From: Microbacterium atlanticum
GTDB taxonomy: Bacteria > Actinomycetota > Actinomycetes > Actinomycetales > Microbacteriaceae
Reading direction: 5' to 3'
Assembly (NCBI RefSeq): GCF_015277815.1
Contig: NZ_CP063813.1
Coordinates: 1,178,001-1,242,000 of the forward strand
DNA: 64,000 nt
Part shown: one piece after another, positions 1-64,000 of the stretch
Layout of the letters: each line of letters opens with the position of its first letter
Position numbering within the stretch: the first letter of the stretch is position 1
The notes under the pieces: generated by a model
What the model was told of the DNA's origin: nothing
What the model saw: only the letters and a program-made list of their open reading frames with translations
The model's database searches: none
Program-made: the position numbers and the translations under genes

Positions 1-1
1 C

Positions 2-1018
2 GGCGACGTGCAGGCGTTCATCCAGTACTCCCGTCAGTTCACGCAGCCCCTCAGCCAGCTGGGATCCATGGCCAACCTGCTGCAGTCGGGCGTAGCCAGC
101 GCCGAGCGCGTGTTCGAGTTCCTCGACGAGCGCGAGCAGGACCCCGACCCCGATCCCGCCGAGACGGCGCCGCCGGCGGCCGGCCGCCTGGAGTTCCACG
201 ACGTGTCGTTCCGGTACGAGGCGGACACCCGCCTCATCCAGGGGCTGTCCCTCGCGGCGCAGCCCGGCAGCACGGTGGCCATCGTCGGCCCGACCGGAGC
301 CGGGAAGACCACGCTGGTCAACCTCATCATGCGGTTCTACGATGTCGACGCCGGGCGGATCACGCTCGACGGCGTCGACACCCGGCGCATGACCCGCGAC
401 GACCTGCGCGCCCGCACCGGCATGGTGCTGCAGGACACCTGGCTGTTCTCCGGCACCATCAGGGACAACATCGCCTACGGTCGACCGGGTGCCACCGAGG
501 AAGAGATCGCCGCCGCGGCGCGCGCCGCGTACGTCGATCGCTTCGTGCACGCGATGCCGGACGGGTACGACACGATGCTCCACGACGAGGCGACGAACCT
601 CAGTGTCGGAGAGCGGCAGCTGGTGACCATCGCCCGGGCATTCCTGGCAGATCCTCGCATCCTGATCCTCGACGAGGCGACCTCGTCGGTGGACACCCGC
701 ACCGAGCTGCTCATCCAGCGGGCGATGTCGCGCCTGCGCACAGACCGTACGGCGTTCGTGATCGCGCATCGGCTGTCGACCATCCGCGAGGCGGACCTGA
801 TCCTCGTGATGGAGGAGGGCGTCATCGTCGAGCAGGGCACGCACGGGGATCTTCTCGCTGCGCGGGGCCCGTACTGGCGCCTCTACAACGCGCAGTTCGA
901 GGGTGCCGCCGAGGACGAGGAGCAGCCGCAGGTGACGAGCGTGCCGCCGGCTCCGCCGCCGACGACCGGGCAGATCGTCGTGGAGGCGCTCGCCGAGTCC
1001 GAAGAGGCCCTCGAGTAA
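2..1018 (+). CDS. ABC transporter, permease/ATPase half (C-terminal part)
   Basis: The C-terminal 338 residues of an exporter-type ABC protein; the frame is open to the left edge, so the gene begins outside the window. The visible part starts in the last membrane-domain helix and coupling region, then a nucleotide-binding domain from about residue 60: Walker [10 protein letters not shown], a Q-loop near MVLQDTW, a signature motif LSVGERQ in place of LSGGQ, Walker B ILILDEA and the switch histidine in IAHRLS. A 40-residue acidic/Pro-rich tail follows. It probably pairs with an upstream half-transporter as a heterodimeric exporter in the membrane (inference; the partner is not visible). The substrate cannot be told. 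The LSVGE variant is common in actinobacterial exporters, so I do not read it as inactivation. Confidence 0.93.
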
Positions 1019-1023
1019 CCCAC

Positions 1024-1029
1024 TAGTAT
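1024..1029 (+). promoter_or_regulatory. Probable -10 box for the PP2C gene
   Basis: TAGTAT lies 52 nt ahead of the GTG start, right after the ABC gene's stop. It predicts a leader of about 45 nt carrying a purine-rich ribosome site (AGAGGA) near the start. Confidence 0.45.
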
Positions 1030-1081
1030 GTGAGGACGCGGAGGCGACGGGCTTCCGCGGCAGCGACGAAGAGGACACGGC

Positions 1082-1888
1082 GTGCCCGAGGTATCCACCC
1101 AGTCGCTCACCGTTGCGGTCCCTGGCGGTGCGCTGGAGCTCGCGTGGGCGGCCGTCACCGACACCGGTCGCCGTCGCGAGGTCAACCAGGATGCCGTGTT
1201 CGCGGAGTACCCGCTGTTCGTCGTCGCCGACGGCATGGGCGGACACGTGGGCGGCGAGATCGCCAGCGCGAGCACCATCGACCGCCTGCGGGCGGTCGCC
1301 GGCAGCGGCAACGTCAGCCCCAAGACCATCGAGAAGGCGCTGGCGCGAGCGGTGAAGGACATCGCATCCCACCCCGAGGCGACCGACGACGGCACCGGCA
1401 CGACGGTCACCGGCGTCTTCCTCGACACGTCGGGCGACGCACCCCACTGGGTGACGCTCAACATCGGGGACTCCCGCGTCTACCTGGTGCGCGACGGCGC
1501 CATCGTCCAGATCACGACCGACCACTCGGTGGTGCAGGAGCTGGTCGCCGCGGGCCGACTGAGTCCCGAAGAGGCCGAGAACCACCCGTACGGCAACGTG
1601 ATCACGCGTGCTGTCGGGCCGAGCGAGGGTGTCACGCCCGACTACGTGCGCCTCGACGTCCTCGAGGGGGACCGGTTCGTGATCTGCTCGGACGGACTGA
1701 CCAAGGAGCTCACCGACTACGGCATCCGCCATTTCCTCGACGAGAACGCCGACCCCGCCGACGCGGTGACGGCGATGCTCGACGCGGCACTCGAGAACGG
1801 CGGGCGCGACAACATCACCATCGTGGTGCTGGACGTCGGACGACCCTCCGACGCCGCCCACGGCGGTTCCTCCACAGCCGGGGAGTGA
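1082..1888 (+). CDS. PP2C-family protein serine/threonine phosphatase
   Basis: A soluble metal-dependent (Mn/Mg) protein phosphatase of 268 residues, the size of a bare PP2C catalytic domain. Visible PP2C motifs in order: VNQD near residue 35, VADGMGGH near 48-55 (metal-binding Asp and Gly), GTGTTV, NIGDSRVYL, SDGLTKEL with a further metal Asp, and RDNITIVV near the C-terminus. There is no membrane segment or sensor domain. In actinobacteria such enzymes counteract Ser/Thr kinases that phosphorylate FHA-domain proteins, and they often sit near type VII secretion genes. The next gene is an EssC/FtsK-type ATPase, so a link to that system is possible (inference). The GTG start follows a short purine-rich site. 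Confidence 0.93.
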   Translation: MPEVSTQSLTVAVPGGALELAWAAVTDTGRRREVNQDAVFAEYPLFVVADGMGGHVGGEIASASTIDRLRAVAGSGNVSPKTIEKALARAVKDIASHPEATDDGTGTTVTGVFLDTSGDAPHWVTLNIGDSRVYLVRDGAIVQITTDHSVVQELVAAGRLSPEEAENHPYGNVITRAVGPSEGVTPDYVRLDVLEGDRFVICSDGLTKELTDYGIRHFLDENADPADAVTAMLDAALENGGRDNITIVVLDVGRPSDAAHGGSSTAGE

Positions 1889-1955
1889 CGCCGCCGCGTC
1901 CACAGATCCGGGGGGGGGCACCCGACGCCCACCGCGGCCGCGGTTCGCTGGAGGC

Positions 1956-4826
1956 ATGCAGGCGCTCGCTTCCCCCGCCACCACGGCTCCGTCCACGCCC
2001 GACGACGAGCCGCTGACCCTGCCGCCGGCCTGGTCGTCGCCGGCTCGGCCGCCGCTCCCCGTCGTCGCCGCCGTCGTCCCGGTCGTCGGCGCCGGGGGTC
2101 TGTGGCTGGTCACAGGATCGATGTACTCGCTGTGGTTCGCGCTCCTCGGCCCCCTCATCGCGGCGGCGGCCGTGTTCGACGCCCGGCGTGCGGCACGCCG
2201 GGCCGGCCGTCGTGCCGCGGCAGAGGCGGCGCGCGCACGCACCACTGTCTCGTCCGCGGTGGCCACGCGTCACCAGGCCGAGCGGACGCAGCTGTGGGCC
2301 CGTCATCCCGACGCTGCCCGGCTCCTCCAGCGGCCCGGCGACGTCTGGCGCACGGGACGGACGACGGCCCTCGTCGTCGGAGAGGGCGAGCGCGCGAGCG
2401 CGGTGCGCGTGAGCGGTGGAGACGGCGACCCGGATGCCGCGGCCCTGCGGCGGCGCGCCGCGCGCGTGGACGGCGCCCCCGTCACCGTCCCGCTCGACAG
2501 CGGGGTCGCCGTCGTGGGCGGTGAGACGGTGGGCGCCGCCGTGCAGCGCGCCCTCGCGCTGCAGCTGTGCCTCGCGCTCGCGCCGGGCGATCTGCGCATC
2601 GTGGGCTCGCTCGGCCGGGGACTGGAGTGGGCGGAGGAATTGCCGCACCGCGCTGCCGCCGCGGGCTCCGCACTCGCGATCGTCGCGCCGGGCGAGCTGG
2701 TTCCCGCCCACGCCGACATCGTCATCGCGCGCTGCCGGCCGGGCGACCCGCCGCCTCCGCGCTGCCAGGCGGTCGTGACGGTGACCTCGCCGTCGTCCGC
2801 ACGCCTGGAGTACGGCGGTGAGGTCGCCGCGATCCGGGTCGAAGCGGTGTCCCGCATCCAGGCCGAGGAGATCGCGGCCGCCCTGGGCGCGCGCGCCGTG
2901 GCGAGCCTCGGCATGACCCGCACTGACGACGGGCCGATCCCGCTGTCCCCGCTCCTGACCGCGACGCCCCCGGCGCTCGGGCGCGGACTGCCCGCCGTGA
3001 TCGGCGTGGCGGACGGCGACCCGGCGATCGTGGATCTGGTCGCCGACGGCCCCCACGCCGTGGTCGCCGGGGTCACCGGTGCGGGCAAGAGCGAGCTGCT
3101 CATCACGTGGATCCTGGCACTGTGTGCGACCCGGTCGGCCGACGAGGTGACTTTCCTCCTCGCCGACTTCAAGGGAGGCACCGCTTTCGATGGGCTCGCC
3201 GGCCTTCCGCACATCGCCGGCGTCATCACCGACCTCGACGGCTCGGGAGCCCGTCGGGCCATCGACAGCCTCCGAGCCGAGCTGCGGCGCCGAGAGGCGG
3301 CCATCGCCGCCGCCGGCGCCCGCGACATCGTCGACCCGCGGGTGGCACTCCCGCGGCTGGTGGTCGTCGTCGACGAGTTCGCCGCGCTGCTGGCCGACCA
3401 GCCCGAGCTGCACGGACTCTTCGCCGACCTCGCGGCCCGAGGTCGGGCGCTCGGCATCCATCTCGTCCTCGGCACCCAGCGCGCGGCCGGGGTGATCCGC
3501 GAGAACCTCCTCGCCAACTGTCCGCTGCGGATCAGCCTGCGGGTGACGGATGCCGCCGACAGCCGCGCCCTGCTCGCAACCGACGACGCTGCACGGCTGC
3601 CGGGCGGCGTCGCGGGCCGGGGCGTGGCGTACGTCCGCCGGGCGGGCGATGCGCATCCGCAGCCGGTGCGGATCGCGCTGTCCGGCCCGCAGGACGTCGC
3701 GGCGGCGGGACTCCGGGGCGGCGCGGTCGCATCGCCGCGACCATGGCTGCCCGAGCTTCCCTCGGCGCTCGGGCTCGATGAGCTCATCAGCCGCGCGGCT
3801 GCCGAGGCGCACGAGCCCGGCGCGGTGCTGCTCGGGGTCGCCGACGAGCCCGACCGGCAGCGGCAGCCGGTCGTGGCGGTCACGGCCCGCGATCGGACGG
3901 TCCTCGTACTCGGCGGAGCGGGCTCGGGCGTCACGAATGTGCTGGACCTGATCCAGGCGCAGGCGCCGGGAGCCGTCGAGCGGGTGCCCACCGACCTCGA
4001 GGGGATGTGGGACGCCGTGGCGCGGCTGTCGGACGAGATGCCGGCGCCGGGGACGATCGTGCTCATGGACGACCTCGACGCCGTCGCGCTGCGCTTCCCT
4101 CCCGAGCACGCGCAGATCGTGCTGGAACGAGTCGAGCTGCTCGCTCGGCGGTCGGGCGACACCGGGGTGCTCGTCGTCGCCGGAGCGCACCGCGTGACGG
4201 GTGCCGTGTCGAGGGTCGCCGAGCTGTTCGCCCGCCGCATCGTGCTCCCGTTCGCGACGCGCCTGGACCACGCCGCTGCGGGAGGCGATCCCGGCGCCCA
4301 TGACCCGTCCGCTCCGGCCGGTCGCGGACGACTCGACCGGCGCACGGTGCAGTTCGCCCTCGCCCCCGCGACGCCGGCCACCCCCGCGGCACGGGTCACC
4401 ACCTGGGTGCCGGATGCCGGGCTGACAGGTCTCGTGGCGCGTCGGTCCCCGGCCGGGCGGCGCGCGCTCGCCGCCTGGACGCAGCGCGGCATCGCCGTCC
4501 TGGGCCTCGACGAGTACGTGGCCGAGCCGGGACTCGTCGCACAGGGGCCCGTCGTGGTGGCCGGAGAACCGGACGACTGGCAACGGCACTGGCGGCTGCT
4601 CGCCGACATCCGCGGGGACCACCGGCTCATCGTCGACACATCCTGCGCGGCCGAGCTCCGGGCACTCGCGGGCTTCCGCGGCGTCGCGCCGTACTGCGAG
4701 CTCGGCCGCGCGCGGGCGTGGCTGATGGAAGCCGGCGGCGATCCCGTGCGCATCGTCCTCCCCGACGCCGATGTCGAACCGAACCGTCGGGTCGGGGCAT
4801 TGACCGACGATCACCGGGCCACCTAG
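1956..4826 (+). CDS. FtsK/SpoIIIE-type ATPase (EssC/EccC-like)
   Basis: 956 residues. Two hydrophobic segments (about residues 33-75) anchor it in the membrane, followed by a basic, Ala/Arg-rich stretch and two FtsK/SpoIIIE modules. The first (from about residue 340) has an intact Walker A, GVTGAGKSE, near 370, and Walker B VVVVDEFAALL near 470. The second has GGAGSGVTN near 650 at the Walker A position, with the lysine missing, and VLMDDLDAVAL as Walker B, so it probably does not hydrolyse ATP. This pattern of an active first motor and degenerate later motors is known for type VII secretion ATPases. It is shorter than EccC/EssC (about 1,300-1,500 residues) and no WXG100 or other secretion gene is in view. 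GGAGG sits only 1 nt from the ATG, too close for a good Shine-Dalgarno site. The TAG stop forms part of the next gene's -10 box. Confidence 0.85.
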   Translation: MQALASPATTAPSTPDDEPLTLPPAWSSPARPPLPVVAAVVPVVGAGGLWLVTGSMYSLWFALLGPLIAAAAVFDARRAARRAGRRAAAEAARARTTVSSAVATRHQAERTQLWARHPDAARLLQRPGDVWRTGRTTALVVGEGERASAVRVSGGDGDPDAAALRRRAARVDGAPVTVPLDSGVAVVGGETVGAAVQRALALQLCLALAPGDLRIVGSLGRGLEWAEELPHRAAAAGSALAIVAPGELVPAHADIVIARCRPGDPPPPRCQAVVTVTSPSSARLEYGGEVAAIRVEAVSRIQAEEIAAALGARAVASLGMTRTDDGPIPLSPLLTATPPALGRGLPAVIGVADGDPAIVDLVADGPHAVVAGVTGAGKSELLITWILALCATRSADEVTFLLADFKGGTAFDGLAGLPHIAGVITDLDGSGARRAIDSLRAELRRREAAIAAAGARDIVDPRVALPRLVVVVDEFAALLADQPELHGLFADLAARGRALGIHLVLGTQRAAGVIRENLLANCPLRISLRVTDAADSRALLATDDAARLPGGVAGRGVAYVRRAGDAHPQPVRIALSGPQDVAAAGLRGGAVASPRPWLPELPSALGLDELISRAAAEAHEPGAVLLGVADEPDRQRQPVVAVTARDRTVLVLGGAGSGVTNVLDLIQAQAPGAVERVPTDLEGMWDAVARLSDEMPAPGTIVLMDDLDAVALRFPPEHAQIVLERVELLARRSGDTGVLVVAGAHRVTGAVSRVAELFARRIVLPFATRLDHAAAGGDPGAHDPSAPAGRGRLDRRTVQFALAPATPATPAARVTTWVPDAGLTGLVARRSPAGRRALAAWTQRGIAVLGLDEYVAEPGLVAQGPVVVAGEPDDWQRHWRLLADIRGDHRLIVDTSCAAELRALAGFRGVAPYCELGRARAWLMEAGGDPVRIVLPDADVEPNRRVGALTDDHRAT

Positions 4827-4829
4827 CGT
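4824..4829 (+). promoter_or_regulatory. Leaderless-type -10 box (APC permease)
   Basis: TAGCGT, 6 nt before the GTG at 4836. Its first three bases are the stop codon of the FtsK-type gene. Confidence 0.6.
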
Positions 4830-4835
4830 CGCACT

Positions 4836-6401
4836 GTGGCTACTTCTCCGATCGAACTCCGGCGACCGGACGGCAAGGGACTGGCGGCGGGGACCCTCGG
4901 GCTCTGGGGCTCGACCGTCATCGGCCTCGCCTCCACGGCACCGGTCTACTCCCTGGTCGCGACGCTCGGGTTCGTGGTGCTGGCTGTCGGCGCCCAGGCC
5001 CCGATCGCCTTCGTGATCGCGTTCATCCCGATGCTCTTCATCGCGTTCGCCTATCGGGAGCTCAACAGCGAGGTGCCCGACTGCGGCACCACCTTCACGT
5101 GGGCGACCAAGGCGTTCGGCCCGTGGGTGGGCTGGCTCGGCGGCTGGGGTGTCGCCGTCGCGGGCATGGTCGTGCTGGCCAACCTCGCGCAGATCGGCGG
5201 CATCTACTTCTGGGCGCTCATCGACGGGATCGTGCGCAGCCCCGCCGACGCGCTGCTCTCCGACAACGTGCCGCTCGTGACGGCGACCGGCGTCGTCTTC
5301 ATCGCCCTCATGACCTACATCAGCTGGCGCGGCGTCGAGATCGGCGAGCGGGTGCAGAACGTGCTGCTGGCCGTGCAGTATCTGGCTCTGGCCATCTTCG
5401 TCGTCGCCGCGCTGTGGCACTTCTTCGGCGGAACCGCCCCCGACGCCACGCCGTTCGACTGGTCGTGGTTCAACCCGTTCGCCTTCACCGAGTGGAGCGG
5501 CTTCGTCGAGGCGGTCCTGCTGGCGCTGTTCATCTACTGGGGCTGGGACACGTGTCTCGCGCTGAACGAGGAGACGAAGGACCCCAAGCGCATCCCGGGC
5601 CGCGCTGCGCTGCTGACGACGGTGATCCTGCTGGTCACCTACGTCGGGGTCACCGTCGCGGCGATGATGTACGCCGGCCTCGGCGACACGGGCACGGGCC
5701 TGGGGAACGAGGCGAACGCCGACGACTTCTTCCTGGCGATCAAGGACGGCCTGCTGGGCCCGCTCGGCTGGGTGCTGGTCGTCGCGGTCATGATCTCCGC
5801 GGTGTCCTCCACGCAGACCACGATCCTGCCGACCGCGCGCGGCACGCTCGCGATGGCGGCGTACCGCGCGCTGCCGCGCAAGTTCTCCACGGTGCATCCT
5901 CGCTACCGCACGCCTTCGTTCTCGACCCTGGTGATGGGAACCGTCGCCGTCGTCTACTACGTCGGCATGACGCTCATCAGCGACAACATCCTGCAGGACT
6001 CGATCCTGTCGCTGGGGCTTGCGATCGCGTTCTACTACGCCATCACCGGCTACGCCTGCGTGTGGTACTACCGTCGCGAGCTGTTCACGTCGACGCGGAA
6101 CGTGTTCTACAGGTTCCTGTTCCCGCTGCTGGGAGCCCTCATGCTCACCTACGCCTTCGTGCAGTCGGCGATCGACATGTACGACGTCGACTACGGCTAC
6201 ACCGTGCTGCTGGGCATCGGGGGCACCTTCGTGCTCGGGGTGGGGGCGCTGGCATTCGGGGTGCTGCTCATGCTGCTGTGGTACGCCTTCCCCGGCTCGA
6301 AGCCGTTCTTCCGGGGCGAGAGCCTCAACCGCGACACGCCGGTGCTCGTGCCCGACGACCCCGCCGACTACGGGCGTTCCGTCGACGGCGGCCTGGCCTG
6401 A
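4836..6401 (+). CDS. APC-family amino acid permease
   Basis: A 521-residue integral membrane protein with about 12 hydrophobic segments, of the amino acid-polyamine-organocation superfamily. The early segment (GLWGSTVIGLASTAPVYS) has the broken first helix typical of these transporters. A basic loop (RRELFTSTRNVF) and a charged C-terminal tail face the cytoplasm by the positive-inside rule. The substrate cannot be read from sequence. Alanine dehydrogenase and an asparaginase lie just downstream on the other strand, so amino acid or amine uptake is plausible (inference). The GTG start is set by the -10 box 6 nt upstream; there is no Shine-Dalgarno site. Confidence 0.88.
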   Translation: MATSPIELRRPDGKGLAAGTLGLWGSTVIGLASTAPVYSLVATLGFVVLAVGAQAPIAFVIAFIPMLFIAFAYRELNSEVPDCGTTFTWATKAFGPWVGWLGGWGVAVAGMVVLANLAQIGGIYFWALIDGIVRSPADALLSDNVPLVTATGVVFIALMTYISWRGVEIGERVQNVLLAVQYLALAIFVVAALWHFFGGTAPDATPFDWSWFNPFAFTEWSGFVEAVLLALFIYWGWDTCLALNEETKDPKRIPGRAALLTTVILLVTYVGVTVAAMMYAGLGDTGTGLGNEANADDFFLAIKDGLLGPLGWVLVVAVMISAVSSTQTTILPTARGTLAMAAYRALPRKFSTVHPRYRTPSFSTLVMGTVAVVYYVGMTLISDNILQDSILSLGLAIAFYYAITGYACVWYYRRELFTSTRNVFYRFLFPLLGALMLTYAFVQSAIDMYDVDYGYTVLLGIGGTFVLGVGALAFGVLLMLLWYAFPGSKPFFRGESLNRDTPVLVPDDPADYGRSVDGGLA

Positions 6402-6418
6402 CGCGGCGCGCGGGGGCG

Positions 6419-7534
6419 TCAGACGAGCACGTCGTCCAGCGGCGCGAGCTCGAACCCGTGAGCCGTCGCGACGCCGGCGTTCACCACGCGCCCGGCATGG
6501 GTGTTGAGACCGCCGGCGAGCGCGGCATCCGCTCGCAGCGCCTCCACCCAGCCCCGTCGCGCGATCTGACGGATGTAGGGGAGCGTCGCGTTCGTCAGAG
6601 CAGAGGTCGACGTGTTCGGCACGGCGCCGGGCATGTTGGCGACGCAGTAGAAGATACTGCCGTGCACCGGGAAGGTGGGCTCGGCGTGCGTGGTGGGGTG
6701 CGTGTCGGCGAAGCAGCCGCCCTGATCGACCGCGATGTCCACGAGCACCGAGCCGGGGCGCATGCGCGAGACCATGTCGTTGGTGACGAGCTTGGGAGCC
6801 TTCGCACCGGGGATGAGGACCGAGCCGATGACGAGGTCCGACGCCACGACGGCACGGTCGAGGTCCAGGGGATTGGACGCGGCCGTCTTCACCCGGCCCT
6901 GGAAGTGGTCGTCGAGGTAGCGCAGTCGCTGCACGTTGGTGTCGAAGACGGTGACATCGGCCCCCATGCCGACGGCGATCACCGCCGCGTTCGCTCCGGC
7001 GACGCCGCCGCCGATCACGGTCACCGACGCCGGTCGCGTGCCGGGCACGCCCGACATCAGCAGGCCCAGACCTCCCGCCGATCGCATGAGCGTGCTGGCG
7101 CCGACCATCGGTGCGAGTCGGCCGGCGACCTCGCTCATCGGGGCGAGAAGGGGAAGTCCGCCGCCGGCGAGCTGCACCGTCTCGTAGGCGATCGCGGTGA
7201 CGCGGTCGGCGACCAGTCGCTCGGTCAGCGGGCGGTCAGCTGCCAGGTGCAGGTAGGTGAACAGCACGAGGTCGTCGCGGAAGTGGCCGTACTCGCTCGC
7301 GATGGGCTCCTTGACCTTGAGCAGCAGCTCCGCCCGGGCCCACACCTCCGCCGCGTCGGCGAGCATGTGCGCGCCGGCGGCCTCGTACTCGGCGTCGGGC
7401 ATCGACGACCCCTCGCCCGCGCCGCGCTGCACGAACACCTCATGGCCCGCCGCCACCAGGTCGTGCACGCCTGCGGGGGTGAGCGCGACCCGGTACTCGT
7501 TGTTCTTCACTTCGGTGGGGACGCTGATCCTCAT
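6419..7534 (-). CDS. ald: Alanine dehydrogenase
   Basis: Reversible NAD-dependent oxidative deamination of L-alanine to pyruvate and ammonium, in the cytoplasm. 371 residues, the family's normal size. The N-terminus MRISVPTEVKNNEYRVALTP carries the substrate-binding arginine; LLKVKEP holds the lysine and LFTYLHLA the catalytic histidine. The NAD-binding loop GGGVAGANAA follows near residue 175, with the conserved Asp further on in VDIAVDQGG. The ATG is chosen because of this family N-terminus and an AAAGGA ribosome site upstream. It lies 56 nt downstream of the asparaginase gene on the same strand, so the two may be co-transcribed. The short gap contains two direct copies of GGAGCGC, one inside the palindrome GAGCGCTC (7562-7569). 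Confidence 0.97.
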   Translation of the reverse strand: MRISVPTEVKNNEYRVALTPAGVHDLVAAGHEVFVQRGAGEGSSMPDAEYEAAGAHMLADAAEVWARAELLLKVKEPIASEYGHFRDDLVLFTYLHLAADRPLTERLVADRVTAIAYETVQLAGGGLPLLAPMSEVAGRLAPMVGASTLMRSAGGLGLLMSGVPGTRPASVTVIGGGVAGANAAVIAVGMGADVTVFDTNVQRLRYLDDHFQGRVKTAASNPLDLDRAVVASDLVIGSVLIPGAKAPKLVTNDMVSRMRPGSVLVDIAVDQGGCFADTHPTTHAEPTFPVHGSIFYCVANMPGAVPNTSTSALTNATLPYIRQIARRGWVEALRADAALAGGLNTHAGRVVNAGVATAHGFELAPLDDVLV

Positions 7535-7590
7535 CGTGTGATCCTTTCCGCTCCGCCGTTGGAGCGCTCGGGCTCCTCGTGGGAGCGCCT

Positions 7591-8580
7591 CTAGAAAGCC
7601 GGGCGGATGGCCCCGACATCCTGTCCGCCGCCGGTGACGGTCAGCGCAAGCCTCGACATCGTCCCGGCGACGTCCGCGGCCGCCAGCGCACCGTGGCGCT
7701 CCAGCAGTCGCAGCGCGACCGCGGTGGCCGCGCGGCCGCTGCCGTCCAGCATCTTGAGTGCGACGGTGGTGCCGTCGGGCGCGACCATCACCATGACGCC
7801 CTCGGCACCGCCCTTGGCGAAGACGCCGAGCCGCTCGATCACGATCGTGTCGGGGCGGGCGGGGCCGTCGATCGTCCAGGGCGCCGCGCGGACCGCCTCG
7901 ACGAGTGCTCCCGCGCTGCGGTGCAGCGCGAACGGGGAGGTCGTGGACGACGTGCCGATGCGGTGGATCGCCCGCGCCAGCCCGAACAGCGTCATCGCGT
8001 ACACCGGGGCGCCGCATCCGTCGACGGCGACCGCGGCCGCCTTCTCGCCGGTGAGCCGCTCGACCGTATCGCGGATCAGCTGCTGCACCGGGTGTTCGGG
8101 CGACAGGTACCCCGCGGGATCCCAGCCGTTGACGACGCTCGTGAGCAGCATCGCGGCGTGCTTGCCCGAGCAGTTCATGCGGACGCGCTGGGGCTGACCG
8201 AGCTCCCGGACGAGGTCGTCGCGTGTGGCGGTGTCACCGGGCCAGGCGGCGGGGCAGCCGAGGGCGTCCTCGCTGAGCTCTGCGGCGGCGAGGATCTCAC
8301 GCACCACCGCGACGTGGCGGTCGGTGCCGGAGTGGCTGGCGGTGGCCAGCCCGAGCCGCTCGCCCTCGAGGGGAGCGCCGGCCGACAGGCACGCGAGCGC
8401 CTGAAGCGGCTTGAGCGACGAGCGCGGGAGGATGAGGGACGAAGGATCGCCGAGCTTCTCGGCGATGGCCCCGTCGGCGCTCAGGACGATGGCGATCCCG
8501 GCGTGCCGGGACTCGATGAAGCCGCTGCGGTCGACGACGGCGAGCTCGACGGCGTCGGCTGCGGCGAAGGTCTGCGGCAC
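7591..8580 (-). CDS. Asparaginase (Rhizobium-type family)
   Basis: 329 residues of the serine-lysine asparaginase family related to Rhizobium etli asparaginase, unrelated to the E. coli AnsA/AnsB fold. Conserved blocks are SSLKPLQA near residue 54 (the Ser/Lys pair), NCSGKHAAML near 135 and DGCGAP near 188. The expected reaction is L-asparagine to aspartate plus ammonia, in the cytoplasm, since no signal peptide is seen. Alanine dehydrogenase follows on the same strand, and an aspartate ammonia-lyase lies far away at 60.2 kb. The GTG start is fixed by a -10 box TAGGCT exactly 6 nt upstream; it is divergent from the OsmC gene. The family assignment is secure; substrate preference has not been tested. 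Confidence 0.88.
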   Translation of the reverse strand: MPQTFAAADAVELAVVDRSGFIESRHAGIAIVLSADGAIAEKLGDPSSLILPRSSLKPLQALACLSAGAPLEGERLGLATASHSGTDRHVAVVREILAAAELSEDALGCPAAWPGDTATRDDLVRELGQPQRVRMNCSGKHAAMLLTSVVNGWDPAGYLSPEHPVQQLIRDTVERLTGEKAAAVAVDGCGAPVYAMTLFGLARAIHRIGTSSTTSPFALHRSAGALVEAVRAAPWTIDGPARPDTIVIERLGVFAKGGAEGVMVMVAPDGTTVALKMLDGSGRAATAVALRLLERHGALAAADVAGTMSRLALTVTGGGQDVGAIRPAF

Positions 8581-8586
8581 CGTGCC

Positions 8587-8592
8587 AGCCTA
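8587..8592 (-). promoter_or_regulatory. Leaderless-type -10 box (asparaginase)
   Basis: TAGGCT read on the minus strand, 6 nt before the GTG at 8580. It is back to back with the OsmC promoter. Confidence 0.6.
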
Positions 8593-8620
8593 CCCTCGAG
8601 CCGCCGATGGGCCCGCATGA

Positions 8621-8626
8621 CAGACT
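8621..8626 (+). promoter_or_regulatory. Weak leaderless-type -10 box (OsmC)
   Basis: CAGACT, 6 nt before the ATG at 8633. It differs from TANNNT only in its first base. Confidence 0.35.
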
Positions 8627-8632
8627 GTGCTC

Positions 8633-9109
8633 ATGTGGGGCGAGCATCGATACTCCGTCCGGACGACCTGGACGGGTGATCGGGGCACCGGCACCTCCGG
8701 GTACCGCGACTACGACCGCTCCGCGACCATCGAGATCGACGGAAAGCCGACCCTCCTCGCCTCATCCGACAAGCCGTTCCGCGGCGACCGCTCCCGGTGG
8801 AACCCCGAGGACATGCTCCTCGCGGCGCTCAGCGAGTGCCACCTGCTGTCGTATCTGCACGCCTGCGTGACCGCCGGCGTGGTGGTGGTCGGCTACGAGG
8901 ACGAGGCATCCGGCCTCATGGTCGAGGACGGACACGGCGGCGGCGCATTCCGCGAGGTCGTGCTGCGGCCGCGCGTGACGGTGGCGGACGCGTCGATGAC
9001 GGATGCCGCCACCGCCGCGCACGCGCAGGCCCACGAGTGGTGCTTCATCGCGAACTCGGTGAACTTCCCGGTGCGGCACGAGCCCACGATCCTCGTCGCC
9101 GGCGCCTGA
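8633..9109 (+). CDS. OsmC-family protein
   Basis: A 158-residue protein of the OsmC/Ohr superfamily, which reduces organic or fatty-acid hydroperoxides using two cysteines. The first cysteine is in LSECHLLSYLHAC near residue 65 and the second in HEWCFIANS near 141, spaced as in the family. RWNPEDMLLAALSECHL is the usual family block. In-frame codons allow a start at 8627, but 8633 (MWGEHRY) fits the family N-terminus better and lies 6 nt after a CAGACT box. It is transcribed divergently from the asparaginase gene. Whether it is true OsmC, Ohr or a YhfA-like subgroup cannot be settled here. Confidence 0.88.
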   Translation: MWGEHRYSVRTTWTGDRGTGTSGYRDYDRSATIEIDGKPTLLASSDKPFRGDRSRWNPEDMLLAALSECHLLSYLHACVTAGVVVVGYEDEASGLMVEDGHGGGAFREVVLRPRVTVADASMTDAATAAHAQAHEWCFIANSVNFPVRHEPTILVAGA

Positions 9110-9140
9110 CGCCCGCCTTCCGTCGGCTCGCGGGCACGGG

Positions 9141-9926
9141 TCAGCGGCGTTCGTGGGGGAGCACCTGCCTGATCCGCTCGATCGGGTTGTGAGCCGGCAC
9201 CTCGTTGTAGGCGTGCGCGAGCTCCTGGCCCGAGAGGGCGTGGATGGCGCTCATGATCTCGTCGGTCGCCAGGCGGCGGGCCCTGCCCGAGGAGGCGTGG
9301 CCGTGATGCGACAGGTCGAGCGGCCTGCCGAATCTCACCGTGATCCGGTGCTTCATCGAGGGCTTCTTCGCACCGACCGGCATCACCTTGTCGGTTCCGA
9401 TGAGCCCGACCGGCACGACCGGGGCGCCCGTCTGCAGGGCGAGGAAGGCCACTCCCGTACGTCCCTTGTACAGGCGCCCGTCGAGGGACCGGGTGCCCTC
9501 CGGGTAGAGCGCGACGGCGCTGCCCTCGTCCAGCAGCGCGCGCTGCTGGTCCAGGGCGTCCAGGGCCGCCTGCCCGGCGCCGCGCTTGACGGGGATGGCG
9601 CCGATCGCGGTGAAGAACCAGCGAGATGCCGGCTTCTCGAAATAGCTCGACTTCGCGAGGAAGTGCACCGGCCGCGGGGCGGCGACGGGGATCGCGATCG
9701 AGTCGATGAACGACAGGTGATTGCTCGCGAAGATCACCGGGCCGCTCTTGGGCACGTGCGCCTTGCCCTCGACGTGCGGGCGGTAGGCGACGCGGGCCAG
9801 CGGCGCGATGATGAAGCGGCCCAGGGCGTACGTCGCACCCATCCGGGCGGTGCCCGCTGCGGACTCCTGCGCGTCTGCCGTCTCGTCCGCCCTGTCGTCG
9901 GTGCCGGGTACGAGGTCGGAAGTCAC
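9141..9926 (-). CDS. plsC: 1-acyl-sn-glycerol-3-phosphate acyltransferase (PlsC family)
   Basis: A 261-residue lysophospholipid acyltransferase that transfers an acyl chain to lysophosphatidic acid at the membrane. It has the family's HX4D motif as NHLSFID, a second block around VKRGAGQ, the substrate-binding YPEGTRS and the fourth block VVPVGLIG. A weakly hydrophobic stretch (ALGRFIIAPLARVAY) before the HX4D motif could attach it to the membrane. Several upstream codons are in frame, but the GTG start at 9926 is chosen because the -10 box TACCCT lies exactly 6 nt upstream. A longer form would contain that box. It is divergent from the FKBP lipoprotein gene. Confidence 0.92.
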   Translation of the reverse strand: MTSDLVPGTDDRADETADAQESAAGTARMGATYALGRFIIAPLARVAYRPHVEGKAHVPKSGPVIFASNHLSFIDSIAIPVAAPRPVHFLAKSSYFEKPASRWFFTAIGAIPVKRGAGQAALDALDQQRALLDEGSAVALYPEGTRSLDGRLYKGRTGVAFLALQTGAPVVPVGLIGTDKVMPVGAKKPSMKHRITVRFGRPLDLSHHGHASSGRARRLATDEIMSAIHALSGQELAHAYNEVPAHNPIERIRQVLPHERR

Positions 9927-9932
9927 CCGTAG

Positions 9933-9938
9933 AGGGTA
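9933..9938 (-). promoter_or_regulatory. Leaderless-type -10 box (plsC)
   Basis: TACCCT on the minus strand, 6 nt before the GTG at 9926. It decides the start of the acyltransferase. Confidence 0.55.
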
Positions 9939-10040
9939 CTCCCGGTTGCATTCCGGTATCGGCATGGCCGCTTCCCAGCGCGATCAGAGAAAAGATGCGG
10001 AAGGATGGAGGCTCCCCCTACACCGTCTCGAGGTCCCTCC

Positions 10041-11015
10041 GTGCGCATTCGCCCGCTCGCCGCCCTGTCCGCCGCCGCGCTGTCGGCACTCGTGCTCGCC
10101 GGATGCTCGGGCTCAGGCGAACCCGACGCGACACCGTCGCCGACCTCGACCTCCGACTCCGCCTGCCTGCTCGATGCGCAGCCGGGTGCCGACTCGGACG
10201 CCGTCGAGATCACCGGCTCGGGTGCGGACCTCGCCGCGACCGTTCCGGACTCGCTGGCATTCGAAGACGTGCAGCGCACCGTCACGACAGAGGGGTCGGG
10301 CGACGACCTCGCGGCCGGGGCGCTCGTGAGCGGCTTCTACTCGGTCTACGACGGATCCAGCGGCGAGCTGCTGCAGGACTCCTCCGACACCTCGCCCGAT
10401 GACTCGGGCGAGGTTCCGATCCTGCTGGATCCGCAGAGCTACTCGCTGTTCGTCGCCACCCTCGAGTGCGCGCCGCTCGGGTCGACCATCGCGATGACCA
10501 TCCCGGGCAGCGCCTTCGGCGAGGGCGGCTCGCCGGTCGTGGTCGTCGCGGAGACCACCGAGCTGATTCCGACGACAGCCGGCGGCGAGGAGCAGGAGCC
10601 CGTCGACGGCCTCCCCACTGTCGAGTTCTCCGAAGAGGGCGCCCCGACCATCTCCATTCCCGACTCGGAGCCGCCGACCGAGGTGCAGCTGGAGCAGCTG
10701 AAGACCGGCGACGGCCCGGTCGTCGAGCCCGGCGACACGGTCTTCGTGCAGTACACCGGTGCGAAGTGGTCCGACGGCTCGGTGTTCGACTCCAGCTGGG
10801 AGCGCGGGCAGCCGGCCGCCTTCGCGACGACGGGCGTCGTCGAGGGCTTCCAGCAGGCGCTGGAGGGTCAGGCTGTCGGCTCGCAGGTGCTCGTGGTCAT
10901 CCCGCCCGCCTTCGGCTACGGCGAGGGCGAGATCAACGACGCCGACCTCACCGGCGAGACCCTCGTCTTCGTGGTCGACATCCTCGGCGTGCAGCGCGCC
11001 GCCGCCGCGCAGTAG
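10041..11015 (+). CDS. FKBP-type peptidyl-prolyl isomerase lipoprotein
   Basis: A 324-residue extracytoplasmic lipoprotein. From the GTG at 10041, MRIRPLAALSAAALSALVLAGC is an ideal 22-residue lipoprotein signal with lipobox LAGC; an ATG at 10005 would give an unusually long signal. After a Ser/Thr/Pro-rich linker comes a first region (about residues 75-175) that resembles a degenerate FKBP domain, then a complete FKBP domain at about 225-320 with GDTVFVQYTGAKW, DGSVFDSSW, VVEGFQQALEG and PPAFGYG. The likely role is folding of exported proteins at prolyl bonds outside the membrane. It is followed closely by dxr, which has its own promoter. Confidence 0.9.
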   Translation: MRIRPLAALSAAALSALVLAGCSGSGEPDATPSPTSTSDSACLLDAQPGADSDAVEITGSGADLAATVPDSLAFEDVQRTVTTEGSGDDLAAGALVSGFYSVYDGSSGELLQDSSDTSPDDSGEVPILLDPQSYSLFVATLECAPLGSTIAMTIPGSAFGEGGSPVVVVAETTELIPTTAGGEEQEPVDGLPTVEFSEEGAPTISIPDSEPPTEVQLEQLKTGDGPVVEPGDTVFVQYTGAKWSDGSVFDSSWERGQPAAFATTGVVEGFQQALEGQAVGSQVLVVIPPAFGYGEGEINDADLTGETLVFVVDILGVQRAAAAQ

Positions 11016-11039
11016 CCTCGCCCGCCTGCGGCCGCTCGC

Positions 11040-11045
11040 TAGGCT
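11040..11045 (+). promoter_or_regulatory. Leaderless-type -10 box (dxr)
   Basis: TAGGCT, 6 nt before the ATG at 11052. No Shine-Dalgarno sequence is present. Confidence 0.65.
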
Positions 11046-11051
11046 GGCCGG

Positions 11052-12137
11052 ATGCGGCGCGTCCTCATCCTCGGCTCGACCGGCTCGATCGGCACACAGG
11101 CCCTCGACGTGGTGCGGGCCAACCCGCGGCGGTTCGAGGTCGTCGGCCTCGCGGCGGGATCCGACCGGACGACGCTGCAGACGCAGGCCGACGAGTTCCG
11201 CGTCGAGCACACGGCGCTCGGCGCCGCGGAGGCCGAGCAGCTGGTCCGCGACATCGAGGCCGACGTCGTGCTCAACGGCATCACCGGCTCGGTCGGACTC
11301 GGTCCCACCCTCGCCGCGCTCGAGACCGGACGGACGCTGGCGCTGGCCAACAAGGAGTCCCTCATCGTCGGGGGCGACCTCGTCACTGCGCGAGCCCGCC
11401 GCGGGCAGATCGTGCCCGTCGACTCCGAGCACTCCGCGATCGCGCAGGCGCTGCGCGCCGGTGAGCCCGAGGAGGTGCGCCGCCTCGTGCTGACGGCATC
11501 CGGAGGACCGTTCCGAGGACGCAGTCGTGCGTCGCTCGCGGACGTCGCCCCTGCCGACGCGCTCGCGCACCCGACGTGGGACATGGGGCGCGTCGTCACC
11601 ACGAACTCGGCCACTCTGGTGAACAAGGGCCTGGAGGTCATCGAGGCCCACCTCCTGTTCGGCGTCCCCTATGCCGACATCGATGTCGTGGTGCACCCGC
11701 AGTCGATCGTCCACTCGATGGTCGAGTTCGTCGACGGGTCGACGATCGCCCAGGCCTCGCCGCCCGACATGCGCCTGCCCATCTCCCTGGGCCTGGACTG
11801 GCCGCACCGCGTCGCCGGGGTGGGCCGACCGTTGGACTGGACGACGGCCACCTCGTGGACCTTCGAGCCGCTCGACGACGACGCGTTTCCCGCCGTCCGG
11901 CTCGCCAAGCAGGTCGGACGCGCGGGGGGCACCTACCCCGCGGTCTTCAACGCCGCGAACGAGCAGGCGGTGGATGCCTTCCACGAGGGGCGGCTGGGCT
12001 TCCTCGGCATCGTCGACACCGTCGCGCGGGTGGTCGACGCGCACGACGCGCCCGACGCCCTCACTCGCGATTCGCTCTCGGACGCGGAGGAGTGGGCGCG
12101 CCGGACCGCCGACGAGGCCATCGCCGCGGCATCCTGA
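11052..12137 (+). CDS. dxr: 1-deoxy-D-xylulose 5-phosphate reductoisomerase
   Basis: Catalyses the committed step of the MEP isoprenoid pathway: NADPH-dependent rearrangement and reduction of DXP to 2-C-methyl-D-erythritol 4-phosphate, in the cytoplasm. 361 residues. The N-terminal NADPH loop [10 protein letters not shown] is at residues 6-15, LANKESLI near 99-106, the metal-binding VDSEHSA near 122-128, the flexible-loop region TASGGPFRG near 150 and [11 protein letters not shown] near 300. Together with the site-2 protease and ispG further on, it forms the actinobacterial dxr / rip1 / ispG set, here separated by other genes. The convergent neighbour is a MurE-like ligase. Confidence 0.97.
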
Positions 12138-12159
12138 GCCCGCAGTCCGGGCCGGCGGA

Positions 12160-13824
12160 TCAGGCCTCGGGGTGGACCGGCCGAAGCGGATCGGACGCCG
12201 GGGTCTCGTCGTCGGGATACGGCACCGGCCAGTGCGGCTCCGGCACGGGCCAGCCGGCGTCGCGGAGCGCGCGGCGAGCCAGCTCCCGCGCCGAGTAGGG
12301 CGTACGGATGCCGCGGATGTCACGGTAGTCCTGGTGACCGGGCCCCGCCCAGAGGATCGCGTCGCCATCGCCCACGAGCGCGACGGCCTCGATGATCGCG
12401 CGCTCCGGCGGGGAGTACTCGCGGATGTCGGCGTCGGGGCGGGCCAGACGCGCGCCCTGGATGAGGGTGGCGCGGATGGAGTCCGGATCCTCGTGCCGAG
12501 GGTGGTGGTCGGTGATCACGAGGATGTCGCTGCCCTCGACGCCGGTGCGGCCCATGTCGTGGCGCTTGGTCGCGTCGCGGTCGCCATCGGCCCCGAAGAG
12601 CATCACCACCCGGCCCGGCGTCACGCGCCGGACGGCGGCGAGCGTCTTCTCGAAGGCGTCGGGGGAGTGCCCGAAGTCCACGTACACCGCCGGGCCCGCG
12701 TCCCCGGACACGAGCTCGGTGCGTCCGGGGAGGTACGCCTCGATGCGCCCGCCGTCCAACGCCGCGACCAGGCGCTCCCACGCGTAGCCGCCCTCGAGGA
12801 TCATGACGATGGCGAGGCCCGCGTTGGCCGCCATGTGCCGGCCGATCACCGGCACGAGGGTGGTCAGGGTCCGCCCGTCCCGGGCGGTGAGGCGGAACCG
12901 GGTGCCCACCGGCCGCTCGTCGAGGATGTCGACCACCCAGTCGGCGGCGGCCGCGGCCCCCGTGTCGGAGGCCAGCGCCGGGGTGCCCACGGTCACCGTC
13001 GGCACCTCGCTGCGGGCGACGACCTCGGCTCCCGGCGCGGAGTCGATGCACACGACGGCGCGACGGGCGCGGTCCGGACGGAACAGCGGCAGCTTCGCCT
13101 CGAAGTACTCGCGCATGTCGGCGTAGTCGTCGAGGTGGTCGTGGGTGAGGTTGGTGAAACCGGCGACGTCGAACACGATCCCGTCGACGCGCCGGCGACT
13201 CAGCGCCTGGGCGCTCACCTCGACGGCGACCGCCTCGACCCCCCGCTCGCGCATCAGCGCCAGCAGCGCGTGCATCTCGTACGCCTCGGGCGTGGTCAGG
13301 CGCGAGACGATGACCTGTCCGGCGATGTGACGCTCGGCCGTCGACGACAGGCCGGTGACGGCGCCCAGCTGCCCGAGGATGCCCTCCAGCAGGTGCGACA
13401 CGCTCGTCTTCCCGTTGGTCCCGGTCGTGCCGAACAGCGTCGGCAGCTCGTCGTCCCTCCCCGTGCTGTACACCCACGCCGACAGCTCGCCGAGGAGCGC
13501 CCGCGGGTCGTCGACGACCAGCACGGGCAGGCCGCTCGCGGCGGCGGTGTCGGCGCCCGCGGCATCCGTCACCACCGCGACGGCACCCCGGTCGGCGGCG
13601 GCGGCGGCGAACTCCGCACCGTGACGGTTCACGCCCTGCACGGCGACGAACACGTCGCCTGGGCGGAGATCGGCCGTCGCCAGGGTCACGCCGGTGAGGC
13701 GGACGCCCTCGGCGCGGCCGCGCACGTCCGTCCGCAGGAACTCTGCGAGGTCGGCGAGGGAGTGGGTCGGCGGCGCGTCGGGGCGGAGTACCGGGGGCAG
13801 ATTGGAGGGCGCGTCGGTGGGCAT
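12160..13824 (-). CDS. Mur ligase family protein, MurE-like
   Basis: A 554-residue ATP-dependent ligase with the three-domain layout of MurE, which adds the third (diamino) residue to UDP-MurNAc-dipeptide in peptidoglycan synthesis. The P-loop is TTGTNGKTSVSH near residue 150. The carbamylated-lysine region, the linker and the C-terminal domain follow. Two signature blocks deviate: the diamino-acid motif, usually DNPR, reads DHHPR, and the C-terminal GKGHE reads GPGHQ. It lies alone, away from a division/cell-wall cluster. Microbacteriaceae have unusual type-B peptidoglycan, so an altered substrate is conceivable (inference); a non-canonical paralog is equally possible. The ATG start at 13824 removes an Arg-rich extension present with earlier in-frame codons. 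Confidence 0.8.
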   Translation of the reverse strand: MPTDAPSNLPPVLRPDAPPTHSLADLAEFLRTDVRGRAEGVRLTGVTLATADLRPGDVFVAVQGVNRHGAEFAAAAADRGAVAVVTDAAGADTAAASGLPVLVVDDPRALLGELSAWVYSTGRDDELPTLFGTTGTNGKTSVSHLLEGILGQLGAVTGLSSTAERHIAGQVIVSRLTTPEAYEMHALLALMRERGVEAVAVEVSAQALSRRRVDGIVFDVAGFTNLTHDHLDDYADMREYFEAKLPLFRPDRARRAVVCIDSAPGAEVVARSEVPTVTVGTPALASDTGAAAAADWVVDILDERPVGTRFRLTARDGRTLTTLVPVIGRHMAANAGLAIVMILEGGYAWERLVAALDGGRIEAYLPGRTELVSGDAGPAVYVDFGHSPDAFEKTLAAVRRVTPGRVVMLFGADGDRDATKRHDMGRTGVEGSDILVITDHHPRHEDPDSIRATLIQGARLARPDADIREYSPPERAIIEAVALVGDGDAILWAGPGHQDYRDIRGIRTPYSARELARRALRDAGWPVPEPHWPVPYPDDETPASDPLRPVHPEA

Positions 13825-13937
13825 GGCGGATCCATCTTCGCACGGCGCCTGCTGCCGGCCCTCCGGTCGCCGCACCCGTCACGCGCGCCTCGTAGGGGAG
13901 GATCACTCGTCACACCCAACTCAAAGCATCGCGCGAG

Positions 13938-13943
13938 TACCGT
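13938..13943 (+). promoter_or_regulatory. Leaderless-type -10 box (site-2 protease)
   Basis: TACCGT, 6 nt before the GTG at 13950. Confidence 0.6.
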
Positions 13944-13949
13944 GAGCGT

Positions 13950-15245
13950 GTGGAAGTCCTCGCGTTCGTCATCGGCGTCGTGCTCATGGTCGTGGGCCTC
14001 GCCGTGTCGATCGCGCTCCACGAGCTCGGTCACCTGTGGCCGGCGAAGAAGTTCGGCGTCCGCGTCGGTCAGTACATGATCGGGTTCGGGCCGACGCTCT
14101 GGTCGCGGCGCTTCGGCGAGACCGAGTACGGCGTCAAGGCCATCCCGCTGGGCGGCTACATCTCGATGGCCGGCATGTACCCGCCGTCCCCGCGGGCGGC
14201 CCGCCGAGACGGCCGCGCGGGCGGCGGATTCTTCGCCACGCTGGTGCAGGACGCGCGCGACGCCAACGACGAGACGCTCCACGGTGAGGACGACACCAGG
14301 GTCTTCTATCGCCTGCCGGTATGGAAGCGCGTCGTGGTGATGCTGGGCGGGCCGGTGATGAACCTGCTCTTCGCCATCGTGCTGTTCGCGATCCTGCTGA
14401 CCGGCATCGGCATCCAGACAGCCACGACGACCGTCGCCCGGCTGTCGGAGTGCGTGCCGGCGGCCGGTGCGAGCGAGTGCGCCGCGTCGGACCCGGCGGC
14501 CCCCGCCGCGACGGCCGGCATCCGCCCGGGCGACACGCTCGTCTCGATCGGCGGTGAGCCGGTGGCCGACTTCTCCGAGGCATCCGCCATCATCCGCTCG
14601 TCGCCCGGCGAGCCGCTGGTCTTCGTCATCGAGCGCGACGGCACGGAGCAGTCGATCACGATCACCCCCGCCGCCGTCGAGTCCGGGGCGACTGCTGCGG
14701 ACGGAGACACGACCACCGGCCAGGTGGGCTTCCTCGGGGTCGGTCCGGTGGTGGAGTACGTGCGACAGCCCATCTGGGTGGGCCCGCAGATGGCGATCGA
14801 GAACGTCGGGGCGGTCGCGGCCATCATCTGGCAGCTGCCGGTCAAGGTGTGGGACACCGGCGTCACCCTGGTCACCGGTGGCGAGCGCGACCCGAACGGG
14901 CCGCTCAGCATCGTCGGCGCCGGGCGCCTGTCGGGCGAGGTGGCGGCGGCGGACTCCCCGGTCCTCAACCGCGTGGCCGGCTTCCTGTCGCTGCTGGCGT
15001 CGCTGAACATCGCCCTGTTCGTCTTCAACCTCATCCCCCTGCTGCCCCTGGACGGCGGGCACATCGCCGTCGCGCTGTGGGAGGGGATCAAGCGGACGTG
15101 GGCCAAGATCTTCCGCCGTCCGCCGCCGAAGCCGGTCGACGCCACGAAACTCGTGCCGCTGACGTTCGCCGTGTTCATCGCGCTGGTGGCGATGGGCGGC
15201 ATCCTGATCCTCGCCGACCTGTTCAACCCGGTGTCGCTCTTCTGA
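13950..15245 (+). CDS. M50 site-2 intramembrane metalloprotease (Rip1/RseP family)
   Basis: A 431-residue membrane zinc protease that cleaves transmembrane anti-sigma factors and other substrates inside the bilayer. The first helix holds the zinc motif HELGH near residues 27-31. A PDZ domain spans about 185-240 (GIRPGDTLVSIGG). The last helices carry NLIPLLPLDGGH near 360, which supplies the third zinc ligand. The insert between helix 1 and the PDZ domain is typical of actinobacterial Rip1. Its usual neighbours are dxr upstream and ispG downstream; both are present in this window but not adjacent. The GTG start follows the TACCGT box by 6 nt. Confidence 0.95.
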   Translation: MEVLAFVIGVVLMVVGLAVSIALHELGHLWPAKKFGVRVGQYMIGFGPTLWSRRFGETEYGVKAIPLGGYISMAGMYPPSPRAARRDGRAGGGFFATLVQDARDANDETLHGEDDTRVFYRLPVWKRVVVMLGGPVMNLLFAIVLFAILLTGIGIQTATTTVARLSECVPAAGASECAASDPAAPAATAGIRPGDTLVSIGGEPVADFSEASAIIRSSPGEPLVFVIERDGTEQSITITPAAVESGATAADGDTTTGQVGFLGVGPVVEYVRQPIWVGPQMAIENVGAVAAIIWQLPVKVWDTGVTLVTGGERDPNGPLSIVGAGRLSGEVAAADSPVLNRVAGFLSLLASLNIALFVFNLIPLLPLDGGHIAVALWEGIKRTWAKIFRRPPPKPVDATKLVPLTFAVFIALVAMGGILILADLFNPVSLF

Positions 15246-15284
15246 CCGGATCGCGGGGCCAGCGGGAGGTTCTTTCGGCTGTGC

Positions 15285-15310
15285 TGTCGAGAACGCCCTT
15301 GTCCGTTCGC
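15285..15310 (+). promoter_or_regulatory. Candidate ECF42-type promoter (DGPF/sigma pair)
   Basis: TGTCGA at 15285-15290 matches the -35 element I recall for ECF42 sigma factors; a CGCTG element begins 17 nt later at 15308. It lies about 45 nt ahead of the DGPF gene, as expected for autoregulation. The -10 match is only approximate. Confidence 0.4.
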
Positions 15311-15352
15311 TGTGGGGATGAAACGGTTCCACTGACGAAAGGACGACCGGCC

Positions 15353-15721
15353 ATGAAGTACGTCATCATGTTCACCTCGACGCCCGAACTCGACGCGGCG
15401 GTGCCGCCGGAGCGGGCGCAGGAGGTCTACGGGCGGATCTACGAATGGTTCGGGGAGCACTCGGACCACATCGCCGACGGCGGTGCCGAGCTGCTGCCCG
15501 TCGACACGGCGACCACAGTCCGCCACGGCGACAACGGTCCCGTCGTCGTGGACGGCCCGTTCTCGGAGGCCAAGGAGGTGGTCGGCGGCTTCAGCGTCAT
15601 CGACGTGGCCGACCTCGACGCCGCCATCGCGCTGGTCAAGACCTGGCCGTCGCTCGACCTGCCGGGGGTCGCGGTCGAGATCCGGCCGATGGTCACCGAT
15701 TACAGCCAGTTCGACGAGTGA
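15353..15721 (+). CDS. DGPF-domain (YciI-like) protein
   Basis: A 122-residue single-domain protein of the YciI/DGPF family, a small ferredoxin-like fold whose biochemical role is unknown. MKYVIMFTSTPELD starts the domain, and the name-giving motif DGPFSEAKEVVGGF lies at about residues 66-79. The ATG has a good GAAAGGA ribosome site. Its stop overlaps the start of the downstream sigma factor (GTGA, 4 nt), so the two are translationally coupled. DGPF genes are the characteristic neighbours of ECF42 sigma factors and are taken to be their target genes, so this pair is probably one regulatory unit. Confidence 0.92.
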   Translation: MKYVIMFTSTPELDAAVPPERAQEVYGRIYEWFGEHSDHIADGGAELLPVDTATTVRHGDNGPVVVDGPFSEAKEVVGGFSVIDVADLDAAIALVKTWPSLDLPGVAVEIRPMVTDYSQFDE

Positions 15722-16980
15722 CCGGAACGGATGCCGCGGCCGGCGGTGGCTCGCAGGACCCGGGGTGCGCGCGCGAGCGGGCCGCGGCATCCGATCGTCT
15801 TCTGGCCGCCGTGGTGCGCGAGGAGTCCGCGCGCATCACGGCGGCCCTCACGGTCTCGTTCGGCAGCTTCGACATCGCCGAGGAGGCGGTCGCCGAGGCC
15901 GTCGAAGAAGCGCTGCGGGCCTGGCGGGTGCAGGGCATCCCACCCCGACCCGGCGCGTGGCTGACGCAGGCGGCCCGCCACAACGCCCTGGACCGCGTGC
16001 GGCGTGAGCGCGTGCTGCGCGACAAGGTGGCGCTGCTCGAACGACCCGCCGGACGACCGGAAGCCGCTGCGGCGGACGAGCGGCTGCCGCTGCTGTTCGG
16101 CTGCTGTCACCCGGCTCTCGCGCCGGAGTCCCAGCTGGCCCTCACCCTGCGGGCGGTGTGCGGACTGACGACCGCGCAGATCGCCCGCGCCACGCTGTCG
16201 ACCGAGCCGGCGACCGGGCAGCGTATCTCACGGGCGAAGCGCAAGATCGCCGAGAGCGGCATCCCGCTGCGCGTCCCGGAAGGTCCCGACGCCGCCGCGC
16301 GGCTGGATCTGGTCCTCACCGTCGTGTCGGTGATGTACAGCGAAGCGCACTTCATGGCGGGGTCGGATGCCGCGGCCGACCGCGATCTCGCCGATGACGC
16401 GCTGTGGCTGGCGCGCGTGATCGCCCAGGCGCTGCCGAAGCACGCCGAGGCGCTGGGTCTCCTCGCGCTGCTGGAGTTCCACCGGGCGCGGGAGTCCGCC
16501 CGCGCCGTCGAGGGGGAGCTGGTGCTGCTGGCGGACCAGGACCGCTCGCGGTGGGACGCGCGGCTCCTCGCCTCCGCCCGCGAGACGCTCCTGCGCGCGG
16601 CGCGGCTGCGGCGCCCCGGACGCTGGCAGCTCCACGCAGCCGTCGCCGCCTGTCACGCGGATGCCGCGGACGCCGCGTCGACAGACTGGCTGCAGGTGCT
16701 GACGCTCTACGACATGCTGCGGGCGTACGACCGCTCGCCGGTCGTGCTGCTCAACCGCGCGGTCGCGCTCGCTCGCGTGGACGGAGCTGTCGTCGCGCTG
16801 GCAGAGGTCGACGCGCTCGAGCCGGCTCTGGCGCGGTCGCACCTCTGGCACGCGGTGCGCGCGTCGCTCCTGCGCGAGCTCGGCCGGGACGGCGAGGCGC
16901 TCGCCGCGGACCTCCGTGCGCTCGAGCTCACCGCCAACGAAGCCGAGCGGCGCCTGCTCGCCGCGCGTGCTGCGCGCTGA
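15718..16980 (+). CDS. ECF42-group RNA polymerase sigma factor with C-terminal extension
   Basis: A 420-residue ECF sigma factor, about twice the usual length. Sigma-2 spans about residues 25-100 (FDIAEEAVAEAVEEAL, then ARHNALDRVRRER). Sigma-4 spans about 120-175 (LALTLRAVCGLTTAQIARA, RAKRKIAE). A helical C-terminal extension of about 240 residues contains repeated Ala/Leu/Arg helices resembling TPR units and the family block VVLLNRAVALA. This architecture and the coupled DGPF gene define group ECF42, in which the extension, not a separate anti-sigma factor, is thought to control activity. No anti-sigma gene is nearby. The GTG at 15718 overlaps the previous stop; an upstream-extended frame is ruled out by the DGPF gene. 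Confidence 0.93.
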   Translation: MTGTDAAAGGGSQDPGCARERAAASDRLLAAVVREESARITAALTVSFGSFDIAEEAVAEAVEEALRAWRVQGIPPRPGAWLTQAARHNALDRVRRERVLRDKVALLERPAGRPEAAAADERLPLLFGCCHPALAPESQLALTLRAVCGLTTAQIARATLSTEPATGQRISRAKRKIAESGIPLRVPEGPDAAARLDLVLTVVSVMYSEAHFMAGSDAAADRDLADDALWLARVIAQALPKHAEALGLLALLEFHRARESARAVEGELVLLADQDRSRWDARLLASARETLLRAARLRRPGRWQLHAAVAACHADAADAASTDWLQVLTLYDMLRAYDRSPVVLLNRAVALARVDGAVVALAEVDALEPALARSHLWHAVRASLLRELGRDGEALAADLRALELTANEAERRLLAARAAR

Positions 16981-16998
16981 GCCGCGGCATCCGTCTCG

Positions 16999-18942
16999 TC
17001 ACGCGGCGACGGGTGTGAGAGCCTGCTCGACCAGGCGCTGCAGCGTGGTCATGCCGTCCCGCGACAGGATCGACTCGAGGTGCCCCTGCACCGAGGCGAA
17101 CCCGGGACCGCGCAGCGCGTACACGTCGCCCGACGGGTCGGCGGCGACCTCGGCTTGGCCGACCCGCCGCGTTCCGGCGGGGACCCGCGCGGTGAACGTG
17201 TTGTAGAAGCCGATGGATGCCGGCACCCCGAACACGTCCACCGACTTCTGCAGGCCCTGGTGCGGGGTTTCCAGCGGCGCGAGGCCGATGCCGAGGGAGT
17301 CTGCGAGGATCTGGTGGCTGAGGCACACCGCCAGGAGGGGACGCCCCGCATCCCGCCGCCGCGTCACCACCTCGCGCATCCGGCGCATGCGCGGGCTGGC
17401 GGAATCCCGCGGGTCGCCCGGTCCGGGCCCCGAGATCACCAGCTCGGCGGCGTCGATCTCGTCGTCGGTGACCTCGTGCCACGGGACGATGCGGGCGTCC
17501 AGCCCGAGGTGCCGCAGCTGGTGCGCGAGCATCGTCGTGAAGCGGTCCTCGGCGTCGACGACGAGAGCGTTGCGGCCGGCGAACGGGCCGATCTCGTCGG
17601 AGCCCTGCGGGTTCAGCCAGAACTCGGCGAGCCGGGCGTTGCGCGAGGCCAGCAGCTCTGCGATCGCCGGATCGTCGGCCAGTCGTCGCGGCGCCGGAGC
17701 GGGGGCGTCCTCGTCGATGACGTCGGCGTCGGTCGCGGCCGCGACGGCGGCCTCGGCCGCGGCGTCGCGGGGGACCGCGCCGATGGCACCGAGCACGCCC
17801 GCCGCCTTCCCGTGGGTCTCGCCCACCTCGCCGTACGGGTCGGAGTGCCGCACGAGGGTGGCGCCGACCGGGACGCGCAGGCGGCCGTCCTGCAGATAGG
17901 CGGTGCGTATCAGGATCGGCGCGTCGAGGTCGTGCGTCGCCTCGCCTGCCGTGAGCGTGAGCCGGGGCGTGAAGAGCGCCGCCACGCCGGAGTAGTACCC
18001 GCGGGGGTTCGTCTCGTGGCGCGCGATGACCGTGCAGGCATTCTGCATGGGGGAGCCGGTGACCGTCGGGGCGAACATCGTCTCGCGCAGGATCTCTCGG
18101 GGATCCAGTCTGCTGCGGCCCCGCAGCACGTACTCGGTGTGGGTCAGCCGCGACATCTCCTTCAGATGAGGGCCGGTGATGCGGCCGCCGTCCGAGCAGA
18201 CCGCGCTCATCATCTTGAGCTCCTCGTCGACGACCATGAAAAGCTCCTCGGTCTCCTTGGTGGAGCGCAGGAACTCGGCGAGCGTCTCGGGCGTCGCGCC
18301 GCCCTCCGGGTGGCGGAACGTCCCCGAGATGGGATTCATCGTCACCACGCCGTCGCGAGCACTGACGTGCGCCTCCGGGCTGGCGCCGACGGCGACGTGT
18401 CCGGGTGTGACGACGGCGAAGGTCCAGTACGCGCCCCGCTCGTGCTCGAGGAGGGCACGGAACCACGTCAGCGCGGCCTCGGCGGCATCCGCCGCGACGC
18501 CGGCGGTGAAGTCGCGCCGGATCACGAAGTTCGCGCCCTCGCCGCGACCGATCTCGTCGGAGATCACCCTGCGCACGATGTCGGCGTACTCGTCGTCGGC
18601 GATGTCGAAGCCCGCGCCCTCGAGGGCGACCGGCTCGGCCGGCAGCTGCGCCAGCACCTCGTCGCGCGGGAGGGCGCTGCGTTCGGCGACGACGAGGCAG
18701 CGCAGCGGCGCCCCGTCGTCGTGACACTCGAAGCCGCGCTCGCGGACCTGCCGGAACGGCACCAGCGCCAGCACCTCGCGAGGGGTGCCGGCGCTGTCGG
18801 TCAGCGGGATGTCGGCGAGCAGCTCGACGTCGACGACGTCACCGGTGAGCAGTTCGACGGTGGCGCTGTCCCGTGCGATCAGGGCGAAGGGGGTGCCGCG
18901 CTGGGCGATCTCGCGAAGCGAAGGGTGGGCGGGCCCGGTCAT
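16999..18942 (-). CDS. PhzE-type anthranilate synthase (synthase + glutaminase fusion)
   Basis: 647 residues fusing a chorismate-utilising synthase domain (about 1-400) to a class I glutamine amidotransferase (about 440-645). The synthase half shows MNPISGTFRHPEGG, DEELKMM, HTEYVLRGRS and APTVTGSPMQNAC. This is closer to phenazine PhzE than to classical TrpE (which has a GTRPRG-type block). The amidotransferase has GPGPGDP, the nucleophile Cys in AVCLSHQ near 540 and the His/Glu pair in GHLES near 620. Expected product: anthranilate, or the related aminodeoxyisochorismate, from chorismate and glutamine. No other phenazine gene is nearby. A tryptophan attenuator lies directly upstream, arguing for tryptophan supply. 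The ATG at 18942 follows a GAAAG site. Confidence 0.9.
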   Translation of the reverse strand: MTGPAHPSLREIAQRGTPFALIARDSATVELLTGDVVDVELLADIPLTDSAGTPREVLALVPFRQVRERGFECHDDGAPLRCLVVAERSALPRDEVLAQLPAEPVALEGAGFDIADDEYADIVRRVISDEIGRGEGANFVIRRDFTAGVAADAAEAALTWFRALLEHERGAYWTFAVVTPGHVAVGASPEAHVSARDGVVTMNPISGTFRHPEGGATPETLAEFLRSTKETEELFMVVDEELKMMSAVCSDGGRITGPHLKEMSRLTHTEYVLRGRSRLDPREILRETMFAPTVTGSPMQNACTVIARHETNPRGYYSGVAALFTPRLTLTAGEATHDLDAPILIRTAYLQDGRLRVPVGATLVRHSDPYGEVGETHGKAAGVLGAIGAVPRDAAAEAAVAAATDADVIDEDAPAPAPRRLADDPAIAELLASRNARLAEFWLNPQGSDEIGPFAGRNALVVDAEDRFTTMLAHQLRHLGLDARIVPWHEVTDDEIDAAELVISGPGPGDPRDSASPRMRRMREVVTRRRDAGRPLLAVCLSHQILADSLGIGLAPLETPHQGLQKSVDVFGVPASIGFYNTFTARVPAGTRRVGQAEVAADPSGDVYALRGPGFASVQGHLESILSRDGMTTLQRLVEQALTPVAA

Positions 18943-18987
18943 GGCTGTGGGTCTTTCGTCGTGGGGAGGCAGCCCTTACGAAGAAGA

Positions 18988-19008
18988 AGACCGCCTCGAG
19001 GGCGGTCT
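18988..19008 (-). terminator. Attenuator terminator hairpin (segments 3:4)
   Basis: On the minus strand AGACCGCC, a 5-nt loop CTCGA and GGCGGTCT form a perfect 8-bp stem followed by a pyrimidine tail TCTTCTTCG. It lies 45 nt ahead of the PhzE-type gene and ends transcription unless the antiterminator forms. Confidence 0.8.
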
Positions 19009-19037
19009 GAGTCGCTCAACCCACCGCCTATGCGGTG
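19001..19037 (-). promoter_or_regulatory. Tryptophan attenuator: pause and antiterminator segments
   Basis: Segment 1 (CACCGC, 19037-19032) sits just after the Trp codons and pairs with segment 2 (GCGGTG, 19027-19022). Segment 2 can instead pair as GGCGGT (19028-19023) with ACCGCC (19006-19001), the 5' arm of the terminator. A ribosome stalled on the two Trp codons would cover segment 1, freeing segment 2 to block the terminator. Confidence 0.75.
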
Positions 19038-19063
19038 AGCCACCAGGAGAGGCGAGCGGACAT
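19028..19063 (-). CDS. trpL: Tryptophan leader peptide
   Basis: An 11-residue open frame, MSARLSWWLTA, with tandem Trp codons at positions 7-8 and a TAG stop, placed 85 nt upstream of the PhzE-type anthranilate synthase. It precedes mutually exclusive hairpins, so it is a classic ribosome-stalling leader peptide. The ATG lies exactly 6 nt after a TAGTTT -10 box and has no Shine-Dalgarno site, so it is probably translated from the 5' end of a leaderless transcript. The stop codon lies between hairpin segments 1 and 2. Confidence 0.85.
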   Translation of the reverse strand: MSARLSWWLTA

Positions 19064-19069
19064 GCGCCG

Positions 19070-19075
19070 AAACTA
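19070..19075 (-). promoter_or_regulatory. Leaderless-type -10 box (trp leader)
   Basis: TAGTTT on the minus strand, 6 nt before the leader-peptide ATG at 19063. It drives the attenuator and the PhzE-type gene. Confidence 0.65.
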
Positions 19076-19182
19076 CCACACGCGCGATCGGCCGATCCGT
19101 TCGTCCCGGCCCACGGGCGGGCTGTTTCGCTCCATACTGAGGCCGACCCGTTTCCTCGCATCTCGCCCCGCGGAGGCTTGTC

Positions 19183-21063
19183 TTGACCCGACTTCCGATC
19201 ACCGAGCGCCGGCCCGACCGGTCGGGGACGCCGGAGCGCGACGCGCGCCGGCCGTCGATCGCCGACCGCATCCGCAACATGGGAGAGCAGCGCACCGGAG
19301 CCCTCCTGCTGGTCCTCGCCACCCTCGCGGCGATCGTGTGGGCGAATCTGGGTGCCGCGTCGTACCACGACTTCTGGGAGACCGATCTCACGATCGGATT
19401 CGGTGACATCCAGCTGGAGTTCACGCTGCACGCACTGGTCAACGACGCCCTGATGGCCATCTTCTTCTTCACCGTCGGGCTCGAGGTGCGCCGGGAGTTC
19501 GCGATCGGAGAGCTCACCAGCTGGTCTCGCGCGATGATCCCGGTGGTGGCCGCCGTCGCCGGCCTGGTCGTGCCCGCCGGCCTGTTCCTCGCCATCGCCG
19601 CCGGCTCCGGGCAGGAGCATGCGTGGGGCGTCGTCATCTCGACCGACACCGCCTTCCTGGTGGGTGCGCTCGCCCTCATCGGCCCGCGCGCGTCGGGCCG
19701 CCTGCGCGTGTTCCTCCTCGCGCTGGCGGTCGTGGACGACATCGGGGCCCTCAGCATCATCGCCCTCTTCTACACCGAGAACTTCACTCCGCTTCCGCTG
19801 CTCGTGGCCGCCGCGGGCCTCGCGGGGATCTTCTTCACCCGCTACATCCCGCGCGGGCGCGGGCCCATCTACGCCACGCTGTCGATCATCGTGTGGCTGG
19901 CCTTCCTCGCCTCGGGGGTGCATCCGACGCTCGCGGGCGTCGCCATCGCCCTCCTCATCCCGGTCTACCGGCCGAACCGCCGGGACGTGGAGCAGGCGCT
20001 CGAGCTCGCCCGCATGTTCCGCCAGTCGCCGAACACCGAGTACGCCCGGCAGGCCGCCAACAGCCTGCGCGAGTCCATCTCGATCAACGAGCGCCTGCAG
20101 TCGGCGTACGCGCCCTACGTCGCCTACGTGATCCTGCCGCTGTTCGCCCTGGCCAACGCCGGCGTCGAGATCTCGGGCCCCATCCTCGCCGCGGCCGTGC
20201 AGTCACCCGTCACGTGGGCCGTCGTCGTGGGCCTCGTGGTGGGCAAGTTCGTCGGCGTCTTCGGTGCTGCCGCGACCATGAAGGCCGTCAAGCTCGGGGA
20301 GTTCGGCCTGGGACTGACGCTCGACCGCATCGCCGGCGGCGCGATGCTGTGCGGCATCGGATTCACGATCTCGCTGTTCATCATCGATCTCGCCATCGAT
20401 GACCCCGACGTGCAGAACGAGGCGCGGGTCGGCGTGCTGGCCGCATCCGTCATCGCCTTCGTCCTCGCGGCGATCGTGTTCCGCCTGTCCGATGCCCGCC
20501 GGCCCGACGACGACGGCGGACGCGTGCTGGTGCGACCGGTCGACCCGAAGCGGGACCACATCTACGGCGACGTGGACGCCCCGCTCACGATCGTGGAGTA
20601 CGGCGACTTCCAGTGCCCGTTCTGCCTGAAGGCCTCCGGCTCGATCGAAGAGGTGCGCGCCGAGCTGGGTCCGCGGCTGCGGTACGTGTGGCGGCATGCG
20701 CCGCTGGAGCGCCAGCACCCGAACGCGCTCGCCGCGGCCGAGGCCGCGGAGGCCGCCAACCTGCAGGGCAAGCTGCCGGAGTTCTCACGCAGCCTGTTCG
20801 CCGACCAGGAGCACCAGCTGCCGTCGGACATCATCCGGCGAGCGCGTGAGCTGGGCCTGGACGTCGATCGCTTCGAGGAGGATCTGAGCTCACCGAAGGT
20901 CACCGGCCGCGTGCGGGACGACATGCTCGATGCCGAGGCGATGGACATCACCTCGGTGCCGACCTTCTTCATCAACGGCGTCCGGCACGTCGGCCCGTAC
21001 GACGCGCAGACGCTCATCCGGGCCCTCACCGGCTCCGAGCCGGATCCGACGACGGCCGCGTAG
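19183..21063 (+). CDS. nhaA: NhaA Na+/H+ antiporter fused to a DsbA-like thioredoxin domain
   Basis: 626 residues. The first ~430 are a NhaA sodium/proton antiporter with about 12 membrane segments, the functional Asp pair in VDDIGAL near residue 185 and the late block GIGFTISLFI. A linker leads to a DsbA/thioredoxin-like domain (about 447-620) whose active site is CPFC near residue 478, with a cis-proline-type block TSVPTFFING near 590. NhaA sets sodium and pH homeostasis in the membrane; the appended redox domain should lie at the cytoplasmic or outer face depending on helix count. The TTG start has a CGGAGG site 6 nt upstream. The TAG stop is part of the ispG promoter. This fusion is known in actinobacteria, but its function is unclear. 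Confidence 0.92.
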   Translation: MTRLPITERRPDRSGTPERDARRPSIADRIRNMGEQRTGALLLVLATLAAIVWANLGAASYHDFWETDLTIGFGDIQLEFTLHALVNDALMAIFFFTVGLEVRREFAIGELTSWSRAMIPVVAAVAGLVVPAGLFLAIAAGSGQEHAWGVVISTDTAFLVGALALIGPRASGRLRVFLLALAVVDDIGALSIIALFYTENFTPLPLLVAAAGLAGIFFTRYIPRGRGPIYATLSIIVWLAFLASGVHPTLAGVAIALLIPVYRPNRRDVEQALELARMFRQSPNTEYARQAANSLRESISINERLQSAYAPYVAYVILPLFALANAGVEISGPILAAAVQSPVTWAVVVGLVVGKFVGVFGAAATMKAVKLGEFGLGLTLDRIAGGAMLCGIGFTISLFIIDLAIDDPDVQNEARVGVLAASVIAFVLAAIVFRLSDARRPDDDGGRVLVRPVDPKRDHIYGDVDAPLTIVEYGDFQCPFCLKASGSIEEVRAELGPRLRYVWRHAPLERQHPNALAAAEAAEAANLQGKLPEFSRSLFADQEHQLPSDIIRRARELGLDVDRFEEDLSSPKVTGRVRDDMLDAEAMDITSVPTFFINGVRHVGPYDAQTLIRALTGSEPDPTTAA

Positions 21064-21066
21064 GCT
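21061..21066 (+). promoter_or_regulatory. Leaderless-type -10 box (ispG)
   Basis: TAGGCT, 6 nt before the GTG at 21073. Its TAG is the stop codon of the NhaA fusion gene. Confidence 0.65.
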
Positions 21067-21072
21067 GGATCC

Positions 21073-22224
21073 GTGCCCGCCGTGAATCTGGGGATGCCCA
21101 AGGTCCCCGAAACCCTCGCCCCTCGCCGCAAGACCCGACAGATCAAGGTCGGCAAGGTGCTGGTGGGCGGCGACGCCCCCGTGAGCGTGCAGTCGATGAC
21201 CACGACGCCGACGACGAACATCAACGCGACCCTCCAGCAGATCGCCGAGCTCACCGCCTCGGGCTGCGAGATCGTGCGCGTCGCGGTGCCGTCGCAGGAC
21301 GACGCGGACGTGCTGCACATCATCGCCAAGAAGAGCCAGATTCCCGTCATCGCCGACATCCACTTCCAGCCGAAGTACGTCTTCCAGGCGATCGACGCCG
21401 GGTGCGGCGCCGTGCGGGTCAATCCGGGCAACATCCGCAAGTTCGACGACCAGGTCGGCGCGATCGCGAAGGCGGCAAGAGATGCCGGGGTGTCGCTGCG
21501 CATCGGCGTGAACGCCGGCTCGCTGGACCGGCGCCTGCTGGAGAAGTACGGCAAGGCGACCCCGGAGGCGCTCGTCGAGAGCGCGGTGTGGGAGGCCTCT
21601 CTCTTCGAGGAGCACGACTTCCACGACTTCAAGATCTCGGTCAAGCACAACGACCCGATCGTGATGGTGAAGGCCTACCGACTGCTGGCCGAGCGCGGCG
21701 ACTGGCCGCTGCACCTCGGAGTGACCGAGGCGGGCCCCGCGTTCCAGGGGACGATCAAGTCGGCCACGGCCTTCGGCATCTTGCTCGCCGAGGGCATCGG
21801 AGACACCATCCGCGTCTCGCTGTCGGCGCCGCCAGCCGAGGAGGTCAAGGTCGGCCACCAGATCCTGCAGTCGCTCAACCTGCGCGAACGCAAGCTCGAG
21901 ATCGTGTCGTGCCCGTCGTGCGGTCGCGCGCAGGTCGACGTGTACTCGCTCGCGGACTCCGTCACCGAGGGACTGAAGGACATGACGGTGCCGCTCCGCG
22001 TGGCGGTCATGGGCTGCGTCGTGAACGGACCCGGCGAGGCGCGCGAGGCCGACCTCGGGGTGGCATCCGGCAACGGCAAGGGGCAGATCTTCGTGAAGGG
22101 GCAGGTGATCAAGACCGTGCCCGAGGCCGACATCGTCGCGACCCTCATCGAGGAAGCGAACCGCATCGCCGACGAGATGGGCCCCGGCGCGCCGGTCGGC
22201 ACCGCACAGGTCGTCACGGCCTGA
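21073..22224 (+). CDS. ispG: 4-hydroxy-3-methylbut-2-enyl diphosphate synthase
   Basis: The penultimate step of the MEP pathway: reductive conversion of MEcPP to HMBPP by a [4Fe-4S] enzyme with flavodoxin or ferredoxin as donor. 383 residues, the two-domain bacterial form. The TIM barrel covers about 1-270 ([28 protein letters not shown]). The C-terminal iron-sulfur domain has cysteines in SCPSCGR near 280 and in [11 protein letters not shown] near 315. Its stop overlaps the next gene's start (ATGA). The isoprenoid genes dxr and ispG flank 9 kb of otherwise unrelated genes here. Confidence 0.97.
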
Positions 22225-23108
22225 TGGGCCTCGGCCGCCTGTCGGCGGCGCAGCGGGCGCGGGTGGCCTCGTGGCTGCCGGGCGTCGAGATCGTCGACGA
22301 CCTGAGCTGGAGCCACTCCGGCACCGTCGTGCTGCGCGCAAGCCACGACGGCCGGGAGCTCATCGTCAAGGCGGCAGGGCCGGGCGACCACCATCTCGCC
22401 CGTGAGCTGGACGCGTACGAGGGCGGCTTCGTCGCCGCGTGGGGACGCGCGGCACGCGCGCCGCGCCTGCTCCACGCGGACCGCGGCTCGCGCGTGCTCG
22501 TCATGGGCCTGCTGGGTGGCCGGCTCGCGTACCGCACGCCGGCCGCCACCGACCCGGACGTCCACCGCCGTGCGGGCGAACTTCTGCGGGCCTTCCACGA
22601 CCAGGCGTCGCGCCCCTCGGAGGGAACGGATGCCGCGGCCACTCGCCGTGCGCTCGCCTGGCTTGACGGCGAGCACGCGATAGCCGGTGACACCCAGGCG
22701 CGGCTGCGCGACGCGCTGTCGTCCCTCGCCCCGGTGGAGGCCGATCTCGTGCCGACGCACGGGGACTGGCAGCCGCGGAACTGGCTCGTGGACGGGCGCC
22801 TCGTGCGGGTGATCGACTTCGGCCGGTTCGCGTTCCGCCCGCCCGCGACCGACTTCGTGCGGCTGGCCGCTCAGGAGTGGCGTGCGGCGCCGGAGTGCGA
22901 GGCGGCGTTCTTCGATGGATACGGCCGTGACCCCCGCCATCCGGAGCACTGGCTGCTCATGCGACTCCGCGAGGCCATCGCCACCGCTGCCTGGGCGCAC
23001 CAGGTCCGCGACGGCGCCTTCGAGGCGCAGGGACACCGGATGATCCGCGACGTGCTGGCTGAGCTCGAGTCGGGCGGCGCCGGGCCGCAGGCACCCGCCA
23101 TGGCATGA
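22224..23108 (+). CDS. Aminoglycoside phosphotransferase-like kinase
   Basis: A 294-residue small-molecule kinase of the APH/choline-kinase fold. The N-lobe has a nucleotide lysine in ELIVKAAG near residue 50. The catalytic loop is HGDWQPRN near 177, and the metal-binding block IDFGRF near 195 replaces the usual IDW or IDFE. It starts at the overlapping ATGA of ispG, so it is co-transcribed and translationally coupled with that gene. The substrate is unknown; proteins of this type phosphorylate aminoglycosides, choline, homoserine or sugars, and sequence alone gives no resistance assignment. A connection with isoprenoid metabolism would be pure inference. Confidence 0.85.
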   Translation: MGLGRLSAAQRARVASWLPGVEIVDDLSWSHSGTVVLRASHDGRELIVKAAGPGDHHLARELDAYEGGFVAAWGRAARAPRLLHADRGSRVLVMGLLGGRLAYRTPAATDPDVHRRAGELLRAFHDQASRPSEGTDAAATRRALAWLDGEHAIAGDTQARLRDALSSLAPVEADLVPTHGDWQPRNWLVDGRLVRVIDFGRFAFRPPATDFVRLAAQEWRAAPECEAAFFDGYGRDPRHPEHWLLMRLREAIATAAWAHQVRDGAFEAQGHRMIRDVLAELESGGAGPQAPAMA

Positions 23109-23117
23109 TCCGATGTC

Positions 23118-24329
23118 ATGACCGACGCTGAGTCCGCCGCGAGCGCACCGCCGCCGGCGTCGGCACCGCTGTCCCGTCCGATCGTGGCGGGCATCGTCAC
23201 GGCGCTCGTCGGGGTGACGAGCTCCTTCGCCGTCGTCTTGACCGGTCTGGACGCCGTGGGGGCCGATCGCGCGCAGGCGGCGAGTGGACTGCTCATCCTC
23301 TGCCTCACCATGGGTGCCTCCGGTCTCCTGCTGGCGTGGCGCTATCGCATGCCGATCACCGTGGCGTGGTCGACGCCGGGCGCCGCGGTGCTGGCCGCCA
23401 CGGGCGCCGTCGAGGGCGGCTGGCCCGCCGCGGTCGGCGCGTTCCTCGTCACCGCGGCGCTCATCCTGCTGACGGCGCTCTGGCCGCAGCTGGGACGGCT
23501 GATCGCCCGGATCCCGCCCTCGATCGCCCAGGCGATGCTCGCGGGCGTGCTGCTTCCGCTCTGCCTCGCGCCCGTCACCGGCTTGGTCGCGAATCCGTGG
23601 GGCGTCGTCCCGGTCGTGCTCACGTGGCTCGTCTTCGTCCGTCTCGCCCCTCGGTGGGCGGTGCCGCTGGCCTTCGTGGCGGCATCCGTCGTGGTCGCCG
23701 TCGATGTGGCCGCGACCGGCGCAGCCCTCGACCCGGCGCTGTTCGTGCCGCGGCTGGAGTTCACCGCGCCCACGCTGACGCTGGGAGCAGTGGTGGGGCT
23801 CGCGCTGCCGCTCTTCCTGGTGACGATGGCGTCGCAGAACGTCCCGGGCGTCGCGATCATGCGCAGCTTCGGCTACCGGGTGCCGTGGCGCCCGGCGATG
23901 CTGGTGACCGGGGTCGGCACGGCCGTCGGCGCGACCGCAGGCGGGCACGCCATCAACCTCGCCGCGATCAGCGCCGCCCTCGCTGCGGCTCCCGACGCCG
24001 ACCCCGATCCCGACCGCCGATGGGTGGCCGGGGTGGCGACCGGGATCAGCGGGATGGTGCTGGGCGGCCTGTCGGCGGCGCTGGTCGCGCTGGTCGTGGT
24101 CGCGCCGGCGGCCGTCGTCCCCGCGGTCGCGGGGCTCGCGCTGTTCGCCGCCTTCGGATCATCGGTGCAGCAGGCGATCGACGACCCGGGGGAGCGCCTG
24201 CCGGCGGTGGTGACCTTCCTCGTCGCGGCGTCGGGGATCGCCGTGGCGGGCGTGAGCGCGGCATTCTGGGCACTCGTCGCGGGACTCGTCGTGCGCGAGG
24301 TGCTGCACCTGGGCCGCCGCATCCGGTGA
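23118..24329 (+). CDS. benE: BenE-family (benzoate/H+ symporter-like) transporter
   Basis: A 403-residue membrane protein with about 12 hydrophobic segments. The BenE signature MASQNVPGVAIMRSFGYRVP (about residues 236-255) and the later GATAGGHAINLAAISAA are well conserved. The family prototype imports benzoate with protons. No aromatic catabolic gene is nearby, so the actual substrate is open. The gene starts 9 nt after the kinase gene and could be co-transcribed; a CATGAT sequence 8 nt upstream is a poor promoter match. Confidence 0.88.
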   Translation: MTDAESAASAPPPASAPLSRPIVAGIVTALVGVTSSFAVVLTGLDAVGADRAQAASGLLILCLTMGASGLLLAWRYRMPITVAWSTPGAAVLAATGAVEGGWPAAVGAFLVTAALILLTALWPQLGRLIARIPPSIAQAMLAGVLLPLCLAPVTGLVANPWGVVPVVLTWLVFVRLAPRWAVPLAFVAASVVVAVDVAATGAALDPALFVPRLEFTAPTLTLGAVVGLALPLFLVTMASQNVPGVAIMRSFGYRVPWRPAMLVTGVGTAVGATAGGHAINLAAISAALAAAPDADPDPDRRWVAGVATGISGMVLGGLSAALVALVVVAPAAVVPAVAGLALFAAFGSSVQQAIDDPGERLPAVVTFLVAASGIAVAGVSAAFWALVAGLVVREVLHLGRRIR

Positions 24330-24395
24330 GGAGGACCGCGGTCGTCCCACCAGGAGGGGTGGGAACCATCCGGCCGAATGCGGACACTACAGGGT

Positions 24396-24932
24396 ATGGA
24401 CGATGATGACGCGGCCCTGTGGGGACGGGTGCTGGCCGGCGACGAAGCCGCGCTGGCGGCGCTGTTCGATCGCCACGAGGCGCGTCTCTTCCGGCACGCC
24501 CGCCGCCTCCTCACCGCACGGGAGGACGCGAAGGATGCCGTGACGATCGGCTTCTTCGAACTGTGGCGCAAACGCGAGTCGGTGCGGCTCGTGGACGGTT
24601 CGCCGCTGCCCTGGCTGTTGAACGCGGTGTCGAACTGCGCTCGCAACCTCGAGCGCTCCGGCCGCCGGTACCGGTCGCTGCTCGCACGGACGCCGGCGGC
24701 GGCCGACGCCGGTCCGCCGCAGGGCCCGGACGAGAGCGGCGTGCTCGCCGCGCTCAAGCGGCTGCCGGCCCGGGAGCAGAGCGTCGTCGTGCTGACGGTG
24801 CTCGAGGGCTACCCCGATCGGGCTGCGGCGGAGACGCTCGGCATCCCCCTCGGCACCGTGAAGTCGCGTCTCGCCCGGGCCAAGGCGAGGCTGCGCGAGG
24901 AGATGGCATCCATCGAGGGAGCATGGGCATGA
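24396..24932 (+). CDS. ECF-type RNA polymerase sigma factor
   Basis: 178 residues with only sigma-2 and sigma-4. Sigma-2 (about 5-80) shows the acidic start MDDDDAALW, LFRHARRLL and DAVTIGFFELWRKRE. Sigma-4 (about 115-170) shows ALKRLPAREQSVVVLTVLEG and GTVKSRLARAKARLRE. An in-frame ATG at 24378 would add 6 residues. The downstream gene, a single-pass membrane protein, overlaps by 4 nt (ATGA), the arrangement expected for a sigma/anti-sigma pair, although the partner lacks a recognisable zinc-type anti-sigma domain. The GGAACC at 24362-24367 resembles ECF -35 elements and could allow autoregulation (weak). Confidence 0.9.
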   Translation: MDDDDAALWGRVLAGDEAALAALFDRHEARLFRHARRLLTAREDAKDAVTIGFFELWRKRESVRLVDGSPLPWLLNAVSNCARNLERSGRRYRSLLARTPAAADAGPPQGPDESGVLAALKRLPAREQSVVVLTVLEGYPDRAAAETLGIPLGTVKSRLARAKARLREEMASIEGAWA

Positions 24933-26122
24933 ACGACGACCTGACGCCGCGGGAGCACAGCGAGATGCGCGACCTCGTCCTCGCGGGCGCCCAGCGCATC
25001 CGCCCCGCCGGCGACCGCCGCGTGCGCATCGCGGCAGGCGCCGTCGCACTCGTCCTCATCGGCGTGGTCAGCGGCGGAGCCGTCACCACCGCGGCGCTGC
25101 TGGGTTCGGACGCCCGGCCCGCCCCGGCCCCCACGGTGAGCGAGACGGAGCCGGTGCCGACACCGACGCCCACGCCCACCCCGACGCCGGAGCCGGCCCC
25201 CGAGCCCACCGCCCCGGCCGCTCCGGCCCAGGGGGTCACTCCGTTCGCCGGCGAGTGCGCGAACGCCCTCGACGACGCGGCCGTCGAGTCCGTGACCGGG
25301 ATCGACATGGTGCGGTCCGACTACCGCTGGAAGACGGGTGCCAACGAGGTGCTCGGCGGGATCGACTGCGTGTGGGTCTCTGACGGCGCCTATCTCGCCG
25401 CGACCGCGCACCTGTTCGCCTACCCCGAGGCGGTGGTCGGCGAGGACCTGCGCGCCGGCACGCCGACCGGCTGCACGCCGATCGAGGACGGCTCCCGCGT
25501 CCAGTGCGCGGCGGCCGGTCTGGCCGGCGGCACCTGGATGGTGGTGCGCGCCGCCGGCGATGCCGGTGTCGTGACGGCCGCGGGCGTCGAGGGTCTCTTC
25601 GCCGACGCCTCCGCGCGGCTGGCGAATCACCCGGCACCGAGCCCCGCCGTGCGCACGGCGCAGTGGTGGGCGCTGCCGGACTGCGCCGAGCTGGCGGCAT
25701 CCGTCGATCCCGGCTCGTACGGGTTCGAGCGCGTCGCGCTGCTCTCGCAGAGCAGCCGCGGCGAGGCGACCGACAGTCTCGAGGGCATCGCCCTGTTCGC
25801 CGGGGCCACGAGCTGGTGCGAGCTTCACTTCACCTCCGGGGACGGCGACACCAGCAGGGGAGAGGTGGTGCGCGTCGACGTCGTGCCCGGTGGCGCGATC
25901 GCGTTCCCCACCGCTCTGGCCGCGGACGGCGCACAGCCGGTGAGCGTGGCGGGCGCCCAGGCGGCAGTCGTCGCGCCGGGGCTCGACCGCTACGAGGGGT
26001 CGGCTTCGGTCGTCGTGGCCACCGACGGGGTGAACGTGCTGATGGTCACGCCCGACATCACCCGCGCCACCACCGACGCCCTGCCGCTGACCGGGACGCT
26101 CCTTGCGGGGCTGCACCCGTGA
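24929..26122 (+). CDS. Single-pass membrane protein encoded with the ECF sigma factor
   Basis: 397 residues, not recognised. A cytoplasmic N-terminus of about 30 residues ([20 protein letters not shown]) is followed by one membrane helix (about 35-58), a linker of alternating Pro and Thr codons, and an extracytoplasmic region of about 300 residues. That region has paired cysteines: one in [10 protein letters not shown], then others in [27 protein letters not shown] and SWCELH. Disulfides are therefore likely. The start overlaps the sigma gene's stop and has GAGGGA 8 nt upstream. Position and topology suggest a sensor or anti-sigma-like partner of the sigma factor (inference); no known anti-sigma motif is visible in the short cytoplasmic part. 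Confidence 0.75.
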
Positions 26123-26148
26123 CGCCGGGCGGCGGCATCCGCTCGCCC

Positions 26149-26154
26149 TAGACT
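26149..26154 (+). promoter_or_regulatory. Near-leaderless -10 box (proS)
   Basis: TAGACT, 8 nt before the GTG at 26163. Confidence 0.55.
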
Positions 26155-26162
26155 TGTCCCTC

Positions 26163-27962
26163 GTGGTCACCCGTCTGTCGCACTTCTTCCTCCGCACGCT
26201 CCGTGAAGACCCCGCCGACGCCGAGGTCACGAGCCACCGGCTGCTCGTGCGCGCCGGATACATCCGACGCGCCGCGCCCGGTGTCTTCACCTGGCTGCCG
26301 CTGGGGCTGCGGGTCAAGGCGCGCATCGAGGCGGTCATCCGCGAGGAGATGACGAACGCCGGTGCGTACGAGGTGCACTTCCCGGCGCTGCTGCCGCGGG
26401 AGCCCTACGAGGCGTCGGGACGATGGACGTCGTACGGCGACGGCATCTTCCGCCTGCAGGACCGCAAGGGTTCGGACTACCTCCTGGCGCCGACGCACGA
26501 GGAGATGTTCACGCTGCTGGTGAAGGACCTGTACTCCTCGTACAAGGACCTGCCGCTGATGATCTACCAGATCCAGGACAAGTACCGCGACGAGGCGCGT
26601 CCGCGCGCCGGCCTGCTGCGCGGCCGCGAGTTCACCATGAAGGACGCGTACTCGTTCGACTACACCGACGAGGGTCAGGATGCCTCGTACCAGTCGCAGC
26701 GCGACGCCTACGAGCGCATCTTCCAACGGCTGGGCCTGGAGTACGTCATCGTCGCCGCCGACAACGGACTCATGGGCGGTGCGCGCTCGGAGGAGTTCCT
26801 GCACCCGACGCCCGTCGGCGAGGACACCTTCGTCCGGTCCGCCGGCGGCTATGCCGCCAACGTCGAGGCGTTCACGACGGTGGCACCGGACGCGATCGAT
26901 TCCGACGGGCTGGGAGCCCCCGTCATCTTCGACTCTCCGGACACGCCGACGATCGAGACGCTGGTCGCCCACGCCGAAGCGCACCTCGACGCGCCGGAGC
27001 CGGGCATCGCCGGTCCCGCCACCGCAGGGGTGACGCGGTGGACGGCCGCGCACACCCTCAAGAACGTGGTCCTGGCCCTCACGCACGTCGACGGACGTCG
27101 CGAACTCGTCATCGTCGGCATCCCGGGCGACCGCGACGTCGACGACAAGCGCGTCGAGGTGGCCTTCGCCCCTGCGGCCGTCGAGCCGGCGTCCGAGCAG
27201 GACTTCGAGCGCCATCCCCTCCTCGTCAAGGGGTACATCGGCCCGTGGTCCGAGACCGGCCCGGTGCTCGGCGAGGAGTCGGCGACCGGCATCCGGTACC
27301 TGCTCGACCCGCGGGTCGTCGACGGCACGGCCTGGGTCACCGGCGCCAACATCGACCAGAAGCACGTGCACACCCTCGTGGCGGGACGGGATTTCACCGG
27401 CGACGGATTCGTCGAGGTCGCCACCGTGCGCGCGGGCGATCCGGCTCCCGACGGGTCGGGCCCGGTGGAGCTGGCGCGCGGCATGGAGATCGGCCATGTC
27501 TTCCAGCTCGGGCGCTTCTTCGCCGAGACGCTGGGGCTGAAGGTCCTCGACGAGAACGGCAAGCTCGTCACCGTCACGATGGGCTCGTACGGCATCGGGG
27601 TCACGCGCATCCTCGCGATCATCGCCGAGCTCAACAACGACGAACGCGGGCTCATCTGGCCGGCGGCCGTCGCGCCGTTCGACGTGCACGTGGTCGCCAC
27701 CGGCAAGGACCAGGTGGCGTACGACCTCGCGGCGTCGCTCGCGGCCGAGCTCGAGGCATCCGGTCTCGACGTCGTCTACGACGACCGGCCCAAGGTGTCG
27801 CCGGGGGTCAAGTTCGGCGACGCCGAGCTCATCGGGGTGCCGCGCATCGTCATTGTGGGCCGCGGGGCAGCCGACGGCCAGGTCGAGCTGTGGGACCGGC
27901 GCACCGGTGAGCGGGAGGTCGTGGCTGTCGCGGATGCCGCCGCCCGCCTCTCCGCCCGCTGA
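26163..27962 (+). CDS. proS: Prolyl-tRNA synthetase (bacterial type)
   Basis: Charges tRNA-Pro with proline in the cytoplasm. 599 residues with the bacterial architecture: a class II catalytic core with motif 1 around [15 protein letters not shown], motif 2 [17 protein letters not shown] near residue 140-157, an editing INS domain in the middle (about 230-390, deacylates Ala-tRNA-Pro), motif 3 [11 protein letters not shown] near 475, and the anticodon-binding domain at the C-terminus. The start is the GTG giving [13 protein letters not shown], the family N-terminus, 8 nt after a TAGACT box. No T-box or other leader fits in the 40-nt gap. Confidence 0.97.
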
Positions 27963-27994
27963 GGCCGGATCGCCCCGGAGCGTCGCGGACGTGG

Positions 27995-28000
27995 CAACGT
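27995..28000 (+). promoter_or_regulatory. Weak leaderless-type -10 box (LOG-family gene)
   Basis: CAACGT, 6 nt before the ATG at 28007. GGAGG between them is only 1 nt from the ATG, so it is badly placed as a ribosome site. Confidence 0.3.
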
Positions 28001-28006
28001 GGAGGC

Positions 28007-29050
28007 ATGAGCGAAAGCACCGTCGTCCCGCCCGAGGTCACCGATGACGTACGGCGCATCCTCGCGGACGCCGGCATCAGCGACAACGCGGACCTCGTCG
28101 CGCGCATCCTGACGACCGGGATCGGCCTGGGCATGGACGGCGCGGACCGGCTGGACCTCAAGATCGCCAGCTCCGCGCTGACCGAGATGCGCGCGGCGTT
28201 CCGGCTCTTCGCGCCCTACGACGACGCGCCCAAGGCCACCATCTTCGGCTCCGCGCGCACGCGCCCCGAGGACGCGCTGTACCGGCAGGCGTCGGAGGTG
28301 GCCGCTGCGCTCGCGGTGCGCGGGTGGCTCGTCGTGACCGGCGCCGGCCCGGGGATCATGCAGGCCGCCGCGGAGGGTGCCGGCCCTCACCACTCCCTGG
28401 GGGTCTCGATCCGGCTGCCGTTCGAGGAGAAGCCGAACGCCGTCCTCGGCGAGAGCGCGCGCAACGTCGCCATGAAGTACTTCTTCACGCGCAAGCTGAT
28501 GCTGGTGAAGGAGTCGCGCGGGTTCGTGTGCGTGCCCGGGGGGTTCGGCACGCTCGACGAGATGTTCGAGCTGCTGACACTGCAGCAGACGGGCAAGGCC
28601 GACCCCGTGCCCATCGTCCTGCTCGACGCCCCCGGCGGCGGATTCTGGGCGGGCCTGCGGCGCTTCGTCGACGAGCACCTGCTCACCTCGGGGGTGATCT
28701 CGCCCGGCGACTTCGACCGCGTGCTGATCACCGACTCGGTGACCGAGGCGGTGGACGAGCTCACCGGGTTCTACCGCAACTACGACTCGCTGCGGTGGGT
28801 GGGCAAGCGCCTCGTGCTGCGACTGAAGGCGGAGCCCACCGACGCGGAGCTGGCCGCCCTGAATCGGCAGTTCCGCGCGCTCCTGACAGACGGCGGCATC
28901 GAGCGCCGGGGCGCTCTCACGGTCGAGCGCGAGGACGATGACCGCGTCGACCTGCCGCGGCTCGTGCTGCGGCTGAACCAGTTCCGGGTGGGAGAGCTGT
29001 ACCGCCTGATCCGAGCGGTCAACGCCCTCGAATCGGCGCCGGCGGGCTGA
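28007..29050 (+). CDS. LOG-family protein (TIGR00730), extended form
   Basis: 347 residues of the 'lysine decarboxylase-like' LOG family, whose studied members hydrolyse nucleoside 5'-monophosphates such as cytokinin ribotides to base and ribose phosphate. The Rossmann core has FGSARTRPEDALY near residue 83, GAGPGIMQAAAEGA near 113 and the signature PGGFGTLDEMFE near 178. It is longer than the typical 180-270 residues because of an N-terminal helical region (about 70 residues) and a C-terminal region (about 80). This longer variant is usual in actinobacteria. The substrate is untested and no pathway partner is nearby. Confidence 0.88.
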   Translation: MSESTVVPPEVTDDVRRILADAGISDNADLVARILTTGIGLGMDGADRLDLKIASSALTEMRAAFRLFAPYDDAPKATIFGSARTRPEDALYRQASEVAAALAVRGWLVVTGAGPGIMQAAAEGAGPHHSLGVSIRLPFEEKPNAVLGESARNVAMKYFFTRKLMLVKESRGFVCVPGGFGTLDEMFELLTLQQTGKADPVPIVLLDAPGGGFWAGLRRFVDEHLLTSGVISPGDFDRVLITDSVTEAVDELTGFYRNYDSLRWVGKRLVLRLKAEPTDAELAALNRQFRALLTDGGIERRGALTVEREDDDRVDLPRLVLRLNQFRVGELYRLIRAVNALESAPAG

Positions 29051-29065
29051 CCTCGGCTCGCTGGG

Positions 29066-29587
29066 TCAGCAGCTCACCCTGCCGTGCGACATGGTGTCGT
29101 CGGGGGTGTCCTTGGTCACGAGCGCCTTCAGCATGCCCGCGGCCGTCACGAGCTTCCCGTGCTTCGGCTCCCAGAACTCGCATTCGACCGGCGTCACGCG
29201 CAGCAGCACGATGCCGGGTGTGTCCAGGCCGTCCTCGAACCAGATGTCGAGATCGGGGGAGTAGAGCTCCTTCATCTTGGCCTCGTCGCGGACCACCTCC
29301 GCGCGTCCCGCCACCGAGACATAGCGGTGGCCCTTGGGATCGAGGTACGACAGCCCGACGTCGTGCTGCGGGTCGGCCTGCGCTTCGGCCACTTTCGCGG
29401 TGCCGGCGAGCGTGAAGAACCAGATGTCGCCGGCATCGTCCATCTGCCGCGTGCTCATGGGGCGGCTGACCAGATTGCCGGCGGTGTCGCGCGTGGTCAG
29501 CATCGTGAAGTCGATGTCCTCCACGAGCTCCTTCACGCGGGCGATCGCCTCCGGACCGGTCACGAGATCTTCGTCTGTGTTCGTCAT
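29066..29587 (-). CDS. Pyridoxamine 5'-phosphate oxidase-like (general stress) protein
   Basis: A 173-residue split-barrel flavin- or F420-binding fold protein of the general stress protein 26 type. Typical blocks are DFTMLTTRDTAGNLVSRPM near residue 25-43, DIWFFTLAGTAKVAEAQADP and DVGLSYLDPKGHRYVSVAGRAEVV. True PNPOx catalytic residues are not evident, so pyridoxal synthesis is unlikely; a redox or flavin role in stress is more probable. The ATG at 29587 is preferred over an upstream in-frame start because the extension lacks family similarity. It is convergent with the LOG-family gene. Confidence 0.85.
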   Translation of the reverse strand: MTNTDEDLVTGPEAIARVKELVEDIDFTMLTTRDTAGNLVSRPMSTRQMDDAGDIWFFTLAGTAKVAEAQADPQHDVGLSYLDPKGHRYVSVAGRAEVVRDEAKMKELYSPDLDIWFEDGLDTPGIVLLRVTPVECEFWEPKHGKLVTAAGMLKALVTKDTPDDTMSHGRVSC

Positions 29588-29667
29588 GTCTGCAAGCCTC
29601 GTCTGCTGCGGGCGAGCGCTCCAGACTGTTGACACCGCGGATGCCTCGTCCTAGCGGGCCGCGCTGA

Positions 29668-30504
29668 TCACATCCGGGCGAGGCGGGCCCGTGCGACCGT
29701 GAAGACGGCGTACGCGATGAGCCCGAGGCCCACCACCCACGCCAGCGCCGGCCCGAGGAACAGGTCCAGCAGCGCGTCCACGGCGCCGTCCAGCCCCCCG
29801 GCCGTCTCGGCGTCGGTGCCGAGGGCGGCGATCACCAGGAGCACGCCGACGATCGCCAGGGCGATGCCCTTCGCCACGAAGCCCACGATGCCGAGAACGG
29901 TGACGGTGCGTCCGAGCGCGCCGTCGGGAACCTCGATCCGCTTGCGGAAGCTGCGCAGCACCCCCATGACGATGAAGGAGATGCCGCCGATGCCGATGCC
30001 GAGACCGATGAGGAAGAGGACGATCGATCCCCCCCAGATCCGCAGCAGCACCTGGCTCCCCGCCTCCGCGGCCTGCTCGCCGTCGGGGCGAGCGCCCAGC
30101 GCGACGGCCGCCGCGATCGCACCGAGAGCGGCGAACACCGCGGCCTGTCCCCACTCCGCCACTCGCCGCCCCCACTTGCGCGCGGCGCCCTTCGTGTCGC
30201 CCGTCCAGTCGTGGGCCAGCAGTCCCTCGCCGGCGTGCCAGACGGCCAGCGCCCACAGCCCCACGGCGACGAGCCACAGCAGCACGAAACCGGCGGGCGC
30301 GCTCGCGACCGCCTTCAGCGCGCCGGCCTGGTCTCCCTCGCCGTCGCCGCCGGAGGCGATGACGAGGACGATGATCCCGATGATCGCGTGGATCACGCCG
30401 TTGGCCACGTAGCCGGCTCGCGCCAGGACTTCGAACACGGAGTTCGACTCCGCATCGCGCGCGAGCTGCTTGGCACTCTCCTTCACGCCGTCGCCGCTCT
30501 CCAC
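29668..30504 (-). CDS. DUF1206 membrane protein
   Basis: 278 residues with about six hydrophobic segments arranged as three repeats of roughly 75-80 residues, each beginning with a short basic/aromatic block (LARAGYVANGVIHAIIG; GRRVAEWGQAAVFAALG; VTVLGIVGFVAKGIALA). This is the triplicated DUF1206 architecture; no biochemical function is known. The frame runs open far upstream, but the start is the GTG at 30504, exactly 6 nt after a TACCGT box, and upstream codons are antisense to the lipase gene. It is divergent from the DUF308-lipase gene, with 129 nt between the starts. Confidence 0.87.
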   Translation of the reverse strand: MESGDGVKESAKQLARDAESNSVFEVLARAGYVANGVIHAIIGIIVLVIASGGDGEGDQAGALKAVASAPAGFVLLWLVAVGLWALAVWHAGEGLLAHDWTGDTKGAARKWGRRVAEWGQAAVFAALGAIAAAVALGARPDGEQAAEAGSQVLLRIWGGSIVLFLIGLGIGIGGISFIVMGVLRSFRKRIEVPDGALGRTVTVLGIVGFVAKGIALAIVGVLLVIAALGTDAETAGGLDGAVDALLDLFLGPALAWVVGLGLIAYAVFTVARARLARM

Positions 30505-30510
30505 GCCCTC

Positions 30511-30516
30511 ACGGTA
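30511..30516 (-). promoter_or_regulatory. Leaderless-type -10 box (DUF1206 gene)
   Basis: TACCGT on the minus strand, 6 nt before the GTG at 30504. Confidence 0.55.
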
Positions 30517-30620
30517 GACCGCGGCCGCCTCCTGCGCAGGGACTTGACGACGGCATGCGCCGCGGCCTGACCTTCTCGGCGGGTCCGTGCGCAGCCCGAC
30601 GGCGGCGAAGGCCGCTGGAT

Positions 30621-30626
30621 TATCAT
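30621..30626 (+). promoter_or_regulatory. Leaderless-type -10 box (DUF308-lipase gene)
   Basis: TATCAT, 7 nt before the ATG at 30634. It overlaps an earlier in-frame ATG at 30625, arguing against that start. Confidence 0.5.
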
Positions 30627-30633
30627 GAGGCGG

Positions 30634-32541
30634 ATGATCCGCGCGGACCGCAGGCAGGCGCCGTCCGGATGGAGCATCGTCCCGCGCGTGGTCCGCGGTG
30701 CCTCTCCGGTCGTGCTGGTCGTCGTGGGCGCCCTGGCTCTTCTGACCGGACTGCTGATCGTCACGCGGCCGCTGACCTCGCTGCTGCTGCTGACGATCTA
30801 TGTCGGCCTGAGTGCGATCTTCTCCGGCCTGGCGCGCGTGTTCTCCGCACCCGAGACGCCGTTGTGGTCCCGCCTGCTGTTCGGCTCGGTGTGGCTCGCG
30901 CTCGGGCTGGCGATTCTCCTCGGACTCGGGCGCACACTCGAGCTCCTGCCCGAGCTCATCGCCGTCCTGCTCGTCCTCGGCGGCCTGGCGTCGCTCTACG
31001 ACGCGATCGCCCGCGGCACCGTGAGCCAGCGGGTGCTGGCGGCCGTGTGGGGCGGTGCGCAGATCGCCTTCGGCGTCCTCGCGTACGCGTGGCCCGATGT
31101 GACGGTGCTGGTCGTCGCGGTGGTGTTCGGAGTGCGCACCATCGTCTTCGGCGCGACGCTGCTGGTGCGCGCCGTCCGCGCGTTCGTGGAGGGCCGGCGC
31201 ACCGTGCCGTCGGACGCCCGGACCCGCGCCGGGAAGACGGGGACGGATGCCGCGCCCCCCGGCCCGGCGCGCCCCGCCGGTCCTCGCACTCCGCCGGGGC
31301 CGGCCTCCCGAGCCCGCGCCGGGTGGCTGGCCGCCGGCCGCTATGCCCTCGCAGCGATCCTGCTCGGCCTCGTCGCGGGCGGGTGGTGGGCCAACTCCTG
31401 GTTCGAGGACGGCGCTCAGGTGGTGGACGCGTTCTACGATCCGCCCGAGGTCGTGCCGTACGAGCACGGACGGCTGATCCGTTCCGACGACTTCTCGGGG
31501 CAGAAGCCGCCCGATGCCGAGGTGCGGCGCATCCTCTACACGACGCGCGACGCTCTCGGGCAGCCGGCCACCGCCAGCGCGCTCGTCATCTCTCCGCAGG
31601 ATCCGCCGCCGGGTCCGCGCCCCGTGGTCGCCTGGAACCACGGCACCACCGGCGTCGCGCGGGGGTGCGCGCCGAGCCTGCGGGACGCCTCGGCGACGAG
31701 GTGGGCGATCCCCGGTCTGGACCGCGCGATGGCCGAAGGCTGGGTGGTCGTGGCATCCGACTACTCCGGCCAGGGCGCCCCCGGCGTCTTCCCCTACCTC
31801 ATCGGCCGGGGCGAGGCGCGCTCGTCGCTGGACGCCGTCCTGGCCGCCGACGAGCTGGAGGGCCTCACGCTGTCGAGCCGCACCGTCGCGTGGGGCCACT
31901 CGCAGGGCGGTCACGCGGCGCTGTGGATGTCGCAGATCGCGGGCGACTACGCCCCGGATCTCGACATCCGCGGGACGGCTGTGCTCGCACCCGCGGCCGA
32001 TCCGCTGGCGCTCGCCGAGGAGCTCACGCGAGGCGACGCCGGCGTGCTGCTGTCGATCCTCATCTCGTGGGTGCTCGTGCCCTACGCCGACACCTATCCC
32101 GACGTCGACCTGAACCGGTACATCGCTCCGGGCTCGGAGGCGATCGTCCGCGAGATGACGCAGCGCTGTCCCTCCGAGCCGGGCGTCGTCGTCTCGGTGG
32201 CGACCGCGCTCGGCGTGTCGGAGGACCGCCCGCTGTACGTCGCGGACCTCACGGCCGGACCGCTCGGCAGGCGCCTGGAGGACAACACCCCGACCGGTCC
32301 CTGGGACCAGCCCATCCTCGTCGCGTGGGGCGACCAGGACGAGGTCATCCCGCCGCGGCTGCAGCAGGAGTTCGTCGACCGCCTGTGCGCAAAGGGGGAG
32401 CAGGTGCGCAGCCTCGAGTACCGGGGCTACGACCACCTCCGGCCCCTCCTTCCCGGCTCGGCGTTCGTGCCGGTGATCATCGACTGGACCGACGCCCGCT
32501 TCGCGCGCGAGGACACGCACGTCAACGACTGTCCGTCGTGA
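30634..32541 (+). CDS. Membrane-anchored lipase/esterase with N-terminal DUF308 domain
   Basis: 635 residues joining two unrelated parts. The N-terminal ~190 residues form about six membrane segments of the DUF308/HdeD type. After a Pro/Ala/Arg-rich linker and a further membrane helix (about 232-252) comes an alpha/beta hydrolase of the secretory-lipase type. Its oxyanion region is WNHGTTG, the nucleophile elbow GHSQGG near 421, the acid probably in WGDQDEV near 566 and the histidine in YDHLRP near 599. By topology the hydrolase should face outside, acting on external lipids or esters (inference). It occupies the place upstream of nusA where rimP is normally found. Confidence 0.85.
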   Translation: MIRADRRQAPSGWSIVPRVVRGASPVVLVVVGALALLTGLLIVTRPLTSLLLLTIYVGLSAIFSGLARVFSAPETPLWSRLLFGSVWLALGLAILLGLGRTLELLPELIAVLLVLGGLASLYDAIARGTVSQRVLAAVWGGAQIAFGVLAYAWPDVTVLVVAVVFGVRTIVFGATLLVRAVRAFVEGRRTVPSDARTRAGKTGTDAAPPGPARPAGPRTPPGPASRARAGWLAAGRYALAAILLGLVAGGWWANSWFEDGAQVVDAFYDPPEVVPYEHGRLIRSDDFSGQKPPDAEVRRILYTTRDALGQPATASALVISPQDPPPGPRPVVAWNHGTTGVARGCAPSLRDASATRWAIPGLDRAMAEGWVVVASDYSGQGAPGVFPYLIGRGEARSSLDAVLAADELEGLTLSSRTVAWGHSQGGHAALWMSQIAGDYAPDLDIRGTAVLAPAADPLALAEELTRGDAGVLLSILISWVLVPYADTYPDVDLNRYIAPGSEAIVREMTQRCPSEPGVVVSVATALGVSEDRPLYVADLTAGPLGRRLEDNTPTGPWDQPILVAWGDQDEVIPPRLQQEFVDRLCAKGEQVRSLEYRGYDHLRPLLPGSAFVPVIIDWTDARFAREDTHVNDCPS

Positions 32542-32584
32542 GCGCACGCGGGCGGCCGACCGCACCGGGGGAGACGGCATCCGG

Positions 32585-32590
32585 TAATGT
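32585..32590 (+). promoter_or_regulatory. Probable -10 box (nusA operon)
   Basis: TAATGT lies 59 nt ahead of the nusA GTG. It predicts a leader of about 50 nt with a clear GGAGG ribosome site at 32635-32639. Confidence 0.45.
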
Positions 32591-32643
32591 TGGAGGGTTC
32601 CGGCGCGGCGACGTGCCGGTGAGAGCTGAATACGGAGGCCATT

Positions 32644-33633
32644 GTGGACATCGATCTCGGACTTCTGCGGACCGTCGAGCGCGAGAAGGAGATCCCGTTC
32701 GATGAGCTCGTGCGGATCATCGAGCAGGCGATCCTGACCGCGTATGCCAAGCACACCTCGCCCACCGGGGAGCTGCCGGAGGGCGCACGCGCGGAACTGG
32801 ACCGCAAGACCGGTCACGTGGCCGTGTTCATCCCGCTGCGCGACGACGAGGGCGCCGTGATCGGCGAGGAGGAGTCCACTCCCGAGGACTTCGGGCGTAT
32901 CGCCGCCTTCGCCGCGAAGCAGGTCATCAGCCAGCGGCTGCGCGACATCGCCGACGACGCCGTGCTCGGCGAGTTCCGCGGCAAGGAGGGCGACATCGTC
33001 GCCGGCGTCGTGCAGCAGGGCCCCAACCCGCGCATGGTGCATGTCGACCTCGGCACCGTCGAGGCGATCCTCCCGCCCGAGGAGCAGGTCCCCGGAGAGG
33101 ACTACGCCCACGGCTCGCGCCTGCGCGTCTACGTGACGTCGGTGGCCAAGGGCGCGAAGGGCCCCTCGATCACCGTGTCGCGCACCCACCCCGGTCTCGT
33201 CCGAAAGCTGTTCGCGCTCGAGGTGCCCGAGATCCCCGCGGGTCTGGTCGAAATCGTCTCGCTCGCGCGCGAAGCCGGCCACCGCACCAAGATCGCGGTC
33301 AAGGCCAACGATCCCTCCATCAACGCCAAGGGCGCCTGCATCGGCGAACTGGGCCGCCGCGTCCGCGCGGTCACCGAGGAGCTGGGCGGCGAGAAGATCG
33401 ACATCGTCGACTACGACCCGGAACTGGCGAAGTTCGTGGCGAACGCCCTCTCGCCCGCGAAGGTCACCTCCAGCTTCGTGCTCGACGCCGCGAGCAAGGC
33501 GGTGCGCGCACTCGTCCCCGACTACCAGCTGTCGCTCGCGATCGGCAAGGAGGGGCAGAACGCGCGGCTCGCCGCGAAGCTGACCGGCGCCAAGATCGAC
33601 ATCCAGCCCGACAGCATCCTCGAGGACAGCTGA
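32644..33633 (+). CDS. nusA: Transcription termination/antitermination factor NusA
   Basis: 329 residues, the short actinobacterial form without the C-terminal acidic repeats of E. coli NusA. The N-terminal RNA-polymerase-binding domain comes first (VDIDLGLLRTVEREKEIPF), then an S1 domain (about 110-185) and two KH domains (about 195-329, with SLAREAGHRTKIAVK, GACIGELGRRV and the last KH block AIGKEGQNARLAAKLTG). It modulates pausing and termination. The GTG start has GGAGG at good spacing. ylxR, infB and rbfA follow in the conserved order, but rimP does not precede it. Confidence 0.97.
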   Translation: MDIDLGLLRTVEREKEIPFDELVRIIEQAILTAYAKHTSPTGELPEGARAELDRKTGHVAVFIPLRDDEGAVIGEEESTPEDFGRIAAFAAKQVISQRLRDIADDAVLGEFRGKEGDIVAGVVQQGPNPRMVHVDLGTVEAILPPEEQVPGEDYAHGSRLRVYVTSVAKGAKGPSITVSRTHPGLVRKLFALEVPEIPAGLVEIVSLAREAGHRTKIAVKANDPSINAKGACIGELGRRVRAVTEELGGEKIDIVDYDPELAKFVANALSPAKVTSSFVLDAASKAVRALVPDYQLSLAIGKEGQNARLAAKLTGAKIDIQPDSILEDS

Positions 33634-33676
33634 CCTGCCCCGGCGGGTCGCCGAGCTCCCAGCCCGGGCGTGTAGA

Positions 33677-33928
33677 ATGGAAGCCGTACGAACGTGCGTC
33701 GGATGCCGCACGCGCGCTCCCCGGTCCACTCTTCTGCGAGTGGTCTCCATCGATTCCGTCCTCGTCCCCGACGAGCGTGCATCGATGCCCGGACGGGGCG
33801 CGTGGGTGCACGAGACGCGTGAGTGCGTGGATGCCGCCATCCGGCGCCGCGCCTTCGTGCGGGCATTGCGTGTGTCAGGCCCGCTTGACACGCAGACCAT
33901 CGAGAAGCACATCCAGCGAAAAGGCTGA
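33677..33928 (+). CDS. ylxR: YlxR/RnpM family nucleic-acid-binding protein
   Basis: An 83-residue basic protein of the YlxR (DUF448) family between nusA and infB, as in most Gram-positives. It has the family N-terminus RTCVGCR, then GRGAWVH and a basic C-terminal half rich in Arg. Members bind RNA; in Bacillus the protein modulates RNase P. A TAGAAT sequence at 33673-33678 overlaps the ATG, so it cannot serve this start but might serve infB downstream. Confidence 0.93.
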   Translation: MEAVRTCVGCRTRAPRSTLLRVVSIDSVLVPDERASMPGRGAWVHETRECVDAAIRRRAFVRALRVSGPLDTQTIEKHIQRKG

Positions 33929-33962
33929 ACGGCTATGGAAACAAAGTGAACGGCTCGAAATG

Positions 33963-34011
33963 AGACCCGTCCGCGATTAACGGTCTGCCCTGTCTGGGTG
34001 GACCCAGACAG
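33963..34011 (+). promoter_or_regulatory. Structured infB leader: two tandem hairpins
   Basis: Hairpin A: AGACCCGT (33963-33970) with ACGGTCT (33980-33986), one bulged C. Hairpin B: CTGTCTGGG (33990-33998), loop TGGA, CCCAGACAG (34003-34011), a perfect 9-bp stem whose last bases run into the AGGAG ribosome site of infB. There is no U-run, so it is not a terminator. The preceding 33929-33962 stretch is unusually AT-rich and holds the second copy of a TGAACGGCT repeat (33926-33934, 33947-33955). Confidence 0.6.
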
Positions 34012-34018
34012 GAGAATT

Positions 34019-36811
34019 GTGGCTGCCAAACCACGCGTGCACGAGATCGCTTCCGAGCTCGGCGTCGACAGCAAGGTCGCGCTCGAGAAGCTGAAGGCGC
34101 TCGGCGAATACGTCAAGAGCCCCTCGTCGACCATCGAGCCCCCGGTGGCTCGCAAGCTCCGCGCCGCCCTCGAGGCGGACGGCGCGGGCAAGGCCGCTGA
34201 CGCGGCCGCACCCGCGGCGAAGCCCGCTGCCGGCAGGCCCGGCGCGCCCGCTGCCAAGCCCGGTGCGCCCGCTGCCAAGCCCGGCCCGGCCGTCAAACCC
34301 GGACCCGCGCGTCCGAGCACTCCGGCGACGCCGGCCGCCCCGGCGGCCGAGGCATCCGCCCCCGCCGCCCCGGCTGCTCCGGCTGCCGCCGCTCCGGCGG
34401 CGAAGGCGCCCGGCGCCCCGGCCGCTCCCAGTGCCGCCAAGCCCGGTCCGGCCGCGGGAACCCCCCAGCCCCCGCGCCCGGGCGGCACCCCGCGGCCCGG
34501 CAACAACCCGTTCGCGTCGTCGCAGGGCATGGGCCAGCGTCCCGCGGGCCCGCGTCCCGGCAACAACCCCTTCGCATCGGCGCAGGGCATGGGCCAGCGC
34601 CCGTCACCCGGGAACATCCCCCGCCCGCAGGCGCCCCGACCCGGAGCCCCGCGCCCGGGCGCTCCGCGCGCGGGTGGCGCCGGTCGTCCCGGTGGCGGCG
34701 GTCGTCCCGGTGCGCCGTTCCAGCAGCGTCCCGGCGGCCCCGGTCGTCCCGGCGGCGCCGGTGGCGGTGCGGGCGGCGGCTTCCAGCGCCCCGGCGGCGG
34801 TGCGCCCGGCGGGTTCGCCGGTCGTCCCGGCGGCGGCGGTCGTGGCCGCGGACCCGGCGGTGGCACCGCCGGAGCCTTCGGCAAGGGCGGCGGCAAGTCG
34901 AAGCAGCGCAAGTCGCGTCGGGCGAAGCGCCAGGAATTCGAGATGCGGTCGGCGCCGGTCGTCGGCGGCGTCAATGTCCAGAAGGGCAACGGCGAGATCA
35001 TCCGCCTGCGCCGCGGCGCGTCGATCGCCGACTTCGCAGACAAGCTCGAGGCGCTGCGCGGCTACACCGTGCAGCCCGGCACGCTCGTGACCATCCTGTT
35101 CAACCTGGGTGAGATGGCGACGGCGACCGAGTCGCTCGACGAGGCCACCTTCGAGGTGCTCGGCGAGGAGCTCGGCTACAAGATCCAGATGGTCTCGCCC
35201 GAGGACGAGGACAAGGAGCTCCTGGAGGGCTTCGGTCTCGACCTCGAGGCCGAGCTGGAGGCGGAGAACGAGGAGGACCTCGAGATCCGGCCTCCGGTGG
35301 TGACCGTCATGGGGCACGTCGACCACGGTAAGACGCGACTGCTCGACGCCATCCGCCAGACCAACGTGGTCGCCGGTGAGGCCGGCGGCATCACGCAGCA
35401 CATCGGTGCGTACCAGGTCTGGACCGAACACGACGAGATCGAGCGCGCGATCACCTTCATCGACACCCCGGGTCACGAGGCGTTCACCGCCATGCGTGCC
35501 CGTGGTGCGCAGGTCACCGACATCGCGATCCTCGTGGTCGCCGCCGACGACGGCATCATGCCGCAGACGGTGGAGGCGCTGAACCACGCGCAGGCGGCAA
35601 ACGTCCCGATCGTGGTCGCCGTCAACAAGGTCGACAAGCCCGAGGCGAACCCTGCCAAGGTGCGCCAGCAGCTCACCGAGTACGGCCTGGTCGCGGAGGA
35701 GTACGGCGGCGACGTGCTGTTCGTCGACGTGTCGGCCCGCCAGGGCACCGGCATCCAGGAGCTCCTCGACGCGGTGCTGCTCACCGCGGACGCGGGTCTG
35801 GACCTCACCGCCAACCCGAACAAGGATGCCCGCGGCGTCGCGATCGAGGCGAAGCTCGACAAGGGCCGCGGCTCGGTGGCGACCGTCCTCATCCAGTCCG
35901 GAACGCTCCGCGTCGGTGACGCGATCGTCGCCGGCACGGCCTACGGCCGCGTGCGGGCGATGATCGACGAGAACGGCGACGCGGTCGAGGAGGCCTACCC
36001 CTCGCGTCCGGTGCAGGTGCAGGGTCTCAACTCGGTGCCGCGCGCCGGCGACACGTTCATCGTGACCGAGGAGGACCGCACCGCCCGCCAGATCGCCGAG
36101 AAGCGCGAGGCCGCCGAGCGCAACGCCCAGCTGGCCAAGGCCCGCAAGCGCATCTCGCTCGAGGACTTCACCCGCGCTCTCGAAGAGGGCAAGGTCGAGT
36201 CGCTCAACCTCATCATCAAGGGTGACGTGTCGGGTGCCGTCGAGGCGCTCGAGGAGTCGCTGCTCAAGATCGAGGTCGACGACTCGGTGCAGCTGCGCAT
36301 CATCCACCGTGGTGTGGGCGCGATCACCGAGTCCGACATCAACCTGGCCACGATCGACAACGCGATTGTGATCGGCTTCAACGTCCGCCCCGACACCAAG
36401 GCCCGCGAACGCGCGACCCGCGAGGGCGTGGACGTCCGGTTCTACTCCGTCATCTACAACGCGATCGATGACGTCGAGCAGTCGCTGAAGGGCCTGCTCA
36501 AGCCGGAGTACGAAGAGGTCCAGTCGGGTGTCGCCGAGATCCGCGAGGTGTTCCGCTCCTCGAAGTTCGGCAACATCGCCGGTGTCATCGTCCGCTCGGG
36601 CACGATCACGCGCAACGCCAAGGCGCGCGTCATCCGCGACGGCGTGGTCATCGCCGACGGCCTGGCCATCGAGTCGCTGCGCCGGTTCAAGGACGACGTC
36701 ACTGAGGTCCGCACGGACTTCGAAGCCGGTATCGGCCTCGGCAAGTACAACGACATCCAGGTGGGCGACGAGATCGAGACCACCGAGATGGTCGAGAAGC
36801 CCCGCGCGTAG
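34019..36811 (+). CDS. infB: Translation initiation factor IF-2
   Basis: 930 residues. The GTPase delivers fMet-tRNA to the 30S subunit and promotes subunit joining. The N-terminus ([18 protein letters not shown]) is the conserved IF2N block. Residues of about 55-300 are a low-complexity Ala/Pro/Gly/Arg tract with two near-identical copies of NNPFAS(S/A)QGMGQRP. A second IF2N follows, then the G domain: G1 GHVDHGKT near 433, DTPGHE for G3 and NKVDKPE for G4. Domains II, III and the C-terminal fMet-tRNA-binding domain complete it. The GTG at 34019 gives the family start MAAKPRVHE, with AGGAG just upstream at the foot of a strong hairpin. Confidence 0.98.
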
Positions 36812-36819
36812 TCGCGGAC

Positions 36820-36849
36820 GTGAGGGGCGCCCTGCGGGGCGTCCCTCAC
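36820..36849 (+). promoter_or_regulatory. Long hairpin between infB and rbfA
   Basis: GTGAGGGGCGCCC and GGGCGTCCCTCAC form a 13-bp stem (one G-U pair) with a 4-nt loop, starting 9 nt after the infB stop. No T-run follows. It may be an RNA processing or stability element, or a partial terminator that reduces rbfA expression relative to infB. Confidence 0.5.
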
Positions 36850-36867
36850 GCGTCGGAAGGAGTGATC

Positions 36868-37302
36868 ATGGCATCAGAGCGACAGGCACGCCTGGGCGAC
36901 CGCATCCGCGTGATCCTGGCGGAGCGCCTCGAGAAGGGGCTGCGCGACCCGCGGCTCGGGTTCGTCACCATCACCGACGTCCGCGTCACCGGTGACCTCC
37001 AGCACGCCTCGGTGTTCTACACGGTGCTCGGCTCGGCGGAGGAGCGGGCCGCTTCGGCGGCGGCGCTCAAATCCGCCACCGGGATGCTGCGCTCGGAGCT
37101 GGGCAAGCACCTCAACGTGCGCCTCACCCCGTCGCTGGAGTTCATCCCCGACGCGATCCCCGAGAACGCCGGTCACATCGAGGATCTCCTGCGCGAGGCG
37201 CGCGAGCGCGACCAGGCGGTTGCCGGAATGGCCTCGTCGGCCACGTACGCCGGCGACGCCGACCCCTACGTGAAGCCCCGCGAGCTCGACGACGAGGGCT
37301 GA
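36868..37302 (+). CDS. rbfA: Ribosome-binding factor A
   Basis: 144 residues. RbfA binds the 30S subunit during 16S rRNA 5'-end maturation and cold adaptation. The KH-like fold shows ERQARLGDRIRVILAERLEK, the conserved DPRLGFVTITDVRVTGDLQHASVFY (in two parts) and RLTPSLEFIPD. The ATG at 36868 has a strong GGAAGGAG site; upstream in-frame codons lie inside the intergenic hairpin. A dyad with GATGCCGC arms follows the stop and separates it from the convergent mutY. Confidence 0.96.
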   Translation: MASERQARLGDRIRVILAERLEKGLRDPRLGFVTITDVRVTGDLQHASVFYTVLGSAEERAASAAALKSATGMLRSELGKHLNVRLTPSLEFIPDAIPENAGHIEDLLREARERDQAVAGMASSATYAGDADPYVKPRELDDEG

Positions 37303-37318
37303 CCCGCCACGGGCCACC

Positions 37319-37350
37319 GATGCCGCCGCCGGTCCGCCGGTAGCGGCATC
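37319..37350. terminator. Bidirectional hairpin between rbfA and mutY
   Basis: GATGCCGC (37319-37326) and GCGGCATC (37343-37350) enclose a second small CCGG/CCGG dyad. It lies between two convergent genes and has no T-run. Its arms are copies of the over-represented GGATGCC-type motif. Confidence 0.45.
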
Positions 37351-37374
37351 CGTCGTCCGTCCCGATGCGAGGCG

Positions 37375-38241
37375 TCACGCCGGAAGGCGGAGCAGACCGT
37401 CGGATGCCTCGGCCAGGCCGTCCGCGATGAGCGAGTCGATCGCGCGGTCGCGCTGCCCCGCGTCGGGCCAGTCGGGCACGACATCGGGCAGCGGCACGGC
37501 GTGGGTCGCGGCATCCCGCAGGACCTTCAGCACCGCACCGCGCGCCTGCCGGTCGCTGCCCTCGTAGCGCCCCTGCCGGCGCCGGTCGTCGCCGGTGTCG
37601 GGGTACCCGGCGGCCCGCCAGGCGCAGACGGCGGTGAGCGGACACGCGTCGCAGCGCGGGTTGCGGGCGACGCACACGGTGGCCCCGAGCTCCATCGCGG
37701 CGGCGTTCACGACCGCCGCCGCGGACCGTTCCCCGGGGAGGACAGCAGCCATCGCGTCGAGGTCCCGCCGCGCGGGCGGGCCGGGCTGGGACCGGCCGTC
37801 GACGGCCCGGGCCAGCACCCGCCGGGTGTTGGTGTCGACCACGGGATGACGGTCGCCGTACGCGAACACGGCGACCGCGCGGGCGGTGTAGTCGCCGATG
37901 CCGGTGAGGGCGAGGAGCGCCTCCACGTCGCGGGGGACGACCCCGCCGTGGCGGTCGCGGATCTCCACGGCAGCCCGGTGCAGCCACAGCGCGCGCCGCG
38001 GATACCCGAGGTTGGCCCACTGACGCACCGCGTCGGCCGGCGCCGCCGCGGCGAGGTCAGCCGGCGTCGGCCAGCGCGCGAGCCACGCCTCCAGGTGGGG
38101 GATCACCCGTATCACCGGCGTCTGCTGGAGCATGAACTCGCTCACGAGCACTCCCCACGCGCCGAAGCCCGGGCGCCGCCAGGGCAGGTCTCGCGCGTTC
38201 TCGCGGTACCACTCCGTGAGCGGCGCAGCGAGGTCGGGCAT
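37375..38241 (-). CDS. mutY: A/G-specific adenine glycosylase
   Basis: Removes adenine mispaired with 8-oxoguanine in DNA. 288 residues, shorter than E. coli MutY (350) because the C-terminal MutT-like domain is reduced, as usual in actinobacteria. Landmarks: WYRENARDLPWRR near 12, the MutY-type MLQQTPV near 37, the helix-hairpin-helix LTGIGDYTA and catalytic Asp in PVVDTNTRR, then the [4Fe-4S] loop with cysteines spaced C-x6-C-x2-C-x5-C (CVARNPRCDACPLTAVC). The ATG at 38241 is preferred: TAGGCT lies 7 nt upstream and the longer form adds 49 non-conserved residues from the repeat region. Confidence 0.95.
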   Translation of the reverse strand: MPDLAAPLTEWYRENARDLPWRRPGFGAWGVLVSEFMLQQTPVIRVIPHLEAWLARWPTPADLAAAAPADAVRQWANLGYPRRALWLHRAAVEIRDRHGGVVPRDVEALLALTGIGDYTARAVAVFAYGDRHPVVDTNTRRVLARAVDGRSQPGPPARRDLDAMAAVLPGERSAAAVVNAAAMELGATVCVARNPRCDACPLTAVCAWRAAGYPDTGDDRRRQGRYEGSDRQARGAVLKVLRDAATHAVPLPDVVPDWPDAGQRDRAIDSLIADGLAEASDGLLRLPA

Positions 38242-38248
38242 GCGCTCC

Positions 38249-38254
38249 AGCCTA
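38249..38254 (-). promoter_or_regulatory. Leaderless-type -10 box (mutY)
   Basis: TAGGCT on the minus strand, 7 nt before the ATG at 38241. Confidence 0.55.
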
Positions 38255-38280
38255 GGTCTCGGCATCCGGCACGGCTCATC

Positions 38281-38366
38281 AGAGGAGATCTGCCCAGGAG
38301 AGGAGTGATCGCCAAGACGCGTCCTCTGTCCGGCCGATCTCCTCTTCCGCGCCTCCTGCACAGGAG
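38281..38366. repeat. Palindromic repeat block upstream of the AbiEi/DUF559-like gene
   Basis: AGAGGAGATC (38281-38290) and its exact reverse complement GATCTCCTCT (38336-38345) enclose a 45-nt segment with more AGGAG/CTCCT pairs. CTCCTG (38353-38358) and CAGGAG (38361-38366) form a further dyad. The extended arm GAGGAGATCTGC (38282-38293) recurs inverted downstream of the gene. Confidence 0.65.
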
Positions 38367-38428
38367 CCCCCGGGCGCTGACCGTCCACCGATCGGACGAG
38401 CGCGCACGTCCCAGACGAGCCGCTCCAT

Positions 38429-38434
38429 CAGGCT
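38429..38434 (+). promoter_or_regulatory. Weak leaderless-type -10 box (AbiEi/DUF559-like gene)
   Basis: CAGGCT, 7 nt before the ATG at 38442. Confidence 0.3.
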
Positions 38435-38441
38435 GAGCAGC

Positions 38442-39278
38442 ATGCGATGGACAGCGGATGCCGCGCAGGCGAGCCTTGGCCGCGTCGGAGTCGTGCGCAC
38501 CTCGACCCTGATGGATCAGGGCTGGACGCGGCACGCCATCGGCAAGGCCGTCGCGGACGGTCGACTCGACCGTGTGCGGAAGGGGTGGGTCGCGACGCCG
38601 GGCGCCGATCCCGCGCTCGTCTCGGCCGCCCGGTGCGGCGTGGTCCTGACCTGCGTGACGCAGGCCGGCCGCCTGGGCCTCTGGGTCCTCCATGACGGCG
38701 AGCCGCATGTCGCCGCGCCGAGCCACTCCGGTGCCGTCCGGATGGGCGGCGCCCACGTCCACTGGGCGCAGCCACCGCTGCCGCGGCATCCGGATGCCCT
38801 CGTGGATCCCATCGAGAACGTGCTCGCCATCGCGGCGAGCTGTCAGCCGCACGAGCGTGCCTTGGCGATCTGGGAGTCCGCGCTCAATCGGTCGTTGGTG
38901 GACCTCGAGACCATGCGCAGGCTGCCGCTCGGGCCGGCGGGCCGCCGACTGGCCGACGTGGCGACGCCCTGGTCGGACTCGGGTCTCGAGTCCTTCGTGC
39001 CCCCGCGCCTGAAGTGGATGCATCTGCCCGTGCGGCCCCAGATCTGGATCGCCGGAAGGCCGGTCGACTTCCTCATCGGCGAGCGGCTCGTGCTGCAGAT
39101 CGACGGCGGCACCCATGTCGGTGTCCAGCGCGAGAAGGACATCGCCCACGACGCGCGGCTCGCGCTCATGGGCTACCACGTGATCCGCGTGGGATACGGC
39201 CAGGTGGTGCACCGCTGGCCGGAGGTGCAGGACCTCATCACGCGCGCGGTCGCCCAGGGTCTCCACCGCTCGCGGTGA
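38442..39278 (+). CDS. AbiEi-like / DUF559 (Vsr-like nuclease fold) protein
   Basis: 278 residues. The N-terminal ~60 look like a winged-helix AbiEi-type domain: GRVGVVRTSTLMDQGWTRHAI, then a basic RVRKGWVA. The C-terminal ~90 resemble DUF559, a Vsr/PD-(D/E)xK-like endonuclease fold: VDFLIGERLVLQIDGGTHV, then a helix and LALMGYHVIRVGYGQVVHRWPEV. The acidic residues in VDFLIG and LQIDGG would be the metal ligands. Such proteins are frequent and multicopy in Microbacteriaceae, and their function is unknown. No cognate AbiEii toxin is adjacent. Related palindromic repeats lie on both sides, between mutY and the kinase gene, and the gene interrupts the usual rbfA-truB neighbourhood. Confidence 0.75.
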   Translation: MRWTADAAQASLGRVGVVRTSTLMDQGWTRHAIGKAVADGRLDRVRKGWVATPGADPALVSAARCGVVLTCVTQAGRLGLWVLHDGEPHVAAPSHSGAVRMGGAHVHWAQPPLPRHPDALVDPIENVLAIAASCQPHERALAIWESALNRSLVDLETMRRLPLGPAGRRLADVATPWSDSGLESFVPPRLKWMHLPVRPQIWIAGRPVDFLIGERLVLQIDGGTHVGVQREKDIAHDARLALMGYHVIRVGYGQVVHRWPEVQDLITRAVAQGLHRSR

Positions 39279-39339
39279 GCCTGGCCGAGTCGCGTCGGCC
39301 TCACTGCGCGACAGCGTATCGGCGGCGATCGGCGCACCA

Positions 39340-39384
39340 GAGGAGACCCAGCACCGAAGACTCCTCGTTCCTGCAGATCTCCTC
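39340..39384. repeat. Palindromic repeat block downstream of the AbiEi/DUF559-like gene
   Basis: GAGGAGA (39341-39347) and TCTCCTC (39378-39384) form a dyad. GCAGATCTCCTC (39373-39384) is the exact reverse complement of GAGGAGATCTGC in the upstream block, so a 12-bp inverted repeat brackets the gene. Confidence 0.65.
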
Positions 39385-39430
39385 CGACCGGACGGCTCGG
39401 CAGCGGCCGGGCGGAGGGCCGGGCGCGCCG

Positions 39431-39436
39431 TAGGCT
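39431..39436 (+). promoter_or_regulatory. Leaderless-type -10 box (kinase-truB)
   Basis: TAGGCT, 7 nt before the ATG at 39444. Confidence 0.55.
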
Positions 39437-39443
39437 GGGAACC

Positions 39444-40124
39444 ATGCGCCTCCCCGTCACGCCGACCACGACGCTGTGGCGCGACCTGCGCGAACGGGTG
39501 CGACGGCGCCACCTCGCCGGCCGCGTGATCCTGGCGGTGGACGGCCTCGACGGCGCCGGCAAGACCATGTTCGCCGACGGCCTCGCGGAGGTGTTCGCCG
39601 AGACCGGCGACGCGGTGTTCCGCGCGAGCATCGACGGCTTCCACCGCCCGCGCTCGGAGCGCTACGTGCGCGGCCGTCACAGCCCGGAGGGCTTCTACCG
39701 CGACTCCTACGACTACCCGACCTTCCGCCGTACGCTGATCGACCCGTTCCGCGACGGCGCCCAGACGGCGGCGGCGACGGGGTTCCAGCTCGCCGCGTTC
39801 GACGTGGTGCGCGATGCGCCGGTCGAGTCGCAGTGGGTCACGGCGCCGCTGGACGCGGTCCTCGTCGTGGACGGGATCTTCCTCCACCGGCCCGAGCTGC
39901 GCGACCTGTGGGACTGGTCCGTCTGGCTCGACGTCCCCGTGCAGACCACGTTCGCGCGCATGGCGCTGCGCGACGGCTCCGACCCCGATCCGGACGCGCC
40001 GTCGAACGCGCGCTACCGGCTCGGGCAGGAGCTGTACCTGGGCGAGGCGCGGCCGCGGGAGGCGGCATCCGTCATCGTCGACAACAGCGACCTCGCCCAC
40101 CCGCGGATCGTCGGGGGAGTGTGA
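39444..40124 (+). CDS. Uridine kinase-like P-loop kinase
   Basis: 226 residues. The P-loop is GLDGAGKT near residue 34, and the substrate region IDGFHRPRSERYVRG has the uridine/phosphoribulokinase-type DGFH motif; VVDGIFLHRPEL is the Walker B-like block and RYRLGQELYL the lid. The likely activity is phosphorylation of uridine, cytidine or a related small substrate in the cytoplasm; exact specificity is not evident. The stop overlaps the truB start (GATG), so the pair is one operon. This gene, the DUF559-like gene and mutY separate rbfA from truB. Confidence 0.87.
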   Translation: MRLPVTPTTTLWRDLRERVRRRHLAGRVILAVDGLDGAGKTMFADGLAEVFAETGDAVFRASIDGFHRPRSERYVRGRHSPEGFYRDSYDYPTFRRTLIDPFRDGAQTAAATGFQLAAFDVVRDAPVESQWVTAPLDAVLVVDGIFLHRPELRDLWDWSVWLDVPVQTTFARMALRDGSDPDPDAPSNARYRLGQELYLGEARPREAASVIVDNSDLAHPRIVGGV

Positions 40125-41032
40125 TGGCGACCGCCGGACTCCTGCTCGTGGACAAGCCGGGCGGCATCACCTCGCACGACGCGGTGGCACGGGCCCGACG
40201 CGCCCTGGGAACGCGCAAGATCGGCCACGCCGGCACGCTCGACCCCATGGCGACGGGGCTCCTCGTGCTCGGCGTCGAGGGCGCGACGCGCCTGCTCGCC
40301 TTCGTCGTGGGCCTCGACAAGACGTACCAGGCCACCATCCGGCTCGGTGCGGCGACCGTCACCGACGACGCCGACGGCGAGATCGTGTCGATGACGGATG
40401 CCTCGTCCCTCGACGCTTCCACGATCGCCGCCGGCGTCGCGGCGCTGACCGGACGACTCTCGCAAGTGCCGAGCACCTACTCCGCCATCAAGGTGGACGG
40501 CCGCCGGGCGTACGACCTCGCCCGCGCCGGCGAGGAGGTCAAGCTGAAGGCCCGCGAGGTCACGGTGTCGCGCTTCGAGGTGGTCGCCGAGCGACGGGTG
40601 GCGCGCGGCGACGCGGGCGGGGGAGTGGTCGATCTCGACGTCGAGGTGGACTGCTCCAGCGGCACCTACATCCGATCGCTCGCCAGGGACCTGGGGGCGG
40701 CACTGGGCGTCGGCGGTCACCTCACTGCGCTCCGGCGCACGCGGATCGGGCCGTTCGACGTGGCGGATGCCGCGAACATCGACGCCCTGGCCGAAGCCGC
40801 ACTGCTGGCGCCCGCCGCGGCGGCCACCGCGGTGCTCGGGCGGTTCGACGTGAGCGCCGACGAAGCCCGCGACCTCCGTCACGGCAAGCGGCTGCCCGAT
40901 GCCGCCGCGCGGCTGCCCGGTGCCGGGCCGATGGCCGCCGTCGACCCCGACGGCGCCCTCGTCGGCATCGTCGAGCGGCGCGGCGACGACGTCAAGAGCG
41001 CCATGAACATGCCCGAGGAGGCCCCCCGATGA
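40124..41032 (+). CDS. truB: tRNA pseudouridine 55 synthase
   Basis: Converts U55 of the tRNA T-loop to pseudouridine. 302 residues. The family start GLLLVDKPGGITSHD is at residues 5-19, and the catalytic Asp lies in HAGTLDPMATG near 41. Further blocks are TYQATIRLG, SAIKVDGRRAYDLAR and SSGTYIRSLARDLG. The C-terminal part carries a short PUA-like region. The start overlaps the kinase stop and the stop overlaps the next start (ATGA), so four genes may be coupled. It is normally adjacent to rbfA and ribF; here ribF follows after two small membrane proteins. Confidence 0.97.
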   Translation: MATAGLLLVDKPGGITSHDAVARARRALGTRKIGHAGTLDPMATGLLVLGVEGATRLLAFVVGLDKTYQATIRLGAATVTDDADGEIVSMTDASSLDASTIAAGVAALTGRLSQVPSTYSAIKVDGRRAYDLARAGEEVKLKAREVTVSRFEVVAERRVARGDAGGGVVDLDVEVDCSSGTYIRSLARDLGAALGVGGHLTALRRTRIGPFDVADAANIDALAEAALLAPAAAATAVLGRFDVSADEARDLRHGKRLPDAAARLPGAGPMAAVDPDGALVGIVERRGDDVKSAMNMPEEAPR

Positions 41033-41397
41033 TCCTGTGGTTCACGATCGCGCAGGTGATCGTCGCCGTGGCGGCAGGTCTGTTCTGCATCATCGCGGGA
41101 CTCGCGGGGCGCCGGCCGAGCGACTGGACCGTCGGCTCGCTCGCGCTGGTCGAACTGCTGCTGATCGTGCAGATCGTGGTGGCGATCGTGGCGCCGTTCG
41201 CCGGCAACCCGCCGACGGGGAGCCTCCTCGAGTTCTGGGTGTACCTGGTCTCGGCGGCGCTGCTGCCGTTCGCCGCCGTCGCCTGGGCGCTGCTGGAGCG
41301 CAGCCGCTGGAGCACCGTGATCATGGGCATCGCCGCGCTGTCGATCGCGGTCATGGTGTGGCGCATGCAGGTGATCTGGACCGTCCAGGCCGCATGA
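41029..41397 (+). CDS. Small membrane protein, unknown function
   Basis: 122 residues with four hydrophobic segments (about 3-25, 38-60, 70-92, 98-115) and short polar loops. I do not recognise a characterised family; it looks like a conserved actinobacterial hypothetical. It starts inside the truB stop (ATGA) with a strong GAGGAGG site, so its translation is coupled to truB. A helper role for the next gene or for ribF is speculation. Confidence 0.75.
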   Translation: MILWFTIAQVIVAVAAGLFCIIAGLAGRRPSDWTVGSLALVELLLIVQIVVAIVAPFAGNPPTGSLLEFWVYLVSAALLPFAAVAWALLERSRWSTVIMGIAALSIAVMVWRMQVIWTVQAA

Positions 41398-41443
41398 GCG
41401 AGGGCGCGGGCGCCCGGCGCACCTCGGGCCTCGGCATCCGAAC

Positions 41444-41449
41444 TAAAAT
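41444..41449 (+). promoter_or_regulatory. -10 box TAAAAT (second membrane protein and ribF)
   Basis: TAAAAT is an unusually AT-rich hexamer here, 9 nt before the ATG at 41459 and only 3 nt before an in-frame GTG at 41453. It favours the later start and gives ribF a promoter separate from truB. Confidence 0.55.
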
Positions 41450-41458
41450 CGTGTGGTC

Positions 41459-41902
41459 ATGACGTCGCCCGCTCGCCCCCGTATGTCCGGCATCGGCCGC
41501 GTGCTCGTGATCGTCTACGCGATCATGGCGCTCGGCGCCACCGGTCGGTCCTTCGTCCAGATCGTCGAGCGCTTCGATGAGGCGCCCCTCGCGTACACGC
41601 TGTCGGCCCTCGCGGCGGTCGTCTACATCGTCGCCACCCTCGCGCTCGTCTTCGCCGGCCGGCGTGGGTGGTACCTGGTGGCGTGGATCGCGATCGTGTT
41701 CGAGCTCGCCGGCGTGCTCGTGATCGGCACCCTCAGCCTGGCGCTCCCCGAGCTCTTCGCCCACCCCACGGTGTGGTCGTGGTTCGGCATGGGCTACCTC
41801 TTCGTCCCGCTCGTGCTGCCGTTCCTGGGCATCTGGTGGCTCGCGACCCACCATCCGGTGGCCGAGCCGGCGTCCGCGGCGCCAGCGGCGGTCGCGTCGT
41901 GA
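41459..41902 (+). CDS. Small membrane protein, unknown function
   Basis: 147 residues with four hydrophobic segments (about 12-30, 45-65, 72-95, 102-128), a conserved-looking GRSFVQIVERF loop and a Pro/Ala-rich tail. No known function. The stop overlaps the ribF start (GTGA), so it is translationally coupled to ribF. Its start is taken as the ATG at 41459 on promoter spacing; the GTG at 41453 would add two residues. Confidence 0.75.
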   Translation: MTSPARPRMSGIGRVLVIVYAIMALGATGRSFVQIVERFDEAPLAYTLSALAAVVYIVATLALVFAGRRGWYLVAWIAIVFELAGVLVIGTLSLALPELFAHPTVWSWFGMGYLFVPLVLPFLGIWWLATHHPVAEPASAAPAAVAS

Positions 41903-42870
41903 TCGTCTTCCGGCATCCGAGCGAGGTCCCGGCCGGCTTCGGTCCGTCGGTCGTCGCGATCGGGAAGTTCGACGGCGTGCACTCCGGCCACCGTGCCGTC
42001 ATCGCCCGGGCGCGCGTGGATGCCGAGGCTGCCGGCGCGCGCGTGGTCGCCGTCACGTTCGACCGCAATCCGCTGGCGCTGCTGCGCCCCGAGATCTGCC
42101 CCGCAAGTCTCGTTGGCGTCGAGCAGAAGCTGCGGCTCCTCGCCGACGCCGGCGTGGACGCGACGCTCATGCTCGCCTTCGATCGCTCGCTCGCCGACCT
42201 CGGCGCGCGGGAGTTCGTCGAGCACGTCCTGGTCGGAGCGCTCGGCGTGCGGATCGTGATGGTCGGCGCGGACTTCCGCTTCGGGCGCGGCGGCGCCGGC
42301 GATCCCCAGCTGCTGCGCGAACTGGGCGCCGAGTTCGGCTTCGAGGTCGACGTGGTCGATGACGTGCGAGCGATCGACGCCGGGCGTCGCGTGTCGTCGA
42401 CGTGGGTGCGCGAGCTCCTCGACGGCGGCGACGTCGCCGGCGCCGCGCGCCTGCTGGGCCGTCCGCACGCCGTGCGGGGGGAGGTGGTCCACGGTCTCAA
42501 GCGCGGCCGCGCGCTGGGCTTCCCGACGGCGAACCTCTCGACCTCGCTCGAGGGCTTCGTGCCGGCCGAGGGCGTCTACGCCGGCTGGCTCGTCGACGAG
42601 GGGATGCCGGGTGACGGCGCCTCCGAGCCTCGCAGCACGGTCCGCTACCCGGCCGCGATCAGCATCGGCACCAACCCCACGTTCGACGACGTGAAGGTGC
42701 GGCAGGTGGAGGCATACGTACTGGATGAGACCGACCTGGACCTCTACGGGCACACGGTCGAAGTGGAGTTCGTCGCGCGCATCCGCGGCATGGTGGCGTT
42801 CGAGGGCGTCGGCGCGCTCATCGAGCAGATGACGGACGACGTCGTGCGTGTCCGCGCCGAGCTCGCCTGA
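41899..42870 (+). CDS. ribF: Bifunctional riboflavin kinase / FMN adenylyltransferase
   Basis: Makes FMN from riboflavin and then FAD, in the cytoplasm. 323 residues. The N-terminal adenylyltransferase domain has the HIGH-like GKFDGVHSGHRAV near residue 22 and VVAVTFDRNP; VSSTWVRELL corresponds to the ISSTxxR block. The C-terminal riboflavin kinase domain starts near 185 with GRALGFPTANL, followed by EGVYAGW and SIGTNPTF, and ends in the DLYGHTVEVEF region. The GTG overlaps the previous stop. No FMN riboswitch is visible upstream. Confidence 0.96.
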   Translation: MIVFRHPSEVPAGFGPSVVAIGKFDGVHSGHRAVIARARVDAEAAGARVVAVTFDRNPLALLRPEICPASLVGVEQKLRLLADAGVDATLMLAFDRSLADLGAREFVEHVLVGALGVRIVMVGADFRFGRGGAGDPQLLRELGAEFGFEVDVVDDVRAIDAGRRVSSTWVRELLDGGDVAGAARLLGRPHAVRGEVVHGLKRGRALGFPTANLSTSLEGFVPAEGVYAGWLVDEGMPGDGASEPRSTVRYPAAISIGTNPTFDDVKVRQVEAYVLDETDLDLYGHTVEVEFVARIRGMVAFEGVGALIEQMTDDVVRVRAELA

Positions 42871-42898
42871 CACCGTAGACCGTCCACGCCGACGCGCC

Positions 42899-42904
42899 TA
42901 GCAT
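42899..42904 (+). promoter_or_regulatory. Leaderless-type -10 box (small membrane protein)
   Basis: TAGCAT, 6 nt before the GTG at 42911. Confidence 0.55.
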
Positions 42905-42910
42905 CGAGGC

Positions 42911-43306
42911 GTGCACGCGCTGGTCCTGATGGTCGCGGATGCCGCGGCCGACGACTCCGTCAACCTGTGGGGCGCGCTGGGCTGCGCGGTCGCCTACTCC
43001 GCCTCGCTGCTGGCCACGCTCGACGCGTTCGCCGACCTGATCCTCGCGCGCGGAGACTCGCCGGCAGGGCGCCTGACCCCGGCGGTCGGCCTGAAGTTCG
43101 GGTCGAAGCTGGCGGCGGCGGCCGTCGCCGTCGTCTCGGCCGGGATCGTGCTCGCGCTGGACGCGAACCGGTTCGCCTTCACCGCGCTGTCGATCGCGTT
43201 CGGCGCGGTGGTCGGGATCGGTCTGCTCGTGCTGCTGCGGCATGCGAGGGCCACCGGCTTCCCTTCGACGCCCGGCGGAGCTGACACAACACGCCAGCGA
43301 CCGTGA
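42911..43306 (+). CDS. Small membrane protein, unknown function
   Basis: 131 residues with three to four hydrophobic segments (about 1-12, 19-45, 60-83, 88-112) and a Thr/Pro-rich polar tail. I recognise no family. The GTG start follows a TAGCAT box by 6 nt with no Shine-Dalgarno site. It lies between ribF and the deoxyribose regulator on the same strand but seems to have its own promoter. Confidence 0.65.
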   Translation: MHALVLMVADAAADDSVNLWGALGCAVAYSASLLATLDAFADLILARGDSPAGRLTPAVGLKFGSKLAAAAVAVVSAGIVLALDANRFAFTALSIAFGAVVGIGLLVLLRHARATGFPSTPGGADTTRQRP

Positions 43307-43307
43307 C

Positions 43308-43341
43308 GCTCATATGAGCAAACTGCGTGCAGATGTTGCTC
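43308..43341 (+). promoter_or_regulatory. Candidate operator of the SorC-type regulator
   Basis: GCTCATATGAGC (43308-43319) is a perfect 12-bp palindrome. Its right half also begins a second dyad: GAGCAA (43316-43321), an inner CTGC-GT-GCAG (43323-43332), then TTGCTC (43336-43341). The position, 46-79 nt ahead of the regulator's GTG, suits autorepression. Confidence 0.55.
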
Positions 43342-43386
43342 GCGCTCCCGGCCCTGTGTCAGCCTGAAGGGGAAGGAAGGAGGATC

Positions 43387-44331
43387 GTGGACGCCGTCGA
43401 CGAACTCCTCAGCATCCGCGCCGCCGAGCTCTACTACGAAGAGAACCTCACTCAGGAGGAGATCGGGCGAAGCCTGCAGATCACCCGCTGGAAGGTGGGT
43501 CGACTGCTGACCCAGGCCAAGGAGGAGGGCTTCGTCCGCATCGAGATCCTCCACTCCCGCGCGCGACGGCCTCAGCTCGAGCGGCGCCTGCGCGATGAGC
43601 GCGGCCTTCGCGAGGCCGTCGTCGTGTCGCAGGCGGGCGTGCGCAGCGACGACGAGCTGCAGCAGCGCGTCGCGCAGGCGGCAGCGGACCACCTGACTCT
43701 CCTCCGTCCGCGTCCACGGGTCCTCGGCGTCAGCTGGGGCCGCACGCTCGCCGACATCGCCCACCATCTGCGCGACGGGTGGTCGTCCGGGACCGACGTG
43801 GTCCAGATCAACGGCGGTCTCAGCATGAGCGCCCGCCCCGGCACCGCGGCCGCGACGGCGGTCGGCATCGCGCAGAAGGGCGGCGGGGCCGCGGCCCTCC
43901 TGCCGAGTCCGGCGATCCTCGAGCATCGGGCGACGAAGGAGGCCATCGAGGCCGACCGCGTCGTCGCCCGTGTGCTGGCCATCGCGCGGTCCGCCGACGC
44001 GTACCTCTACAGCGCCGGGGCCGCGGACCATCGCTCCGTGCACGTCGACAGCGGCTACCTCGGCGAAGCCGACATCGACCGGCTCGTCGCCGCAGGCGCC
44101 GTCGGCGACGTCGTCGGGCGTTACATAGACGCCGCCGGACGCGTCGTCGATCCCGCCCTCGACGCCCGGACGGTCGGGCTCTCGCTCGACGAGCTGCGTC
44201 GCGCCGACGTCGCCATCGCCGCGATCGCCGGCGAGGCCAAGCGTGCCGTCGCCGCCGCCGTCGTCTCGTCGGGGCTGTGCACCGTGCTGGTCACCGACGA
44301 GTCCACCGCACGCCATCTCCTCGACGGCTGA
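43387..44331 (+). CDS. SorC/DeoR-type sugar-responsive transcriptional regulator
   Basis: 314 residues. The N-terminal helix-turn-helix (about 8-50: RAAELYYEENLTQEEIGRSL, ITRWKVGRLL) is followed by a SorC-type sugar-phosphate-binding domain with GVSWGRTLADIAH near residue 118, VVQINGGL and SAGAADHRSVH. Bacillus DeoR, which senses deoxyribose 5-phosphate, belongs to this family, and deoC lies 56 nt downstream, so control of deoxyribose catabolism is the natural inference. The GTG is chosen for the GGAGG site at 43379-43383. Perfect palindromes upstream suggest autoregulation. Confidence 0.9.
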   Translation: MDAVDELLSIRAAELYYEENLTQEEIGRSLQITRWKVGRLLTQAKEEGFVRIEILHSRARRPQLERRLRDERGLREAVVVSQAGVRSDDELQQRVAQAAADHLTLLRPRPRVLGVSWGRTLADIAHHLRDGWSSGTDVVQINGGLSMSARPGTAAATAVGIAQKGGGAAALLPSPAILEHRATKEAIEADRVVARVLAIARSADAYLYSAGAADHRSVHVDSGYLGEADIDRLVAAGAVGDVVGRYIDAAGRVVDPALDARTVGLSLDELRRADVAIAAIAGEAKRAVAAAVVSSGLCTVLVTDESTARHLLDG

Positions 44332-44387
44332 CCCCTCTGCCCGTCGCCCGCACATCACCACCCCAACCACGAAAGCCAGGTCATCAC

Positions 44388-45395
44388 ATGTCAGGCACCT
44401 CCATCGTGACGCTGCCCGAGCGGGCCGTCGAGCTGCTGGGCGGCCAACCGGACGACACCACGTTGCGGCGGTATCTCCACGGACTGCCCGGGGTCGATGC
44501 CGTGGGGCTCGAGCAGCGCGCCGCGGGCCTCGGCACCCGCTCCATCAAGACATCGTCCAAGGCGTGGGCGCTCGACAAGATCATCGAGCTGATCGACCTC
44601 ACCACCCTCGAGGGCGCGGACACCCCCGGCAAGGTGCGATCGCTGGTCGCGAAAGCGCTGAACCCGGATGCCTCCGACCCGACGTGCCCGCGGGTGGCCG
44701 CCGTCTGCGTGTACGGCGACATGGTGCCGTACGCGGTGGAGGCGCTCGGCTCGGCGCACGGGGATCCGGACGACGGCGGGGTCAGCGTCGCCGCGGTCGC
44801 GACGGCCTTCCCGAGCGGCCGCGCCTCGCTGGACATCAAGCTCGCCGACACTGCCGAGGCGGTCGCCCACGGCGCGGACGAGATCGACATGGTGATCGAC
44901 CGCGGCGCGTTCCTCGCCGGCCGCTACGGTCTCGTGTTCGACCAGATCGCTCGAGTCAAGCAGGCGTGCCGTCGCGAAGACGGTTCGTACGCGTCGCTCA
45001 AGGTGATCCTCGAGACCGGCGAGCTCAACACCTACGACAACATCAAACGGGCGTCGTGGCTGGCGATCCTCGCGGGCGGCGACTTCATCAAGACCTCGAC
45101 CGGCAAGGTCCAGCCCGCCGCGACGCTGCCGGTGACGCTGCTCATGCTCGAGGTCGTGCGCGACTGGCATCGGGCGACCGGCGAGAAGGTCGGCGTCAAG
45201 CCTGCGGGAGGCATCCGCACCTCGAAGGACGCGATCAAGTACCTCGTCACCGTCGCCGAGACGGTGGGTGAGGAGTGGCTGCAGCCTCACCTCTTCCGGT
45301 ACGGCGCGTCGAGCCTGCTCAACGACGTGCTGCTGCAGCGCCAGAAGCTGACCTCCGGACACTACTCCGGTGCCGACTACGTGACCATCGACTGA
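44388..45395 (+). CDS. deoC: Deoxyribose-phosphate aldolase
   Basis: Cleaves 2-deoxyribose 5-phosphate to acetaldehyde and glyceraldehyde 3-phosphate. 335 residues, the longer DeoC variant (E. coli is 259), with an N-terminal extension of about 60 residues. Barrel landmarks: LIDLTTLEGADTP near 63, EIDMVIDRGAF near 165, the proton-shuttle region LKVILETGEL, the Schiff-base lysine in FIKTSTGK near 230 and the second lysine in VGVKPAGGIRT near 267. It follows the SorC-type regulator and precedes two aldehyde dehydrogenase genes, which would remove the acetaldehyde. Confidence 0.95.
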   Translation: MSGTSIVTLPERAVELLGGQPDDTTLRRYLHGLPGVDAVGLEQRAAGLGTRSIKTSSKAWALDKIIELIDLTTLEGADTPGKVRSLVAKALNPDASDPTCPRVAAVCVYGDMVPYAVEALGSAHGDPDDGGVSVAAVATAFPSGRASLDIKLADTAEAVAHGADEIDMVIDRGAFLAGRYGLVFDQIARVKQACRREDGSYASLKVILETGELNTYDNIKRASWLAILAGGDFIKTSTGKVQPAATLPVTLLMLEVVRDWHRATGEKVGVKPAGGIRTSKDAIKYLVTVAETVGEEWLQPHLFRYGASSLLNDVLLQRQKLTSGHYSGADYVTID

Positions 45396-45427
45396 CGCTT
45401 GCACAAGCGCACCCCGAAGGACGAGAC

Positions 45428-46924
45428 ATGAGTTTCCTCGAGTACGCCCCCGCCCCCGAATCCCGCGCGATCCTGAATCTGCGCGACGACTACGGGCTCT
45501 TCATCGACGGCGAGTTCCGACCGGCTGCCGGCGAGTCGTTCGCGACCATCTCGCCCGCCGACGAGAAGCACATCGCGACGATCGCCGCGGCGAGCGAGGC
45601 CGACGTCGACACCGCCGTCGCCGCCGCGCGCCGCGCCTATGACAAGACGTGGTCGAAGATGAGCGGCCGCGACCGCGGCAAGTACCTCTTCCGCATCGCC
45701 CGGCTCGTGCAGGAGCGCGCGCGCGAGCTCGCCGTGGCCGAGAGCCTCGACAACGGCAAGCCGATCAAGGAGAGCCGTGACGTGGACGTGCCGCTGGTGG
45801 CCGCGTGGTTCTTCTACTACGCCGGCTGGGCCGACAAGCTCGACTACGCAGGCCTCGGCGCCGACCCCCGGTCGCTGGGCGTCGCCGCCCAGGTGATCCC
45901 GTGGAACTTCCCGCTGCTGATGCTCGCGTGGAAGATCGCCCCTGCGCTGGCCGCCGGCAACACCGTCGTGCTGAAGCCGGCCGAGACGACCCCGCTGTCG
46001 GCGCTGATCTTCGCCGAGATCCTCCAGCAGGCGGATCTGCCTGCCGGCGTCGTCAACATCGTCACCGGCGCCGGTGCGACCGGAGCCGCCCTGGTGCGGC
46101 ATCCGGATGTGAACAAGGTCGCCTTCACCGGCTCCACCGCGGTCGGACGCGAGATCGCCAAGACGGTCGCCGGCACCGACAAGAAGCTGACGCTGGAGCT
46201 GGGCGGCAAGGCCGCCAACATCGTGTTCGACGACGCGCCCATCGACCAGGCCGTGGAGGGCATCGTCAACGGGATCTTCTTCAACCAGGGGCACGTGTGC
46301 TGCGCGGGCAGCCGCCTGCTGGTGCAGGAGTCGATCCATGACGAGGTCGTCGACCGGCTGAAGGAGCGCCTGTCGACCCTGCGCCTGGGCGACCCGCTGG
46401 ACAAGAACACCGACATCGGCGCGATCAACTCGCGCGAGCAGCTCGACCGCATCCGTGAGCTCAGCAGGATCGGCGAAGAGGAGGGCGCAGAGCGCTGGAG
46501 CGCCGACTGCGTGATTCCCGACAGCGGGTTCTGGTTCGCCCCCACGATCTTCACCAACGTGCAGGCGAGCCACCGCATCGCCCGTGACGAGATCTTCGGC
46601 CCGGTGCTGTCGGTGCTGACGTTCCGCACCCCGGGCGAGGCGATCGAGAAGGCCAACAACACGCCCTACGGACTGTCCGCCGGCGTCTGGAGCGACAAGG
46701 GCTCCCGCATCCTCGCGGTCGCCGACCGCCTGCGCGCCGGCGTGGTGTGGGCGAACACGTTCAACCGGTTCGACCCGGCGTCGCCGTTCGGCGGCTACAA
46801 GGAGTCCGGCTACGGCCGCGAGGGTGGCCGCCACGGCCTGGCCGCCTACCTCAAGAGCGCACCGGCCACCGGCGGCGCCACCCGAATCCTCTCCCGTGCC
46901 ACCAAGAAGGAGGTCTCCTCATGA
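45428..46924 (+). CDS. Aldehyde dehydrogenase (full length)
   Basis: 498 residues of the NAD(P)-dependent aldehyde dehydrogenase superfamily. It has the coenzyme-domain blocks IPWNFPLLML near 158 and AGNTVVLKPAETTP, the glycine motif FTGSTAVGR, the general base Glu in LELGGKAAN near 257 and the catalytic Cys in GHVCCAGSR near 288. C-terminal blocks are EIFGPVLSV and NTFNRFDPASPFGGYKESG. Directly after deoC, the expected substrate is acetaldehyde, oxidised to acetate. The ATG has a purine-rich site. The next gene overlaps by 4 nt and encodes a shortened paralog that may be its partner. Confidence 0.93.
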   Translation: MSFLEYAPAPESRAILNLRDDYGLFIDGEFRPAAGESFATISPADEKHIATIAAASEADVDTAVAAARRAYDKTWSKMSGRDRGKYLFRIARLVQERARELAVAESLDNGKPIKESRDVDVPLVAAWFFYYAGWADKLDYAGLGADPRSLGVAAQVIPWNFPLLMLAWKIAPALAAGNTVVLKPAETTPLSALIFAEILQQADLPAGVVNIVTGAGATGAALVRHPDVNKVAFTGSTAVGREIAKTVAGTDKKLTLELGGKAANIVFDDAPIDQAVEGIVNGIFFNQGHVCCAGSRLLVQESIHDEVVDRLKERLSTLRLGDPLDKNTDIGAINSREQLDRIRELSRIGEEEGAERWSADCVIPDSGFWFAPTIFTNVQASHRIARDEIFGPVLSVLTFRTPGEAIEKANNTPYGLSAGVWSDKGSRILAVADRLRAGVVWANTFNRFDPASPFGGYKESGYGREGGRHGLAAYLKSAPATGGATRILSRATKKEVSS

Positions 46925-47784
46925 GCTCGCGACTGACGATCCCCAAGACCTACAAGCTCTACATCGGCGGCGCGTTCCCTCGCAGCGAATCCGGACGAAC
47001 CTACGAGGTCGCATCGCCGAAGGGCGGCTTCCTCGCCAATGCGGCGCTGGCCTCGCGCAAGGACGCCCGCGATGCGGTCTCGGCCGCCCGGGGCGCGGTC
47101 AAGGGCTGGTCGGGCGCAACAGCCTACAATCGCGGTCAGGTGCTGTACCGGGTGGCCGAGATCCTCGAGGGCCGCCGCGCCCAGTTCGTGGACGAGATCG
47201 TGCAGCAGACCGGCGTGTCGGCGCCGGTCGCCGCCGGAGAGGTGGACGAGGCGATCGACCGCTGGGTCTGGTACGCCGGATGGTGCGACAAGTTCGGGCA
47301 GGTCGCCGGCAACGGCAACCCGGTCGCAGGCCCCTACTTCAACATCTCGGTGCCCGAGCCGACGGGCGTCGTCGGCGTCATCGCCCCGCAGGACACCGCG
47401 CTCGTCGGTCTGGTCTCGGCGATCGCGCCGGCCCTCGTGACGGGCAACTCGGTCGTCGTGGTGGCCTCGCAGCGCTACCCGCTGTCGGCGATCTCGCTCG
47501 CCGAGGTGCTGGCGACGAGCGACGTGCCCGGGGGAGTGGTCAACGTCCTCACCGGCTCACCTGCCGAGATCGCGCCCTGGCTCGCCTCGCACCCCGACGT
47601 TCACGCCCTCGACCTCGTCGGCGCCGGCGAGCTGGACTGGGTCGATCTCGAGATCGCGGCGGCCGAGACGCTGACGCGCGTGCTCCCGCCGGAGAACGGG
47701 TCGGATGCCGCTGCCCCCAGTCTCACTCGCATCGCGGCGTTCACCGAGACGAAGACCGTCTGGCACACGAAGAGCCTCGTGTGA
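46921..47784 (+). CDS. Aldehyde dehydrogenase paralog lacking the catalytic domain
   Basis: 287 residues. The N-terminal part follows the aldehyde dehydrogenase coenzyme domain (YIGGAFPRSESGRTYEV, then a VIAPQDTALVGLVSAIAPAL block in place of PWNFP, GNSVVVVASQRYPLSA, GVVNVLTG). Where the enzyme should continue with LELGGK and the catalytic Cys, this protein turns after about residue 235 into a short segment and ends with AAFTETKTVWHTKS. That resembles the C-terminal oligomerisation tail of full-length enzymes. So roughly 200 residues of catalytic domain are missing from the interior, with both ends kept. It cannot be an active dehydrogenase alone and may assemble with the upstream full-length subunit (inference). 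It is translationally coupled to it (ATGA). Confidence 0.85.
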   Translation: MSSRLTIPKTYKLYIGGAFPRSESGRTYEVASPKGGFLANAALASRKDARDAVSAARGAVKGWSGATAYNRGQVLYRVAEILEGRRAQFVDEIVQQTGVSAPVAAGEVDEAIDRWVWYAGWCDKFGQVAGNGNPVAGPYFNISVPEPTGVVGVIAPQDTALVGLVSAIAPALVTGNSVVVVASQRYPLSAISLAEVLATSDVPGGVVNVLTGSPAEIAPWLASHPDVHALDLVGAGELDWVDLEIAAAETLTRVLPPENGSDAAAPSLTRIAAFTETKTVWHTKSLV

Positions 47785-47797
47785 GCTGACGCGGGCA

Positions 47798-48514
47798 TCA
47801 GGCGAGCTCGAGCCCGCCCCACTGGCCCGGCCGGGCCAGCTCACCGTAGTGCAGGTCGACGCCGTCCGCCCAGACCGACGCGACGCATGCCAGGAGCGAG
47901 AGGGTCGGGTAGCCGTGCGGGCGGTTGTCGCGGATGATCGCGCCGTCGTCGGTGGGCGCGAGCTCGGCCGACCGCTCGAGCACCCCGAGCCACGGCATCC
48001 ACCACCGCTCCTCATCGGCGACCGGCGACGTGCGGAAGTCGTCGAGCCACCGTGCGATGCGGGCAGTGCCGGCATCGTCGACGTCATCGTGGGCGATCAT
48101 GTGCGTTCCCGGCTCCAGCTCGGTCGTGCGCAGCGAGACGCCGTCCCACGTGATGACCCTCGCCCGGGGCCCGTCCACCTCGACGAGGTTGAAGCCGTGC
48201 GTCGGCGGCTCGTCGGCGGGGGAGCGACCCGCCACCGCGTCGAGCACGATCCCGCCCCGTGACTGCAGCTCGCTCTCGGGACGCGAGGTCTCGTCGGCTC
48301 GGTTCAGCAAGACCGCGAGCCGACCGGAGGTGGGGTCGGCTGCGAGCCAGGCGCCGCCGGCGCGCACATCGCGCACGCCGACGACGCCGTCGTGCGGCTC
48401 CGGCCACCATCGTCCCAGCGGGTTCCACGGGCGCTCGGGATCCTCGTCGCGGATGGCGAGCACGCGGGTCGGCTCGGCGGCCGACTCGGGGACGCGGATG
48501 ACGACGGTGCACAT
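47798..48514 (-). CDS. NRDE/TANGO2-family protein
   Basis: 238 residues. The N-terminus MCTVVIRVPE, with Cys2 exposed after Met removal, matches the NRDE (TANGO2-like) family, which has an N-terminal-nucleophile-type fold. The name-giving NRDE block reads AIRDED, so the Asn is replaced. Later family-like parts are GGAWLAADPTSGRLAVLLNR and THGFNLVEVDG. The biochemical role is unknown. The ATG at 48514, behind a GAGGAGCTCC site, is preferred because it places Cys second. It is convergent with the aldehyde dehydrogenase operon and divergent from coaBC. Confidence 0.82.
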   Translation of the reverse strand: MCTVVIRVPESAAEPTRVLAIRDEDPERPWNPLGRWWPEPHDGVVGVRDVRAGGAWLAADPTSGRLAVLLNRADETSRPESELQSRGGIVLDAVAGRSPADEPPTHGFNLVEVDGPRARVITWDGVSLRTTELEPGTHMIAHDDVDDAGTARIARWLDDFRTSPVADEERWWMPWLGVLERSAELAPTDDGAIIRDNRPHGYPTLSLLACVASVWADGVDLHYGELARPGQWGGLELA

Positions 48515-48557
48515 CAGGAGCTCCTCGGGTTGCGGGCGGCGCGGCGGGCGGTCGTGC

Positions 48558-48563
48558 CAAGAT
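48558..48563 (+). promoter_or_regulatory. Weak leaderless-type -10 box (coaBC)
   Basis: CAAGAT, 6 nt before the GTG at 48570. GGAGG directly abuts the start, so it is poorly placed as a ribosome site. Confidence 0.3.
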
Positions 48564-48569
48564 CGGAGG

Positions 48570-49793
48570 GTGTTCGTCGTGGTCGGGGTCACCGGTGGCA
48601 TCGCCGCCTACAAGACGGTTCAGCTCGTGCGCCTGCTGGTGAAGGCGGGGCACGAGGTCCATGTCGTCCCGACCGATGACGCACTGCGGTTCGTGGGTCT
48701 CCCCACCTGGGAGGCGATCAGCCGCCATCCCGTGACGACCTCCGTCCACGACGACGTCGCGCGCGTGCGTCACGTCTCACTCGGCCGGGCGGCCGATCTC
48801 GTGATCGTGGCGCCCGCGACGGCGAACACCCTGGCGAAGATGACCGCGGGACTCGCGGACGACCTCCTCGGAACGACCCTACTCGCCACCACCGCACCGG
48901 TCGTCGTGGCGCCGGCGATGCACACCGAGATGTGGCAGCACCCTGCGACGGCAGACAACATGCGGGTCCTCCGCGATCGGGGCGTCGTCGTGGTCGGACC
49001 CGAGGAGGGTGAGCTCACCGGCGGCGACAGCGGTCCCGGACGCATGTCGGAGCCCGAGGCGATCATCGAGGCCGCGCTTGCCGCCGCCGCACTCACCGCA
49101 GGTGACCTGGAGGGACTGCGCGTCGTGGTGAGCGCCGGCGGCACGCGTGAGCCCATCGACCCGGTGCGCTACATCGGCAATCGCTCCAGCGGCCGACAGG
49201 GGGTGGCCGTCGCGCTGGCCGCCGCCGAGCGCGGCGCCGACGTCGTGCTGGTCGCGGCGCACGTCGACGACGGCGTGCTGACCGATGCACCCGCCGGTGG
49301 GCGCATCCGGGTCGTGCGCGCCGGAACGGCCGCCGAGCTCGGCGCTGCGGTGGCCTCCGAAGCCGGGGCTGCCGACGTCGTGATCATGGCCGCGGCGGTC
49401 GCCGACTATCGCGTCGCGCAGGTCTCGCCCACCAAGCGGGCGAAGGAGGCCGCTCCCGAGGGCGGCATCACCCTCGACCTCGTCGAGAACGACGACATCC
49501 TCGCGGGCCTCGTCCGGACCCGGCCCCCTGGCCAGATCGTCGTGGGCTTCGCCGCAGAGACCCCCGGCGACGGCGAGACGCTGCTCGATCGCGGCCGGCG
49601 CAAGGCGGCACGCAAGGGCACCGATCTGCTCGCGGTGAACGAGGTGGGCTGGTCGCAGGGTTTCGAGTCCGGGCACAATGCGGTGACGATCATCGACGCC
49701 GCCGGAGAGATCGTCGGTGCGCGCCGGGGCAGCAAGCGCGACGTCGCCGACGCGCTGTGGGACGCGGTGCTGGCGGTCCGCGCGAAAAAGTAA
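48570..49793 (+). CDS. coaBC: Bifunctional phosphopantothenoylcysteine decarboxylase / phosphopantothenate-cysteine ligase
   Basis: Two consecutive steps of coenzyme A synthesis. 407 residues. The N-terminal CoaC half is a flavoprotein: VVVGVTGGIAAYKTVQLVR at the start, the PATANTLAKMT block, and the clamp PAMHTEMWQHPAT near 112. The CoaB ligase half begins near 185 with VVSAGGTREPIDPVRYIGN, then MAAAVADYR and the substrate lysine region NDDILAGL. The GTG giving MFVVVGVTGG is the only start that fits the family. It runs into a short gap before the glycerophosphodiesterase gene. Confidence 0.95.
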   Translation: MFVVVGVTGGIAAYKTVQLVRLLVKAGHEVHVVPTDDALRFVGLPTWEAISRHPVTTSVHDDVARVRHVSLGRAADLVIVAPATANTLAKMTAGLADDLLGTTLLATTAPVVVAPAMHTEMWQHPATADNMRVLRDRGVVVVGPEEGELTGGDSGPGRMSEPEAIIEAALAAAALTAGDLEGLRVVVSAGGTREPIDPVRYIGNRSSGRQGVAVALAAAERGADVVLVAAHVDDGVLTDAPAGGRIRVVRAGTAAELGAAVASEAGAADVVIMAAAVADYRVAQVSPTKRAKEAAPEGGITLDLVENDDILAGLVRTRPPGQIVVGFAAETPGDGETLLDRGRRKAARKGTDLLAVNEVGWSQGFESGHNAVTIIDAAGEIVGARRGSKRDVADALWDAVLAVRAKK

Positions 49794-49819
49794 CGAAACA
49801 GTAACGGCGCATGTAGAGT
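49790..49819 (+). promoter_or_regulatory. Promoter with 11-bp direct repeat (glycerophosphodiesterase)
   Basis: GTAAC occurs at 49790-49794 and 49801-49805 with an 11-bp period, overlapping the -35 position of a TAGAGT -10 box at 49814-49819. The spacing resembles PhoP-type direct-repeat sites; the sequence match is loose. Confidence 0.4.
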
Positions 49820-49873
49820 GGTCGGCACCACGTCGAGGAGGACGTGGAGCACGACCCTCGGAGGACATGCCCG

Positions 49874-50770
49874 ATGCCCTACCCTGCGGCATCCGATCGC
49901 GCCCGCGACCGGATCCACGCCCTGTTCATCGTGTGCGTGCTCGCAGCCGCGAGCGTCGTCGTCGCCGTGCTCGGGGCCGCCCCGTCACGTGTCACGGCCC
50001 AGGAGCTGCTCGGCCACCCGCGCACCCCCGGTGAGGCCGCGTTCATCGCCAGCCATCGCGGCGGCGCGGCGCACGCGCCCGAGAACACCCTGCCCGCCAT
50101 CATGGCCGCCCTCGAAGCGGGCTTCGAGTACGTCGAGGTGGACGTCGCGCTGACCGCAGACGGCCACCCGGTGCTCATGCACGACAAGACGGTGGATCGC
50201 ACCACCGACGGGCACGGCCGCGTCGCCGAGCTCACCCTCGCGCAGGTGCGGGAGCTCGACGCCGGCTCGTGGTTCGGCGCGTCGTACGCGGGGACGCCCG
50301 TTCCCACCCTGCAGGAGTTCCTCGACGCCCTGGTGCAGGGAGGCGCGCGGGCGATCCTGGAGTTCAAGGGCGAATGGGATGCGCCGGCCGTCGCGGCTGC
50401 GGTCGCGGAGGTCTCCGCTCGCGGCCTCGAGCGGCGCGTCGTGCTGGCCAGCTTCGACGCGCGGACGCTCGCGCTCGCCGCAGCCGAGTCGGAGCTGCTG
50501 TCGCGACTGCTCATCCTCAAGCAGCTGCCGACCGACGTGGTCAGCGCCGTCTCGGAGGCCGGCGCGCGCGGGGTCGTCGTCAGCCGCAAAGCGGTGCTCG
50601 CGCGGCCCGAGATCGTGGACGAGCTTCACGACGCCGGCGCCCGCGTCGTGGTGTACACGCTCAACGACGACGCGCAGTGGGACGCGGTCACCGCTCTCGG
50701 GGTGGACGGCATCGTCACCGACGACCCGCACACGCTGTCGGAGTGGCAGGCGTCTTACGCCGGTCCGTGA
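49874..50770 (+). CDS. Glycerophosphodiester phosphodiesterase, membrane-anchored
   Basis: Hydrolyses glycerophosphodiesters to glycerol 3-phosphate plus an alcohol. 298 residues. An uncleaved-type signal anchor lies at about 14-36, then the TIM-barrel domain with the catalytic SHRGGAAHAPENT near 60, EVDVALTADGHPVLMHD (metal Glu/Asp and second His) near 88-106, and the late VDGIVTDDP. By topology the enzyme acts outside the membrane, scavenging phosphorus or carbon from phospholipid or teichoic material. The ATG at 49874 has CGGAGG about 10 nt upstream. The direct-repeat promoter hints at phosphate control (inference). Confidence 0.92.
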   Translation: MPYPAASDRARDRIHALFIVCVLAAASVVVAVLGAAPSRVTAQELLGHPRTPGEAAFIASHRGGAAHAPENTLPAIMAALEAGFEYVEVDVALTADGHPVLMHDKTVDRTTDGHGRVAELTLAQVRELDAGSWFGASYAGTPVPTLQEFLDALVQGGARAILEFKGEWDAPAVAAAVAEVSARGLERRVVLASFDARTLALAAAESELLSRLLILKQLPTDVVSAVSEAGARGVVVSRKAVLARPEIVDELHDAGARVVVYTLNDDAQWDAVTALGVDGIVTDDPHTLSEWQASYAGP

Positions 50771-50876
50771 TGCGGAGCCGGCGGGCGCGGCGTGGCCCGA
50801 GGCATCCGTCCCTCGCCGTCGTTAGGGTGGGCACAGGCCCGCTCTCCGCGGTGCCGGGAGCGAGAGGTGTCGTGCG

Positions 50877-51512
50877 ATGGGCGGGCGCAACCCGATGAAC
50901 CGGGCCGTGATCGGCGGCGTGGCTGTCCTCGCCGCCCTCGCCCTCACCGCGTGCCAGCCCGAGCCGTCGGCCACGCCGACCAGCAGCCCGACCGTGACGC
51001 TGGAGCAGCCGACACCCGGTCCCTCCGTCTCGCCGGTCGAGACCGAGAAGCCGCAGAGCGGGTTCGCGGTTCCCCGCGCCTGCGAGGAGATCTACTCTTC
51101 CGCCATGCTGGCGCAGCTGCAGTCGGCCAACCCACCCCTCAACGACCCCGGCGTGACGCTGCTGTCGACGGAGAACGCCGACCTCCTCGACATCATCGAC
51201 GGCGCATCCACCACGTTGCGCTGCTCATGGGGGCAGCCCAGCGAGTTCGGCCTCGCGACGAACGTCACGGCGATCGACGACGAGCAGGCCGCTGCGGCGC
51301 TGGCCGCGCTGCCGCCCGCCGGTTTCGCGTGCGAGACGTTGGGCGACGGCACGGTCTGCCGTATCGAGCAGCGCGGCATCACCCTCGACGACGAGGAGTA
51401 CACCCGCGGCGAGACGCACTACATCGGGGACGGTGGACTCGTCACCACGGCGTGGATCGACTTCTCACCCGAGGGCTACACGGAGGACATCGTCGCGACG
51501 CTCTGGGGCTGA
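50877..51512 (+). CDS. Putative lipoprotein, unknown function
   Basis: 211 residues. The signal peptide (MNRAVIGGVAVLAALALTAC at its core) has lipobox LTAC, so Cys at about position 26 is lipidated. A Pro/Thr/Ser-rich linker follows, then a domain of about 150 residues with three cysteines (ACEEIY, LRCSWG, FACETL/VCRIE). It resembles in style the cysteine-containing exported part of the ECF-linked protein at 24.9 kb, but I recognise no family. A TAGGGT box at 50823-50828 predicts a leader of about 45 nt; the ribosome site is AGAGGTG. An in-frame ATG at 50895 would give a shorter signal but has no ribosome site. Confidence 0.78.
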   Translation: MGGRNPMNRAVIGGVAVLAALALTACQPEPSATPTSSPTVTLEQPTPGPSVSPVETEKPQSGFAVPRACEEIYSSAMLAQLQSANPPLNDPGVTLLSTENADLLDIIDGASTTLRCSWGQPSEFGLATNVTAIDDEQAAAALAALPPAGFACETLGDGTVCRIEQRGITLDDEEYTRGETHYIGDGGLVTTAWIDFSPEGYTEDIVATLWG

Positions 51513-51527
51513 ACGCCCGGCGTCCCC

Positions 51528-51533
51528 TAGACT
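51528..51533 (+). promoter_or_regulatory. -10 box far upstream of the SNF2 gene
   Basis: TAGACT, followed by about 180 nt of non-coding leader (to 51715) before the ATG. The leader contains small dyads such as GCGAA/TTCGC. I see no known RNA family in it. Confidence 0.4.
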
Positions 51534-51715
51534 AGAGCGCGGGGCCACCTCCGACGACGTCGCAGCTCGCAGAAGCGAGTGCCCGCGACCGCCGGCGGGC
51601 GAACCCCGATCCCGCGTTCGCGACGGCGACCACGCCGCCCGCGGGAGCAGGCAGAACCATCGGTGTCATCCGATCCTTCGCCGGTCCCGATCCGGCACTC
51701 ACGCTCAGGAGGAGC

Positions 51716-53869
51716 ATGCCGACCACGGCACCCGCCCAGACGGCGCAACGTCGCCGCAAGTCCTCGTCCGCGCGCCGCGACGACGAGGCCCCCATCATCC
51801 CGATCCTCGCCCGCAAGGTCCGCGAGGTCGAAGCCAAGGCGCAGCGCGGGAAGCTGGGCCCGACCAACCGTGTCAAGTTCCAGGTCATCGCCTTCCTGGT
51901 GCGCGAGGAGCGGGCGCGCGTGAAGGCCGACACCGAGGTGACAGATGCCGCCCGGGCCGAGCTGCTCAAGCGGCTCGACGGCGTGGCGACCATCCTCGCC
52001 AAGACCGCGGCGCGCGACACCTCGCTCATCCAGCTCCTCGAAGTCGATCAGGCGACGTCGCCGGTCGCGCGCCGCATGCGGCGCGACTGGTTGCTCGAGT
52101 CCGGCGCGGAGCTGCCGCCCGACGAGCTCATCATCACGGATGTGGCGCCCGTGGCCGTCCCCGTCGTCCCCGCGGCGCTCGCAGAGCGCCAGGTGGTGCC
52201 CCCGCAGGTCGAGGCTCGTCGCGAGGCGAACCCGTTCCTCGCGCCGGACCTGTCGGTGCGCGCGCCGAAGGAGACGCCGCGTCGGCGCCTGGACAGCTGG
52301 GAGCTGATGGGTCCGCTGTACAAGGCCTTCGAGACCGGGGCGGGCGGGGGCAGCGCCACCATGGAGCTCCCGCCGGTGCCCGAGTTCGACCGCGTGTCGC
52401 CCAAGGGCCTGGAGGTGATGCCCCACCAGTCGCGCTTCCTCGAGGCGGTGCGCGCCGGCCATCGCACGTTCCTCCTCGCCGACGAGCCCGGCCTCGGCAA
52501 GACGGCGGAGTCGGTGCTCGCGGCATCCGTCGCCGGTGCGTATCCGCTGCTGGCCGTCGTCCCCAACGTCGTGAAGATGAACTGGGCGCGCGAGGTCGAG
52601 CGCTGGACCCCGCAGCGCCGCGCCACCGTGATCCACGGGGACGGCGAGGACATCGACGCCTTCGCCGACGTCTTCATCGTCAACTACGAGATCCTGGACC
52701 GCCACCTGTCATGGCTGAGCTCGATCGGGCTCAAGGGGATGGTCGTCGACGAGGCGCACTTCATCAAGAACCTCACCTCGCAGCGCTCCCAGAACGTGCT
52801 CGCGCTGGCCACGCGCATCCGCGAGCAGGTGCGCAACCCGCTGCTGCTCGCTCTCACGGGCACGCCGCTGATCAACGACGTCGAGGACTTCGACGCGATC
52901 TGGCGGTTCCTCGGCTGGACGAACGGCGAGAAGCCGGGACCGGCGCTGATGGAGAAGCTCGACGAGACCGGCCTCACGCCGGCCGACAAGTCGTTCTACC
53001 CCGAGGCCCGCGACGCCGTCATCTCGATGGGCATCGTGCGGCGCAAGAAGAAGGATGTCGCTGCCGACCTGCCCGACAAGCTCATCGCCGACCTCCCCGT
53101 CGAGCTGGACGACGAGTTCGGACGCTCGATCCGCCAGGCCGAGCGCGAGCTGGGGGAGCGGCTGGCCGCGAAGTACCGGCGCATCATCGAGGCGCGGGGC
53201 GACCGCGGGCTCGCGCCCGGCGAGGTCGACGCCGACATCGTGCGCCTTGTCGCCCACAACGAGCTCGAGGAGTCGAAGGCCGCCGGCACCGGCTCCGAGA
53301 ACGTCTTCACCATGGTGCGGCGGATCGGCCAGGCCAAGGCCGTCCTCGCGGCGGACTACGCCGTGCAGCTGCAGCGCTCGGTGGGCAAGGTGGTCTTCTT
53401 CGCCAAGCACATCGACGTCATGGACGCCGCGGAGGCGCACTTCGCCGGGGCGGGCCTGAAGACCGTGTCGCTGCGCGGCGACCAGGCGACGACGGCCCGT
53501 CAGCAGGCCATCGACGCCTTCAACAACGACCCCGACGTCGGGATCGCCGTGTGCTCGCTCACGGCAGCCGGTGTGGGAGTGAACATGCAGGCGTCCTCGA
53601 ACGTGGTGCTCGCCGAGCTGTCCTGGACGGCGGCTGAGCAGACCCAGGCGATCGACCGCGTGCACCGCATCGGGCAGGACGAGCCCGTGACGGCGTGGCG
53701 CATCATCGCCGCGCACACGATCGACACCAAGATCGCCGAGCTCATCGACTCGAAGCAGGGGCTCGCGGCGCGCGCCCTCGACGGCGAGGCAGTCGACCCG
53801 CAGTCCAGCGACTCGGTGCAGCTGTCGGCGCTCATGCACCTGCTGCGGCAGGCGCTCGGCGCCGCCTGA
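51716..53869 (+). CDS. SNF2-family DEAD/DEAH-box helicase-like ATPase
   Basis: 717 residues. The N-terminal ~220 residues are basic and charged without a recognised domain. The SNF2 core then runs from about 225: motif I DEPGLGKTAE near 257, motif II VDEAHFIKN near 344, motif III LTGTPLINDVEDF, then the C-terminal lobe with VGKVVFFAKHID, LRGDQATTARQQAIDAFN, motif V TAAGVGVNMQ and motif VI QAIDRVHRIGQ. Motif I has Glu-Pro-Gly in place of the usual Asp/Glu-Met-Gly. Such proteins translocate on DNA; the overall layout recalls SMARCAL1-like annealing helicases. A strong AGGAGGA site precedes the ATG. A 15-bp terminator hairpin follows. Confidence 0.9.
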   Translation: MPTTAPAQTAQRRRKSSSARRDDEAPIIPILARKVREVEAKAQRGKLGPTNRVKFQVIAFLVREERARVKADTEVTDAARAELLKRLDGVATILAKTAARDTSLIQLLEVDQATSPVARRMRRDWLLESGAELPPDELIITDVAPVAVPVVPAALAERQVVPPQVEARREANPFLAPDLSVRAPKETPRRRLDSWELMGPLYKAFETGAGGGSATMELPPVPEFDRVSPKGLEVMPHQSRFLEAVRAGHRTFLLADEPGLGKTAESVLAASVAGAYPLLAVVPNVVKMNWAREVERWTPQRRATVIHGDGEDIDAFADVFIVNYEILDRHLSWLSSIGLKGMVVDEAHFIKNLTSQRSQNVLALATRIREQVRNPLLLALTGTPLINDVEDFDAIWRFLGWTNGEKPGPALMEKLDETGLTPADKSFYPEARDAVISMGIVRRKKKDVAADLPDKLIADLPVELDDEFGRSIRQAERELGERLAAKYRRIIEARGDRGLAPGEVDADIVRLVAHNELEESKAAGTGSENVFTMVRRIGQAKAVLAADYAVQLQRSVGKVVFFAKHIDVMDAAEAHFAGAGLKTVSLRGDQATTARQQAIDAFNNDPDVGIAVCSLTAAGVGVNMQASSNVVLAELSWTAAEQTQAIDRVHRIGQDEPVTAWRIIAAHTIDTKIAELIDSKQGLAARALDGEAVDPQSSDSVQLSALMHLLRQALGAA

Positions 53870-53875
53870 CACGTC

Positions 53876-53910
53876 GGAGCGGGCGGTGCGGATCGCGCAC
53901 CGCCCGCTCC
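53876..53910 (+). terminator. Strong terminator hairpin after the SNF2 gene
   Basis: A perfect 15-bp stem (53876-53890 with 53896-53910) with loop GATCG, 6 nt after the stop codon, followed by GCTTTCC. Confidence 0.75.
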
Positions 53911-53966
53911 GCTTTCCGGCCATCGGCGCCGGCGCCGCCCGTGTGGCAGGGCGGGCGCTGCGGCAC

Positions 53967-53972
53967 TAGTGT
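53967..53972 (+). promoter_or_regulatory. Probable -10 box (pfkA)
   Basis: TAGTGT, 51 nt before the pfkA ATG. It predicts a leader of about 45 nt with a GAGGAAG ribosome site. Confidence 0.45.
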
Positions 53973-54023
53973 CGGGGGAGGCAGCGTGGCCGTCCCTCAT
54001 CCCCGACTTGCGAGGAAGACAGC

Positions 54024-55052
54024 ATGAAGATCGGCATCCTGACGAGCGGCGGCGATTGCCCCGGACTGAACGCGGTCATCCGCGGTGTGGTGCTGAAGGG
54101 CACGACCACCTACGACCTCGAGTTCGTCGGCATCCGTGACGGCTGGCGCGGCGTCGTGGACGGCGACTTCTTCCCGCTGACGCGCCATGAGGTGAAGGGC
54201 CTGTCGAAGGTCGGCGGCACGATTCTCGGCACCAGCCGCACCAACCCGTACGAGGGCCCGCGGGGCGGCGCGGAGAACATCGCCAAGACGATGTACGGCC
54301 ACCGCCTCGACGGCATCATCGCCATCGGCGGCGAGGGCACCCTCGCCGCGGCGAACCGCCTCTCGAACGACGGCATCAACGTCCTGGGCGTGCCGAAGAC
54401 GATCGACAACGATCTGCGCGCCACCGACTACTCGTTCGGCTTCGACACCGCGGTGAACATCGCCACCGACGCAATGGACCGGCTGCGCACCACGGGCGAC
54501 TCGCACCAGCGGTGCATGGTCGCCGAGGTCATGGGCCGCCACGTCGGCTGGATCGCCCTGCACGCGGGCATCGCCGCCGGAGCCCACGCGATCTGCATCC
54601 CCGAAGTGCCGATGTCGATCGACGAGATCGCCGACAAGGTCACCAAGGCCCACGACCGCGGCCGCGCGCCCCTCATCGTCGTCTCGGAGGGCTTCACCCT
54701 CACAGGCATGGACGAGGCCTACAGCGACAAGGGGCTCGATGCGTTCAACCGGCCGCGCCTCGGCGGCATCAGCGAGGTGCTCGCGCCCGAGATCGAGCGC
54801 ATGACCGGCATCGAGACGCGGGCGACCGTGCTGGGGCACATCCAGCGCGGCGGCTCGCCGTCGGGCTTCGACCGCGTGCTCGCGACGCGCCTGGGGCTTC
54901 ATGCCGCGGATGCCGTCGTCGACGGCGCGTGGGGCCAGATGGTCGCGATGCGCGGCACCGACATCGTCCGCGTGCCCTTCGTCGACGCGCTGGGGGAGCT
55001 CAACACCGTCCCGCTGTACCGCTACGAAGAGGCCGCCGCGCTCTTCGGCTGA
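54024..55052 (+). CDS. pfkA: 6-phosphofructokinase
   Basis: Phosphorylates fructose 6-phosphate in glycolysis. 342 residues, the group III actinobacterial type. The N-terminus is MKIGILTSGGDCPGLNAVIRG. At the donor-specificity positions the sequence reads IGGEGTL and PKTIDND: the Gly after Glu argues for ATP as donor, while the Lys of PKT is shared with PPi-dependent relatives. Streptomyces ATP-PFK has the same combination. The catalytic Asp is in TIDNDL, and MGRHVGWIALHAG contributes to substrate binding. The C-terminal HIQRGGSPSGFDR supplies further phosphate ligands. It is bounded by strong hairpins on both sides, so it is monocistronic. Confidence 0.95.
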   Translation: MKIGILTSGGDCPGLNAVIRGVVLKGTTTYDLEFVGIRDGWRGVVDGDFFPLTRHEVKGLSKVGGTILGTSRTNPYEGPRGGAENIAKTMYGHRLDGIIAIGGEGTLAAANRLSNDGINVLGVPKTIDNDLRATDYSFGFDTAVNIATDAMDRLRTTGDSHQRCMVAEVMGRHVGWIALHAGIAAGAHAICIPEVPMSIDEIADKVTKAHDRGRAPLIVVSEGFTLTGMDEAYSDKGLDAFNRPRLGGISEVLAPEIERMTGIETRATVLGHIQRGGSPSGFDRVLATRLGLHAADAVVDGAWGQMVAMRGTDIVRVPFVDALGELNTVPLYRYEEAAALFG

Positions 55053-55091
55053 GGACTGCCCGACCCGTCGGCCTCGTCGAGACGGCGGATC

Positions 55092-55130
55092 CCGGCCGAG
55101 ACAGGGGTCGCCGTCCCCGGTCTCGGCCGG
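55092..55130. terminator. Bidirectional terminator hairpin (pfkA / oligopeptidase B)
   Basis: CCGGCCGAGAC (55092-55102) pairs with GTCTCGGCCGG (55120-55130); an inner GGGG/CCCC extends the stem past one mismatch. It lies between convergent genes. Confidence 0.7.
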
Positions 55131-55155
55131 AACCCTCGGTCTCGGAGTGCGGGAG

Positions 55156-55202
55156 AGCGGATGCCTCGACTCGGCGTGCCACGCCGCCCCGAGGCATCCG
55201 CT
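55156..55202. terminator. Second hairpin built from GGATGCC repeats
   Basis: AGCGGATGCCTCG (55156-55168) and its exact reverse complement (55190-55202) enclose a smaller GGCGT-GCC-ACGCC hairpin. It faces the end of the oligopeptidase gene and probably terminates minus-strand transcripts. Confidence 0.65.
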
Positions 55203-55209
55203 CCCGACG

Positions 55210-57354
55210 TCAGGCGTCGGCGAGGCCGAGCACGTCCAGCAGCCAGGCGAGCTCGAACGCGCGCTCGCGCCAGGCGTTGTAGCGGCCGCTCACGCCGCCG
55301 TGCCCGGCGACCATCTCGCACTTCAGCAGCGCGTCGGCGCCGACCTCCCTCAGCCGCGCGACCCACTTGGCCGGCTCGACGTACAGCACGCGCGTGTCGT
55401 TCAGTGACGTCACGGCGAGGATGCGCGGGTAGGAGGCATCCGAGCGCACGTTCTCGTAGGGCGAGTACGACTTCATGTACGCGTAGACGTCGGGGTTGTG
55501 CAGCGGGTCGCCCCACTCGTCCCATTCGATCACGGTGAGCGGGAGGGAGGGATCGAGGATCGTGGTCAGCGCGTCGACGAACGGCACGTCCGCGAGGATC
55601 CCCGCGAACAGCTCGGGGGCGAGGTTGGCCACCGCGCCCATGAGCAGGCCGCCCGCCGAGCCGCCCTCGGCCACCAGCTGCGACGGCGTCGTGAAGCCGC
55701 TGTCGACGAGATGCCGTGCGCTGTCGACGAAGTCCGTGAAGGTGTTGCGCTTGTTCAGCAGCTTGCCGTCCTCGTACCACTGGCGGCCCATCTCGCCGCC
55801 GCCGCGCACGTGCGCCACCGCGAACACGACGCCCCGGTCCAGCTCCGACAGCCGCGCCACCGAGAACCCCGGCTCGATCGAGTGCTCGTACGAGCCGTAG
55901 CCGTACAGGTGCGTCGGTCGCGGCGCGGCGCCCGCGTCGCCGAACGAGCGCTTCCACACCAGCGAGATCGGGATCCGCGCGCCGTCCTGCGCGGTCGCCC
56001 ACACGCGCTCCTGGGCGTACTCGGCGGGATCGTAGCCGCCCAGCACCGGCTGGCGCTTGCGGAGGTGGAGCTCGCGCGTGGCGACGTCGAGGTCGTACAC
56101 CGTGCCCGGGGTGACGAACGAGCCGTAGCCCAGGCGCAGCAGCGGGGGCGCCCACTCCGGGTTGCTCCCGGTGCCCACCGAGTACAGCGGCTCGTCGAAC
56201 GCGATCTCGCTGACGTCGCCGGTCCGGTAGTCCAGCAGGCCGAGACGCGCGAGGCCGCTCCGGCGATACCCCACGACGGCCCAGTCCCGGAACGTCGAGA
56301 CGCCCAGCAGGCGCTCGCCGGGGCGGTGCGGGATGACGACGGTGCGCTCGCCGGACGGGTCGGATGCCGCGACCCGCACCAGCTCGAAGTCGAGGGCGCC
56401 GTCGTTGTGGAGGACGAACAGCACGTCTTCGCCGTCGACGACGGCGTGCTCCGAGTCGTACTCGACGCCTTCGGTCCGCGGCCACACGACCCGCGCTTCC
56501 CCGCGCAGGTCATCGGCGTCCAGGAGCCACTCCTCCGAGGTGATCGACGAGCCCAGCCCGATCACGAGGTAGCGGTCGCTGCGGGTGAACCCCGCGCCGA
56601 CCCAGAACCGCTCGTCGGGCTCGTGGAACAGCTGCGTGTCGTCGGCGACGGGCGTGCCCAGCTCGTGCAGCCACACCGTGTCGGGCCGCCAGGCGTCGTC
56701 GACGGTGGTGTAGACGATGAAGCGGCCGTCGGGGGAGAAGGTGGCGCCTGCGAAGGTGCCGGGAATCTCGTCGGGCAGCTGCTCGCCCGTGCGGAGGTCG
56801 CGTACGCGCACGGTGTAGCGTTCGTCGCCCGCGACGTCGATCCCGAAGAGCATGAGCGATCCGTCGGTGGTGACCTCGAAGCTGCCGAGCGAGAAGAACT
56901 CGTGCCCCTCCGCCTCGATATTGCCGTCCAACAGCACCTGCTCGCCCGGCACGTCCGCGTCCGGAGACAGCTCCGGCGGCGTCCAGTCGTCGGCGGAGAC
57001 GAGCGGGGCCCGGCACTGGATGCCGTACTGCTTGCCCTCGACCGTGCGGCCGTAGTACCACCAGTCGCCGCGGCGCGTCGGCACCGACAGGTCGGTCTCC
57101 AGCGTGCGGCCCTTGATCTCGTCGAAGATCTGCGCCCGCAGCCCGTCGAGGTGTGCGGTGCGCTGCTGGGTGTAGGCGTTCTCGGCCTCGAGGTGGGCGA
57201 TGACCGCGGCATCCTCCTTCGCCCGGAACCACTCGTAGCGGTCCTCGACCGCGTCGCCGTGGTGCGATCGCACGGTGATCCGGCGCTCGGCGACAGGGGG
57301 ACGGATGCCGGTGGCCGGCGTGGACGGGACGGGTGCGGGGTCGCTCGGAGTCAC
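55210..57354 (-). CDS. ptrB: Oligopeptidase B (S9A prolyl-oligopeptidase family)
   Basis: A cytoplasmic serine peptidase that cleaves short peptides after basic residues. 714 residues. The N-terminal block RYEWFRAKEDAAVIAHLEAEN (in part) leads into a seven-bladed propeller (about 80-430). The catalytic domain has YGYGSYE near the oxyanion Tyr, GGGEMGRQWYEDGK, the nucleophile GGSAGG near 569, the Asp in the LNDTRV region and the His in GHGGVSGR near 690. The GTG start at 57354 is set by a TAGCGT box exactly 6 nt upstream. It is divergent from the Pit gene. Confidence 0.94.
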   Translation of the reverse strand: MTPSDPAPVPSTPATGIRPPVAERRITVRSHHGDAVEDRYEWFRAKEDAAVIAHLEAENAYTQQRTAHLDGLRAQIFDEIKGRTLETDLSVPTRRGDWWYYGRTVEGKQYGIQCRAPLVSADDWTPPELSPDADVPGEQVLLDGNIEAEGHEFFSLGSFEVTTDGSLMLFGIDVAGDERYTVRVRDLRTGEQLPDEIPGTFAGATFSPDGRFIVYTTVDDAWRPDTVWLHELGTPVADDTQLFHEPDERFWVGAGFTRSDRYLVIGLGSSITSEEWLLDADDLRGEARVVWPRTEGVEYDSEHAVVDGEDVLFVLHNDGALDFELVRVAASDPSGERTVVIPHRPGERLLGVSTFRDWAVVGYRRSGLARLGLLDYRTGDVSEIAFDEPLYSVGTGSNPEWAPPLLRLGYGSFVTPGTVYDLDVATRELHLRKRQPVLGGYDPAEYAQERVWATAQDGARIPISLVWKRSFGDAGAAPRPTHLYGYGSYEHSIEPGFSVARLSELDRGVVFAVAHVRGGGEMGRQWYEDGKLLNKRNTFTDFVDSARHLVDSGFTTPSQLVAEGGSAGGLLMGAVANLAPELFAGILADVPFVDALTTILDPSLPLTVIEWDEWGDPLHNPDVYAYMKSYSPYENVRSDASYPRILAVTSLNDTRVLYVEPAKWVARLREVGADALLKCEMVAGHGGVSGRYNAWRERAFELAWLLDVLGLADA

Positions 57355-57360
57355 CGTTCC

Positions 57361-57366
57361 ACGCTA
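57361..57366 (-). promoter_or_regulatory. Leaderless-type -10 box (oligopeptidase B)
   Basis: TAGCGT on the minus strand, 6 nt before the GTG at 57354. Confidence 0.6.
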
Positions 57367-57378
57367 GTGCCCGCCGAG

Positions 57379-57406
57379 TTGACCGTCAGGGTGGCGGATG
57401 TAGGAT
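57379..57406 (+). promoter_or_regulatory. Sigma-70-like promoter of the Pit operon
   Basis: TTGACC (57379-57384), a 16-nt spacer and TAGGAT (57401-57406) make the best -35/-10 pair in the window. Short direct repeats follow: CCGGTT twice and ATTCCTG/GTTCCTG. The leader is about 95 nt. Confidence 0.6.
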
Positions 57407-57507
57407 TCTTCTGGCCGGTTGCCGGTTCCTGAATTCCTGGTGAACTCTTCGTTCGTCGCGCCGATCCCGTCGGCACCATCCCCTCACCCCCTCACCGAAA
57501 GCGAACG

Positions 57508-58818
57508 GTGGAAACCGCAACCCTCATCACCGCCGTGCTGGTGATCGCGCTGGCGCTGTTCTTCGACTTCACGAACGGCTTCCACGACACCGCCAACGCG
57601 ATGGCGACGCCGATCGCCACCGGCGCCCTCAAGCCCAAGACCGCGGTCCTGCTGGCGGCGATCCTGAACCTCGTGGGCGCCTTCCTGTCGACGGAGGTGG
57701 CCAAGACGATCTCGGGCGGCATCATCCGCGAAGACGAGATCTCGGCGTCCATCTTCCCCGCCGTGATCCTCGCCGGCCTCATCGGCGCGATCACCTGGAA
57801 CATGCTGACGTGGCTGCTCGGGCTGCCGTCCTCGTCATCCCACGCCCTGTTCGGCGGCCTCATCGGCGCGACGATCGTGGGAGTCAGCGCCAGTGCCATC
57901 GACTTCGGCGTCGTGATGTCGAAGGTCATCCTGCCGGCGATCATCGCGCCGCTGACCGCTGGACTCATCGCCTTCGTCGTGACGAAGATCGCGTATGCGG
58001 TCACCCGCCGGTACGACAGCAAGGCCGACGGCCGGGACGGATTCCGCGTCGGGCAGATCTTCACGTCATCCCTCGTCGCGCTCGCGCACGGCACCAACGA
58101 CGCGCAGAAGACGATGGGCATCATCACGCTCCTGCTCATCACGGTGGGTCTGCAGGATCACCCCGAACCCGAGCTGTGGGTGATCGTGGCGTGCGCCGTG
58201 ACGATCGCCCTCGGCACCTACATGGGCGGCTGGCGCATCATCCGCACGCTCGGAAAGGGGCTCACCGAGGTCAAGCCGGCGCAGGGATTCGCCGCGGAGA
58301 GCTCGACGGCCTCCACGATCCTCGCCTCCAGTGCTCTCGGCTTCGCGCTGTCGACCACGCAGGTCGCCTCCGGATCGGTGATCGGGTCCGGGCTCGGTCG
58401 CCGCGGATCACAGGTGCGCTGGCGCACCGCGGGCCGCATCATGATCGGCTGGGTGCTCACGCTGCCCGCCGCGGGCGGCGTCGGCGCGCTGGCGGCGCTC
58501 GTCGTGACGTGGCTCGGATTCTGGGGCATCGTCCTCGACGCGGTGCTGGCCACCGTCGTGATCCTGGGCATCTTCCTGCGCTCCCGCCGCAACGAGGTCA
58601 ACGCGTCCAACGCGATGAGCGAGGTGGCCGAGTCGGGGCGTGCCGTCAAGGTCAAGAAGAATCCGCCGCCGACGCGCCGGCAGCGCGCGATGGCCCGTGA
58701 GGACGCGCGTCGCAAGGCGGCCGCCGCCGCCGCGGCCCGGAAGGCCGCCAAGGCGGCGCAGAAGCCGAAGCCGCCGCAGCCGACGGCGACCGGCTCGAAG
58801 GACGGGGGCGAGCGATGA
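57508..58818 (+). CDS. pit: Low-affinity inorganic phosphate transporter (PiT family)
   Basis: 436 residues with about 10 membrane segments and a basic, Ala/Lys-rich C-terminal tail. Both PiT signature halves are present: NGFHDTANAMATPIATGAL near residue 18-36 and LAHGTNDAQKTMGII near 197-211. It imports phosphate with a metal cation by proton symport. The GTG is preceded by CGAAAG, a weak ribosome site. A small membrane protein starts inside its stop codon (ATGA) and is probably an accessory subunit. It shares a 150-bp divergent region with oligopeptidase B. Confidence 0.94.
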   Translation: METATLITAVLVIALALFFDFTNGFHDTANAMATPIATGALKPKTAVLLAAILNLVGAFLSTEVAKTISGGIIREDEISASIFPAVILAGLIGAITWNMLTWLLGLPSSSSHALFGGLIGATIVGVSASAIDFGVVMSKVILPAIIAPLTAGLIAFVVTKIAYAVTRRYDSKADGRDGFRVGQIFTSSLVALAHGTNDAQKTMGIITLLLITVGLQDHPEPELWVIVACAVTIALGTYMGGWRIIRTLGKGLTEVKPAQGFAAESSTASTILASSALGFALSTTQVASGSVIGSGLGRRGSQVRWRTAGRIMIGWVLTLPAAGGVGALAALVVTWLGFWGIVLDAVLATVVILGIFLRSRRNEVNASNAMSEVAESGRAVKVKKNPPPTRRQRAMAREDARRKAAAAAAARKAAKAAQKPKPPQPTATGSKDGGER

Positions 58819-59144
58819 GCATCGACTGGTTCGCCTTCGTGCAGGTGTTCGCCGCGGCGCTCACCGGCGCGGTGCTCGTGGTGGGCTTCTACGCGCTCGG
58901 CCTGCGCCTCCTCGTGCGCGCGGGCCGTCCGCCGGTCGTCGCGCCGGTGGAGTTCACCGACGCGATCACCGTGATCACCGAGAAGGAGGCCCGCCGCGCC
59001 GAGAAGGCCGCGGCGAAGGCCGCCAAGCGCAGCCCGCTCACCGAGGGTCAGAAGCGCGTCGCGCTCATCGGCGCCTATGCGTGCTTCCTGGTGTGCGCGG
59101 CGGCGGTCCTCGGCGGACTTCTCCTCATCGTCTTCAACCACTGA
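58815..59144 (+). CDS. Small membrane protein coupled to Pit
   Basis: 109 residues: a membrane helix (about 5-33), a cytoplasmic linker with an unbroken basic Ala/Lys/Glu-rich helix (EKEARRAEKAAAKAAKR), and a second helix (about 80-106). No known family function. The start overlaps the Pit stop (ATGA), which ties it to phosphate transport. Pit's own tail is similarly Ala/Lys-rich, so the two tails could interact (speculation). Confidence 0.75.
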   Translation: MSIDWFAFVQVFAAALTGAVLVVGFYALGLRLLVRAGRPPVVAPVEFTDAITVITEKEARRAEKAAAKAAKRSPLTEGQKRVALIGAYACFLVCAAAVLGGLLLIVFNH

Positions 59145-59176
59145 GCCCCGGCGGCGGTGATGACCCCGCGGCGCAA

Positions 59177-59182
59177 TAGGGT
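59177..59182 (+). promoter_or_regulatory. Leaderless-type -10 box (phosphodiesterase)
   Basis: TAGGGT, 6 nt before the ATG at 59189. Confidence 0.6.
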
Positions 59183-59188
59183 GGGCAC

Positions 59189-60094
59189 ATGGTCGCCCGC
59201 GTCCCGTTCGGTCAGTATCCGCCTGCCCGCCGCACGCTGCTGCACCTGAGCGACACCCACCTGCTCGCGGGCAACCGTGCCCTGGGCGGCCGCTTCGACA
59301 CCGCGGCCAACCTCGCCCGCACCCTCGAGGCGGCCGAGGCCACCGGCATCCGTCCCGACGCCGTCGTGTTCACCGGCGACCTCACCGACCTCGGCGAGCC
59401 CGAGGCGTACCGGGCGCTGCGCGCGGCCGTCGAGCCGGTGGCCGAGCGCCTGGGCGCACCCGTCGTGTGGGTCGCGGGCAACCACGACGAGCGGCCTGCG
59501 ATGCGCAGCGCGCTGCTCGACCAGGACGCGAGCCAGCACCCGATCACCGGCGTGTGGGACCTCGCAGGTCTCCGCCTGGTCGCCCTCGATTCCTCCGTCC
59601 CGGGGTGGCACCACGGCGACCTCGACACCGCCCAGCTGGAATGGCTGCGAGGGGTGCTGGCCACGCCGGCTCCCCTCGGCACGATCCTGGCGCTTCACCA
59701 CCCGCCGCTTCCGTCGCACGTTCCGCTGTTCGACATCCTCGAGCTGCGCGACCAGGGCCGGTTCGCCGAGGTGATCGCCGGAACGGACGTGCGGGCGATC
59801 TTGGCCGGCCATCTGCATTACTCCACGAGCGGCACGTTCGCCGGCGTCCCGGTGAGCGTCGCCGCCGCGACGTGCTACACGATGAACCTCGCGCGCGCGG
59901 CCGTCGACGTCAACGGCATGGACGCCGGGCAGTCGTTCCACCTCGTGCACGTGTACGACGACACGATCACCCACGCCGTCGTGCCCGTCGTCGACGCACC
60001 GACCGGCGACGTCTTCTCCGCGGAATGGGTCGAGCGGATGTCGCGGCTCACGCCCGAGCAGCGCCTCGAGGAGTTCTCGCGCAAGCGCGGGTGA
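59189..60094 (+). CDS. CpdA-like metallophosphoesterase (cyclic nucleotide phosphodiesterase type)
   Basis: 301 residues of the calcineurin-like fold. Metal-binding motifs in order: LSDTHL near residue 17, FTGDLTDLG near 63, GNHDER near 98, ALHHPP near 170 and LAGHLHYS near 208. This is the layout of CpdA and Rv0805 class III cyclic nucleotide phosphodiesterases, so hydrolysis of 3',5'- or 2',3'-cyclic nucleotides is likely; other phosphoesters are possible. It is cytoplasmic by lack of a signal. The ATG lies 6 nt after TAGGGT with no Shine-Dalgarno site. Confidence 0.9.
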   Translation: MVARVPFGQYPPARRTLLHLSDTHLLAGNRALGGRFDTAANLARTLEAAEATGIRPDAVVFTGDLTDLGEPEAYRALRAAVEPVAERLGAPVVWVAGNHDERPAMRSALLDQDASQHPITGVWDLAGLRLVALDSSVPGWHHGDLDTAQLEWLRGVLATPAPLGTILALHHPPLPSHVPLFDILELRDQGRFAEVIAGTDVRAILAGHLHYSTSGTFAGVPVSVAAATCYTMNLARAAVDVNGMDAGQSFHLVHVYDDTITHAVVPVVDAPTGDVFSAEWVERMSRLTPEQRLEEFSRKRG

Positions 60095-60148
60095 GCCCGC
60101 ACGGGCGCGCGGCGGTCGCTCCGCAGTGTATGAACGCCCCGTCCCCGG

Positions 60149-60192
60149 TGTACGCCGTGTACAGGCGGCCGCACCCCGCATCCGAGTAGTCT
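60149..60192 (+). promoter_or_regulatory. aspA promoter with inverted repeat
   Basis: TGTAC-N5-GTACA (60149-60163) lies 23 nt upstream of a TAGTCT -10 box (60187-60192). It is a plausible regulator site just above the -35 region. The leader is about 40 nt. Confidence 0.45.
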
Positions 60193-60238
60193 CGAGGCGA
60201 CCCCACACCGCTGTGAACGACCCACGAGGACTGCACAC

Positions 60239-61723
60239 ATGGCTCTGGACGCAATGACGCGAACCCGCACCGAGACCGATTCCCTGGGATCCCTGGAGAT
60301 CCCCGCCGACGCGTACTGGGGCATCCACACCGCCCGCGCGCTGGAGAACTTCCCGATCTCCAAGCGGCCGATCTCGGTGTACAAGGACCTCGTGAAGGCG
60401 CTGGCGATGGTCAAGCAGGCCTCGGCGCGAGCCAACAAGGAGATCGGCGTCCTGGACGCATCGAAGGCCGACCTCATCGACCGCGCGGCGCAGCTGGTCA
60501 TCGACGGCCAGTTCCACGACCAGTTCGTGGTCGGCGTCATCCAGGGAGGCGCCGGCACCTCGACCAACATGAATGCGAACGAGGTCATCACCAACGTCGC
60601 GCTCGAGCTGGCCGGTCGCGAGAAGGGCGACTACGCCTTCCTCTCGCCCATCGACGACACCAACCGCAGCCAGTCGACCAACGACGTGTACCCGACCGCG
60701 ATCAAGGTGGGCCTCGGACTGGACCTGCAGACTCTGCTCGAGGAGCTGGACCTTCTGCGCAAGGCGTTCCTCGCCAAGGCGGTCGAGTTCCACGACGTGC
60801 TGAAGGTGGGGCGCACGCAGCTGCAGGACGCCGTGCCCATGACCCTCGGGCAGGAGTTCCACGGCTTCGCCACGACGCTCGGCGAGGACTACAGCCGGCT
60901 GAAGGAGAACGCCTACCTGCTCTACGAGGTGAACATGGGCGCCACGGCCATCGGCACGGGCATCACCACGCACCCCGACTACAGCCAGGCCGTGCTGCGC
61001 CACCTGCGTGAGATCACCGGACTCGACCTGGACCTCGCGACCGACCTCGTGGAGTCCACCAGCGACACCGGCGCCTTCATGTCGTTCTCGGCGTCCCTCA
61101 AGCGCAATGCCATCAAGCTGTCGAAGATCTGCAACGACCTGCGCCTGCTGTCGTCGGGTCCCCAGGCGGGACTCGGCGAGATCAATCTCCCGGCGCGTCA
61201 GGCGGGCTCGAGCATTATGCCGGGCAAGGTGAACCCGGTGATCCCCGAGGTCGTCAACCAGGTCGCGTTCGCCGTGGCCGGCGCGGACCTCACCGTCACG
61301 ATGGCCGTCGAGGGCGGGCAGCTGCAGCTCAACGCGTTCGAGCCGGTGATCGCGCACTCGATCTTCCAGTCGATCACGTGGATGCGCCGGGGCATGCACA
61401 CCCTGCGCGTCAACTGCGTCGACGGCATCACCGCCAACCGCGAGCGTCTGGGCGCCATGGTCGGCTCGAGCGTGGGCGTCATCACCGCGCTCACGCCGTT
61501 CATCGGCTACGCCGCCGCAGCCGCGCTCGCCAAGGCGGCCCTGCTGACGGGACGCAACGTCGCCGATCTCGTCGTGGAGGCCGGGCTGATGTCGCGGGAC
61601 GAGGTGACAAAGCAGCTCTCGCCGGCCCGCCTGTCGGGACTCGAGACGATCACGGCCGCCATTCCGCTCGTGCAGTCGCCCGAAGACGTCGTCGTCGTGC
61701 AGCGGCCGGCAGACACGCGCTGA
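60239..61723 (+). CDS. aspA: Aspartate ammonia-lyase
   Basis: Reversible deamination of L-aspartate to fumarate and ammonium. 494 residues of the fumarase/aspartase superfamily. The N-terminal TETDSLGSLEIPADAYWG is followed by QGGAGTSTNMNANEV near 101, DDTNRSQSTNDVYPT near 141, the VGRTQLQDAVPMTLGQEF block, and the flexible signature GSSIMPGKVNPVIPE near 321. The neighbouring residues VVNQVAF and QLQLNAFEPV are of aspartase rather than fumarase type. The ATG has an ACGAGGA site. The asparaginase at 7.6-8.6 kb could supply its substrate, but the genes are far apart. Confidence 0.93.
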   Translation: MALDAMTRTRTETDSLGSLEIPADAYWGIHTARALENFPISKRPISVYKDLVKALAMVKQASARANKEIGVLDASKADLIDRAAQLVIDGQFHDQFVVGVIQGGAGTSTNMNANEVITNVALELAGREKGDYAFLSPIDDTNRSQSTNDVYPTAIKVGLGLDLQTLLEELDLLRKAFLAKAVEFHDVLKVGRTQLQDAVPMTLGQEFHGFATTLGEDYSRLKENAYLLYEVNMGATAIGTGITTHPDYSQAVLRHLREITGLDLDLATDLVESTSDTGAFMSFSASLKRNAIKLSKICNDLRLLSSGPQAGLGEINLPARQAGSSIMPGKVNPVIPEVVNQVAFAVAGADLTVTMAVEGGQLQLNAFEPVIAHSIFQSITWMRRGMHTLRVNCVDGITANRERLGAMVGSSVGVITALTPFIGYAAAAALAKAALLTGRNVADLVVEAGLMSRDEVTKQLSPARLSGLETITAAIPLVQSPEDVVVVQRPADTR

Positions 61724-61752
61724 GGCTGTTGCCGCGCGCGGCCGGCGCTCGA

Positions 61753-61758
61753 TAGCGT
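61753..61758 (+). promoter_or_regulatory. Probable -10 box (DUF4190 gene)
   Basis: TAGCGT, 33 nt before the ATG. The leader is about 25 nt and carries GAAAGGCGAGAG. Confidence 0.45.
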
Positions 61759-61785
61759 CGGGGAGACTCGAACGAAAGGCGAGAG

Positions 61786-62280
61786 ATGACCGATCCGCAG
61801 AACCCGGCCGCGCCGGAGCCGCAGCAACCCGCGTCCCAGCCGGCTGCGACCCCGCCCCCCGCCGCTTCGCCGCCGCCGTCCGCCTACAACGCGCCCCCGC
61901 CCGCGTACGGCGCTCCGCCGCCTTCGTACAGTTCGGCGCCGCCTGCCGCGTACGGGGCGCCGGCGGCAGGGCCCGTCCCCGGCAAGACGCTCGGCATCGT
62001 CGCGTTCATCCTGTCGTTCTTCGTCCAGCTGGTCGCCCTGATCCTGGGCATCGTCGCGCTCGTCCAGAGCCGCAAGGCGGGTCACAAGAACGGCTGGGCG
62101 CTGGCCGCCATCATCATCTCCGCCGTGCTGATGGTCCTCGGCGTCATCCTGTTCTTCGCGCTCGTCGTGCCCCTGCTGACCTTCTCGTCGGAGGTGCTGC
62201 AGGCCTGCCAGGCCGTCGACTTCCAGGGCACCGTGGAGGTCCGCGGGCTTCCCGTCGACTGCTCGAACGTCTCCAACTGA
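61786..62280 (+). CDS. DUF4190-type membrane protein with Pro-rich N-terminus
   Basis: 164 residues. The first ~65 are Pro/Ala/Tyr-rich, with repeats of the form PPPAYGAPP. Two membrane segments follow (about 66-90 and 103-130), separated by the short basic loop QSRKAGHKNGWAL, which is the DUF4190 layout. The last ~25 residues are extracytoplasmic with two cysteines. The function is unknown; such proteins are frequent in actinobacteria. It is convergent with the FAH-family gene across a terminator hairpin. Confidence 0.85.
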   Translation: MTDPQNPAAPEPQQPASQPAATPPPAASPPPSAYNAPPPAYGAPPPSYSSAPPAAYGAPAAGPVPGKTLGIVAFILSFFVQLVALILGIVALVQSRKAGHKNGWALAAIIISAVLMVLGVILFFALVVPLLTFSSEVLQACQAVDFQGTVEVRGLPVDCSNVSN

Positions 62281-62290
62281 CCTCCTCGGC

Positions 62291-62316
62291 GGCCGGTGCT
62301 CCACGCAGCGCCGGCC
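62291..62316. terminator. Bidirectional terminator hairpin
   Basis: GGCCGGTGCT (62291-62300), loop CCACGC, AGCGCCGGCC (62307-62316): a 10-bp stem with one G-T pair between convergent genes. Confidence 0.6.
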
Positions 62317-62332
62317 GTCGTGGTGTCCGACG

Positions 62333-63196
62333 TCAGCCGAGGATGCGGCAGTGGGTGGTCAGCGCCCCGATCCCGTCGATGCCGACGGTGACGGTCGACC
62401 TGTCGCGCAGAAAGACCTGCGGATCGCGCGAGTAGCCGGCCCCGCCCGGGCTGCCGGTCGAGATCAGCGTTCCCGGCAGCAGCGTCGCCGACTTCGACAG
62501 GTGCGAGATCAGCGTCGCGACCGGCCGCACCATCTGCGCGGTGGACGCGTCCTGCAGCGTCCTGCCGTCCAGCACCGTCCAGATGTGCAGGCGCTGCGGG
62601 TCGGGCACCTCGTCGGCGGTCACGACGAACGGGCCGGTCGGGGTGAACCCGTCGAACGACTTGCATCGGGACCACTGCGCCTCGGAGTACTGGATGTCGC
62701 GGGCGGTGATGTCGTTGACCACCGTGTACCCCCAGACGTGGTCGAGCGCCTGCTCCGGCTCGACGTCCTTCGCCGGGGTGCCGATGATCACGCCCAGCTC
62801 GGCCTCGTAGTCCACGGACTCGCTCAGCGTCCGCGGCCAGATCGTGGTGCCGTCGTGACCGGCGAGCGAGTTCGGCCACAGCACGAAGACGGTCGGCGTG
62901 GAGTCGGTCTTGAGACCGAGCTCGCTGGAGTGCGCGGCGTAGTTGAGCCCGATCGCCAGGACCACCGGGGGAGCGAGGACCGCGGACGCGTAGCGCATGC
63001 CGTCCAGCGGATGCCGCGACCCGCCGTCGGCCGCGTCGCGCACGCGCGACAGCAGCTCGTGGCCGCCGGCGATCAGCTCCTCGAGGGTTCGTGGTGCGCC
63101 GTCGAACAGCTCTGCCACGATGACCGCCTGGTCGTCCTCGATCAGCGCGAGTCTCGGCCCACCCGACTCGGTCGGCACGACATGGGCGAAGCGCAT
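62333..63196 (-). CDS. Fumarylacetoacetate hydrolase-family protein
   Basis: 287 residues. The C-terminal FAH domain (about 85-285) has GLNYAAHSSELGLK near 92, the metal-binding VDYEAELGVIIG near 130, the catalytic-region TARDIQ near 167, SFDGFTPTGPFVV near 183 and late GTLISTGSPGG. The N-terminal part is the small regulatory-type domain. Members hydrolyse C-C bonds in fumarylpyruvate/acylpyruvate-type compounds or decarboxylate oxaloacetate; the exact substrate is open and no catabolic cluster is nearby. The ATG at 63196 lies 6 nt after a TAGTTT box. It is divergent from the PrsW-like gene. Confidence 0.9.
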   Translation of the reverse strand: MRFAHVVPTESGGPRLALIEDDQAVIVAELFDGAPRTLEELIAGGHELLSRVRDAADGGSRHPLDGMRYASAVLAPPVVLAIGLNYAAHSSELGLKTDSTPTVFVLWPNSLAGHDGTTIWPRTLSESVDYEAELGVIIGTPAKDVEPEQALDHVWGYTVVNDITARDIQYSEAQWSRCKSFDGFTPTGPFVVTADEVPDPQRLHIWTVLDGRTLQDASTAQMVRPVATLISHLSKSATLLPGTLISTGSPGGAGYSRDPQVFLRDRSTVTVGIDGIGALTTHCRILG

Positions 63197-63202
63197 CCTC
63201 CC

Positions 63203-63208
63203 AAACTA
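63203..63208 (-). promoter_or_regulatory. Leaderless-type -10 box (FAH-family gene)
   Basis: TAGTTT on the minus strand, 6 nt before the ATG at 63196; the same hexamer and spacing as the trp leader promoter. Confidence 0.6.
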
Positions 63209-63272
63209 CTCACTCGGCGGCGGGGTGGGCCGCCCGACGGGGCGCGCGCGTCCGCTGCGGCGTTCGCCGCCA

Positions 63273-63278
63273 TAGGCT
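63273..63278 (+). promoter_or_regulatory. Leaderless-type -10 box (PrsW-like gene)
   Basis: TAGGCT, 6 nt before the ATG at 63285. Confidence 0.6.
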
Positions 63279-63284
63279 GTGCGC

Positions 63285-64000
63285 ATGACGCACGACCCCG
63301 GCGCCTCCCGTCCGAGGCCCTCCCTCACGCCGCCGGAGTTCGCCTCCGCTCTCGCGCAGCCCCGCCATGCCGCGCCGGCGGCCATCACCCCTCCCGCGAG
63401 GTCGCCATCGCCGGTGCCCGTCGCCGCGCCTGCGGCGGCTGGCCGCGGTCGGTCCGCGTCGATCTGGATCATCGGCATCCTGGTGCTCATCCTCATCGCG
63501 CTGGTCGGCTACTTCCTCAACGCCCTCGGCCCGGGCGCGTCGATCATCGGGATGGTGCTCGCGCTCATCCCGCTCGCGGGGGTCCTCGTCGCCGTCCGCC
63601 TCGTCGACCGATGGGAGCCCGAGCCGAAGGGGCTGCTGATCCTCGCGGTGGCGTGGGGCGCGATCGCCGCCGTCGGCATCGCCCTGGGAGTCGACCTGGT
63701 GCTCACCATCGTGTTCGGCGGTGCCGACTCCGCCGCCAGGGATGTGATGCGCACCGTGGTGCAGGCTCCGGTGGTGGAGGAGCTCGCCAAGGGGCTCGGC
63801 GTCCTCCTCATCTTCGCGACGGCCCGCCGCGCGTTCGACGGGCCCGTCGACGGCATCGTCTACGGCGCGCTGGTGGGGGCGGGCTTCGCCTTCACCGAGA
63901 ACATCCAGTACTTCGCAGTCAGCTTCATCGAGGGGGGCGCCGCCGAGACGTCCACGACGTTCTTCGTGCGCGGCATCCTGTCGCCCTTCGCACACGTGAT
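63285..64000 (+). CDS. PrsW-family intramembrane metalloprotease (5' part)
   Basis: The first ~238 residues of a membrane protease; the frame is open to the right edge. A Pro/Ala-rich cytoplasmic N-terminus of about 60 residues precedes several hydrophobic segments. The PrsW-type motifs are visible: the Glu pair in VVEELAKGLG near residue 165, FTENIQYF near 205 and a C-terminal histidine in SPFAHV near 237. PrsW-like proteases cleave anti-sigma factors in Bacillus; many actinobacterial homologues have no known substrate. The ATG lies 6 nt after TAGGCT. Confidence 0.88.
   Translation, partial: MTHDPGASRPRPSLTPPEFASALAQPRHAAPAAITPPARSPSPVPVAAPAAAGRGRSASIWIIGILVLILIALVGYFLNALGPGASIIGMVLALIPLAGVLVAVRLVDRWEPEPKGLLILAVAWGAIAAVGIALGVDLVLTIVFGGADSAARDVMRTVVQAPVVEELAKGLGVLLIFATARRAFDGPVDGIVYGALVGAGFAFTENIQYFAVSFIEGGAAETSTTFFVRGILSPFAHV

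Follow-up and report, generated by a model that had tools for sequence, protein, structure and literature searches.

A predicted ribosome-mediated tryptophan attenuator, probably on a leaderless message, ahead of the fused trpEG gene of Microbacterium atlanticum

Introduction

In the trp leader of Escherichia coli (Rfam RF00513), a short reading frame with a Shine-Dalgarno sequence and tandem Trp codons accompanies RNA segments that pair as 1:2, 2:3 and 3:4. Amongst the actinobacteria, trp attenuators have been predicted in Corynebacterium and Streptomyces, according to extracts of Seliverstov 2005 (PMC1262725), which also cite attenuator experiments in C. glutamicum and S. venezuelae; the attenuator alignment in Figure 1 of that work spans the region from the Trp codons to the terminator. 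In the corresponding excerpts of PMC8079986, the S. lividans leader trpL1 (MFAHSTRNWWWTAHPAAH) stands before a monocistronic trpE, is transcribed without a 5' untranslated leader (leaderless transcription) and is accompanied by two hairpins. The ilvB attenuator leader of C. diphtheriae is also reported to be leaderless (PMC5784534). A full-text literature search returned no paper on a tryptophan attenuator or leader peptide in Microbacterium.

Here we describe such an element in a stretch of 64,000 nucleotides of the M. atlanticum genome (hereafter the window). It resembles the Streptomyces trpE/trpEG attenuator (S. venezuelae; S. lividans trpL1) in its Trp-rich leader, two hairpins and monocistronic target (excerpts of PMC8079986), and that of Corynebacterium in placing a Trp-rich leader and a terminator before trp genes (extracts of PMC1262725, PMC5784534 and PMC4046766). 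In Corynebacterium the leader stands before a trp operon whose first gene is trpB1 or trpE, whereas in the window it stands before a single fused gene. The Streptomyces leader, by our reading of locus L131, has 18 codons with three tandem Trp codons (WWW) and segment 2 largely inside the frame; unlike it, the window leader has 11 codons, two of them tandem Trp codons (WW), and a stop codon just before segment 2. The element also differs from the E. coli leader in giving no Rfam match, a search of positions 17000-21000 at E <= 1 having matched no family.

The WWW leader motif was found in 16 of 394 genomes of the class, all belonging to one genus that, judging from the leader, would be Streptomyces. 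Ten of these 16 genomes were fetched, and in all ten the leader, nearly the same as that of the Streptomyces attenuator (for example MFAHSTQNWWWTAHPAAH), precedes a homologue of the window protein with 52-55% identity, as far as the 3-kb locus reaches; in the fused copy of genome G018, residues 16-639 were matched in one frame. The Streptomyces-type and window attenuators therefore share their target gene. An earlier note on this DNA had singled out as unexpected both the PhzE-type fusion as a target and the leaderless leader. Neither surprise survives, as the attenuated Streptomyces gene is apparently the same fused gene and trpL1 is described as leaderless in the excerpts of PMC8079986. The attenuator is of an already known type, and neither its fused target nor its leaderless leader is new.

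Results

Parts of the leader locus

The features of the locus are collected in Table 1. Two short frames of the form ATG..WW..stop occur in the window, both strands considered; the attenuator leader is the only one with TAnnnT 5-8 nt upstream, and a terminator follows it too. In 40 dinucleotide-shuffled windows there was a mean of 0.325 short WW frames, with 0 carrying a -10.

Table 1. Elements of the attenuator and its target gene, in window coordinates
Feature	Coordinates	Strand	Remarks
-10 box TAGTTT	19070..19075	-	extended form TGTGGTAGTTT; 6 nt ahead of leader ATG
Leader ORF MSARLSWWLTA with stop	19028..19063	-	ATG at 19063, stop ends at 19028; ATG TCC GCT CGC CTC TCC TGG TGG CTC ACC GCA TAG
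Tandem Trp codons of leader ORF	19045-19040	-	
P1 5' arm	19054..19061	-	leader nt 3-10, bulge at nt 6; from fold and covariation of the equivalent helix
Segment 1	19032..19041	-	10-bp 1:2 helix in folds
Segment 2	19018..19028	-	19027-19018 pairs with segment 1
P1 3' arm	19011..19017	-	spacer between segments 2 and 3; part also lengthens 2:3
Segment 3, terminator 5' arm	19001..19008	-	AGACCGCC
Segment 4, terminator 3' arm	18988..18995	-	GGCGGTCT
T-rich tail	18978..18987	-	TCTTCTTCGT
Fused anthranilate synthase, read as TrpEG	16999..18942	-	647 aa

The 89-nt leader RNA is predicted to fold with -40.6 kcal/mol (z -3.1), and none of 200 shuffled sequences was equally stable. Its terminator, AGACCGCC-CTCGA-GGCGGTCT, has an 8-bp stem at 19008-18988 followed by the T tail TCTTCTTCGT; no other terminator-like site was listed in 18800-19400 (0.2 expected from shuffling), and the synthase ATG, at 18942, lies 45 nt past the stem. 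In the alternative 2:3 pairing, GGCGGU of segment 2 (19028-19023) pairs with ACCGCC of segment 3. The earlier note had proposed a trp attenuator with these parts, a leader beginning 6 nt after its -10 box and a distance of 45 nt between terminator stem and synthase; the parts and both distances were borne out. It had placed the 1:2 hairpin right after the leader frame, and this needs correcting: segment 1 is contained in the frame, and the 1:2 loop holds the stop codon, whose final G is the start of segment 2.

The sequence evidence argues strongly (with a probability of about 0.93) for a ribosome-mediated trp transcription attenuator that would control trpEG from a leaderless message. From its parts we infer how stalling, termination and the response to tryptophan would proceed. 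At low Trp-tRNA, a ribosome would stall at codons 7-8 and cover segment 1 together with codons 2-6; segment 2 would then pair with segment 3, and RNA polymerase would read into trpEG. With ample Trp-tRNA, a ribosome at the stop codon would cover segment 2, allowing 3:4 to form and transcription to terminate. On a message carrying no ribosome, helix P1 and 1:2 would close together, and 3:4 would form as well.

Promoter and leaderless start

A consensus promoter scan found no sigma-70 site with a -35 near the leader, and the promoter was assigned because an extended -10 is present and conserved. Amongst the best 80 of 562 relatives, TAnnnT stands 6-8 nt before the start in 76/76 WW leaders, and the SD-like motifs tested are absent from all 76; as background, 9 of 1221 ATGs in the window have TAnnnT 5-7 nt upstream. 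Where several start codons were possible the -10 guided the choice, so part of the agreement in spacing was built in; under an outermost-ATG rule the same spacing pattern was seen by eye in most loci. The first transcribed base would thus be expected to be the A of the leader ATG or a direct neighbour of it, and the message is probably leaderless. The kept WW codons, the hairpins and the spacing of -10 and ATG support the proposal of the earlier note that attenuation probably acts on a leaderless message.

Distribution of the leader amongst relatives

From the best 80 of 562 relatives, two loci (L029 and L051) were dropped for having too little upstream sequence. A short WW frame precedes the gene in 76 of the remaining 78; the two without a WW leader are L079 (Phytoactinopolyspora) and L084 (P. 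aeruginosa PA7).

Across the class, the fused gene was found at E <= 1e-80 in 147/394 genomes, and 69 loci from these were inspected with the -10 as part of the leader criterion. A leader was present in 50/69, comprising 29/29 of the closest loci (L099-L127) and 21/40 of L128-L167. Six of the 19 misses are second copies (L128, L130, L132, L133, L135 and L137); the other loci without a leader are L139, L140, L141, L146, L147, L153, L155, L159, L162, L163, L164, L165 and L167, which, once the picked second copies are set apart, makes 13/34 of L128-L167 without a leader by these criteria. L163 has a WW frame 433 nt away, without a -10; the match of L167 is partial, and the upstream sequence of L131 spans only 422 nt. 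Eight of the 13 ordinary misses fall in one family of the class, f34, in which five other loci have the leader, so in the f34 misses the leader may have been lost or may be too divergent for the search. In f34 loci L142, L143, L144, L145 and L166, WW leaders occur with a different terminator core, of the CCAGACC type, which suggests that the attenuator core itself has drifted in this family. The fused-gene matches of genomes G106, G277 and G367 each contain one TGA inside the alignment, reflecting a possible broken copy or sequencing error.

To survey the genus, we used a covariance model built from 43 Microbacterium-type leaders, that of the window included. In the own genome the window site was matched at E 1.9e-22; the next match was the opposite strand of the same site (E 0.0017), and the remaining three lay above 0.1. 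This opposite-strand match (G000:C1:1196941-1197028, +, 21.7 bits) is expected of near-palindromic hairpins, and some relatives behave alike. Matches at E <= 1.2e-6 were obtained in 57 of 59 genomes of the genus, own genome included (56 at E <= 1.3e-11), many of which may coincide with those in the model. The match at 1.2e-6 belongs to G419, whose leader reads VHATMNQWWLA. In G416 the contig starts just after the expected Trp codons, with segments 1-4 and then the gene present, so its element was counted as cut and not as absent; G435, 88% complete, gave a weak match only and no leader. Weak extra matches in G400, G447, G394 and G434 had no short WW leader, two of them resembling plain terminators, and there was no second attenuator amongst these extra matches.

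A helix at the start of the message

In the window fold, leader nt 3-10 pair with nt 47-53 to form helix P1, directly beneath 1:2. P1 joins leader codons 2-5 to the spacer after segment 2 and covaries across clades, its partners being CGCGAAC/GUUCGCG in Microbacterium, CGUCGAA/UUCGACG in Agromyces, ACGUGUGC/GCGCACGU in Plantibacter, UACGCGA/UCGCGUA in Jiangella and UACGCA/UGCGUA in Rhodococcus. When leaders were scored for pairing energy with their own spacers and with permuted ones, 81 non-redundant leaders reached 10.20 vs 8.35 +- 0.24 (0/20000 permutations, z 7.8), and the 62 short leaders gave z 8.1; permuting leaves some shared ancestry in place, so these z values are generous. For three control pairings z was 1.0, -0.7 and 0.7. 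A first test, in which 44 leaders were scored differently, was matched by 1 of 20000 permutations. In alignment A1, the two helices of P1 were formed in 85% and 71% of cells. By the first covariation measure, P1 was absent in L082, L127, L080, L069 and several others.

Two readings of P1 were weighed. In the first, for which the odds are about even, P1 is simply the base of a long 1:2 protector hairpin and does nothing separate at the start of the message, as its continuity with 1:2 in the window fold would suggest. Two observations speak against it. The 5' arm of P1 starts at nt 4-6 in 92/106 short leaders, and in folding of 104 leaders the mean unpaired fraction of nt 4-12 fell from 0.54 before the spacer to 0.22 after it (0.50 with a shuffled spacer), a drop of >0.3 being seen in 58/104 leaders vs 5/104 with a shuffled spacer. 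That in these folds the spacer closes nt 4-12 once transcribed gave rise to the idea of a lock that shuts behind a pioneer ribosome. We put this forward tentatively, as a possibility that falls short of an even chance: leaderless trp attenuators of actinobacteria may possess a self-closing 5' lock that admits one pioneer ribosome per message and would thereby respond to the availability of initiating ribosomes in addition to Trp-tRNA. The 5' end would be open to a ribosome before the spacer is made and closed afterwards, and transcription would end by default if no ribosome arrived in time.

P1 is possibly undescribed so far. In the literature on leaderless attenuation and leader peptides that was searched, which lay outside subscription papers, no description of it was found, the closest being PMC8079986. 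The alignment panel of PMC1262725 starts at the Trp codons, so the P1 5' arm falls outside it.

Folding and covariation of the switch

The 1:2 helix covaries by permutation (z 5.6), and so does 3:4 (z 4.4, 0/20000 permutations, 11 representatives) in a test that compared own with permuted pairing after segment 3 had been picked by its CCGCC-type motif alone. An earlier 3:4 value of z 19.1 was set aside as circular, the arms having been chosen for complementarity. Beyond its fixed core, 2:3 showed no covariation by pairing energy (z -1.0); a cruder test gave 227 of 20000. In alignment A1, 98.1% of cells pair in the 2:3 core and 91.3% in the named structure as a whole, the latter vs 31-52% in slid versions. 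Within the 43 Microbacterium-type leaders of A1, the covariation score was reached by 34/500 shuffles and is thus barely above them; the core is nearly invariant there, with 3/18 named pairs changing on both sides (1/16 pairs in the structure proposed by RNAalifold itself). Longest runs of at least 6 bp occurred in 75% of leaders for 2:3 (vs 19% shuffled) and in 86% for 1:2 (vs 55% shuffled).

Ribosome positions were modelled with a masking footprint assumed to extend 15-16 nt downstream, counted from the first base in the P site, a treatment applicable to 119/127 leaders. A ribosome placed on the Trp codons leaves segment 3 paired to segment 2 (P>0.5) in 101/119 leaders, and moving it to the stop codon weakens folding up to segment 3 by >3 kcal/mol in 119/119. 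Equilibrium terminator probabilities hardly differ between the stall and stop footprints. In the window, 2:3 and 3:4 are about equal in energy (-13.3 vs -13.9), and 3:4 is the stabler in 85/119 leaders. Since 3:4 is stabler in most leaders, antitermination must be kinetic, with 2:3 forming first, which is the ordinary logic of trp attenuation in E. coli as well.

A leader peptide could instead control the translation of trpEG or Rho-dependent termination, the 3:4 hairpin not being the main switch. The T tail of the terminator is broken by a C, and extracts of PMC1262725 describe leader peptides of mycobacterial cys operons without conserved terminator hairpins, both of which would suit such control. 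However, a terminator-like hairpin follows 76/77 leaders (by permissive criteria, with a few of the chosen stems implausible), 3:4 covaries as described above, and the synthase start lies beyond 3:4 and outside the hairpins; we consider control by translation or Rho very improbable and retain transcription attenuation through 3:4.

The fused gene and its product

The fused synthase carries a chorismate-binding domain (residues 117-379) and a glutamine amidotransferase domain (460-637) in one chain. Its nearest solved relative by sequence is 3r74, which we take to be PhzE. For none of the 25 NCBIfam families listed, out of 40, does it pass the cut-off; for TrpE-clade3 (TIGR01815) it reaches 121.8 of 739.15 bits, below the curated cut-off. 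One neighbour, divergent from the attenuator at 19183-21063 (+), encodes an Na+/H+ antiporter of the NhaA type joined to a domain resembling DsbA/thioredoxin.

The own genome forms one contig of 3.71 Mb. In it, the model trpE_most gave three matches with none above its cut-off, and no canonical TrpE was found. The matches are a PabB, which is above its own cut-off (336.2 vs 328.4 bits), a protein encoded at 2.97 Mb that is taken for a putative isochorismate synthase, and the fused gene. A separate TrpG/PabA-type amidotransferase is encoded at 17.9 kb, and trpC was also found. Since no other candidate for an anthranilate synthase was found in the genome, trpEG is the most fitting name for the fused gene, and genome content points to anthranilate, not ADIC, as its product. 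A search of the genome for PhzA/B was empty; its controls were empty too, and it carries no weight. The label 'PhzE-type' in the earlier note is correct by sequence and misleading for function, as no canonical TrpE was found in the genome and, in six genomes with two fused copies, a single copy carries the leader.

More than one fused-gene match was present in 18 genomes, of which we took the six with a second match over both domains (G089, G112, G142, G153, G317 and G340). In 6/6, just one of the two copies bears the leader (in G340, the copy at L093). Some ORFs were scanned around the second copies of G112, G142, G153 and G340, revealing a class II DAHP synthase in 3/4 and an isochorismatase in 1/4. 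These observations fit a division in which the attenuated copy would serve Trp synthesis and the other copy a PhzE-like duty.

Synthesis of ADIC by the fused enzyme for a phenazine-like compound, with the leader linking a secondary pathway to tryptophan, is highly unlikely: the relationship to 3r74 and the family cut-offs would accord with this, but the genome with trpC has no other anthranilate synthase candidate found, the leader is confined to one copy in the two-copy genomes, and the fused TrpEG of S. venezuelae is published as an anthranilate synthase and not an ADIC synthase (title of Ashenafi 2008, as cited in PMC3111181).

Discussion

The bacterium appears to gauge tryptophan via the stalling of a ribosome on an 11-codon message before its sole apparent anthranilate synthase gene. 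One attenuator design precedes fused trpEG in several actinobacterial families, and every instance found here has the leaderless spacing. Should P1 be a lock, the folding of leaderless leaders would by itself set the timing of ribosome loading relative to RNA polymerase. Finally, the presence or absence of a WW leader is a possible genomic mark separating the Trp-making copy of the fused gene from PhzE-like copies of secondary pathways.
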